From the NCBI GenBank assembly GCA_030841185.1, contig JAVEDB010000024.1, positions 1 through 41,182 on the forward strand: a stretch of 41,182 nt of DNA, read 5' to 3'. The first letter of the stretch is position 1. The number at the start of each line of letters is the position of its first letter. Origin of the DNA: Actinomycetota bacterium. Lineage in GTDB: Bacteria > Actinomycetota > Actinomycetes > JACCUZ01. This document shows, piece by piece, positions 1 to 41,182 of the stretch. A program made the position numbers and the translations under genes. The notes below the pieces were generated by a model that did not search any database, was not told where the DNA came from, and saw only the letters and a list, made by a program, of their open reading frames with translations.

Positions 1-2
1 AC

Positions 3-1202
3 GCCGACGAGACCTCGGCACGGACGCAGGCCAGGATCCGCGCCAAGCGCGACATCACCGTCGAGCCCAAGACCCAGGTGGCTGACTTCGAGGAGTACAC
101 CTGGCTCTACGAGGAGTCCTGGTCGGACCGGCAGGTCCGCTGGCTGTTCTCCACACTCCCGACCTCGATGATCTTCGACGACCACGACGTGCGCGACGAC
201 TGGAACACCTCACACGAGTGGCGCAAGGAGATGCAGCGCACCTCGTGGTGGGAGGAGCGGATCGTCGGCGGTCTCTCGTCGTACTGGGTCTACCAACACC
301 TGGGGAACCTCTCGCCCAAGTCCCTGGAGTCCGACGAGATCTACCAGCGGGTGCGCGACTACGACGGCGACGCGGTGCAGCTGCTGCGAGAGTTCGCCGC
401 AGGTGCCGACCGGGAAGCCGACGGTGCGAAGGGTGCGCAGTGGTCCTACCGGCGCGACTTCTGCGACGTTCGGCTGCTGGTCATCGACTCCCGGTGCGGC
501 CGGGTCCTCGAGGGCGCCCGGTCGATGGTTTCGGAGAAGGAGTTCCGCTGGATCGAGGATCAGGTGGCGGGCGACTACGACCACCTCGTCGTCGGGACCT
601 CGCTGCCCTGGTTGCTGGCCCGTGCGCTGCACGACATCGAGTCCTGGGACGAGGAGCTCGCCGGTGGGTCACGCGGACCGCGACTGGCGCGGTTCGGGGA
701 ATGGCTGCGGCGGGCCGCGGACCTCGAGCACTGGGCCGCGTTCCGCGTGTCGTTCGACCGGCTCACGCACCTGCTGGCCTGCGTGGGGCGTGGGGACCAT
801 GCCGGCTCGGGTGGCAAGCCGCCGGCGACGGTGTGCGTGCTGTCGGGCGACGTGCACCACGCATACGCCTCGAAGGTGCACTACGACCCTTCGGTCCGCT
901 CGAAGGTCTACCAGCTGACGTGTTCGCCGTTTCACAACTACGTGCCGCTGGCCATGAAGGTCGCGTTCCGGATCTCGTGGACCCGACTCGCCGAGCGGAC
1001 GACGCGGTTCCTGCTCGGCCGGGTGTCGAAGGTGCCGCCGCTGGACATCGAGTGGACCCGCATGTGCGGGCCCTTCTTCGGCGACCAGATCGCCACGCTG
1101 ACCTTGGACGGCCGCACCGCGCGGGTCAGTTTCGAGCAGGCCGGGGTGGACCGCAACGGCGAGCCGCAGCTGACACCGCAGGCGTCGATCCCGTTGACCT
1201 GA
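3..1202 (+). CDS. PhoD-like alkaline phosphatase family protein, 5' end truncated by the window edge
   Basis: Open frame continues upstream of the listed ATG to the window edge; metallophosphatase-like motifs 'STLPTSMIFDDHDVRDDWN' and 'VLSGDVHHAYAS'. Confidence 0.85.
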   Translation, partial: ADETSARTQARIRAKRDITVEPKTQVADFEEYTWLYEESWSDRQVRWLFSTLPTSMIFDDHDVRDDWNTSHEWRKEMQRTSWWEERIVGGLSSYWVYQHLGNLSPKSLESDEIYQRVRDYDGDAVQLLREFAAGADREADGAKGAQWSYRRDFCDVRLLVIDSRCGRVLEGARSMVSEKEFRWIEDQVAGDYDHLVVGTSLPWLLARALHDIESWDEELAGGSRGPRLARFGEWLRRAADLEHWAAFRVSFDRLTHLLACVGRGDHAGSGGKPPATVCVLSGDVHHAYASKVHYDPSVRSKVYQLTCSPFHNYVPLAMKVAFRISWTRLAERTTRFLLGRVSKVPPLDIEWTRMCGPFFGDQIATLTLDGRTARVSFEQAGVDRNGEPQLTPQASIPLT

Positions 1203-1208
1203 CGCGGC

Positions 1209-1913
1209 TTAGTCGATGCGCACCGAGCCGTTCGACGTCCGGAAGTGCACGGCCGACACGCCCGGGTGGTCGCCGTCGACCCACTCGATGTCGATGTCCT
1301 GAGCCTCCAGCGGTGACCCGAGCCACGCGCTGACCGCATCGGCATCGCCACAGATCTCCATCCGCTCGATGACCGCCGCGGCGGTGCCGCCGCCCCCCGG
1401 GTGGCTCGTCGCGGGATCGTCCCACTGGATGAAAAACGGCAGCGCGGGGTCGTCGAGGACCTCGAGCACCCCGACCTGCCGCCAGCGCAGGTCCACGCCG
1501 TCGGGCCGGCGCCGGTGCCCCTCGATCGACTCGCGGCCGAGCCGGCGCTCGATCGGCCGGATGTCGTCGACGGAGACGACCCAGGCCAGCCAGCCCCCGC
1601 CGCTCGCCGTACGGGCCTTGACCGCCTGCCCGAAGGGCGCCTTGTCGGCGGCCGGGTGGTCGAGGGCGCCCACCACCTCGAGGTAGACGCCGCCGACGAG
1701 CGGCAGGATGAAGTTGCGGGTCCCGAACCGCGGGTGCATCCCGCCATCGCTGAACCCCGCTCCGAGCGCCGCTCCGAGCCGTTGGGCTGCCTCGGCCAGA
1801 CCTTCGGGTCCGGCGGCGTAGGAGATGTGGTCGAGACGCACCCGCGCATTGTTGCCGTCGCTGTCGCCGGACCCGTCGGTGGGGTCAGCTTGCGCGGCGT
1901 ACCGAGTAGACAA
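1209..1913 (-). CDS. VOC/glyoxalase-like domain protein
   Basis: 234-aa ORF, 'VRLDHISYAAGPEGLAEAAQRLGAALGAGFSDGGMHPRFGTRNFILPL..YLEVVG'; start may be nearer 1841 because 1913 overlaps the upstream GNAT gene. Confidence 0.75.
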   Translation of the reverse strand: MSTRYAAQADPTDGSGDSDGNNARVRLDHISYAAGPEGLAEAAQRLGAALGAGFSDGGMHPRFGTRNFILPLVGGVYLEVVGALDHPAADKAPFGQAVKARTASGGGWLAWVVSVDDIRPIERRLGRESIEGHRRRPDGVDLRWRQVGVLEVLDDPALPFFIQWDDPATSHPGGGGTAAAVIERMEICGDADAVSAWLGSPLEAQDIDIEWVDGDHPGVSAVHFRTSNGSVRID

Positions 1914-2397
1914 CGTGCGGCAGATCCGCGTGCACGGCGTCGCGCAGGTAGCTCATGCGCAGCCGGTGCATCACCGCGAGCGATGCCGCGTTGAACGGCT
2001 GGGTGAACGCGACGATCTCATCCAGCCCGAGGTCGTTCCAGCCGAGCTCCAGGCCGGCCCGGCCCATCTCGGTGGCGAAGCCGTTGCCCCACTGCGCGGG
2101 CACCAGGCACCAGCCCACTTCGACGACATCGGTGCCCTCGAGCAGCGTGTGCTGGATGCCACCGCGGCCGACGAACGCGCCGTCGTCGATCCGGTACGCC
2201 GCCCAGAGGCCGAACCCGTCGTCGGCCCACCGTTGCGCGTGGATGCGGGTGCGCTCCTCGGCGTAGGCCCGGTCGCGTACACCGCCCATCGTCGCGCCGA
2301 CCAGTGGGTCGGCCAGCATCGCGGCCAGGTCGTCGAGATGGTCCAGGCTGAACGGCTCGAGTCGGAGCCGCTCGGTCGTGGCGACTCCTGCGCTCAC
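1885..2397 (-). CDS. GNAT family N-acetyltransferase (RimJ/RimL-like)
   Basis: '[22 protein letters not shown]...[55 protein letters not shown]'; GTG start at 2397 overlaps the hisC stop by 4 bp. Confidence 0.85.
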
Positions 2398-3470
2398 GCG
2401 AACCCGGCCGCAACCTGCAGGAAGATGTCGTTGGCCGGCGTCTCGCCGATGGTCACCCGGGCGCCCTCGCCGTCGAACGGGCGCACGACGACGCCGGCCT
2501 GCTCGCAGGCCGCCGCGAACTCGGTGGTCCGGTCGCCGAGGCGCAGCCACACGAAGTTGGCCTCCGATGCCGGCAGCGTCCAGCCCTGGTCGCGCAGAGC
2601 GTCGTACACGCGCGAGCGCTCCTTGACCAGTGCCTCGACGCGTTCGAGCAGCTCGTCCTCGGCCTGCAGGGACGCGGTGGCCGCGCGCTGAGCGACGCTG
2701 CTCACGCCGAACGGGACGGCGGTCTTGCGCAGCGCCGCTGCGACGGGGTCGTGGGCGACGGCGAAACCGACGCGCAGTCCGGCCAGCCCGTAGGCCTTGG
2801 AGAACGTGCGTAGCACCGCGACGTTGGGACGGTCGCGGTAGACGTCGAGTGCATCGGGCACGTCCGGGTCGCGGACGAACTCGCGGTAGGCCTCGTCGAT
2901 GACGACGAGGATGTCGCGAGGCACGGCGTCGAGGAAACGCTCGAGCTCGTCGCGGCGGATCGCGGTGCCGGTGGGGTTGTTCGGCGAGCACAGCAGGATC
3001 AGCCGGGTCTTGTCGGAGATCGCGGCGAGCATCGCGTCGAGGTCATGCCGCTCGCCCGACGTGAGCGGCACCTTGACCGACGTCGCACCGGAGATCTGCA
3101 CGATGATGGGGTACGCCTCGAAGGACCGCCACGCGTAGATGACCTCGTCGCCATCCGCGGCAGTGGCCTGGACCACCTGCTGCAGGACGCCGACGGATCC
3201 GGTGCCCGTCGCGATGTGCGACTCCGGCACATCGAAGCGGGCCGCGATCGCCGCCATGAGACCGGTCGCGAACATGTCGGGATAGCGGTTGAACGACTCC
3301 GCCTCGGCCCGCACCACCTCGAGCACCGACGGCAGTGGCGGGTAGGGGTTCTCGTTGGACGAGATCTTGTACGCCGGCGCGCCGGCCTGCGACGAAGCCG
3401 CACGGCCGGGCTTGTACGACGGCACGCCCTCGAGCGAGCTACGCAGTCGCGGAGTAGTGCCGTCAGTCAT
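2394..3470 (-). CDS. hisC: histidinol-phosphate/aromatic aminotransferase (HisC family)
   Basis: 358 aa; class I/II PLP aminotransferase with 'SSNENPYPP', '[12 protein letters not shown]', 'VIDEAYREF', '[18 protein letters not shown]'. Confidence 0.9.
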
Positions 3471-3507
3471 GCCCGCAGCCTAAGTGCAGCCCGTCGCGGC
3501 GAGCGGC

Positions 3508-4146
3508 TCAGCCAGCAGAGGGCAACGCCACGAGGCAGAGACGCGGATCCTCGTGGTAGCGCGCCACCAGGTCAGCGGTCGCGCGGTCGAGGCGGGTGTG
3601 CAGTGCCTCGCGGTAGGACGACAGGACGCTCTCGGCGTTGGCCAGCCCGGCGAACAGTGCCGCGCGTTCAGCGTCGTCGAGCTCGTCGACCCCACTCGCC
3701 CACAGCTCCGGAAGTTTCGGCAGGATCGGTATCCCGCCGTCGGGGTGCAACATCAGCACGACCTGCCGCCCGCCCAAGGCCCGCTCCTCGGTGAGGACGC
3801 GCCGGACCGCGTCATGGTCTCCGGGTCGGCTGTCCGCACGGAGCAGGTCGCGCCGGCCCTGGACCAGGCGGCGCCAGTACGACGCGCGCAGTTCCTCGTC
3901 GAGCAGCGTGCGCCGGTAGGCGCGCAGCCGGTCCAGCGTCATGTGGTCGAGCTCCGGGCAGCGCTGCGGACGGGTCTGCCCGACGCTCGTCCGGACCGGC
4001 GGGACCGGCACGGGGGTCGTCGGTACGCCGGGGACCCTCGTCAGGGCGCGAGGAGGTGGGGGCGACGGTTCCGCGCTGGGCATCGAGCTAATGGCTGCCA
4101 CGTTCCACCCATCGACCTGCGCCGTACGTCGCTTGATCACTCTCAC
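3508..4146 (-). CDS. rsiG: RsiG-like (AmfC-type) c-di-GMP-responsive anti-sigma factor
   Basis: Two copies of the RsiG signature: E85-x3-S89-x2-R92-x3-Q96-x3-D100 and E172-x3-S176-x2-R179-x3-H183-x3-D187, in predicted helices around a central 'ILPKLPEL' segment. N-terminal start uncertain. Confidence 0.75.
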   Translation of the reverse strand: MRVIKRRTAQVDGWNVAAISSMPSAEPSPPPPRALTRVPGVPTTPVPVPPVRTSVGQTRPQRCPELDHMTLDRLRAYRRTLLDEELRASYWRRLVQGRRDLLRADSRPGDHDAVRRVLTEERALGGRQVVLMLHPDGGIPILPKLPELWASGVDELDDAERAALFAGLANAESVLSSYREALHTRLDRATADLVARYHEDPRLCLVALPSAG

Positions 4147-4245
4147 CCGAAGGGACGTAGCTTGTGACCGATCGGAGACCTCCCTCGCACGGAAGGTGAC
4201 CGCGGTCGCGACCTGGCCGGTGCCGTCCCGACCGTCGTGTCTCGC

Positions 4246-7200
4246 CTAGCTCTGGGCCATGTCGACGAAGCGGGAGTAGTGGCCCTGGAACGCGACCGTG
4301 ATCGTCGCGGTCGGCCCGTTGCGGTGCTTGGCGACGATGAAGTCGGCCTCCCCCGCCCGGGGCGACTCGCGCTCGTAGAGCTCCTCGCGGTGCAGCAGCA
4401 CCACCATGTCGGCGTCCTGCTCGATCGAGTTGTGCACCGCGACGCCGTCCGCGACGAAGTTGTGCGTGCCGGGAACGGTGGCGTCGAAGACGTCCTGCTC
4501 CCCAAGACTCGTGATGGAAACTACGCAGTCCCAGAGGACGTCGTTGGTGGCGGTGATCTCCAGGTCGGACTGCGCGAGGGTCGCGGCGAGCTCACCCAGC
4601 ACTGCACGGGGGCGCTCCTCGTCGAGGACCGCGACCGCACCGGCAGCGGTGTCGCCGGCAGGCTGATCACCGGCGTCGGCAGCCGCGAAACCGTGACGGA
4701 GGTGCGACGGGCGGTGCTCGAAGAGCCGGTGCACCTTCGTCCACACCTCGTCCTGGGGCCGGGACCGCTGACCACGGACGGAGGTCTCGGCGAGCACCCG
4801 ACGCAGCATCCGTGCCGCCTGGAGGCCGGGGAACCCGATCTCCTGGAGGAAGCGTCGCTGGTCGTCGGTCTCGGCGATCTCGACCGAGTCGCCGCGGATC
4901 GTGACCGAGATGCCGAACCGGAGCAGCAACCGGGCGACCGTCTCCGCGAGCGCTCGGTCACCGGCCGCGAGTGCGATCACTCCGCGGCCCTGGCTGTCGG
5001 CGTCGACGACACCCCGGTCCTGCCAGAGGTGCCATAGCAGCAGCGAGATCTGACGCTTGGGCAGCTGCGCGACCTCGTCCGGGAGTGCTGGTGCGCCCCG
5101 GAGAGCGGCGACGTCGGCGTCGGCCCAGCCGTCGACGGTCTCGAGTGGCGCCGGGAGGTGACGCGGCACGGCAACCCGGGAGCCGGGTCGCAGCTCTCCC
5201 AACGGCCGCCACCCGGCGTACGTGAGGAAGGGGTGGTTGGCGGTCGCCTGCACGGACTTGCCCGACGCGAGGGTCAGGGCGAAGACCTCCTTGCGTCCGC
5301 TGGGGAACACCGACGTCATCGTGCGCGGCCGGTAGCGCAGCTTCTCGTCGAGGGACCAGACCGGGATGTCGCGTGCGCCAGCCGCGAGCAGCTCGCCGAG
5401 CGTCACCCGCGCGCCGGTGTCCGCCCGGGTCACGTACGTCGACGCCGGCAGACACCCGGACTCGCGAAGGTCGGACATCTGCGGCTTCTTGTCGGTGCGC
5501 TGCTCGGACGCACGGTTGAGCTGCGAGATGGCGATGACGGGCACTTCGAGCTCCTTGGCGAGCAGCTTGAGCGCCCGGGAGAACTCCGACACCTCCTGCT
5601 GCCGGCTCTCCACCCGCTTGCCGCTGGACATCAGCTGGAGGTAGTCGATGACGACGAGCTTGAGGTCGTGGCGCTGCTTGAGCCGGCGGCACTTGGCCCG
5701 GATCTCCATCATCGACATGTTCGGTGAGTCGTCGATGAACAGCGGCGCGTTGGACACCTCGCCCATCCGGCGGGCGAGACGGGTCCAGTCGTCGTCGGTC
5801 AGCTTGCCGGTGCGCATGTGGTGCAGCGGCACCCGAGCCTCGGCCGAGAGCAGTCGCATGGTGATCTCGTTGCGGCTCATCTCCAGCGAGAAGATGCAGG
5901 TCGCAAGCTGGTGCTTGATTGCCGCTGACCGCGCCACATCCAGCCCGAGCGTGGAGTTGTGTGTCGGAATCATGGTGGGGCCGGCGAGGTAGAGGTGCTC
6001 CGCGTTGTCGACCTCAACGCAACGGACCGGCACGTTCGTGATGCGTCGAACGGCGATGATGTTTCTCGAACCGATCTTGACGCTCCTACCGGAGCGACGT
6101 TCCTTGTGGACCAACCGCTTCCGCGGTAGCCGGAACACGTCGTCGTTGGTCGAGAACGTCAGCGTGTAAGCGATCGACGAAGACTCTCGCCGGCCCTTTA
6201 CGCACTTGGTGCTGAGGCCGCACTTGTAACCGAGGCTGACGATGAGCTCACGGGTGTTCATCGCGAGCCGTTCGCAGGTGACCGCGAACTGCACGGATCC
6301 ACCAGCCGTCACGGTGCCATCCGTGTCCAGCAGCCCCGCAAGAAGGTCCCGACGCTGCCGCTCGGATGCCCGCAGGTAGACGGCCGGGATGTGCTTGTTC
6401 CCAAGAAGGCCCAGGGTCCGCAGCAGGCCTTGATCGTCCAGACCCGTGCCCGCGCTCACCCGAAGGCCTTCGGCCTCGATGTACATAGCGATCTCGGGGT
6501 CCGCACTGGTGAACCGAGCACCCGAGGAATGCCCGTCACCCAGCCACACCCCGAGGGCGTAGGGAGCCAACGGCAGAGGAACCTCAGGGAGCCCGAGTGG
6601 TGCCGCGTTCTTGACGCTGTGGTTGAGGCGCTTGTCGCCCGTGCCGAGTCGCAGCGTGCGGGCGATCTCCTCCGTGGTCTTGACCGAGGCGAAGGTGCGC
6701 TGCGATCGATAGCCGTTGTAACCCACGAGAGCCGCCTGTGCCGACTTCCGCGACGCCCTGGTGTCCGTCAGCCAGCCGTGCTCGCCGTCGGCGACGATCG
6801 TGGTGCCGTCGGAGAAGACGACCTCGTAGCAGCGTCGGTCCTCCAGCACGGGCGTCGCCGCGATGACGGTCGTGGGGAGGCCGTCGGCGCCCAGCAACCG
6901 GTCGCCGACCCGAACCTCGCCCATCGTGGTCCAGCCCTCGGGCGTAGCAAGCGGGGTGTCCAACGCCAATGCCTTGCCCACGGCCGGTCGAGCCGCCACG
7001 ACGATCATCTGTCCGGGGTGCAGACCGTTGGTCAGCTCGTCGAAGTCGGCGAACCCCGTCGGCACCCCGACCATCTCGCCGCCGCGCGAGCCGATCGCCT
7101 CGATCTCGTCGAGCGTGCCCTCCATGATCGCGGAGAGCGGCAGGTAGTCCTCGGACGTACGCCGGTCGGTGACCGCGTAGACCTCGGCCTGCGCCGCATC

Positions 7201-7650
7201 CACGACGTCGTCGGCGTCACCGTCACCGGTGAACCCCATCTGCACGATCTTCGTGCCGGCCTCGATGAGCCGCCGCAGGATCGCGGTCTCGCGCACGATC
7301 CGCGCGTAGTAGCCGGCGTTGGCCGCGGTGGGTACCGACGAGATCAGGGTGTGCAGGTAGGGACCACCACCCACCCGGCCCAGCTCACCGCGCTTCTGCA
7401 GCTCGGCCGCGACGGTCACCGCGTCGGCGGGCTCACCGCGGCCGTAGAGGTCGAGGACCGCCTCGTAGACCAGCTCGTGCGCGGGACGGTAGAAGTCGTG
7501 GCCGCGGACCACCTCGACCACGTCGGCGATGGCGTCCTTGGACAGCAGCATGCCGCCGAGCACCGACTGCTCGGCGATGAGGTCCTGGGGAGGCGTGCGC
7601 TCGAACTGCGCGGTCGTCGGCGCCGCGCTCGGGAACTCAGCCACGCTCAC
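4246..7650 (-). CDS. dnaB: replicative DNA helicase DnaB, interrupted by two inteins
   Basis: GTG start at 7648-7650 with upstream 'GAAGGTGAG'; exteins 'PPQDLIAEQSVLGGMLL', Walker A 'RPAVGK^ST', 'VIDYLQLMSS', 'RESG^SIEQDADMVVLLHRE'. Removing both inteins leaves about 453 aa, a normal DnaB length. Confidence 0.95.
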   Translation of the reverse strand: MSVAEFPSAAPTTAQFERTPPQDLIAEQSVLGGMLLSKDAIADVVEVVRGHDFYRPAHELVYEAVLDLYGRGEPADAVTVAAELQKRGELGRVGGGPYLHTLISSVPTAANAGYYARIVRETAILRRLIEAGTKIVQMGFTGDGDADDVVDAAQAEVYAVTDRRTSEDYLPLSAIMEGTLDEIEAIGSRGGEMVGVPTGFADFDELTNGLHPGQMIVVAARPAVGKALALDTPLATPEGWTTMGEVRVGDRLLGADGLPTTVIAATPVLEDRRCYEVVFSDGTTIVADGEHGWLTDTRASRKSAQAALVGYNGYRSQRTFASVKTTEEIARTLRLGTGDKRLNHSVKNAAPLGLPEVPLPLAPYALGVWLGDGHSSGARFTSADPEIAMYIEAEGLRVSAGTGLDDQGLLRTLGLLGNKHIPAVYLRASERQRRDLLAGLLDTDGTVTAGGSVQFAVTCERLAMNTRELIVSLGYKCGLSTKCVKGRRESSSIAYTLTFSTNDDVFRLPRKRLVHKERRSGRSVKIGSRNIIAVRRITNVPVRCVEVDNAEHLYLAGPTMIPTHNSTLGLDVARSAAIKHQLATCIFSLEMSRNEITMRLLSAEARVPLHHMRTGKLTDDDWTRLARRMGEVSNAPLFIDDSPNMSMMEIRAKCRRLKQRHDLKLVVIDYLQLMSSGKRVESRQQEVSEFSRALKLLAKELEVPVIAISQLNRASEQRTDKKPQMSDLRESGCLPASTYVTRADTGARVTLGELLAAGARDIPVWSLDEKLRYRPRTMTSVFPSGRKEVFALTLASGKSVQATANHPFLTYAGWRPLGELRPGSRVAVPRHLPAPLETVDGWADADVAALRGAPALPDEVAQLPKRQISLLLWHLWQDRGVVDADSQGRGVIALAAGDRALAETVARLLLRFGISVTIRGDSVEIAETDDQRRFLQEIGFPGLQAARMLRRVLAETSVRGQRSRPQDEVWTKVHRLFEHRPSHLRHGFAAADAGDQPAGDTAAGAVAVLDEERPRAVLGELAATLAQSDLEITATNDVLWDCVVSITSLGEQDVFDATVPGTHNFVADGVAVHNSIEQDADMVVLLHREELYERESPRAGEADFIVAKHRNGPTATITVAFQGHYSRFVDMAQS
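4429..5454 (-). other. intein 2 in dnaB (RESG^/^SIEQD insertion site, 342 aa), Cys1 type
   Basis: 'RESG^CLPASTYVTRADTGARVTLGEL', block B 'ATANHPFLT', block F 'DVFDATVPGTHNFVADG', block G 'VAVHN^S'. Endonuclease domain looks degenerate. Confidence 0.93.
5956..6972 (-). other. intein 1 in dnaB (Walker A insertion site, 339 aa), class 3-type, with LAGLIDADG homing endonuclease
   Basis: Starts with Ala ('GK^ALALDTPLATPEGWTTMGEV'), block B 'DGEHGW', HEN motifs 'LGVWLGDGHSSG' and 'LLAGLLDTDGTV', block F 'VRCVEVDNAEHLYLAG', block G 'IPTHN^S'. Boundaries checked codon by codon. Confidence 0.93.
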
Positions 7651-7954
7651 TGCTTGCTCACCTTCTTCCCCCCGCGCCGTCGGCCGTGCCGTTGTCCCCA
7701 GTGGTACCGGCCGCCACCCACAAGACGTACCGACAGCGGGCTGACCGTAGGTCCCGCGAGCACGCGACTCAACTGAGCCTGTGGACGGAGAGGGGGACGG
7801 GCTGTGAGGCCGGCGCGGCGCCCCTGTGCACGCGCCTGTGCACGCGGCTGTGAATTGCCGGGCGATCGACACCGGACCCACGCTCACCAGGTGGGCGGAC
7901 GCTCGTCCACGGCCTGTGGACGAAAGAAAGTTTGCGCCCCTCTACCCTCGGCGC

Positions 7955-9304
7955 GTGTCGTCAGCGCCCGCACGGGGGTCCCGCTCCGCACACGACCGCG
8001 AGATCCTGCGGCTGGCGGTCCCCGCCTTCGGCGCCCTGGTCGCCGAGCCGCTGTTCCTGCTCGCGGACTCGGCGATCGTCGGACACCTCGGTACGCCGCA
8101 ACTCGCGGGGCTGGGCGTCGCGGGGACCCTGGTGGCGACCGCGGTCTCGCTGTGCGTCTTCCTCGCCTACGGCACGACCGCGGCCGTCGCCCGCCGGCTG
8201 GGTGCGGGCGACGAACGCGGCGCGCTCGCCCAGGGCATCGACGGCATGTGGCTCGCCGCCGGGCTCGGTATCGCGATCGCCCTGGTGGGACTGCTCGTGG
8301 CCGCCCCGCTCGTCGAGGCCTTCGGCGCGTCGGCGCGGGTCACGCCGTACGCCGTGACCTACCTGCGGGTGTCCCTCGCCGGCATCCCCGCGATGCTCGT
8401 GGTGCTCGCGGCCACCGGCGTACTCCGCGGCCTGCAGGACACCCGCACCCCCCTGGTCGTCGCGGTCGTCGGCGCCGCGGCGAACGTCGTCCTGAACGTG
8501 ACCCTGGTCTACGGGGCCGGCCTGGGGATCGCCGGCTCGGCGCTCGGCACGGTGATCGCCCAGAACGGGATGGCGATGGTCTTCGCGGTGGCCGTCGTCC
8601 GCGCGGCGAGGCGGCACGGAGCGGCCCTGCGCCCGCACGGGCCGGGCATCCGCGCGGCCGCGACGGCGGGCACTCCGCTGCTGGTGCGCACGCTGACGCT
8701 GCGGGTCGCGCTGCTGGTGATGGCGTACGTCGCCACCGCGCAGGGCACCCGGTCCGTGGCCGCCCACCAGGTGGCCTTCACGGTCTGGACGTTCCTCGCC
8801 CTGGCCCTCGACGCGCTGGCCATCGCCGGCCAGGCGATCGTCGGGCGCTACCTCGGAGCGGGCGATGTTGCCGGGACCCGGGCGGCGACCCGGCGGATGC
8901 TCGCCTGGGGGGTGGTCGGCGGGGCGGTCCTCGCCGTGCTCGTGGTCGCCCTGCGCTCGGCGTACGTCCCGCTGTTCACCGACGACACCGGCGTGCGCGA
9001 CCTGATGTCCGCCGTCCTCGTGGTCGCCGCCGTGTTCCAGCCCGTCGCCGGCGCCGTGTTCGTGCTGGACGGGGTGCTGATCGGGGCGGGCGACGGCCGC
9101 TACCTGGCGGTGGCCGGTCTGCTCACGCTGGTGGCGTTCCTGCCGTTGGCGGCGCTCGTGCTGGTGACCGACGGCGGTCTGGTGGCGCTGTGGTGGGCGT
9201 TCGGGGCGTTCATGCTCGCCCGGCTCGCGACCCTGCTGTGGCGCGAACGCGGCGACGCCTGGATGGTCACCGGCGCGACGGTGCCCCGCCGCCGCGCCTC
9301 ATGA
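7955..9304 (+). CDS. MATE family efflux transporter (DinF-like)
   Basis: 'REILRLAVPAFGALVAEPLFLLADSAIVGHLGTPQLAGLGVAGTL', multiple hydrophobic segments. GTG 7955 chosen; ORF open from 7826. Confidence 0.88.
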   Translation: MSSAPARGSRSAHDREILRLAVPAFGALVAEPLFLLADSAIVGHLGTPQLAGLGVAGTLVATAVSLCVFLAYGTTAAVARRLGAGDERGALAQGIDGMWLAAGLGIAIALVGLLVAAPLVEAFGASARVTPYAVTYLRVSLAGIPAMLVVLAATGVLRGLQDTRTPLVVAVVGAAANVVLNVTLVYGAGLGIAGSALGTVIAQNGMAMVFAVAVVRAARRHGAALRPHGPGIRAAATAGTPLLVRTLTLRVALLVMAYVATAQGTRSVAAHQVAFTVWTFLALALDALAIAGQAIVGRYLGAGDVAGTRAATRRMLAWGVVGGAVLAVLVVALRSAYVPLFTDDTGVRDLMSAVLVVAAVFQPVAGAVFVLDGVLIGAGDGRYLAVAGLLTLVAFLPLAALVLVTDGGLVALWWAFGAFMLARLATLLWRERGDAWMVTGATVPRRRAS

Positions 9305-10567
9305 GCCGCAGGGCAGCAGTCCGGCAGCCTGCTTCGCGCGCAGCACCCGCAATGTCGACGAGTCGACGAACCGGGCGAACGTTTTGTCCGCGTTGGCCCG
9401 GGCGAGGATGGCCCGGTACATCGCGTCGGCCGGGCCGATCGTCTTGGAGATGACCATGTCGCCCCCGGCGAGCAGGAAGTCGATCGCCCGCCGGCCCGGG
9501 GCGATGGTGGCCACCGCCTTGGCCGCACCCATGTCGTCGGAGATGACAACGCCCCCGAAGCCCAGCTGCTCCCGGAGCAGCTGGCGGATCACGATCGGGG
9601 AGAAGACGGCCAGGTGGTCCGGATCGATCTTGGTGTACGTCGCGAGCGCGACCATCACGAACGGAACCCCCTCCTGGACCGAGGCGGCGAACGTCTGCAG
9701 GTAGGGGTCGTCGCGGGTGGTGACCCGGTCGACGACGCCGGCGGTGAAGTCGGTGTTGCCCACCACCCGGCCGAGTCCCGGGAAATGCTTGGCGCTGGTG
9801 GCGACGCCGGCCGCGGCCATGCCGCGGAGGAAGGCCACCCCGTGAGCGGTCACGGTGGCCGGGTCGTGACCGTAGCCGCGCTTGAGCACCCCGATCGGCT
9901 GGTTGCTGTCATCGGTCCCCGGTGGCACGACGTCCATCACGGGGGCGTAGTCGAAGTTGATGCCGGCCGCGCGCAGCTGCCTCCCCCACCGCTCGGCGTC
10001 GCGGCGCAGGGTCGCGGTGCTCAGAGTGGACTGCCCGAGCGCGCTGGGGATGGTCGAGAAGCCGGTCCCGGTCATGGACTGGATCAGGCCGCCCTCCTGG
10101 TTGGCGGCGACGAACAGCCGCACCCCAGCGGTGGCCTTCGAGGTGGCCAGCGCCTGCACCGAGTCGGAGACCGCCCGGATGCCGGCGGTGCCGGCGGTGC
10201 TCTTGTGCACGAACCACACCGTGCCGAGGTGGTCGGACCGGATGGCGAGCCGCTGGGCCGGACCGACCCGGTTGTCGGCGAGCCCGACCGCCAGCAGCTG
10301 ACCGACGCGCTGCTCGCGCGACATGCTCGCGAGCACCCGCGAGGCGCAGGACGCCGTCGCGGCCGGCGAGGAGGGGGCGGGCGAGGAGCTCGCTGTCGTC
10401 GGAGGAACAGAGCTCGCCACGGTTGTGGACGACTCCGCCACAGACGGGGACCCGTTCGAGGAACAAGCCGCGGTTGTCGTGGCGAGCGCCAGCAGCACCA
10501 CCACGGCAACCGCCCATGATCGTGAAGGATCCTGCAACCACGTGCGGGGGCGATCCTTCACGATCAC
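9299..10567 (-). CDS. glycoside hydrolase family 3 (NagZ/LpqI-like) lipoprotein
   Basis: Signal peptide plus lipobox-like 'ATTTAAC', 'QEGGLIQ', 'GINFDYAPVMDV', 'SAKHFPGLG', 'VVISDDMGA'. Confidence 0.85.
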   Translation of the reverse strand: MIVKDRPRTWLQDPSRSWAVAVVVLLALATTTAACSSNGSPSVAESSTTVASSVPPTTASSSPAPSSPAATASCASRVLASMSREQRVGQLLAVGLADNRVGPAQRLAIRSDHLGTVWFVHKSTAGTAGIRAVSDSVQALATSKATAGVRLFVAANQEGGLIQSMTGTGFSTIPSALGQSTLSTATLRRDAERWGRQLRAAGINFDYAPVMDVVPPGTDDSNQPIGVLKRGYGHDPATVTAHGVAFLRGMAAAGVATSAKHFPGLGRVVGNTDFTAGVVDRVTTRDDPYLQTFAASVQEGVPFVMVALATYTKIDPDHLAVFSPIVIRQLLREQLGFGGVVISDDMGAAKAVATIAPGRRAIDFLLAGGDMVISKTIGPADAMYRAILARANADKTFARFVDSSTLRVLRAKQAAGLLPCGS

Positions 10568-10580
10568 CGGAGGGACCGGG

Positions 10581-11027
10581 TCAGGCGCCGACGACGTCGA
10601 GCGAGACCGTCGCCGCGACCTCGGGGTGCAGCCGGACGGTCACCTGGTGGGCGCCGACGGTCTTGATCGGGGAGCCGATCTCGATGCGCCGCTTGTCGAC
10701 CTCGGGCCCACCCGCCTTGGCGACCGCCGCGACGATGTCGGCCCCGGTCACCGAGCCGAACAGCCGCCCGGAGTCGCCGGCCTTGACCGGCAGCGTGACC
10801 TGGAGCCCCTCGAGCCGGCCCTTGGCCGCCTGGGCGGAGCCGAGGTCGGCGATCTCGCGCACGTCCCGGCCGCGCCGGATCGACGCGACCTGCTTCTCGG
10901 CGCCACGGGTCCAACGGATCGCCGCGCCGCGCGGGACGAGGTAGTTGCGGCCGTAGCCGTCCTTGACCTCGACGACGTCTCCGGGGGCACCGAGCCCGGC
11001 GACCTCCTGGGTGAGGATGAGCTTCAT
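10581..11027 (-). CDS. rplI: 50S ribosomal protein L9
   Basis: '[37 protein letters not shown]'. Confidence 0.97.
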
Positions 11028-11040
11028 CTGGGCGACCCTC

Positions 11041-11277
11041 TCAGCGCGCGGTGCTGGTGTAGGGCAGCAGCGCCATCTCACGGCTGTTCTTCACGGCCAT
11101 GGCGACGTCGCGCTGGTGCTGGGTGCAGTTGCCGGAGACCCGGCGGGCCCGGATCTTGCCGCGGTCGGAGATGTACTTCCGCAGCAGGCCGGTGTCCTTG
11201 TAGTCGACGTAGGTGACTTTGTCCTTGCAGAAGACGCAGACCTTCTTCTTGATCTTCCGCGGAGGGGGTTTGGCCAT
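11041..11277 (-). CDS. rpsR: 30S ribosomal protein S18 (Cys-containing, zinc-binding type)
   Basis: '[61 protein letters not shown]'. Confidence 0.97.
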
Positions 11278-11337
11278 CGTGGTGCTCCAGTCGAGTGGAT
11301 GCCCGGCGTGCCGCCGGGATGGTCAGGAAAGGGGGGT

Positions 11338-11868
11338 CTAGAAGGGGGGCTCGTCGCTGGCGGGAGAAGAGGCGCCCCAGCCACCGGCCGAGCCGCTGCC
11401 GCTGCTGCCTGCGCCGCCGCCACCGGAGGCCGGTGCCGAGGCCCAGGGATCGCTCTCGGCCTGTGCGCCGCCACCGCCGAAGCCGCCGCCACCGCCGCCG
11501 CGCTGGGTCTTGACGACCTTCGCGGTGGCCGTCTTGAGGCTGGGGCCGACCTCGTCGACCTCGACCTCGTAGACGGTGCGCTTCTCGCCCTCTTTGGTCT
11601 CGTAGGACCGCTGCTTGAGCCGGCCCTGCACGATCACGCGCATGCCGCGCTGAAGGGACTCCGCGACGTTCTCCGCGGCCTGGCGCCAGACGTTGCACGA
11701 GAGGAACAGGCTCTCGCCGTCCTTCCACTCGTTTGTCGCCTTGTCCAGGAACCGCGGGGTGGACGCGATGCGGAAGTTGGCCACGGCTGCACCACTGGGG
11801 GTGAAGCGCAGCTGCGGGTCGTCGACGAGGTTGCCGACGAGGGTGATGACGGTGTCGCCTGCGGCCAT
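11338..11868 (-). CDS. ssb: single-stranded DNA-binding protein
   Basis: '[32 protein letters not shown]', Gly-rich linker, acidic tail 'SDEPPF'. Confidence 0.96.
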
Positions 11869-11881
11869 GAGATGAGGTCCT

Positions 11882-12172
11882 TTAGCGCTGGTCGGGACGG
11901 ATGACCTTGGTGCGCAGCACAGCCTCGTTGAGGTTGAGCTGGCGGTCGAGCTCCTTGACCGTGGCGGGCTCGGCCTGCAGGTCGACGACGGCGTAGATGC
12001 CTTCGCTCTTCTTGGCGATCTCGAACGAGAGCCGGCGTCGGCCCCAGATGTCGACCTTCTCCACGCTGCCGCCGTCGGTCTTGACGACCGTCAGGAACTG
12101 GTCGAGCGCGGGGGCGACGGTGCGCTCCTCGATATCGGGATCGAGGATGACCATCAGCTCGTAGTGACGCAT
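11882..12172 (-). CDS. rpsF: 30S ribosomal protein S6
   Basis: '[27 protein letters not shown]'; strong Shine-Dalgarno AGGAGGTGG upstream. Confidence 0.97.
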
Positions 12173-12355
12173 GCGGGAGACCCACCTCCTCTGGACTGAG
12201 CGGCCACGGTCTCTCCGTGGCAGGAGGGCTGTTGCGTCAAGCGAAACCCGGAACCGCGACCGGAGGGTCGTCAGGCCCGGGCGACGCCCCCAACCCTACA
12301 GGCGCTCGGCGTACGACATGAAATCCATCCACACCCCGGGCTAGGCTCGGGAGCC

Positions 12356-13159
12356 GTGACAGGTCTGCGCATCGGTGCCCATGTCGACCAGGCCGACCCC
12401 GTCGCCGAAGCGGTGGCGCGGGGCGGCGACCTCGCCCAGTTCTTCCTCGGCGATCCGCAGAGCTGGAAGGGGCCGGTCATCGCGTACGCCGGGGGCGCAG
12501 CCGCCCTGCGGGCCGCAGCCGAAGCGGCGGGCATCGACCTCTACGTGCACGCGCCCTACCTGGTGAACGTCGCGTCGACGAACAACCGCATCCGCATCCC
12601 CAGCCGCAAGATCCTCGCCGACCAGGCCGCCGCTGCCGCGGAGATCGGCGCGAAGGGCCTGATCGTGCACGGCGGGCACGTGCTCAAGGACGACGACCCG
12701 CAGGTCGGCTACGAGAACTGGTGCAAGACGTTCGAGCGGATGTCCCTGCCGCTGCCGATCCTCATCGAGAACACCGCCGGCGGCGACAACGCGATGGCCC
12801 GCACGCTCGACCGGATCGGCGGCCTCTGGGAGGCGCTCGCGGCCCGGGTCGACATGGAGCGGATCGGCTTCTGCCTCGACACCTGCCACGCGCACGCGGG
12901 CGGCGAGGACCTGGCCGGCATCGTCGACCGGGTCAAGGCGATCACCGGGCGGATCGACCTCGTCCACGCCAACGACTCGCGGGACGCGTTCGGGTCGGGG
13001 GCGGACCGGCACGCGAACTTCGGCACCGGGGCGATCGACCCGGACGAGATCGTCGCGGTGGCCGCGGCCGCCGGGGCGCCCGTCGTCTGCGAGACGCCGG
13101 GCGGGGTCACCGGGCAGTCCGCCGACATCGCCCTGCTGCGCGCGCGGCTACCCGCCTGA
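12356..13159 (+). CDS. nfo: deoxyribonuclease IV / AP endonuclease family 2
   Basis: TIM-barrel endonuclease IV-like: 'YVHAPYLVNVAS', 'GLIVHGGHV', 'ILIENTAGG', 'GFCLDTCHAHAGG', 'LVHANDSRDAFGSGADRHANFGTGAI'. Confidence 0.9.
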   Translation: MTGLRIGAHVDQADPVAEAVARGGDLAQFFLGDPQSWKGPVIAYAGGAAALRAAAEAAGIDLYVHAPYLVNVASTNNRIRIPSRKILADQAAAAAEIGAKGLIVHGGHVLKDDDPQVGYENWCKTFERMSLPLPILIENTAGGDNAMARTLDRIGGLWEALAARVDMERIGFCLDTCHAHAGGEDLAGIVDRVKAITGRIDLVHANDSRDAFGSGADRHANFGTGAIDPDEIVAVAAAAGAPVVCETPGGVTGQSADIALLRARLPA

Positions 13160-13657
13160 GCCGGCCGCTGCGGGTTCGGCGGCCAACCGCCCGGCAGCGC
13201 CGGCGGTGGCGTCGGGACGGACGCCGTCGCGGATGACCCGCAGAATGGCGGCCAGCTGCTCGGCCTGCTCGCCGGTGAGGGGGTCCAGCAGCCACCGCTG
13301 GATCAGCTCGAGGTGGACCGGCAGGATCTCCTCGATCATTGCCAGCCCGGCCGGTCCGATGACCGCGTAGGTGCTGCGCCGGTCGGAGGCGCAGGCCTCC
13401 CGGCAGAGCAGCCCCCGCTCGACCAGCCGGTCGACGACCCGGGTCACGCCGCTCCCGGTGAGGGACATCTGGGCGGTGAGGTCGCTCATCCGCAGCCGGC
13501 CGCCCTCCGAGCGGGCCAGCCGCAGCAGGACGGTGAACTCGTTCTCCACCAGGCCGTGCGCGGCGATGGACGGCATGGCCTTGCCGCCGAGGCCGGCGAA
13601 GGTCTCGGCGAACAGCCCCATCAGGGTCAGCCGCGGGTCATCCAGCAGGTCTCGCAC
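13148..13657 (-). CDS. MarR family transcriptional regulator
   Basis: 'HGLVENEFTVLLRLARSEGGRLRMSDLTAQMSLTGSGVTRVVDRLVERGLLCREACASDRRSTYAVIGPAG'; GTG at 13657 gives a start at the edge of the intergenic region. Confidence 0.88.
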   Translation of the reverse strand: MRDLLDDPRLTLMGLFAETFAGLGGKAMPSIAAHGLVENEFTVLLRLARSEGGRLRMSDLTAQMSLTGSGVTRVVDRLVERGLLCREACASDRRSTYAVIGPAGLAMIEEILPVHLELIQRWLLDPLTGEQAEQLAAILRVIRDGVRPDATAGAAGRLAAEPAAAGSGG

Positions 13658-13685
13658 GCTCCCCAGCGTAGCGGACTTGACAGGG

Positions 13686-13707
13686 AAATATTGACCGGGC
13701 AATATTT
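13686..13707. promoter_or_regulatory. putative MarR operator between marR and yceI
   Basis: Perfect AT-rich inverted repeat AAATATTG-ACCGGG-CAATATTT; adjacent TTGACA at 13677-13682. Confidence 0.7.
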
Positions 13708-13756
13708 GCTTACGCAGTCGTTGAGACTTCAACCACTACTCGCAAGGAGAACCGCC

Positions 13757-14392
13757 ATGACCGAGACCAACGTGACCCAGGCCGAAACCCAGGTCGTCGC
13801 CCAGGCCCGGGCCGCTGCTTCGGGACTCCGTGTCGTCGACGGCGTCCAGCTCCCCGCCGCCGGGACCTACGTCCTCGACCCGGCCCACACCCGCATCGGC
13901 TTCGTCGCCCGGCACCTGATGGTGACCAAGGTGCGCGGCTCCTTCGGTGACTACGACGGCGTCATCACCATCGGCGACACCGTCGCGGACTCCACCGTCC
14001 AGGCCAGCATCCGCACGACCAGCATCGACACCGGCGTCGCCGACCGCGACGGCCACCTCCGCTCGGGTGACTTCCTCGAGGCCGAGAAGTACCCGGAGAT
14101 CACCTTCCGCAACGCCCGCGTGGTCAAGCAGAAGGGCGCGACGTTCCAGGTTGTCGGCGACCTGACGATCAAGGGCGTCACCAAGCAGGTCGAGCTGGAC
14201 GTCGAGCTCGACGGCGTGGCCAAGGACCCGTTCGGCAACGAGAAGCTTGCGGTCACCGCCACCACCGAGATCGACCGTGAGGACTTCGGCATGACGTGGA
14301 ACGTCGCGCTGGAGACCGGCGGCGTCCTCGTCTCCAAGAAGATCAGGATCGAGATCGAGGCGCAGGCGACCCGCCAGGTCGACGCCGCCTGA
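13757..14392 (+). CDS. YceI family protein
   Basis: 'AGTYVLDPAHTRIGFVARHLMVTKVRGSFGDYDGVI...GDLTIKGVTKQVELDVEL...VSKKIRIEIEAQA'; AAGGAG RBS. Confidence 0.93.
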   Translation: MTETNVTQAETQVVAQARAAASGLRVVDGVQLPAAGTYVLDPAHTRIGFVARHLMVTKVRGSFGDYDGVITIGDTVADSTVQASIRTTSIDTGVADRDGHLRSGDFLEAEKYPEITFRNARVVKQKGATFQVVGDLTIKGVTKQVELDVELDGVAKDPFGNEKLAVTATTEIDREDFGMTWNVALETGGVLVSKKIRIEIEAQATRQVDAA

Positions 14393-14421
14393 GCTCGCAG
14401 TCGCTCTCGACGACACCAGCA

Positions 14422-14452
14422 ATGCCCCGGGTGCCCACCGCACCCGGGGCAT
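14422..14452 (+). terminator. hairpin downstream of yceI
   Basis: ATGCCCCGGGTGC-CCACC-GCACCCGGGGCAT, 13-bp perfect stem. Confidence 0.75.
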
Positions 14453-14529
14453 CGCCCTGTCCGGACCGGCGCCTGCGCGCTCGGTAGCCTCGGGGCGTCC
14501 ACCCGTCGACCGAGAGGCCCGCCGTCCCC

Positions 14530-15645
14530 ATGCCGCTGACCGTCGCACCGATCAGCGCGCAGGACCATCTCGGGTTCATCAAGTCCCGGCGCTCGGCCAG
14601 CTTCCTGCAGTGCCCGTCGTGGGCCGCGGTGAAGCGGGAGTGGGGCAACGAGAGCATCGGGTGGTACGACGAGGACGGACAGCTCGTCGGCGCCGGACTG
14701 GTGCTCTACCGCCAGGTCCCGCGGCTCAAGCGGTTCCTCGCCTACCTGCCCGAGGGTCCGCTCATCGACTGGTCGGCCGGCGACCTCGAGGGCTGGCTGG
14801 CCCCGATGGTCGCGCATCTGCGCGGCCGGCGGGCGTTCGGCATCAAGATGGGCCCACCGGTGGTCAGGCGCCGCTGGTCCGCCGGCACGGTCAAGGCGGC
14901 CCTCGCCGCGAAGAGCGCGACCCGCCTTGCCGACCTTGCCCCCGATGAGCGGAACCCGGTCGCCGACGACGTCGACGCGACGCTGCGCCGCCTTGGCTGG
15001 CGAGCGCCCGCCCACGACGAGGGATTCGCGGCCGGCCAGCCGCAGTACGTCTTCCAGGTGCCGCTCGATGGTCGTGACCAGGACGACGTGCTCAAGGGCT
15101 TCAACCAGCTATGGCGGCGCAACATCAAGAAGGCCGACAAGGCCGGCGTCGATGTCAGCGTCGGGGGCCACGACGACCTGCCCGAGTTCCACCGCCTCTA
15201 CCTCGAGACCGCGACGCGCGACGGGTTCGCCGGCCGGCCCCTCTCGTACTTCGAGCGGATGTGGACCGCGATGATGGCGGAAGACCCCGACCGGATCCGG
15301 CTCTACCTCGCGCGCCACGAGGGCGACCTCGTCGCGGCCACCACGATGGTCCGCGTCGGCGACCACGCGTGGTACTCCTACGGCGCCTCGTCCACGCAGA
15401 AGCGCGACGTCCGCGGGTCCAACGCGATCCAGTGGCGGATGCTGCGCGACGCCAAGGACGCCGGCGCGACGGTCTACGACCTGCGCGGCATCACCGACAC
15501 CCTCGACGAGAACGACCCGCACGTCGGGCTCATCCAGTTCAAGCTCGGCACCGGGGGAGAGGCGGTCGAGTACCTCGGCGAGTGGGACCTGCCCCTCAAC
15601 CGGCTGCTGTTCACCGCCTTCTCCCTCTACATGGACCGGCGGTGA
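14530..15645 (+). CDS. femX: FemAB/FemX-like peptidyltransferase (peptidoglycan bridge formation family)
   Basis: 'SFLQCPSWAAVKREWG', 'YLPEGPLIDW', 'QPQYVFQVPLDG', 'FNQLWRRNIKKADKAGV', 'WYSYGASSTQKRDVRGSNAIQWRMLRDAKDAGATVYDLRGI'. Confidence 0.88.
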   Translation: MPLTVAPISAQDHLGFIKSRRSASFLQCPSWAAVKREWGNESIGWYDEDGQLVGAGLVLYRQVPRLKRFLAYLPEGPLIDWSAGDLEGWLAPMVAHLRGRRAFGIKMGPPVVRRRWSAGTVKAALAAKSATRLADLAPDERNPVADDVDATLRRLGWRAPAHDEGFAAGQPQYVFQVPLDGRDQDDVLKGFNQLWRRNIKKADKAGVDVSVGGHDDLPEFHRLYLETATRDGFAGRPLSYFERMWTAMMAEDPDRIRLYLARHEGDLVAATTMVRVGDHAWYSYGASSTQKRDVRGSNAIQWRMLRDAKDAGATVYDLRGITDTLDENDPHVGLIQFKLGTGGEAVEYLGEWDLPLNRLLFTAFSLYMDRR

Positions 15646-15652
15646 TGCCGCA

Positions 15653-16693
15653 GTGACGTTCGTCGTGCATGTCGACGTGGCGCGATGGCGGGCGCACCAG
15701 GGCCGCGTCCTCGCCGAGCTACCGGCCATCGTCCCGGTCACCAAGGGCAACGGCTACGGCGTCGGCAACGCCCGGCTCGCCGAGGAGTCCGCGCTGCTCG
15801 GGGTGGACACGATCGCGGTCGGCACCGAGCGCGAGGTGCCCGACGTGCTCGACCGCTTCCCCGGGGACGTCCTCGTCCTGACTCCGGTGGGCGTCGACCC
15901 GGCGTACGACGGGGTGCCGGGCGCACAGCGAACGATCCGCACCGTCGCGCACCTGCCTGCGCTCCGCGCGCTGCCCGCCGGGACGCGGGTGGTCGTGGAG
16001 TGCCGCACGTCGATGCGGCGCCACGGCCTGCGCCCCGATGACCTTCCCGACCTCGCCGCAGCGCTGGGTGACACCCAGCTCGAGGGGTTCGCACTGCACC
16101 TGCCGCTGGACCGGCCGCGCGGCGTCGACCCGGTCGCCGAGACGACGACGTGGCTCGACCGGTTGCACCGGTCTGGTCTGCCCCTGAACACCCTCTGGGT
16201 CAGCCATCTCGCGGCCGGCGAGCTCGACTCACTGCGCGCGCGCCACCCCGACGTGGCGTTCCGGCCGCGCATCGGCACCCGGCTGTGGCTGGGTGACCGC
16301 GACGCGCTGACGGCGCGCGGCACCGTCCTCGACGTCGAGCCGCTGGCCCGCGGCGAGCGCAGCGGCTACCGGCAGCACCGGGCACCGAGCGACGGACACC
16401 TCGTCGTCGTCAGCGGCGGGACCGCGCACGGCGTCGCACTCGAGGCGCCCAAGGCGGTGCGCGGCGCGGTGCAGCGCGCCAAGGTCGTCGCACTGGGAAC
16501 CCTCGAGGCAGCCGGCCGCAACCTCTCGCCGTTCACCTGGGAGGGGCGGCAGCGATGGTTCGTGGAGCCGCCGCATATGCAGGTGTCGCTGATTTTCGTT
16601 CCGCACGGTGTCCGCCCACCCGAGATCGGGGCGGAGCTGGACTGCGAGGTCCGTCTGACGACCACCCACCCCGACGAGGTCCGCGACTCCTGA
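15653..16693 (+). CDS. alanine racemase-like PLP-fold protein
   Basis: PLP-lysine motif 'VPVTKGNGYGVGN', 'ECRTSMRRHGL', 'RPRIGTRLWLGD'; alanine racemase N-terminal domain architecture. Confidence 0.75.
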   Translation: MTFVVHVDVARWRAHQGRVLAELPAIVPVTKGNGYGVGNARLAEESALLGVDTIAVGTEREVPDVLDRFPGDVLVLTPVGVDPAYDGVPGAQRTIRTVAHLPALRALPAGTRVVVECRTSMRRHGLRPDDLPDLAAALGDTQLEGFALHLPLDRPRGVDPVAETTTWLDRLHRSGLPLNTLWVSHLAAGELDSLRARHPDVAFRPRIGTRLWLGDRDALTARGTVLDVEPLARGERSGYRQHRAPSDGHLVVVSGGTAHGVALEAPKAVRGAVQRAKVVALGTLEAAGRNLSPFTWEGRQRWFVEPPHMQVSLIFVPHGVRPPEIGAELDCEVRLTTTHPDEVRDS

Positions 16694-16758
16694 CCCTCAA
16701 CTGGTGAGTTCGGCATCCGTTGAGGGTGGTTTCACCTGCCAAAGTCACCAGTTGAGGG
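16694..16758. repeat. palindromic intergenic repeat, copy 1
   Basis: CCCTCAACTGGTGA...TCACCAGTTGAGGG (14-bp arms); shares CCTCAACTGGTGAGTTCGGCATCCGT and ACCTGCCAAAGTCACCAGTTG with the copy at 20627. Confidence 0.85.
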
Positions 16759-16866
16759 GTGGGAGAACTTCCCTGGCTGCGGGGGTAGCGGTGCTCTGGT
16801 CGATGGGAAACTCCTCGCCGCATCGTGGTCCTCGTCCGCACCTCGACGAGCAAGGAGTGACCACCG

Positions 16867-17178
16867 ATGACATCGAGAATCCCCCGGATCACGGCCGCGA
16901 TCGCCCTGGCCACAGGCACCGCCCTGTTCCTCCCGGGCCCCGCCTTCGCCGGCCAGGCCTACCCGGCGCCCGGGTTCCCCAGCGCCAACGCGTCCTGTGT
17001 CGGCACCGGCCTGGACTTCCAGGCGCACTACGGCGAGGACTCGTTCCCCACCATCACGCACGGCACCGTCGGCCCCAATGTGTCCGGCCACGCCACCAAC
17101 GACGGGCCCGGTGCCGTCGGCGCCTTCAACAGCGCCCTCGCGCAGAACCACGGCTGGATCATGGAGTGCCTGCCGTGA
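16867..17178 (+). CDS. small secreted protein of unknown function
   Basis: 103 aa with signal peptide 'MTSRIPRITAAIALATGTALFLPGPAFA^GQ', two cysteines in the mature part; AGGAG RBS. Confidence 0.7.
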   Translation: MTSRIPRITAAIALATGTALFLPGPAFAGQAYPAPGFPSANASCVGTGLDFQAHYGEDSFPTITHGTVGPNVSGHATNDGPGAVGAFNSALAQNHGWIMECLP

Positions 17179-17867
17179 CGCCCGCGGCGAACCGGCGGCT
17201 GTGGCGCGTGGCCGGCGCCCTGCTCATCGCCTATGTGGTGCTCACCTTCGCCGGCGTCTCCCTCGAGCACTCGCTGATGCTCGGGGACTCGCCCAGCAAG
17301 GCGGCCTCGGCACTGGTCCACTCGTCACTGACGAGGAACTTCACCGGCGGCTACGTCGAGTACCTCGCCACGCTGGTCTACCTCGTAGGGGCACTGCTCG
17401 TCGCGAGGCTCCTGCGCGGTGACGGCGTCGTCGGGGACTGGCTGTCCTCGTGCATTGCGGCCGGTGCGGTGGTCGCCGTGGCCATCACCGTGGCGGTCGG
17501 CTTCGCCGCCGGGGCCGCGGCGATGTACGACGCGCACCACGGGGCTCCCCTCACCACGGTCACGACGGTCAACGACATCCGGAACTTCGCGTTCTTCCTG
17601 ACGGGGGGGCTGTCCGGGATCTTCGCGCTCAGCGTGGCCGGCGCCATCTGGCTGACCAGGGAGCTGCCGACGTGGGTGGCCTACTCGGGTGCCGTCGTCG
17701 GGATCCTGTCCATCGCCGCGGTCGCCGGGGCGGGGATCGGCCTGCTGAACGTGTCGACGATGCTCGCGTTCCTGTGGATCGTGGCCCTCGGGGTTGCGGC
17801 CCTCCGGCACAGGGGCGAGCCGGCCGCCGACCCGCCTGTGCGCCGGCTGGCCGATGCAACAGCCTGA
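17175..17867 (+). CDS. polytopic membrane protein (DUF4386-like), unknown function
   Basis: GTG start overlaps the preceding stop by 4 bp; several hydrophobic segments, e.g. 'LLIAYVVLTFAGV', 'YLATLVYLVGALLVARLL'. Confidence 0.7.
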   Translation: MTPAANRRLWRVAGALLIAYVVLTFAGVSLEHSLMLGDSPSKAASALVHSSLTRNFTGGYVEYLATLVYLVGALLVARLLRGDGVVGDWLSSCIAAGAVVAVAITVAVGFAAGAAAMYDAHHGAPLTTVTTVNDIRNFAFFLTGGLSGIFALSVAGAIWLTRELPTWVAYSGAVVGILSIAAVAGAGIGLLNVSTMLAFLWIVALGVAALRHRGEPAADPPVRRLADATA

Positions 17868-17900
17868 AACACCTGCCGAGAGCCCCTGCCGGGAGCGACG

Positions 17901-19949
17901 ATGCATGACGTGTCCTCCGCGGCCCAGCAGATGACGGGGACGGTCGCGGCAATCGCCGCGGCCGTCGCCGTCTCGTTCGCGTGCAGCGGCGTCTCGCTGT
18001 GGGAGGCCGTCACCGACGACCGGTCGCTGCTCGACTCGGCCCTTAGCGTCTCCGTCGTGATCGCGTTCGCCCTCGTGGGTGCGGTGGTCGCGGCCGCCCG
18101 GCCCGCCAACCGAGTGGGCTGGCTGATGCTCGTCGGCGGCGTGTGCTGGTCCCTCGGTGACGCTGCGGTCAGCGTGGGATACCACGGCATCGTCGCCGCA
18201 CCGGGAAGCGTCGCGGCGCCCGCGGCGTACGCCGTGCCCGGTCAGGTGCTCCGCGGGCTCGGCTGGTACGCCGTGACGCTCGCCGTGCCGGTGTTCTTCC
18301 CCGACGGGCAGCTCGCGGGTCCGCGGTGGAGGTGGCTGAGCCGTGCACTCGCCGTGGTCTTCGTCGGTGCCCTGATCGATCCGATCACCGACAAGCGGGC
18401 GGACCTGACCGACTTCGGCGCCTGGCACAACCCGCTCTCAGGCATCCCCGGGGCCGAGTGGTTCAGCGCCGTCGCGTTCTTCGCCCACATTCCGCTGGGC
18501 ATCATCGTGACGATCGGCGCCGTCGCGCAGCTGGTGTCGCGCTGGCGGCACGGGGACACCTTCCGCCGTCAGCAGCTGGGGCTATACGCCGGTGCTGCCG
18601 GCCTCACCGTCCTCGCCGTCCCGGTCGCGTTCCTCCCCGGCTTCGGCGGATGGGTCTTCAGTGTCGCCGCGTTGCCGCTGCCATTCGTCATCGGGTTCGC
18701 CGTGCTCGCCCGGGGGCTGTACGACCTGCGTACGGCGGTCAACCGCACGCTCGTCTGGCTAACGCTGTCGGCGGTCGTCGTCGGCGCGTACGCGCTCGCC
18801 ATCGCCGGGGTGAGCGGCTTCCTGCGCGTCGACAGTGGTGCCACGTGGCTCCCGTGGGTCGCGGCGGGCGTCGTCGCGGTGTCCTTCGCCCCGCTGCGCG
18901 ACAGCCTCCAGCGCGCGGTGAACCGGCTCACGTTCGGCCGTTGGGACGAGCCGTACGACGTGCTCGCCTCGCTCGGGCAGCGACTCGAGGCCACCGCCGA
19001 CATCGGGCGGCTGCTCGACGACGTCGTCACCGAGCTGACCGGCCTCGGACTGCGTGACGTCACCGTTCGCGACGAGGCAGAGCGGGTCGTGGCCGGGCAC
19101 CCCGGCGAGGGTGACGAGCACACGACGGTTTCCCTGGCGGCGTACGGGCGCCGGATGGGCACGCTGACGTACCGGCCGCCTGCCGCACCGCTGCGCGAAC
19201 GGGACCATCGGCTCCTGGACGATCTCGCCGGCCACCTTGGCGGCGTCCTGCATGCCCAGCAGCTCACTGCGGACCTGCAGGGAGCGCGCGAGCGGCTCGT
19301 GCTGGCACGCGAGGAGGAGCGTCGCCGGCTGCGCCGCGACTTGCACGACGGGCTCGGTCCGGCGCTCGCCGGGCACGTGCTTCGCCTCGACGTGATCGCC
19401 GCGCGGCTCGGCGCCTCGTCCCCGGCAGCTGCCGACGTTCGTGAGCTGCGTGAGGACCTGCGCTCCACAGTGCTCGAGGTCCGCCGCGTCGTGGAAGGGC
19501 TGCGGCCGCCGACGTTGGACGAGTTGGGACTGACCGGTTCCCTGGAACGGGTCACCGACCGGCTCACGGCGGGTACGCCGGTGTCGGTGTCCCTCGACAT
19601 CGACGAGTTGCCGCCGCTGCCCGCGGCGGTGGAGGTCGCCGCGTACCGGATCGTGACCGAGGCGATGACCAACGTCGTCAACCACGCAGGTGCCTCGGCG
19701 TGCCGGGTCTCGCTGGCGGTCCGCGACGGGTGGTTGCGGATCGTCGTTGCCGACGACGGCCGGGGGCTCGTCACGTCCACATCCGGTTCCGAACCGGCCG
19801 GGCACGGCCTGCAGACGATGCGGGAGCGGGCCGAGGAGCTTCGCGGACGGCTGCGCGTGACGGCTGATGATGGGACGGCTGTGGTCGCCGAGCTGCCGGT
19901 GGGATTCCTCTCTCCGCGGCCGATGCCGGTGCGGGTGACGTCGTCATGA
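17901..19949 (+). CDS. NarL-type sensor histidine kinase with multi-TM N-terminus
   Basis: 'EEERRRLRRDLHDGLGPALAGHVLRLDV' (HisKA_3), 'EAMTNVVNHAGAS', 'VADDGRGL', 'GHGLQTMRERAEELRG'. Confidence 0.93.
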   Translation: MHDVSSAAQQMTGTVAAIAAAVAVSFACSGVSLWEAVTDDRSLLDSALSVSVVIAFALVGAVVAAARPANRVGWLMLVGGVCWSLGDAAVSVGYHGIVAAPGSVAAPAAYAVPGQVLRGLGWYAVTLAVPVFFPDGQLAGPRWRWLSRALAVVFVGALIDPITDKRADLTDFGAWHNPLSGIPGAEWFSAVAFFAHIPLGIIVTIGAVAQLVSRWRHGDTFRRQQLGLYAGAAGLTVLAVPVAFLPGFGGWVFSVAALPLPFVIGFAVLARGLYDLRTAVNRTLVWLTLSAVVVGAYALAIAGVSGFLRVDSGATWLPWVAAGVVAVSFAPLRDSLQRAVNRLTFGRWDEPYDVLASLGQRLEATADIGRLLDDVVTELTGLGLRDVTVRDEAERVVAGHPGEGDEHTTVSLAAYGRRMGTLTYRPPAAPLRERDHRLLDDLAGHLGGVLHAQQLTADLQGARERLVLAREEERRRLRRDLHDGLGPALAGHVLRLDVIAARLGASSPAAADVRELREDLRSTVLEVRRVVEGLRPPTLDELGLTGSLERVTDRLTAGTPVSVSLDIDELPPLPAAVEVAAYRIVTEAMTNVVNHAGASACRVSLAVRDGWLRIVVADDGRGLVTSTSGSEPAGHGLQTMRERAEELRGRLRVTADDGTAVVAELPVGFLSPRPMPVRVTSS

Positions 19950-20596
19950 CGACCCAGGTGCTGATCGTCGACGACCACCCGGTCTTCCGGGAGGGTCTCG
20001 CGGCGCTGGTGTCCTCGCTGCCCGACATGGCCGTGGCGGCCGCCGTGGTCGACGGGCCCGACGCCGTCGCGGCCGTCGAGGCGGGGGGTGTGGACGTCGT
20101 ACTGATGGATCTGAACCTCCCGACGATGTCGGGCATCGAGGCCACCGCGCGGATCGTCGCCTTGTCGTCCCCGCCCGCCGTGCTGGTCGTCACGATGGTG
20201 GACGACGATGACACCGTCGTCGCGGCGTTGCGCGCAGGAGCCCGCGGCTACGTGCTCAAGGGCGCTACCGGCGACGAGATTGCGGCGGCCGTCCGCACCG
20301 TCGCGGCGGGCGGCGCCGTGTTCGGGTCGGGAGTCGCTGCACAGGTGCTCGCCATGTCGTCCACCCGGGCGGCGCGGCCGGACGCGGTCGACGCACTGGG
20401 GATGACGGACCGGGAACGCGAGGTCCTCGCCCACATCTCGCAGGGCTCGAGCAACGCCCAGATCGCCAGGTCGCTCGGCCTGTCGGTCAAGACGGTGCAG
20501 AACTACGTCTCGCGCATCCTCGACAAGCTTCAGGTGACCGACCGTACGCAGGCTGCGCTGTACGCGAGCGGCCGACTGCCCCGCGACCCCGTCTGA
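19946..20596 (+). CDS. NarL/LuxR-family response regulator
   Basis: 'VLIVDDHPVFREGLAAL', 'DVVLMDLNLPTMSGIEAT', HTH 'LTDREREVLAHISQGSSNAQIARSLGLSVKTVQNYVSRILDKL'-like; 4-bp overlap with kinase gene. Confidence 0.95.
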   Translation: MTTQVLIVDDHPVFREGLAALVSSLPDMAVAAAVVDGPDAVAAVEAGGVDVVLMDLNLPTMSGIEATARIVALSSPPAVLVVTMVDDDDTVVAALRAGARGYVLKGATGDEIAAAVRTVAAGGAVFGSGVAAQVLAMSSTRAARPDAVDALGMTDREREVLAHISQGSSNAQIARSLGLSVKTVQNYVSRILDKLQVTDRTQAALYASGRLPRDPV

Positions 20597-20626
20597 CCCG
20601 GTCCACCTCAGCGCCCGCCCCTGACC

Positions 20627-20687
20627 CCTCAACTGGTGAGTTCGGCATCCGTGGAGGCCCTATTACCTGCCAAAGTCACCAGTTGGG
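20627..20687. repeat. palindromic intergenic repeat, copy 2
   Basis: Same 26-nt and 21-nt blocks as copy 1 at 16694, with a different ~12-nt centre. Confidence 0.85.
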
Positions 20688-22084
20688 ATGAGGCGGGCGT
20701 CGGGGGCGCCGTCGAGCACTCCGCCCGCCGGGTCGTCGTCACCGCCCGCGCGCACCGGGTCGTGCTCGGGCGAGTAGATGTCGCGGACGATGACCCAGCA
20801 CAGCCACACCGTGCCGGCGATGTGCACGGCGACCGTCATCCCATAGGGCTGGTCGTTCAGGCCACGGCTCGGCCTTCCCGGCGGATAGCCGGCGAGCAGC
20901 ATCCAGATCCCGAAGAAGTGCACGGCCTCGGCTGCCTGCCAGATGAGGAAGTCGCGCCACCGGGGGCGGGCCAGCACGGCCAGCGGGATCAGCCACAGCA
21001 CGTACTGCGGTGAGTAGACCTTGTTGGTCAGCAGGAAGGCGGCCACCGTCAGGAACGCCAGCTGCGGCAGCCGCGGCCGCCGCGGCGCGCGCAGTGCCAC
21101 GTACGCGATGGCGACGCAGGCGACGACGAACAGTCCGCCGGCCAACGGGTTGAGCCACTTCCCGGGTACGCCGTGGTGTTGCTGTTGCAGCAGGAACCAG
21201 ACAGAGCTGAACCCCGCCCCGCGCTCCTGGCTCAGCCGGTAGAACTTCGACCACCCGTGGAAGTCGGCGATCATCACCGGGACGTTGACCACTGCCCACG
21301 CGACGACAGCCGCGCCGGTCGCGGTCCAGAACTCGCGCATCTTGCCGGCCCGCCAACACAGCAGCAGCAACGGCCCCAGCACGAAGAGGGGGTAGAACTT
21401 CGCCGCCGCGGCCAGACCGATCAGCGCGCCGGCGGCCACCGGTTTCCGGCGGGCCCATGCCCACATGCCCAGCCCGAGCAGCGCCACGGCGTACAGGTCC
21501 CAGTTGATGGTGCCTGCCAGCAGCAGGCCCGGCGCGAGCGCGACCATCGCAGCGTCCCAGGGTCTTCGACCGGCGGTCTTCATCGTCGCGAGCACGACGA
21601 CCCCGGCGCACATCGCCAGCGCGAGTGCGTTGATGTCGAAGTACCACCGGGCCCGCGAGTCGGGGCTGCCGTCGCTCGGGACGAGCTTCGCGGTCACCCA
21701 CATGGCGGCACCGGTGAGGACGGGGTACTCGACCGTGTGGTCCTCGGTCTGGTGGACGTAGGGCACGTCACCGTCGGACAGCCCGCGACCGAAGAACAGC
21801 GCGGGAATGTCGCTGTAGCACCCGTGGAAGAAGTCGCCGGGCGCGCCCCACCCGTGCTCGCGGCAGTGCTCCTTCTCGACGATGCCGAGGCCGGAGACGA
21901 CGAACACCATCGCGAGCATGACCCGCAACGGGGTCCACCAACCCGATGGTCCGCGGACCTCCGCGTGCCGCCCGACAGGGCCGCCGATCAGCTCGCTGCC
22001 TGCTCGCACAACGGGGTCGTCATGGCTCGGCAGGACAACGTCGGCGTCGCGCGGCTCGTCGCGGGTCGCGGTCACCTGGCGCAT
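20663..22084 (-). CDS. polytopic glycosyltransferase (GT87/DUF2029-like)
   Basis: 'EYPVLTGAAMWVTAKL', 'GTINWDLYAVALLGLGMWAWARRKP', 'AAAKFYPLFVLGPLLLL', 'LTNKVYSPQYVLWLIPLAV'. Confidence 0.85.
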   Translation of the reverse strand: MRQVTATRDEPRDADVVLPSHDDPVVRAGSELIGGPVGRHAEVRGPSGWWTPLRVMLAMVFVVSGLGIVEKEHCREHGWGAPGDFFHGCYSDIPALFFGRGLSDGDVPYVHQTEDHTVEYPVLTGAAMWVTAKLVPSDGSPDSRARWYFDINALALAMCAGVVVLATMKTAGRRPWDAAMVALAPGLLLAGTINWDLYAVALLGLGMWAWARRKPVAAGALIGLAAAAKFYPLFVLGPLLLLCWRAGKMREFWTATGAAVVAWAVVNVPVMIADFHGWSKFYRLSQERGAGFSSVWFLLQQQHHGVPGKWLNPLAGGLFVVACVAIAYVALRAPRRPRLPQLAFLTVAAFLLTNKVYSPQYVLWLIPLAVLARPRWRDFLIWQAAEAVHFFGIWMLLAGYPPGRPSRGLNDQPYGMTVAVHIAGTVWLCWVIVRDIYSPEHDPVRAGGDDDPAGGVLDGAPDARLIPTGDFGR

Positions 22085-22124
22085 TGTGCCGGACGACGGG
22101 CGACCGACAGGGGGACGGGGACGG

Positions 22125-24236
22125 CTACCCCGCGGGCGCGGCGGTTGTCGGTGGACCTCCGCCTCCTCCTCCGCCGCCACCGCCGCCGCCGCCACCGCCA
22201 CCGCCCGGCACCGTGACGCTCACTGAGGGGACAGGGGCGCTGGTCGGGGGAACCGTTGGCGTGGGAGGTGCACTGCTCGTCGTCGGTGTCGGCGTCGGCG
22301 AGCTGGTCGTCGGCGTGGGTGTGCTCGTGGTCGGTGTCGGCGACGGGCTCGGGTTCAGTGCCTTGCCGACGTCCGCCCGCGGCGGGAACCGCAGGACCGG
22401 CTGGCCCTTCAGCGCGCCCTGCATGAAGGCGGTCCAGACCTCTGCGGGGTACTTCGCGCCGAAGAACGTCTTCAGACCTCCGACCCCGTCCAGCGACTTC
22501 GTGCCGTCACCGTTGTAGAAGTCCACCGCGGCCGAGAGCTGCGGGGTGTAGCCGACGAACCAGGCCGACTTGTCCGCCGCCGTTCCCGTCTTGCCGGCAG
22601 CGGGCCGGTTGAGGGCCAGGGCCGCGCGACCGGTGCCGTTCTTCACGACTTGCTGCAGGGCGAAGCTGACGTCGGCCATCACGTCCTTCTGGAAGACCCG
22701 GCTCTTCTTCACCTTGGCCTTGTAGCGCGAACCGCCGTTGGAACCCTTGACCTCCTTGACGGTGTACCACTGCGTCGCCTCACCTTGCGCAGCGAAAGTC
22801 GCGTAGGAGCTCGACATGTCGATGTTGCGCACGGCGCTGGGCCCCAGGGGGATGCTCGGCGTGGCCACCAGCCCCGGGGTGTTCGACGGGATGCCGGCGG
22901 ACTCGGCGGCCGTGAGCACCTTGCGCGGGCCGACCTTCATCGCCAGGTCGACGAAGACGGTGTTGATGGACTGCTCGATGCCCGTGATGAGGTCGATGTT
23001 CGCCCCGTAGCTCTGGTGGAACTCATTGTTGACGGGCTTGGAGGTGCCGGGGACCTTCAGTCCGGAGTTGCCGTCGAAGCGGCTCTTCAGGCTGATCCCG
23101 TCCTCGAGCGCGGCGGTCAGGGCGAACGGTTTGAACGCCGATCCGGGCTGCACCCGGGCCTGGGTGACCTCGTTGACCCCGCCGGCGGTGTTGCCGCCGA
23201 ACATCGCCACGACGGCACCGGTCCTCGGGTCCACCGCGGATAGCCCGATGTGCACCTGGCTCGCCTTGATGGTCGGGCGCTTGGTGCGCACCGCCTTCAC
23301 CGCCGACGCCTGTGCCTTCCTGTCGAAGGTGGTGATGACCTTCAGTCCGCCGAAGTCGATCGCCGCGTCGGTGAACTCGTGCACCTTGAGCTCACGGCGT
23401 ACGACGTCCAACAGGTAGTAGTTGGGCCCGCTGGCGCTGTTCTGCTTGGTCCGGGGCGCGACCGGCGGCAGCGTCAGCGCGGCACGGTCGCTCCGGGAGA
23501 GCCAGCCCTTCGTGACCATCCCGTCCAGGACGTAGTTGAACCGTCCCTGCAACGCGTCGCGGTGGTCCGCCGGGTCGTAGTTGGCCGGCGACCGGATGAT
23601 CGCCGCCAGCACCGCACCCTCGGCGACGGTCAGCTGGCTGACGTCCTTGTGGAAGTAGGTCTGCGAGGCGGTCTCGATGCCGTAAGCCCGGCGGCCGAAG
23701 TAGATGGTGTTGAGGTAGTCCTCGAGGATCTTGTTCTTGTTGTCCCGCCGCGCGAGCTTCACGGCGATGAAGAACTCCTTGATCTTGCGCGTGTAGGTGC
23801 GCTCCTGGGTCAGGTAGGCGTTCTTCGCGTACTGCTGGGTGATGGTCGACCCGCCCTGCTTCGAACCGCCGCGCAGGTTGTTCCAGGCGGCCCGCAGGAT
23901 GCCCGTGGGGGAGATGCCGTTGTTCTCGTAGAACGTGCGGTCCTCCGCGGCGAGCACCGCCTCCTGGACCGGCTTGGGGACCTGGCTGAGGGGGACGTTG
24001 ATCCGGTTCTGGTCGCCGAAGCGACCGATCTCGGTCTTGCCGTCGCTGTAGTAGACGATCGTCGTCTGGGCGCTGATCATCTCGTTGGGCGTGGGGATCG
24101 AGGTCTTGGCGTAGGCCACCCCGACGAGCGCCACCATCGCCAGGAAACCCACCGCGAAGAGGGCCAGCAGCTGCCTGAAGGACGGGACATAGCGGCGGAC
24201 GCCGTCGTAGGCCTGTCTCGGGTAGTCGACTCTCAA
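22125..24236 (-). CDS. class A penicillin-binding protein (transglycosylase/transpeptidase)
   Basis: 'AVLAAEDRTFYENNGISPTGILRAAWNNLRGGSKQGGSTITQQYAKNAYLTQERTYTRKIKE', 'QPGSAFKPFAL', 'AAGKTGTAADKSAWFVGYTP'; Pro/Thr-rich and poly-Gly C-terminus. Confidence 0.95.
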   Translation of the reverse strand: MRVDYPRQAYDGVRRYVPSFRQLLALFAVGFLAMVALVGVAYAKTSIPTPNEMISAQTTIVYYSDGKTEIGRFGDQNRINVPLSQVPKPVQEAVLAAEDRTFYENNGISPTGILRAAWNNLRGGSKQGGSTITQQYAKNAYLTQERTYTRKIKEFFIAVKLARRDNKNKILEDYLNTIYFGRRAYGIETASQTYFHKDVSQLTVAEGAVLAAIIRSPANYDPADHRDALQGRFNYVLDGMVTKGWLSRSDRAALTLPPVAPRTKQNSASGPNYYLLDVVRRELKVHEFTDAAIDFGGLKVITTFDRKAQASAVKAVRTKRPTIKASQVHIGLSAVDPRTGAVVAMFGGNTAGGVNEVTQARVQPGSAFKPFALTAALEDGISLKSRFDGNSGLKVPGTSKPVNNEFHQSYGANIDLITGIEQSINTVFVDLAMKVGPRKVLTAAESAGIPSNTPGLVATPSIPLGPSAVRNIDMSSSYATFAAQGEATQWYTVKEVKGSNGGSRYKAKVKKSRVFQKDVMADVSFALQQVVKNGTGRAALALNRPAAGKTGTAADKSAWFVGYTPQLSAAVDFYNGDGTKSLDGVGGLKTFFGAKYPAEVWTAFMQGALKGQPVLRFPPRADVGKALNPSPSPTPTTSTPTPTTSSPTPTPTTSSAPPTPTVPPTSAPVPSVSVTVPGGGGGGGGGGGGGGGGGPPTTAAPAG

Positions 24237-24370
24237 CGGATCCTCGGGGGTCTCGGTGACCGGGCTGTCCGGTATGTGGGGTCAGGCGGCCGCCCCGACG
24301 AAGCCTAACGACGTGATTCTGCTCGGCCGGTCTACCCTCCGGGCCCCCAGCCATGCCTTGACCGAGGGCT

Positions 24371-24781
24371 TCAGTACTCGTCTTCCGCCGTGCGTTGCCG
24401 GCGAGGGGCGCGGCGCTCTACCCCGTCACCCAGGACGTACGACAGCGTCAGATGGTTCCACCCGCAGCCCTGGCACACCTCCACGACGTACACGCGGAAC
24501 TCGCCGTGCTCGCGGGCCATCGGCTCGAGCTCGGCGGTCGCCTTCACCCGTCCGGAGTACTGGCCGAGCTGCTCGCCGTAGACGTAGGTGACGTGGGTGA
24601 GCTTCGCGCGCCGACAGACCGGGCAGTCGCGGTCGGTCGCCTCGCCGTGGTGCTTGGCCGCCCGGAGCAGGTACGGGTGCGCGTCGCAGGCGTCGGCACT
24701 GGTCGCCGATCCGGTGAGCAGACCGGCCAGCGCGGACCGCCGCGCGAGGGAGTAGTCGATCACCGACCGCTGGGACCACAC
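24371..24781 (-). CDS. DUF5318-like zinc-ribbon-containing protein
   Basis: 136 aa; 'SVIDYSLARRSAL', 'DCPVCRRAKLTHVTYVYGEQLGQYSGRV', 'VEVCQGCGWNHL'. Confidence 0.8.
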   Translation of the reverse strand: MWSQRSVIDYSLARRSALAGLLTGSATSADACDAHPYLLRAAKHHGEATDRDCPVCRRAKLTHVTYVYGEQLGQYSGRVKATAELEPMAREHGEFRVYVVEVCQGCGWNHLTLSYVLGDGVERRAPRRQRTAEDEY

Positions 24782-24835
24782 GAGCGCAGATCGTACGGCG
24801 GAGTTGCGGGAACCGGCAGGGTCTGCCTATCGTTG

Positions 24836-24858
24836 CGATGTATCGGGGCGATACATCG
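24836..24858. promoter_or_regulatory. putative PadR operator upstream of padR-ino1
   Basis: Perfect inverted repeat CGATGTATCG-GGG-CGATACATCG in the intergenic region. Confidence 0.7.
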
Positions 24859-24919
24859 GACGACCACTCGACGCGACCCGTCGGCGAGTGAGGGGCCAGG
24901 CTTACAGAGAGGGGGACTC

Positions 24920-25573
24920 GTGAGCAAGCGCACCGGCGTACTCGAGTTCGCCGTTCTCGGCCTGCTGCACGAGACCCCGCTGCACGGCTACGAACTGCGC
25001 AAGCGGCTCAATGCCCTGCTCGGCGCCTTCCGCGCCTTCTCCTACGGGTCGCTCTATCCCTGTCTCAAGGACCTGCTCCGCACCGGCTGGATCGTCGAGG
25101 ACGTCGCCAGCGACGCTCCGGCAGCGCTCGCCGGGAAGCGGTCCAAGATCGTCTACAAGCTGACGGCCGAGGGCAAGGAGCGGTTCCAGGACCTGCTCGG
25201 CGAGTCCGGCCCGTCGGCCTGGGAGGACGAGAACTTCGGCGTCCACTTCGCGTTCTTCGGGCGCACCGATGCCGCGACCAGGCTGCGGATCCTCGAGGGA
25301 CGTCGCAGCCGGCTCGAGGAGCGGCTCGAAGGCTTCCGGGCAGCGCTCGCGCGGACCCGGGAACGGGTGGACACCTACACCCAGGAGCTTCAGCGGCACG
25401 GGCTCGAGTCGGTCGAGCGCGAGGTGCGCTGGCTGAACGAGCTGATCGACAGCGAACGGCAGACCGGTAGCGCAGCAGGGCAGCACAAGACCGTGCCTCC
25501 ACGGCAGAGAACGACCCAACCGGGCACGACCGGCGTTGCCGGTTCTCGTGGCCGGGCAACCAACGAGCACTAA
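24920..25573 (+). CDS. PadR family transcriptional regulator
   Basis: '[24 protein letters not shown]', '[19 protein letters not shown]', '[14 protein letters not shown]'; GTG start at 24920. Confidence 0.9.
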
Positions 25574-25589
25574 CCATGAGGAGCATCTG

Positions 25590-26669
25590 ATGGGTTCCGT
25601 ACGCGTAGCCATCGTCGGCGTCGGCAACTGTGCGTCGTCACTCGTCCAAGGTGTCGAGTACTACAAGGACGCCGACCCGGACGCACGGGTACCCGGCCTC
25701 ATGCACGTCCAGTTCGGGCCGTACCACGTCCGCGACATCACGTTCGTGGCCGCGTTCGACGTGGACGCCAAGAAGGTCGGCCAGGACCTCTCTGACGCCA
25801 TCGGCGCCAGCGAGAACAACACGATCAAGATTGCCGACGTGCCCCCCACCGGCACGATCGTGGCCCGCGGCCACACCCTCGACGGTCTCGGCAAGTACTA
25901 CCGGGAGACGATCACCGAGTCCGACGACGAGCCGGTCGACGTCGTCGCGATGCTTCGCGAGGCCGAGGCCGACGTCCTCGTCTGCTACCTGCCGGTGGGC
26001 TCCGACGCCGCCGCGAAGTACTACGCGCAGTGCGCGATCGACGCGGGGGTGGCCTTCGTCAACGCGCTGCCGGTCTTCATCGCCGGGACTCCCGAGTGGG
26101 CCAAGAAGTTCGAGGACGCCGGCGTCCCGATCGTGGGCGACGACATCAAGTCGCAGGTCGGCGCGACGATCACGCACCGCGTCCTGGCCAAGCTCTTCGA
26201 GGACCGCGGCGTGGTGCTGGACCGGACGTTCCAGCTCAACGTCGGCGGCAACATGGACTTCAAGAACATGCTCGAGCGCGACCGACTCGAGTCGAAGAAG
26301 ATCTCGAAGACGCAGGCCGTGACCTCCAACATGGAGCACGACATGGGCGCCCGCAACGTGCACATCGGCCCGTCGGACTACGTGCAGTGGCTCGACGACC
26401 GCAAGTGGGCCTACGTCCGTCTCGAGGGCCGCGCCTTCGGCGACGTGCCGCTGAACATGGAATACAAGCTCGAGGTCTGGGACTCGCCCAACTCGGCAGG
26501 GATCATCATCGACGCGGTGCGTGCGGCGAAGATCGCGCTCGACCGTGGTGTGGGCGGCCCGCTGACATCCGCGGCGTCCTACTTCATGAAGTCCCCGCCG
26601 GAGCAGTTCAGCGACGACGTCGCGGCCGCCAAGGTCGAGGCGTTCATCCGCGGAGACGTCGAGCGCTGA
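25590..26669 (+). CDS. ino1: inositol-3-phosphate synthase
   Basis: '[24 protein letters not shown]', '[33 protein letters not shown]', '[23 protein letters not shown]'-like; AGGAG RBS. Confidence 0.95.
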
Positions 26670-26697
26670 CCCGCAAGCACCAACCCCAGCAACAGAC

Positions 26698-26746
26698 TGA
26701 AACGTTCGGCACCCGAAACCGCGCACGTCCGGTGCCGAACGTTTCA
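26698..26746 (+). terminator. hairpin downstream of ino1
   Basis: TGAAACGTTCGGCACC-N17-GGTGCCGAACGTTTCA, 16-bp perfect stem. Confidence 0.8.
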
Positions 26747-26801
26747 CTTTGCGGGGGAATGCGGGCCGGGGAACCGTGCGGGCGCACCGTAGGCTGCGGC
26801 G

Positions 26802-28100
26802 GTGTCTTTCGCCGGTGACCTGAAAGCTGTAGCCCGGCACCGCGACTTCCGGCGGCTCTACGTCACCCGGCTCACCTCGCAGGCCTCGGACGGCATGTTC
26901 CAGTCCGCGCTGGCCAGCCTGTTCTTCTTCTCCCCCGAGAAGCAGACGTCCGCGAGCAACGTCGCCGCGTCCTTCGCCACCTTGCTGCTCCCGTACTCCC
27001 TCGTCGGCCCGTTCGCCGGTGTGCTGCTCGACCGGTGGCGCCGCCGTCAGGTGCTCGTCGTCGCCAACCTGCTGCGGGCCGCGATGGTGACCGGCGTGGC
27101 CGTCCTCGTCTTTGCGGGGGTGTCCGGGCTGCCGCTGTACGCCGCGGTGCTGGCCTGTCTCAGCGTCAACCGGTTCTTCCTCTCTGGGCTGTCGGCGGCG
27201 CTTCCGCACGTCGTACAGCCGAACGAGCTCGTGATGGCCAACTCGGTGTCGACCACCAGCGGCACCATCGTGGCGATCAGCGGGGCGGGTGTCGGCTACC
27301 TGCTCAATCGGGTCGTCGGCGAGGGGAGCACGGCCGATGGGCGGGTCATCCTCGTCGCTGCCGCGATCTACCTGGGGGCGGCGGCGCTGGCGGCCCGGAT
27401 GGACCGGGACCTGCTCGGGCCGGACCTCGACACCGGCCCGCCCGAGACTCGCCAGGCCGTCCGCCACGTCGCGGCCGGCATGGTCGACGGAGCCCGCCAC
27501 GTGTGGGCGCACCGCCCGGCCGGGCATGCCCTCGCCGCCATCGGCGCGCACCGGTTCTTCTACGGCATCTCGACCATCACCGTGATCCTGCTGTTCCGCA
27601 GCTACTTCAACCTGCCCTCGGACGTCGACGGCGGCTTCGCCGGGTTGGCCGAGGTCTTCGCGGCGTCCGGGGCCGGCGTGCTGCTCGCGGCGGTCGTCAC
27701 CCCGGAGATCACCCATCGGATCCGCAAGGCGACCTGGATGACGGTCTGCTTCGCGCTGGCCGCCGCGATGGAGGCCGTGTACGTCGGGTGGCTCAACGAA
27801 GGGTTGGTGATCCTCGGGGCCTTCGTCGTCGGGATGGCGGCGCAGGGTTCGAAGATCTGCGTGGACACGATCGTGCAGGAGTCGATCGACGATGCCTACC
27901 GGGGGCGGGTGTTCTCGTTCTACGACGTCGTCTTCAACATCGCCTTCGTGTCGGCAGCGGTCTTCGCGGCGCTGACGCTCCCGGCCGACGGCAACTCACG
28001 GGTGGTGTTCGGGGTCATCAGTGCCGGTTACGCCGCGACCGCGTTGGTCTACGGCCGGATCAGCTCTCGGCGCACCCCGTCCTCCCTCTCCCGCAATTGA
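26802..28100 (+). CDS. MFS transporter
   Basis: 'RDFRRLYVTRLTSQASDGMFQSAL', 'LVGPFAGVLLDRWRRRQVLVVANLLRA', repeated TM segments. Confidence 0.9.
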   Translation: MSFAGDLKAVARHRDFRRLYVTRLTSQASDGMFQSALASLFFFSPEKQTSASNVAASFATLLLPYSLVGPFAGVLLDRWRRRQVLVVANLLRAAMVTGVAVLVFAGVSGLPLYAAVLACLSVNRFFLSGLSAALPHVVQPNELVMANSVSTTSGTIVAISGAGVGYLLNRVVGEGSTADGRVILVAAAIYLGAAALAARMDRDLLGPDLDTGPPETRQAVRHVAAGMVDGARHVWAHRPAGHALAAIGAHRFFYGISTITVILLFRSYFNLPSDVDGGFAGLAEVFAASGAGVLLAAVVTPEITHRIRKATWMTVCFALAAAMEAVYVGWLNEGLVILGAFVVGMAAQGSKICVDTIVQESIDDAYRGRVFSFYDVVFNIAFVSAAVFAALTLPADGNSRVVFGVISAGYAATALVYGRISSRRTPSSLSRN

Positions 28101-28183
28101 CCACGTGAGGTACCCCAGTGGGTGCGACAACACCCGTAGACGACTGTTGTCGCACCCACTCGACCACCCCACGTGGTCAATTG
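28094..28183. repeat. nested palindromic element between convergent genes (possible bidirectional terminator or dispersed repeat)
   Basis: Outer arms CAATTGACCACGTG (28094-28107)/CACGTGGTCAATTG (28170-28183), inner arms AGTGGGTGCGACAAC (28117-28131)/GTTGTCGCACCCACT (28146-28160), all perfect. Confidence 0.9.
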
Positions 28184-28190
28184 GCGGAGG

Positions 28191-29705
28191 TCATGGCTGC
28201 TGGGTGGCCCACCAGGACCGGAGCTCGGTGACGGCCTCGTCGTGGGTCATCGGGCCCCGGTCGAGGCGCAGCTCCTTGAGGTGCCGCCACGCCTCACCCA
28301 CCAGCGGACCGGGCGGCAGCCCGAGGATCTCCATGATGGCGTTCCCGTCGAGGTCGGGCCGGATCGCGTCGAGCTCCTCCTGCTCGCGCAGCCGGGCGAT
28401 CCGCTCCTCCAGGTCGTCGTAGGCCCGCCGCAACGTCTCCGCGCGGCGGCGGTTGCGGGTGGTGCTGTCCGAGCGGGTCAGCTTGTGCAACCGGTCCAGC
28501 AACGGCCCCGCGTCCGCGACATAGCGGCGCACCGCCGAGTCGGTCCACGCACCGGTCCCGTAGCCGTGGAAGCGCAGGTGCAGCTCGACCAACCGGGCCA
28601 CCTGGTCGGTCACGTCCTTCGGGAAGCGCAGCGCCCGCATCCGGGCGGCGGTGAGCTTGGCTCCGACGACCTCGTGGTGGTGGAACGAGACGCCCCCGCC
28701 CGGCTCGAACCGCCGCGTCTTGGGCTTGCCGACGTCGTGCATCAGCGCCGCAAAGCGCAGCACGAAGTCCGGGGACGCGTCGGCATCCTCGAGTGAGATC
28801 GCCTGTTCGAGCACCGTCAGGGTGTGCTCGTAGACGTCCTTGTGGCGGTGGTGCTCGTCGATCTCGAGGGCGAGCCGCGGCAGCTCCGGCAGGACCTGCG
28901 CGGCGAGACCGGTGCTCACCATCAGGGCCAGCCCCGGTCGGGGGTCGGGGGAGCACACCAGCTTCACCAGCTCGTCGCGCACCCGCTCGGCCGACACGAT
29001 CGAGATGCGGTCGGCCATCGCGGTCATCGCCGCCACGACCGGCGGGTCCACGGCGAAGCCGAGCTGGGACGCGAACCTGGCCGCCCGCATCATCCGCAAC
29101 GGGTCGTCGCTGAACGAGTCCTCGGGCCGGCCGGGCGTCCGCAGCAACCGGCCAGAGAGGTCGGCCAGGCCGCCGTGCGGGTCGACGAAGGTCATCGCCG
29201 GCAGCGAGACGGCCATCGCGTTCACCGTGAAGTCGCGGCGCTCGAGGTCGTGCACGAGGGTGTCCCCGTACGTGACGTCGGGCTTGCGCGAGTCCGACCG
29301 GTAGACCTCGCTGCGGTAGGTCGTCACCTCGATGCGGTGCTCACCCTTGCGGGCCCCCACTGTGCCGAATGCGATCCCCACGTCCCAGTGCGCGTCCGCC
29401 CAGCCCTTGAGCACCTGCACGATCTGGTCCGGGCGCGCGTCGGTGGTGAAATCGAGGTCCTGCACCGGGCGGCCGAGCAGCGCATCGCGGACCGGGCCGC
29501 CCACCAGGGCCAGCTCGTGACCCGCCGCGGTGAACCTCGCGCCCAGCTCCGCGAGCACCGGCTCGACCCGCATCAGCTCCGCGAGCAGCCGCTGCTGGGC
29601 GGCCGACAACGCGCCGCTCGCAGCGGCGGTGGCACCGCGCTCGGCGGAGTCCGGGGGGTCGGCGGGCACGAGACGCAAGGGTACGGCGGTGGCCGGGCCG
29701 CTCAC
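28191..29705 (-). CDS. cca: CCA tRNA nucleotidyltransferase
   Basis: '[27 protein letters not shown]', '[11 protein letters not shown]', '[17 protein letters not shown]', HD '[14 protein letters not shown]'. Confidence 0.93.
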
Positions 29706-29740
29706 CGCTGGCCGCCCGAGGCCGTGGTTACCATCACCCG

Positions 29741-30223
29741 GTGCCCCGCTCTCCGTCGTCGTCGCGCCGTCCGCGGCCGCGACGGACCCTGCGGAAGGTC
29801 GAGGAGACCTCGGCCGGGGGTCTCGTGGTCGACCGGACCGGCAGCGGCCCTCGGGCGGCGATCATCGGCCGGCTGGACCGGCGCGGCCGGCTGCTCTGGT
29901 CCCTTCCCAAGGGGCATCTGGAGGCGGGGGAGACGGCCGAGGACGCCGCCGTCCGGGAGGTGGAGGAGGAGACCGGTATCCGCGGCCGGGTCCTCGCACC
30001 GCTGGGCACGATCGACTACTGGTTCGTCGCGGAGGACCGGCGCATCCACAAGACGGTGCACCACTACCTGCTGGAGGCCTCCGGCGGCGAGCTCTCCGAC
30101 ACCGACATCGAGGTCGACGAGGTGGCCTGGGTGCCCCTCGACGAGCTGCGGGACCGGCTCGCCTACGCCGGCGAACGGCGGTTGGCGCAGACCGCAGCGG
30201 ACCTGCTCGCGGACTCGGCGTGA
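29741..30223 (+). CDS. NUDIX hydrolase (MutT-like)
   Basis: Nudix box '[25 protein letters not shown]'. Confidence 0.93.
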
Positions 30224-32361
30224 CCACCGCGCCGCCCGCCCGGACCACGCGCGGGCGGGCCCGGCGCTCGCGAGCAATCCGGACGCTGGTCGCCGCACCG
30301 CTGGCGCTGGTCGCCGTGCTCGCCGTACCCGCGCATGCCTCGGCGGCGGGGCCGCTGGCGACCGTGGTCGTCAGCAACCTGGACCCCGCCGTGGGTGTCC
30401 CGGGCGCCACCCTGCAGGCCACCGGAATGGTCCGGGCCGGCGGGACTGAGGCCCTGGACAACGTCGAGGTCCGGTTACGGCTCTCCCGTACGACGTTGAG
30501 CAGCCGCGGCGAGCTCGCTGCCGTCGCCGCGGGGCGCACCGCCAGCCGAGACGGCCTGGTGGTGGCCCGAGTCCGCCTGCCGGGGCGGATCTCCGCCGGT
30601 GGCGAGTCCGCATTCGAGGTGTCGACCCCGCTGGCGAAGGTCACGACCCTGCGGGACTTCGGCGTGTACGTGCTGAACATCGAGGTGATCGCCCGGCACC
30701 GGACCGGCTTCGGCCGAGTCGCCATCGTGCGGACCTTCCTGCCGTGGGTGCCGCAGACGCAGGACTTCAAGCCCACGTCCTTCGCCTGGATATGGCCACT
30801 GACCGCCGTGCCGTCCCGACTGCCCGACGGCACGTTCGTCGACGAGACGTTGGCGAATCAGATGGCGCCGGACGGCCGGCTCGGACGGCTGGCCGCGGCG
30901 GGCAGCGAGCTCGGCCAACGGCGCGCGCTGACGTGGGTCGTGGACCCGGCCCTGCTCGACTCCGCGAAGGACATGGGCAACGGCTACCAGGTTCGCGCCG
31001 CAGCCGGGCCGGGTGGCTCGGCGGGCACCGTCGACGGGACTGGCGCGGGCGCGGCCAACGAATGGCTGGACCTGCTCCGGTCGGCCAGCGGCGGCGCCGG
31101 CGTTCTCGCGCTGCCCTACGGCGACCCCGACGACGTCGCACTGCAGCACAACGGCCTGACCGCGGACCTGGTGACGGCGCGCGCGAAAGGCGCCGACATC
31201 GCGAGCTCGGTGCTCGGGCGCCAGGTCTCGGACGACGTGGCCTGGCCGGCCGACGGTTTTGCCGACGGTGCCAGCCTCACGGCATTCAAAGGCATGGGGA
31301 TGGACGCCGTCCTGCTCGACGGGCGGGCGATGCCACCCGAACTGGACCTGAGCTTCACACCCACCGGCAGAGCGGACGTGCGCACCGCCAACGGACCGCT
31401 GGCCGGGCTGCTCTTTGACGCAACGCTCACCCGCATCCTCTCGTCGACTGCACCGGAGACGGGGCTGCTGGCCGGTCAGCGCTTTCTCGCGGAAACCGCG
31501 ATGATCACCGCCGAGCTGCCGGCGGCCGGCTCCTCGCGCACCGTTCTCATCGCCCCGCCACGAAACTGGAACCCGCCGACCCAACTGCTGGACCGCATCG
31601 TCAAGGGCGCCGGGGACGCCCCATGGTTCGGCGAATCGTCGGTGACCGCCCTGCGAGCCGCGCCTCCGCCCGAGCTCGATCGGCTCCCGGTGCGCTATGC
31701 CACGTCGGTACGGCGGTACGAGTTGCCGGCCGCGTACCTCACGGCCATCCGCGACATGCACTCCCGGGTGGCCAACTTCGCCTCAGTGCTCACCGACCCC
31801 CAGGCGCTGGTCCCCGCCCTCGACGAGTCGCTGCTGATGCTGGAGTCGAGCTGGTGGCGCGGCCGCGGTGACCGGGTCAACCGTCTCGACGCGGTCCGGA
31901 GCAACCTGGCCGACCTCCGCTCGCAGGTGCACGTGCTCCCGGGCAGCTACACGTTCGGCAGCAAGTCCGGCACCATCCCGCTGACCATCTCCAACGGCCT
32001 CGACCAGCCGGTGCTCGTCAACATTGCCTTGACGCCGTTGCGGCTCGGCCTGACCATCGGCAACGTCCCGGCCGTCCGCATACCCGCCAAGAGCAAGCTG
32101 CAGATCGGCGTACCCGCCAAGGCCGTCGCCAACGGCGTCGTCCTGGTGGAGGCCCACCTGCTCACCCCGGACGGCGCCCCGTACGGACAGCCGGTGGAGC
32201 TGCGGGTGCGCGTCACCCAGTACGGCACGCTCGCCCTCGTGATCACCCTCGGCGCGGGCGGCGTGCTCGTCGCGGCGTCCGCGATCCGGCTCAGCCGCCG
32301 GGCCCACCTGGCCAGACATGCCCGGCCCGCCGAGCTGACCCACCCGGCGGAGCCCGCATGA
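30220..32361 (+). CDS. DUF6049-like secreted/membrane-anchored protein (Rv3909-like position)
   Basis: GTG at 30220 overlaps NUDIX stop by 4 bp; signal peptide '[20 protein letters not shown]', C-terminal TM '[25 protein letters not shown]'. Confidence 0.8.
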
Positions 32362-33998
32362 CCGACCCCGGGGACACCTCGCCGACCGGCGGCCTGCTGC
32401 GGTCGAGCAGCGTCATGGCGATGGGGACGGTGTTCTCGCGCGCCCTGGGCTTCGTGCGCAGCGCGGTGCTCGCGGCGGCGATCGGCACCCAGCTCGTCGC
32501 AACGACCTTCAACGTCGCGAACACGGTGCCGAACATCATCTACATCCTGCTCGCCGGCGGCGTGCTGAACGCGGTCTTCGTGCCACAGCTCGTCCGCGCG
32601 ATGACCGACCACGACGGCGGGCGGGCGTACACCGACCGGTTGCTGACTCTCGCCGCCCTGGTGCTGCTCGCCATCACCGTGGTGGCGACGGCTGCGGCGC
32701 CGCTCGTCATCCGCCTCTACACCCCGGGTTCGTGGAGCGGCAGCGACGTGGCGACGGCGACGGCATTCGCGTTCTGGTGCCTGCCCCAGATCGCGTTCTA
32801 CGGGGCCTACACGATGCTCGGACAGGTGCTCAACGCGCGCGGCAGCTTCGGGCCGATGATGTGGGCGCCCATCCTGAACAACCTCGTCGCGATCGTCACC
32901 GGCCTCGTGTTCATCGCGTTCGTCACCGTCGACTTCGAGAACCCGGGTGCCCTCGGCGCCGGTGCCATCGCCCTGCTCGGCGCGGGCACCACAGCCGGGG
33001 TGGTCGTGCAGGCGCTGGTGCTGGTGCCGGTGCTGCGGCGGAGCGGGTTCCGCTACCGCCCCCGGTTCGACTTCCGCGGGACCGGCCTGGGCAAGGCACG
33101 TGAGCTCGCGAAGTGGTCGCTGCTGTTCGTGTTCGTCAACCAGATCGCGTACGCCGTGGTCGTCAACCTCGGGGCCCGCGTCGACAAGTCCGCCGCCGAG
33201 ACGATCGGCTACGGGGTCGGCTACACGGCGTACACGTATGCCTATCTCATCTTCATCCTGCCGCACTCGATCATCACCGTCTCCGTGGTGACCGCACTGC
33301 TGCCGCGGATGAGCGCGGCCGCCGCGGCCCGGGACCACGCCACCCTGCGCGCGGACCTGTCCACCGGCTGGCGGCTGACCGCGGTCGGCGTCATCGTGGC
33401 CGCCGCCGGGTACGTCGCGCTGGGGCCGGACCTCACCGGACTGCTGTACGCCGGCGCGGGGGACGACGGAGCCCGGTACATCGGGCTCGTGCTGGCGGCG
33501 TTCGGGGTCGGGCTGCCCGCGTTCTCCGCGCAGTACCTCGCGCTGCGCGGCTTCTACGCGCTGGAGGACACCCGGACCCCGTTCCTGCTCCAGGTCGGTA
33601 TCGCGTCGGCGAACGTGGTGCTCGCGCTTGCCGCGTACGTCGTGTTGCCGCTGCGCTGGAAGATCGTCGGGGTGGCCGCCGCCTACTCCCTGACCTACCT
33701 CGTGGGGCTCGCGGTCAGCAGCTACGTTCTGCGCCGACGGATCGGTGGTCTGGACGGGTCACGGGTCATCCGGACCTATGCCCGGCTCGTCGCGGCCGCC
33801 GTGCCCGCCGCCGCCGCGGCGTACGGCGTGTCCCACCTGGTCACGTCCAACGTCGGCGAGGGGGCGCGCGGGTCGCTGGTGGCACTGGCCCTCGGCGGCC
33901 TGGTGCTGATCGGCGGCTACCTGGGCCTGGCCCGGCTGCTGCACGTCGAGGAGCTGACCGCGCTCGTCGGGATGGTCCGCGGCCGGTCGCTGGGCTGA
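32358..33998 (+). CDS. murJ: lipid II flippase MurJ/MviN
   Basis: 'SSVMAMGTVFSRALGFVRSAVLAAAIGTQLVATTFNVANTVPNIIYILLAGGVLNAVFVPQLVRA'; 4-bp overlap with upstream gene. Confidence 0.93.
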   Translation: MTDPGDTSPTGGLLRSSSVMAMGTVFSRALGFVRSAVLAAAIGTQLVATTFNVANTVPNIIYILLAGGVLNAVFVPQLVRAMTDHDGGRAYTDRLLTLAALVLLAITVVATAAAPLVIRLYTPGSWSGSDVATATAFAFWCLPQIAFYGAYTMLGQVLNARGSFGPMMWAPILNNLVAIVTGLVFIAFVTVDFENPGALGAGAIALLGAGTTAGVVVQALVLVPVLRRSGFRYRPRFDFRGTGLGKARELAKWSLLFVFVNQIAYAVVVNLGARVDKSAAETIGYGVGYTAYTYAYLIFILPHSIITVSVVTALLPRMSAAAAARDHATLRADLSTGWRLTAVGVIVAAAGYVALGPDLTGLLYAGAGDDGARYIGLVLAAFGVGLPAFSAQYLALRGFYALEDTRTPFLLQVGIASANVVLALAAYVVLPLRWKIVGVAAAYSLTYLVGLAVSSYVLRRRIGGLDGSRVIRTYARLVAAAVPAAAAAYGVSHLVTSNVGEGARGSLVALALGGLVLIGGYLGLARLLHVEELTALVGMVRGRSLG

Positions 33999-34057
33999 CC
34001 CAACGCGTCGGCCGCTGGACCTCAAGCGGGAGCACCTCGGAGCCGACCTCTCTATCC

Positions 34058-34471
34058 ATGAGACGTGTGCGGTCCGTGCTCGCCAACGAGCGTGGTGACA
34101 TCGTGCTCGGCTGGCTCACGAGGCTGGCCGTGGTCTTCGGCCTGGCCGGGATCGTGCTCTTCGACGGGATCTCGGTGGCCGTGACGACCGTCAACGTCGC
34201 CGACCAGGCCAACACGGCTGCTCTCGACGCCTCGGACACGTGGAACACCACCAAGAACGTGCAGCTGACCTACCTGGCGGCGCTCGCGTCGGCCCAGAAG
34301 CAGGACCCTGGGAACGCCGTGGACACCACGACGTTCCGCGTCGACCCCGACGGCAAGGTGCACGTCCGCCTCACCCGCACCGCCACCACCCTCGTGCTGT
34401 ATCGGATCGGCCCGGCCAAGAAGTGGGCCGTGGTCACCCAGGACGGCGACGGCAAGTCCGTCCCCGGCTGA
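34058..34471 (+). CDS. small single-TM protein, possibly TadE/pilin-like
   Basis: In-frame ATG at 34058: 'MRRVRSVLANERGDIVLGWLTRLAVVFGLAGIVLFDGISVAVTTVNVADQANTAALDASDTW...'; N-terminal hydrophobic helix. Confidence 0.65.
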   Translation: MRRVRSVLANERGDIVLGWLTRLAVVFGLAGIVLFDGISVAVTTVNVADQANTAALDASDTWNTTKNVQLTYLAALASAQKQDPGNAVDTTTFRVDPDGKVHVRLTRTATTLVLYRIGPAKKWAVVTQDGDGKSVPG

Positions 34472-34488
34472 CTCGGCCGCCTAAACCC

Positions 34489-34523
34489 GGTCGTACCCGG
34501 TCGTCCCGGTCGTCGCTGGTCGT
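34489..34523. repeat. four GGTCGT hexamers at 9-10 bp spacing
   Basis: GGTCGT at 34489, 34499, 34508 and 34518, upstream of the pseudokinase gene. Confidence 0.6.
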
Positions 34524-34635
34524 CCGCTCCGGGGACTGAACCCGGCGGGCGGCGGGTAGGCGGCTTAGCATGGTGCGCAGGGCCGTGACGGCTCGTGCAC
34601 TACCCCGAGGGACAGCAGACGACGCGAGGAGCCCG

Positions 34636-36117
34636 GTGCCGCCGCCGTACGCCGTCGAGCCAGGGACGCGGCTCGTCGACCGCTACCTTCTCGAGGCTCG
34701 GCTGGGGCACGCCGGGAGCACCACCTACTGGCGGGCCCGCGACGAGCTGCTCGACCGCGCGGTCGGCATCTGTCTCCTCGACGTGACCGCCTCGGACGCC
34801 CGCTCCATCCTGCGCGCCGCGCGGCAGGCCGCCGCAGTCAACGACGCGCGCTTCCTGCGGGTGCTGGACGCCAGCGAGACCGACAAGGTCGTCTACGTCG
34901 TGACCGAGTGGGTCACCGCGACCAGCCTCGCCGAGCTGCTGGCCGACGGCCCGATGTCGCCGAACGAAGCCCGCGCCATGGTCGTCGAGATCGCGGAGGC
35001 GCTGGCCGCGGCCCACGAGCAGGGCCTGGCGCACCTGTGCCTGCAGCCCGAGCACATCCTGCGCACGGCGCACGACCAGATCAAGGTGTCGGGGCTGGCC
35101 GTGGACGCAGCGGTGCGGGGCATTTCTGCGGTCGGGGCCGCGGAGGCGGCCCGCCTTGACGTCGCGGGTTGCGCCGGCGTGCTCTACGCCGCCCTGACCG
35201 CGCGCTGGCCCGGCGGCGGCCACACCACGCTGCCACCGGCTCCCCGCGAGAACGGTGAGCTCTGCAGCCCGCGGCAGGTGCGGGCCGGGATCCCCGACGA
35301 CCTCGATGAGCTGACCTGCCGGGGCCTCGCCGTGCCCAACAAGGCGCCCGGTGCCGAACCGCTCGGGGGGCCGGCTGAGCTGGCGGCGGCCCTGGCCGCG
35401 GCGTCAACGACGACCCGGATGGCCCCGGTGCGCGGGCCAGAGGGGACCGGGTCGGGGGACACGCCGTACCCCCCGGCGTACTTCGCGGCGTACGACGACG
35501 AGAGCCCCCGCCGCCGGCGCCTGATGGCGCGAGGGGCATGGGTCCTCGCCGCTCTGCTGCTCGCCGCGGGCGTCGGACTGGTCGGCTGGCAGCTGCTGAT
35601 GGCGGTGGTGGACAGCAAGCCCCCGGCCGTCGGCTCGACCTCGTCGGCCTCCGGCTCGGCCGCAACCGGCCAAGGCCCGATCAAGGTCGCCAGCGTTGAG
35701 TCGTTCGACCCGCCGCCCGGCGACGGGGAGGAGAACAACTCCCGCGTACGCCGGGTGCTGGACGGCAACACCAGCACGGTGTGGACCACCAAGACGTACT
35801 TCGACCCGTTCGGCCAGTCCGGAATCAAGGAGGGCGTCGGGCTGCTGCTCGACCTCGGGCGGCGCCAGTCGGTCGGGTCCGTCGCCGTGGCGCTGCGCGG
35901 GGGCGGCACCGACCTCGAGCTCCGGGTGGCCGACGAAAGCGGTGACCGCGCGAGGGACTACCGGGTCGTGGCGCAGGCCACCGGAGCCACCGGTCTCGTC
36001 GAGCTCAAGCCGCCGGAGCCGGTCCAGGCGCGATTCGTGCTGATCTGGCTGACGTCGCTGCCGCAGGAAGGCGCGGACTATCGGGGCACGATCGCCGAGG
36101 TCGGCGTACGGGGCTGA
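34636..36117 (+). CDS. membrane-anchored pseudokinase with extracytoplasmic discoidin-like domain
   Basis: Kinase-fold N-terminus with HRD replaced by 'HLC', DFG by 'SGL' and the VAIK Lys absent; TM 'GAWVLAALLLAAGVGLVGWQLLMAVV'; C-terminal 'VRRVLDGNTSTVWTTKTYFDPFGQSGIKEGVGLLLDLGRRQSVGSVAV'. GAGGAG upstream of GTG 34636. Confidence 0.82.
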   Translation: MPPPYAVEPGTRLVDRYLLEARLGHAGSTTYWRARDELLDRAVGICLLDVTASDARSILRAARQAAAVNDARFLRVLDASETDKVVYVVTEWVTATSLAELLADGPMSPNEARAMVVEIAEALAAAHEQGLAHLCLQPEHILRTAHDQIKVSGLAVDAAVRGISAVGAAEAARLDVAGCAGVLYAALTARWPGGGHTTLPPAPRENGELCSPRQVRAGIPDDLDELTCRGLAVPNKAPGAEPLGGPAELAAALAAASTTTRMAPVRGPEGTGSGDTPYPPAYFAAYDDESPRRRRLMARGAWVLAALLLAAGVGLVGWQLLMAVVDSKPPAVGSTSSASGSAATGQGPIKVASVESFDPPPGDGEENNSRVRRVLDGNTSTVWTTKTYFDPFGQSGIKEGVGLLLDLGRRQSVGSVAVALRGGGTDLELRVADESGDRARDYRVVAQATGATGLVELKPPEPVQARFVLIWLTSLPQEGADYRGTIAEVGVRG

Positions 36118-36232
36118 AACCACCCGCGACGCTCCGACGTCGCACGGCGGACCCCGGCGCGCTTGAGCCCACCGGCTCACCTGCCGACCTACCCTGCAAG
36201 CAAGGACGGCTGGCGAGCGGAGGTGGAACCGG

Positions 36233-36895
36233 GTGCGGGAGGCTCCAGGGCGCCCGGACGACTCGGGCCGCACCGATGGCGAGCTGCTGCGCGACGCGGC
36301 CGAGGGCGACCGCGAGGCGGTCGGCGAGCTGTTCGGCCGGCACCGCGACCGGTTGTGGGCCGTCGCCGTGCGCACCCTGGGGGACCGCGAGGAAGCGGCC
36401 GATGCGCTGCAGGACGCGTTCGTGTCCGTCCTTCGCACCACCTCGGCGGGGGGTTCCGCGGCGTTCCGCGGCGACTCTGCACCGTCCACGTGGCTGCACC
36501 GGGTCGTCGTCAATGCCTGCCTGGACCGGGCCCGCCGCCGCGCGGTGCGTCCCGCCGACCCGTTCCCCGACGCGGAGCCACCGGCCCGCGGACCGGATGC
36601 GTTCTCGGGGGTGGAGACCGCGCTCGACCTCGAGCGGGCGCTGGACGTGCTCCCGCTGGACCAGCGGGCTGCGCTCGTGCTCGTGCACATGTACGGATGG
36701 TCTGTGGAGGACGCCGCCGAGGTCCTGGACTGTCAGCCAGGGACGGTGAAGAGCCGGTGCTCGCGCGGGCGAGCGCGTCTGGTCACGGTGCTGGGCGCGG
36801 CCGGGGGGAACCGAGACACCTCCGACGGCGTCCCATCTCAGACCGTCCCGACTGACCCTGCCAGCGCCGCGAACGGAGGTGACCCGACGCCATGA
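36233..36895 (+). CDS. sigM: ECF RNA polymerase sigma factor SigM
   Basis: 'DREAVGELFGRHRDRLWAVAVRTLGDREEAADALQDAFVSVLRT', 'LPLDQRAALVLVHMYGWSVEDAAEVLDCQPGTVKSRCSRGRARL'; position before anti-sigma/trxB. Confidence 0.92.
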   Translation: MREAPGRPDDSGRTDGELLRDAAEGDREAVGELFGRHRDRLWAVAVRTLGDREEAADALQDAFVSVLRTTSAGGSAAFRGDSAPSTWLHRVVVNACLDRARRRAVRPADPFPDAEPPARGPDAFSGVETALDLERALDVLPLDQRAALVLVHMYGWSVEDAAEVLDCQPGTVKSRCSRGRARLVTVLGAAGGNRDTSDGVPSQTVPTDPASAANGGDPTP

Positions 36896-37764
36896 GCCCC
36901 ACCGAGCCCGCCGCCGTCCCGCCCGTCGGGGACCATCCCGACCTGGAGACGCTCGCGGACCTCGACGAGGGACTGTTGGAGCCTGCGCAGGCCACGGCGG
37001 TGACCGCGCACATCGACGGTTGCCCCACGTGCCGCGACGCCGCGGCGACCCTCGCCGACCTGCCCGCTCGCCTCGCCGGCCTGTCCGACGTCGGTCCGGT
37101 GCCGGACGACGTCGTGGCGCGGCTCGACGGCGCGCTGCGGGACGAACTGACCCGGCCGGTGCCGGGACAGACCGCCGTCACGGTGACACCGATCGCCGGC
37201 CGCGGGTCGCGCCGCCGGCTCGGCCACGACAGCCGGTTCCTGCAGGCTGCCGCGGTGCTGGTGCTGTTGCTCGCCGTGACCGCCGTGGGGGTGTCCGCGG
37301 TGATCAGCCGGCACGGGGGGAACACCACCACCAGCGCGGGCGATGCGGCCGGGCGCGAGGCCGCCGCCCCCGGGGCCAAGACGTTGTCCTCGACCTTCGA
37401 GGTGGTGTCGTCCGGCAGCAACTACACGCGCAGCACGCTGGCCGGCGCGATCCCCGGCCTGCTGCTCACGCAGGGGTCCCGGATGTCGAGTCCGTCCGGG
37501 TCGGTCGCTCCCCAGGCCACCGACAGCAATGATCCCGAGCGGCTGCGCGAGGGGCCGGCGCTGGCCCGATGCGTCGCCGCGCTCGCCGGAGCACCCGCCA
37601 CGCCGCTGGTCGTCGACATCGCTGCGTACGAGGGCAAGCCGGCCACCGTGATCGTGCTTCCGACCCCGGACGACGCGGGGCACCTCGATGTCTGGGTGGT
37701 GCGCCCGACCTGCACCGAGGCGAACGCGCAGGTCCTGCTTTTCCAGCGTGTCGTGCGCCCCTGA
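36892..37764 (+). CDS. cognate anti-sigma factor (zinc-finger-like HxxxCxxC, single TM)
   Basis: 4-bp overlap with sigM; 'HIDGCPTCRDAAATL'; TM 'FLQAAAVLVLLLAVTAVGVSAVI'. Confidence 0.88.
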   Translation: MSPTEPAAVPPVGDHPDLETLADLDEGLLEPAQATAVTAHIDGCPTCRDAAATLADLPARLAGLSDVGPVPDDVVARLDGALRDELTRPVPGQTAVTVTPIAGRGSRRRLGHDSRFLQAAAVLVLLLAVTAVGVSAVISRHGGNTTTSAGDAAGREAAAPGAKTLSSTFEVVSSGSNYTRSTLAGAIPGLLLTQGSRMSSPSGSVAPQATDSNDPERLREGPALARCVAALAGAPATPLVVDIAAYEGKPATVIVLPTPDDAGHLDVWVVRPTCTEANAQVLLFQRVVRP

Positions 37765-37839
37765 GCGGGCCGGCAGGGGAATGCCGAGCGCCTAGGATCC
37801 GTTGACGCAGCCGTTCATGGATATCCCGAAAGGTGCTAC

Positions 37840-38829
37840 GTGACCGACCTCCGCGAAATCATCATCATCGGCTCCGGCCCCGCGGGGTACACGGCTGCCA
37901 TCTACGCGGCCCGGGCCAACCTGCACCCGCTGGTCTTCGAGGGATCGGTGACCGCCGGTGGGGCACTGATGAACACCACCGACGTCGAGAACTTCCCGGG
38001 TTTCCCCGACGGCGTGATGGGCCCGGACCTGATGGACCACCTGCGCAAGCAGGCTGAGCGGTTCGGGGCCGAGCTGGTGACCGACGACGTCACTGCGGTC
38101 GACCTGACCGGCGAGATCAAGGTCGTGACCGACGGCCGCGGCGACCAGCACCAGGCGCGCGCCGTGATCATCGCCACCGGCTCGGGCTACCGCGAGCTGG
38201 GACTGCCCAACGAGAAGCGCCTCTCCGGCCACGGGGTGTCCTGGTGCGCGACCTGTGACGGTTTCTTCTTCCGGGACAAGGACATCGTCGTGGTCGGCGG
38301 CGGCGACACGGCCATGGAGGAAGCGACATTCCTCACTCGCTTCGCTCGCTCCGTCACCATCGTGCACCGGCGTAGCGAGCTGCGCGCCTCGAAGATCATG
38401 CAGGAACGCGCCTTCGCCAACGAGAAGATCCACTTCGTCTGGGACAGCGCCGTCGTCGACGTGCTCGGTGACGACACGGTCACCGGCGTACGGCTGCGCA
38501 ACCTGAGGACGGGCGAGGAGTCCACCCTCGAAGCCAACGGCCTGTTCATCGCCATCGGACACGACCCGCGCAGCGAGCTGTTCGCGGGTCAGGTGCGCCG
38601 CGACGACGAGGGCTACATCCTGGTGGACGCGCCGTCGACGCGGACGAACGTCACCGGCGTCTTCGCCTGCGGGGATGTCGTCGACCACATCTATCGTCAG
38701 GCCGTCACCGCCGCCGGCACCGGATGCGCTGCCTCGCTCGACGCCGAGCGCTACCTGTCGTCGCTGGACGACGCCGAGCTGACCGGCGACCCCGCCCAGG
38801 CCGCGCAAGCCATCAACGTCAGCGCCTGA
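37840..38829 (+). CDS. trxB: thioredoxin reductase
   Basis: '[21 protein letters not shown]', '[32 protein letters not shown]', '[34 protein letters not shown]'. Confidence 0.97.
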
Positions 38830-38879
38830 CCCGACCACCTGTGCCGACCGCCCAGACCGACCGAAAGGAACCCGCGACC

Positions 38880-39206
38880 GTGGGAGACACGACCAAGAGC
38901 GTGACCGACGCCAGCTTCGCCGCCGACGTCCTGCAGAGCGACACGGCGGTGCTCGTCGACTTCTGGGCGGAGTGGTGCGGCCCGTGCCGGCAGGTGTCCC
39001 CGATCCTCGAGGAGATCGCCGGCGAGCACGCCGACAAGATCCGGATCGTCAAGCTCAACGTGGACGAGAACCCGCAGACCGCGGCCCACTACGGGATCAC
39101 GTCGATCCCCACGATGAGCGTCTACCTGGGCGGTGAGGTCGTGAAGACGATCATCGGTGCCAAGCCCAAGGCGCTGCTGCTGAAGGACCTCGAGGCCTTC
39201 ATCTGA
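38880..39206 (+). CDS. trxA: thioredoxin
   Basis: 'VLVDFWAEWCGPCRQVSPILEEIA', 'YGITSIPTMSVYLGGEVV'. Confidence 0.97.
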   Translation: MGDTTKSVTDASFAADVLQSDTAVLVDFWAEWCGPCRQVSPILEEIAGEHADKIRIVKLNVDENPQTAAHYGITSIPTMSVYLGGEVVKTIIGAKPKALLLKDLEAFI

Positions 39207-39235
39207 GGTCCGCCCAGCGCGCGCCAGTACCCCAG

Positions 39236-39265
39236 ACGGGGCCGATCCACCTCGGACGGCCCCGT
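39236..39265 (+). terminator. hairpin downstream of trxA
   Basis: ACGGGGCCG-N12-CGGCCCCGT followed by TT. Confidence 0.65.
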
Positions 39266-39347
39266 TTGCCATCCGGTGACGGAGGGGTACCAGGCAGATA
39301 CGATGCACGTCCGGCCCCGTTCCCCGACCAGCGAGGAGCGTCTCCTG

Positions 39348-40493
39348 ATGTTCTTCGAGCGCAGCTACCGGCGCAGCGACGTGGGACCGGCTGTCGCCGA
39401 GATCCGGTCGAAGCTCGCTGTGCTGGGTCTGCTCGTCGTGGACGTCGACGCCACCGGCAGCCTGTCGGCGGCACTCTTCGACGAGGCGACCGACCGCGCC
39501 GTCCGTGAGTTCCAGCAGCAGCGCGGCATCACCGTCGACGGCATCGTCGGCCCACAGACCTACCACTCGCTGGACGAGGCGCGGTGGCGCCTCGGTGACC
39601 GCATCCTCTCCTTCGTCCCGGCCAGGCTGCTCGCCGGCGACGACGTCGCCGCGTTGCAACAGCGGCTGCTGGACATGGGTTTCGACTGCGGGCGCGTCGA
39701 CGGCCTCTTCGGTGCGGAGACCGAACAGGCCCTGCGGGAGTTCCAGCGCAATGTCGGACTCCGGCCCGACGGCACGTGTGGACCGGCGACCTTCAAGGCG
39801 CTGAGCCAGCTGGTGCGCACGGTGGTCGGCGGACGGCCGCACGCGATGCGTGAGTCCGAGGCCATCACCCGCGCCGGCCCGACACTGAGCGGCAAGCTCA
39901 TCATCGTCGACCCTGGGCACGGTGGCGACGATCGCGGCGTGGACGGCCACGGCCTGGATGAGGCCGGTCTGGTCTACGAGCTCGCCGCCCGCGTCGAAGG
40001 ACGTCTCGCGGCCACCGGGAGCTCGGCGTTCCTCACGCGCGGGCCGGACGGCAGCATGGACGAGGTCGACCGGGCCAGCTTCGCGAACGCAGCCGGTGCC
40101 GACCTGGTCATCTCGCTGCACATGGACGCACACGAAAGCGCGGATGCGGGCGGCTGCGCGACCTACTTCTACGGCAACGACCGGATCGGTCACCACTCCG
40201 CGGTCGGTGAACGGTTCGCGAACCTGGTGCAGCGGGAGATCTGTGGGCGCACCGACCTGCAGGACCTGCGCGCCCACCCGAAGACCTGGGACCTGCTGCG
40301 GCGGACCCGGATGCCCGCGGTACGTATCGAGATCGGCTACCTGAGCAACCCCGGCGACGCGGGCCGGCTTGCCGACCCCGACTTCCGCGACGTGCTGGCC
40401 GAGGCCGTCGTCGCCGCGGTGCAGCGCCTCTACCTGCCGCCTGACCAGGACACGGACACCGGCAGCCTGCGGATCCCCGCCCTGCGCGCCTGA
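39348..40493 (+). CDS. cwlM: N-acetylmuramoyl-L-alanine amidase-like CwlM (two PG-binding domains + amidase_3)
   Basis: 'AVREFQQQRGITVDGIVGPQTYHSL', 'ALREFQRNVGLRPDGTCGPATFKAL', 'LIIVDPGHGG', 'SLHMDAH', 'RIEIGYLSNPGD'; no signal peptide. GAGGAG upstream of ATG 39348; ORF open from 39276. Confidence 0.9.
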   Translation: MFFERSYRRSDVGPAVAEIRSKLAVLGLLVVDVDATGSLSAALFDEATDRAVREFQQQRGITVDGIVGPQTYHSLDEARWRLGDRILSFVPARLLAGDDVAALQQRLLDMGFDCGRVDGLFGAETEQALREFQRNVGLRPDGTCGPATFKALSQLVRTVVGGRPHAMRESEAITRAGPTLSGKLIIVDPGHGGDDRGVDGHGLDEAGLVYELAARVEGRLAATGSSAFLTRGPDGSMDEVDRASFANAAGADLVISLHMDAHESADAGGCATYFYGNDRIGHHSAVGERFANLVQREICGRTDLQDLRAHPKTWDLLRRTRMPAVRIEIGYLSNPGDAGRLADPDFRDVLAEAVVAAVQRLYLPPDQDTDTGSLRIPALRA

Positions 40494-40529
40494 CCTCCGC
40501 GACCCACCGTCCGGCGACCCCCGACGTCA

Positions 40530-40595
40530 GTGATCGCTGTTTTGGTGCTCGATCGGGTCGTTCACTCGCCTTTCCGGCACCCAAACGGCGATCAC
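40530..40595. terminator. hairpin between convergent cwlM and GNAT gene
   Basis: GTGATCGCTGTTTTGGTGC / GCACCCAAACGGCGATCAC, 19-bp stem with two non-Watson-Crick positions. Confidence 0.75.
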
Positions 40596-40624
40596 GGCGT
40601 ACGCCGAGGGGCCAGCGCTGACCG

Positions 40625-41182
40625 TCAGACCGGGCGGAACGCCGGCTCCGGGTTCATCGAGCCGAGGAGCCGTTCCAGCGCGACCTCGACGTCCTCGCGC
40701 CAGGAGACGGCGTTCTTGAGGTCGAGACGCAGCCGGGGGAACCGGTGGTGCGGCCGCACCGTCTTGAAGCCCACCGACAGCAGGTAGTCGGCCGGCACGA
40801 GACAGCCGTTCGGCCGCTGGTCCTCCAGCGGCCGGGCATCGCCGAACGCCTCGATCGCCTTCACCCCGCGCCGGGTGAGGTCCTTGGCGGCGCCCTGCAC
40901 AAGCATCCGGCCGAGGCCGCCGCCGGTGAACTCCGGGAGGACCAACGCGGTCATCAACATGACCGCGTCACCCGAGACGGGCGACGTCGGGAAGGCGAGG
41001 CTGCGCGGCACATGCACCGGTGGCGCGTAGAGGACATAGCCGGCCGGCAGCGAGTCGACGTACACGATCTTCCCGCACGAACCCCAGTCCAGCAGCGTCG
41101 CCGAGAGCCACGCCTCCTTCTCCAGCCCCGGGTCCCCGGCCTCGTCGGCCACCTGCCGTCCGATCGGGTCGAGCTCCCAGAA
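40625..41182 (-). CDS. GNAT family acetyltransferase, 5' end beyond the window
   Basis: 'VMLMTALVLPEFTGGGLGRMLVQGAAKDLTRRGVKAIEAFGDA'; frame continues upstream of the listed start ('FWELDPIGRQVADEAG') to the window edge. Confidence 0.85.
   Translation of the reverse strand, partial: FWELDPIGRQVADEAGDPGLEKEAWLSATLLDWGSCGKIVYVDSLPAGYVLYAPPVHVPRSLAFPTSPVSGDAVMLMTALVLPEFTGGGLGRMLVQGAAKDLTRRGVKAIEAFGDARPLEDQRPNGCLVPADYLLSVGFKTVRPHHRFPRLRLDLKNAVSWREDVEVALERLLGSMNPEPAFRPV

Follow-up and report, generated by a model that had tools for sequence, protein, structure and literature searches.

The window, as the whole stretch of 41,182 nucleotides analysed here is called, carries an RsiG-family gene between hisC and dnaB. 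The features of this locus are listed below; types A, B and C denote groups of the phylogenetic tree of the family.

2394-3470, minus strand: hisC (histidinol-phosphate aminotransferase), 37 nt downstream of the RsiG-family gene and next to it at all seven type-C loci
3508-4146, minus strand: RsiG-family paralog of the SYWRR clade, type C, assigned from Pfam, trees and orthologs (the window gene)
3586-3633, minus strand: putative c-di-GMP motif 2, E172-S176-R179-H183-D187, in predicted helix 2, from the sequence, the seven type-C sequences and the structural model
3634-3846, minus strand: 71-aa linker between the motifs, with the SYWRR-clade stretch P-I/P-L-P-x-L-x-x-L-W, partly of low confidence in the model
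3847-3894, minus strand: putative c-di-GMP motif 1, E85-S89-R92-Q96-D100, in predicted helix 1, from the sequence, shuffles, the seven type-C sequences and the model
4246-7887, minus strand: dnaB with intein insertions, upstream of the window gene and its neighbour at type-C loci where the contig extends far enough

The window gene begins with GTG, encodes 212 amino acids as called and has a GC3 of 0.86. Its start codon is uncertain, since conservation among the orthologs sets in only near residue 60. The name hisC follows the first reading of the locus and our own reading of the protein rather than a family search. The dnaB gene apparently contains two inteins, one at residues 822-1153 (identified with Pfam) and one at approximately 309-644 (located by eye).

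Both the profile score and the twin motifs place the window protein in the RsiG family. The protein matched the Pfam family PF22802 (RsiG) with 58.7 bits (cut-off 27, E 4.6e-16), and a profile of the SYWRR clade found the Streptomyces venezuelae RsiG structure 6pfj in the PDB (E 1.9e-13). Residues 85-100, ELRASYWRRLVQGRRD, match the signature E(X)3S(X)2R(X)3Q(X)3D exactly, and residues 172-187, ESVLSSYREALHTRLD, match the same signature with His183 replacing Gln. When the window protein was shuffled, two matches to E...S..R...[QH]...D were obtained in none of 20,000 shuffles and at least one match in six. The original prediction had placed both motifs at the right coordinates, although the string that it gave for motif 1 contained one E too many. 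The complete ligand motifs are under purifying selection: none of the ten motif residues (among them Q in motif 1 and H in motif 2) varies among the seven type-C sequences, namely the window protein and its six orthologs, and dN/dS between the window gene and its orthologs was approximately 0.3-0.5 in our own Nei-Gojobori count. Judged from these residues, binding of c-di-GMP by the window protein is likely.

The AlphaFold model of the window protein contains two long helices (17-50 and 104-145; mean pLDDT 80), and the residues of both motifs fall inside them. The three best fold matches in the PDB by Foldseek were all chains of S. venezuelae RsiG (probability 0.99-1.00, TM 0.51-0.55), with modest E-values of 0.02-0.18. 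The structure prediction that had been proposed as a check on the RsiG assignment thus came out in its favor, and the model is consistent with the antiparallel coil of the RsiG family at the level of helices and overall fold.

The genome to which the window belongs (3.0 Mb in 277 contigs, 94% complete) has three RsiG-family genes, namely the window gene and one gene each on contigs C56 and C67. The C56 gene (L033:5196-5753) is of the canonical type and has Asp instead of Glu at the first position of motif 1, DADLSYIRRMLQGRMD. The C67 gene (L034:11817-12362), a second member of the SYWRR clade and of type B, is located between nth and crp, on the strand of crp and directly upstream of it, an arrangement shared by most type-B loci. 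The same genome encodes one strong WhiG/FliA-family sigma factor, on contig C212 (282 bits; cut-off 189.6), and many GGDEF proteins (27 matches), so that both searches suggested by the original prediction found what they were aimed at. By our own reading of the open reading frames, the WhiG gene adjoins dprA- and yifB-like genes. The encoded protein carries VKYVAGR, which fits K-x3-G-R, the WhiG residues that touch c-di-GMP (PMC8325347). Other sigma factors found in this genome are more distant from WhiG, and one of them adjoins an RsbW-like anti-sigma gene by our own sequence reading. No sigma gene of the genome is linked to the window gene, and a type IV pilus-type locus is present on contig C43. 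Twenty-seven GGDEF matches in 3.0 Mb seem many for an actinobacterium of such size.

Phylogenetic analysis split type A from types B and C and the sequences of family f12 with a support of 100/99, and type C formed one clade with a support of 100/100. A second, quicker tree to which the C56 gene was added gave the same groups, with the C56 gene among the canonical type A. The position of type C inside the SYWRR clade differed between the two trees, and it may or may not derive from the type-B gene of its own family. Type A, the canonical RsiG, includes four large genomes of family f18, presumably Streptomyces, and adjoins ansA-, BKACE- and DUF4388-type genes in many genomes. Type B is located at nth-[B]-crp in many actinobacterial families, with nth or crp recognised beside 39 of the 41 loci in the tree. 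Type C was found in the family of the window alone (its own genome and six of seven relatives); no copy was seen outside this family (f1) in a sample of 71 other genomes of the class and among the best 80 loci of the contig search.

The window gene therefore falls outside the canonical clade, on the opposite side of the 100/99 branch, and its product has neither the canonical linker nor the canonical C-terminus. That it is the RsiG ortholog of this organism was ruled out by the trees, by the neighbourhood and by the presence of the C56 gene. The description "RsiG-type" in the original prediction holds for membership in the twin-motif family, but not for being the organism's own RsiG, since the canonical type is encoded on C56. 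The SYWRR clade is a separate, apparently undescribed branch of the RsiG family.

Relative to canonical RsiG, the SYWRR clade has kept the ligand motifs, while its linker is shorter and its C-terminus different. Motif 1 is complete in types A and C and nearly complete in type B. With the position of motif 2 set by best score, which leaves single outliers unsure, the Q/H position of motif 2 is His in 78 of 82 type-B and 7 of 7 type-C sequences and mostly Gln in type A (24 of 28), the final Asp of this motif is retained in all type-C sequences but in only 32 of 82 type-B sequences, and the linker measures 70-71 aa in type C, with medians of 72 in type B and 84 in type A. The replacement of Gln by His had been taken in the original prediction as a possible change in ligand stoichiometry or affinity. 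As a sign of altered binding, however, His183 is unsupported: the replacement need not alter binding, because His is near-invariant in the SYWRR clade and the naturally His-bearing RsiG of Conexibacter woesei binds c-di-GMP (PMC8325347).

The RsiG family and WhiG were found together in 49 genomes, the RsiG family only in four, WhiG only in none and neither in 26 (Fisher p 5e-17, with WhiG scored at E 1e-55 and in a test that ignores relatedness). SYWRR-clade genes without a canonical RsiG occur in Nocardioides and in family f12, whose genes are clade relatives of the window gene and not its orthologs. In each of the six Nocardioides genomes searched, the RsiG family is represented by one gene, of the SYWRR clade, and the best WhiG-family sigma gene is located on the same contig, 0.4-19 kb away. 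In N. caldifontis (L218:7893-9184) the SYWRR gene shares 4 nt with the WhiG-family sigma gene, which has the same orientation, and the two likely form a two-gene sigma/anti-sigma operon; this overlapping pair from a named strain would be a convenient starting point for further work. A type IV pilus cluster of family f12 (L236:1385-10269) includes pilM, pilN, a prepilin peptidase gene and a WhiG-family sigma gene, and the RsiG-like gene is located there with a pilT-type gene on one side and a pilB-type gene on the other; in Nocardioides sp. URHA0032 a pilB-type gene directly follows the SYWRR-clade gene. The linked sigma factors of Nocardioides and f12 retain K-x3-G-R. By analogy with these clade relatives, the window protein would also have a sigma factor as its partner.

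In genomes with two or three RsiG-family genes, WhiG (for example at L035:3425-4339) shows approximately 69-89% identity to the WhiG of the window's genome across families. Such strong conservation is perhaps due to several binding partners.

Fifty-three of the 79 genomes in the sample carry the RsiG family, and, by our own count, at least 39 of the carriers have more than one RsiG-family gene. A survey published in 2021, based on reciprocal best hits among reference genomes, recorded a second copy only for Acidothermus cellulolyticus, out of 134 genomes (PMC8325347). The difference may result from the method of that survey and from the present sample, in which many carriers are fragmented assemblies of uncultured bacteria. 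Type B, to which the published Acidothermus copy may or may not belong, is present here in metagenome-assembled genomes assigned to Acidothermus and Acidothermaceae; the window gene differs in being of type C and in its location at dnaB-hisC.

Comparison with characterized systems showed the closest likeness to S. venezuelae RsiG (PDB 6pfj/6pfv; PF22802), with which the window protein shares the twin E(X)3S(X)2R(X)3[Q/H](X)3D motifs in two predicted helices of one chain, the matches in sequence and fold, and a WhiG with K-x3-G-R in the same genome. It differs from S. venezuelae RsiG in belonging to the separate clade, in the W after SY in motif 1 and in the His of motif 2, and from canonical RsiG in its linker of 71 aa as opposed to 82-96 aa, its C-terminus and its neighbours. 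Unlike the gene of Streptomyces, the window gene coexists with a canonical-type gene. The motif 1 region also matches the single-motif, homodimeric RsiG of Rubrobacter and Thermoleophilia (PDB 7lq2, 7lq3, 7lq4). In contrast to that protein, the window protein contains both motifs and a long linker in one chain, and therefore need not dimerise. For Rubrobacter, control of type IV pili by the RsiG switch has been proposed (PMC8325347), which is paralleled by the SYWRR genes in the pilus clusters of Nocardioides sp. URHA0032 and f12.

Taken together, these results make it reasonably probable that the window protein, with the architecture of RsiG, functions as a c-di-GMP-dependent anti-sigma factor acting on a WhiG-type sigma factor. 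The single chain would fold into an antiparallel two-helix coil with one E-S-R-(Q/H)-D motif per helix, and both motifs together would hold a c-di-GMP dimer. The protein loaded with c-di-GMP would sequester a WhiG-type sigma factor, presumably the single WhiG of the genome, and falling c-di-GMP would lead to its release. Given that a canonical RsiG and another SYWRR-clade protein are encoded alongside it, the window protein is most likely an additional brake on WhiG; its loop and C-terminus would make other contacts than those of canonical RsiG, and its affinity or expression is probably different as well. Counting against the reading as an anti-sigma factor for WhiG are the canonical RsiG, which is present for the known job, and the lack of linkage between the window gene and a sigma gene.

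RsiG of S. venezuelae touches WhiG in their complex through its long loop and its C-terminal region (PMC8325347), so that the window protein appears to have kept the ligand site while its expected partner surfaces have changed, and its partner may therefore differ. It is possible, but rather unlikely, that the protein binds c-di-GMP and has been re-aimed at a different sigma factor or at a non-sigma protein. This would fit the three RsiG-family genes facing one WhiG above the family cut-off, the changed linker length and C-terminus, and the stable gene order, in which type B has crp and type C has dnaB/hisC as its neighbours instead of a sigma gene. However, the WhiG-linked proteins of Nocardioides and f12 have a similar linker (PLP or PEL, then LW/MW) and a similar C-terminus (ARY.E.P), and the alternative sigma factors in the genome are those described above as more distant from WhiG, one of them already beside an anti-sigma gene.

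Complete ligand motifs next to diverged effector regions, in a genome with many GGDEF proteins and several receptors of the same family, would also be expected of a c-di-GMP buffer or decoy, or of a competitor of canonical RsiG, that does not itself sequester a sigma factor. We regard this as improbable, because the linker and the C-terminus are strongly conserved across the type-C orthologs, which argues for a protein partner. The chance that the window gene is a functionless relic of a duplication is slighter still: the gene does belong to a set of three in its genome and occupies an unremarkable locus, but all ten of its motif residues are shared by seven genomes, its dN/dS is in the range given above and its place before hisC is fixed.

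A broader reading is offered tentatively, at somewhat less than even chances: the SYWRR clade would be a second widespread actinobacterial branch of c-di-GMP-armed anti-sigma factors with its own docking mode, usually encoded at nth-crp, to which the family of the window has added a further member, and the three receptors would converge on one WhiG or act on several targets. If this is correct, one second messenger would exert graded or target-specific control through three c-di-GMP receptors. In 2021, RsiG-WhiG was described as the sole known sigma/anti-sigma pair targeted by c-di-GMP, and RsiG as practically single-copy (PMC8325347). Two or three RsiG-family genes per genome, with a distinct and conserved second clade, are common among the genomes searched here, and the question of how one second messenger, several related receptors and a single sigma factor work together is now testable.

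Promoter searches were also carried out. The WhiG promoter consensus TAAA-N14-17-GCCGATA had no matches, and TAAA-N15-GCCGATAA with two mismatches had 13 matches as compared to 12 in the reversed control; since there is no excess over the control, a WhiG regulon is not established. The pattern TCAA-N14-16-GCCGATA, built post hoc from two earlier hits, had three matches versus none. A WhiG-promoter-like element, TCAAG-N14-GCCGATAG, is located 40 nt before a GGDEF gene on contig C31 (L245:1216-1282) and also approximately 0.1 kb before a TadE-like gene (recognised by eye) on contig C167 (L246: about 2975-3099). The former site resembles the situation in Rubrobacter, where cyclase genes are the proposed targets. 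Both sites are only a lead.

Elsewhere in the window, at 36233-37764, an ECF-sigma-like gene followed by an anti-sigma-like gene was noted by eye near a trxB-like gene.
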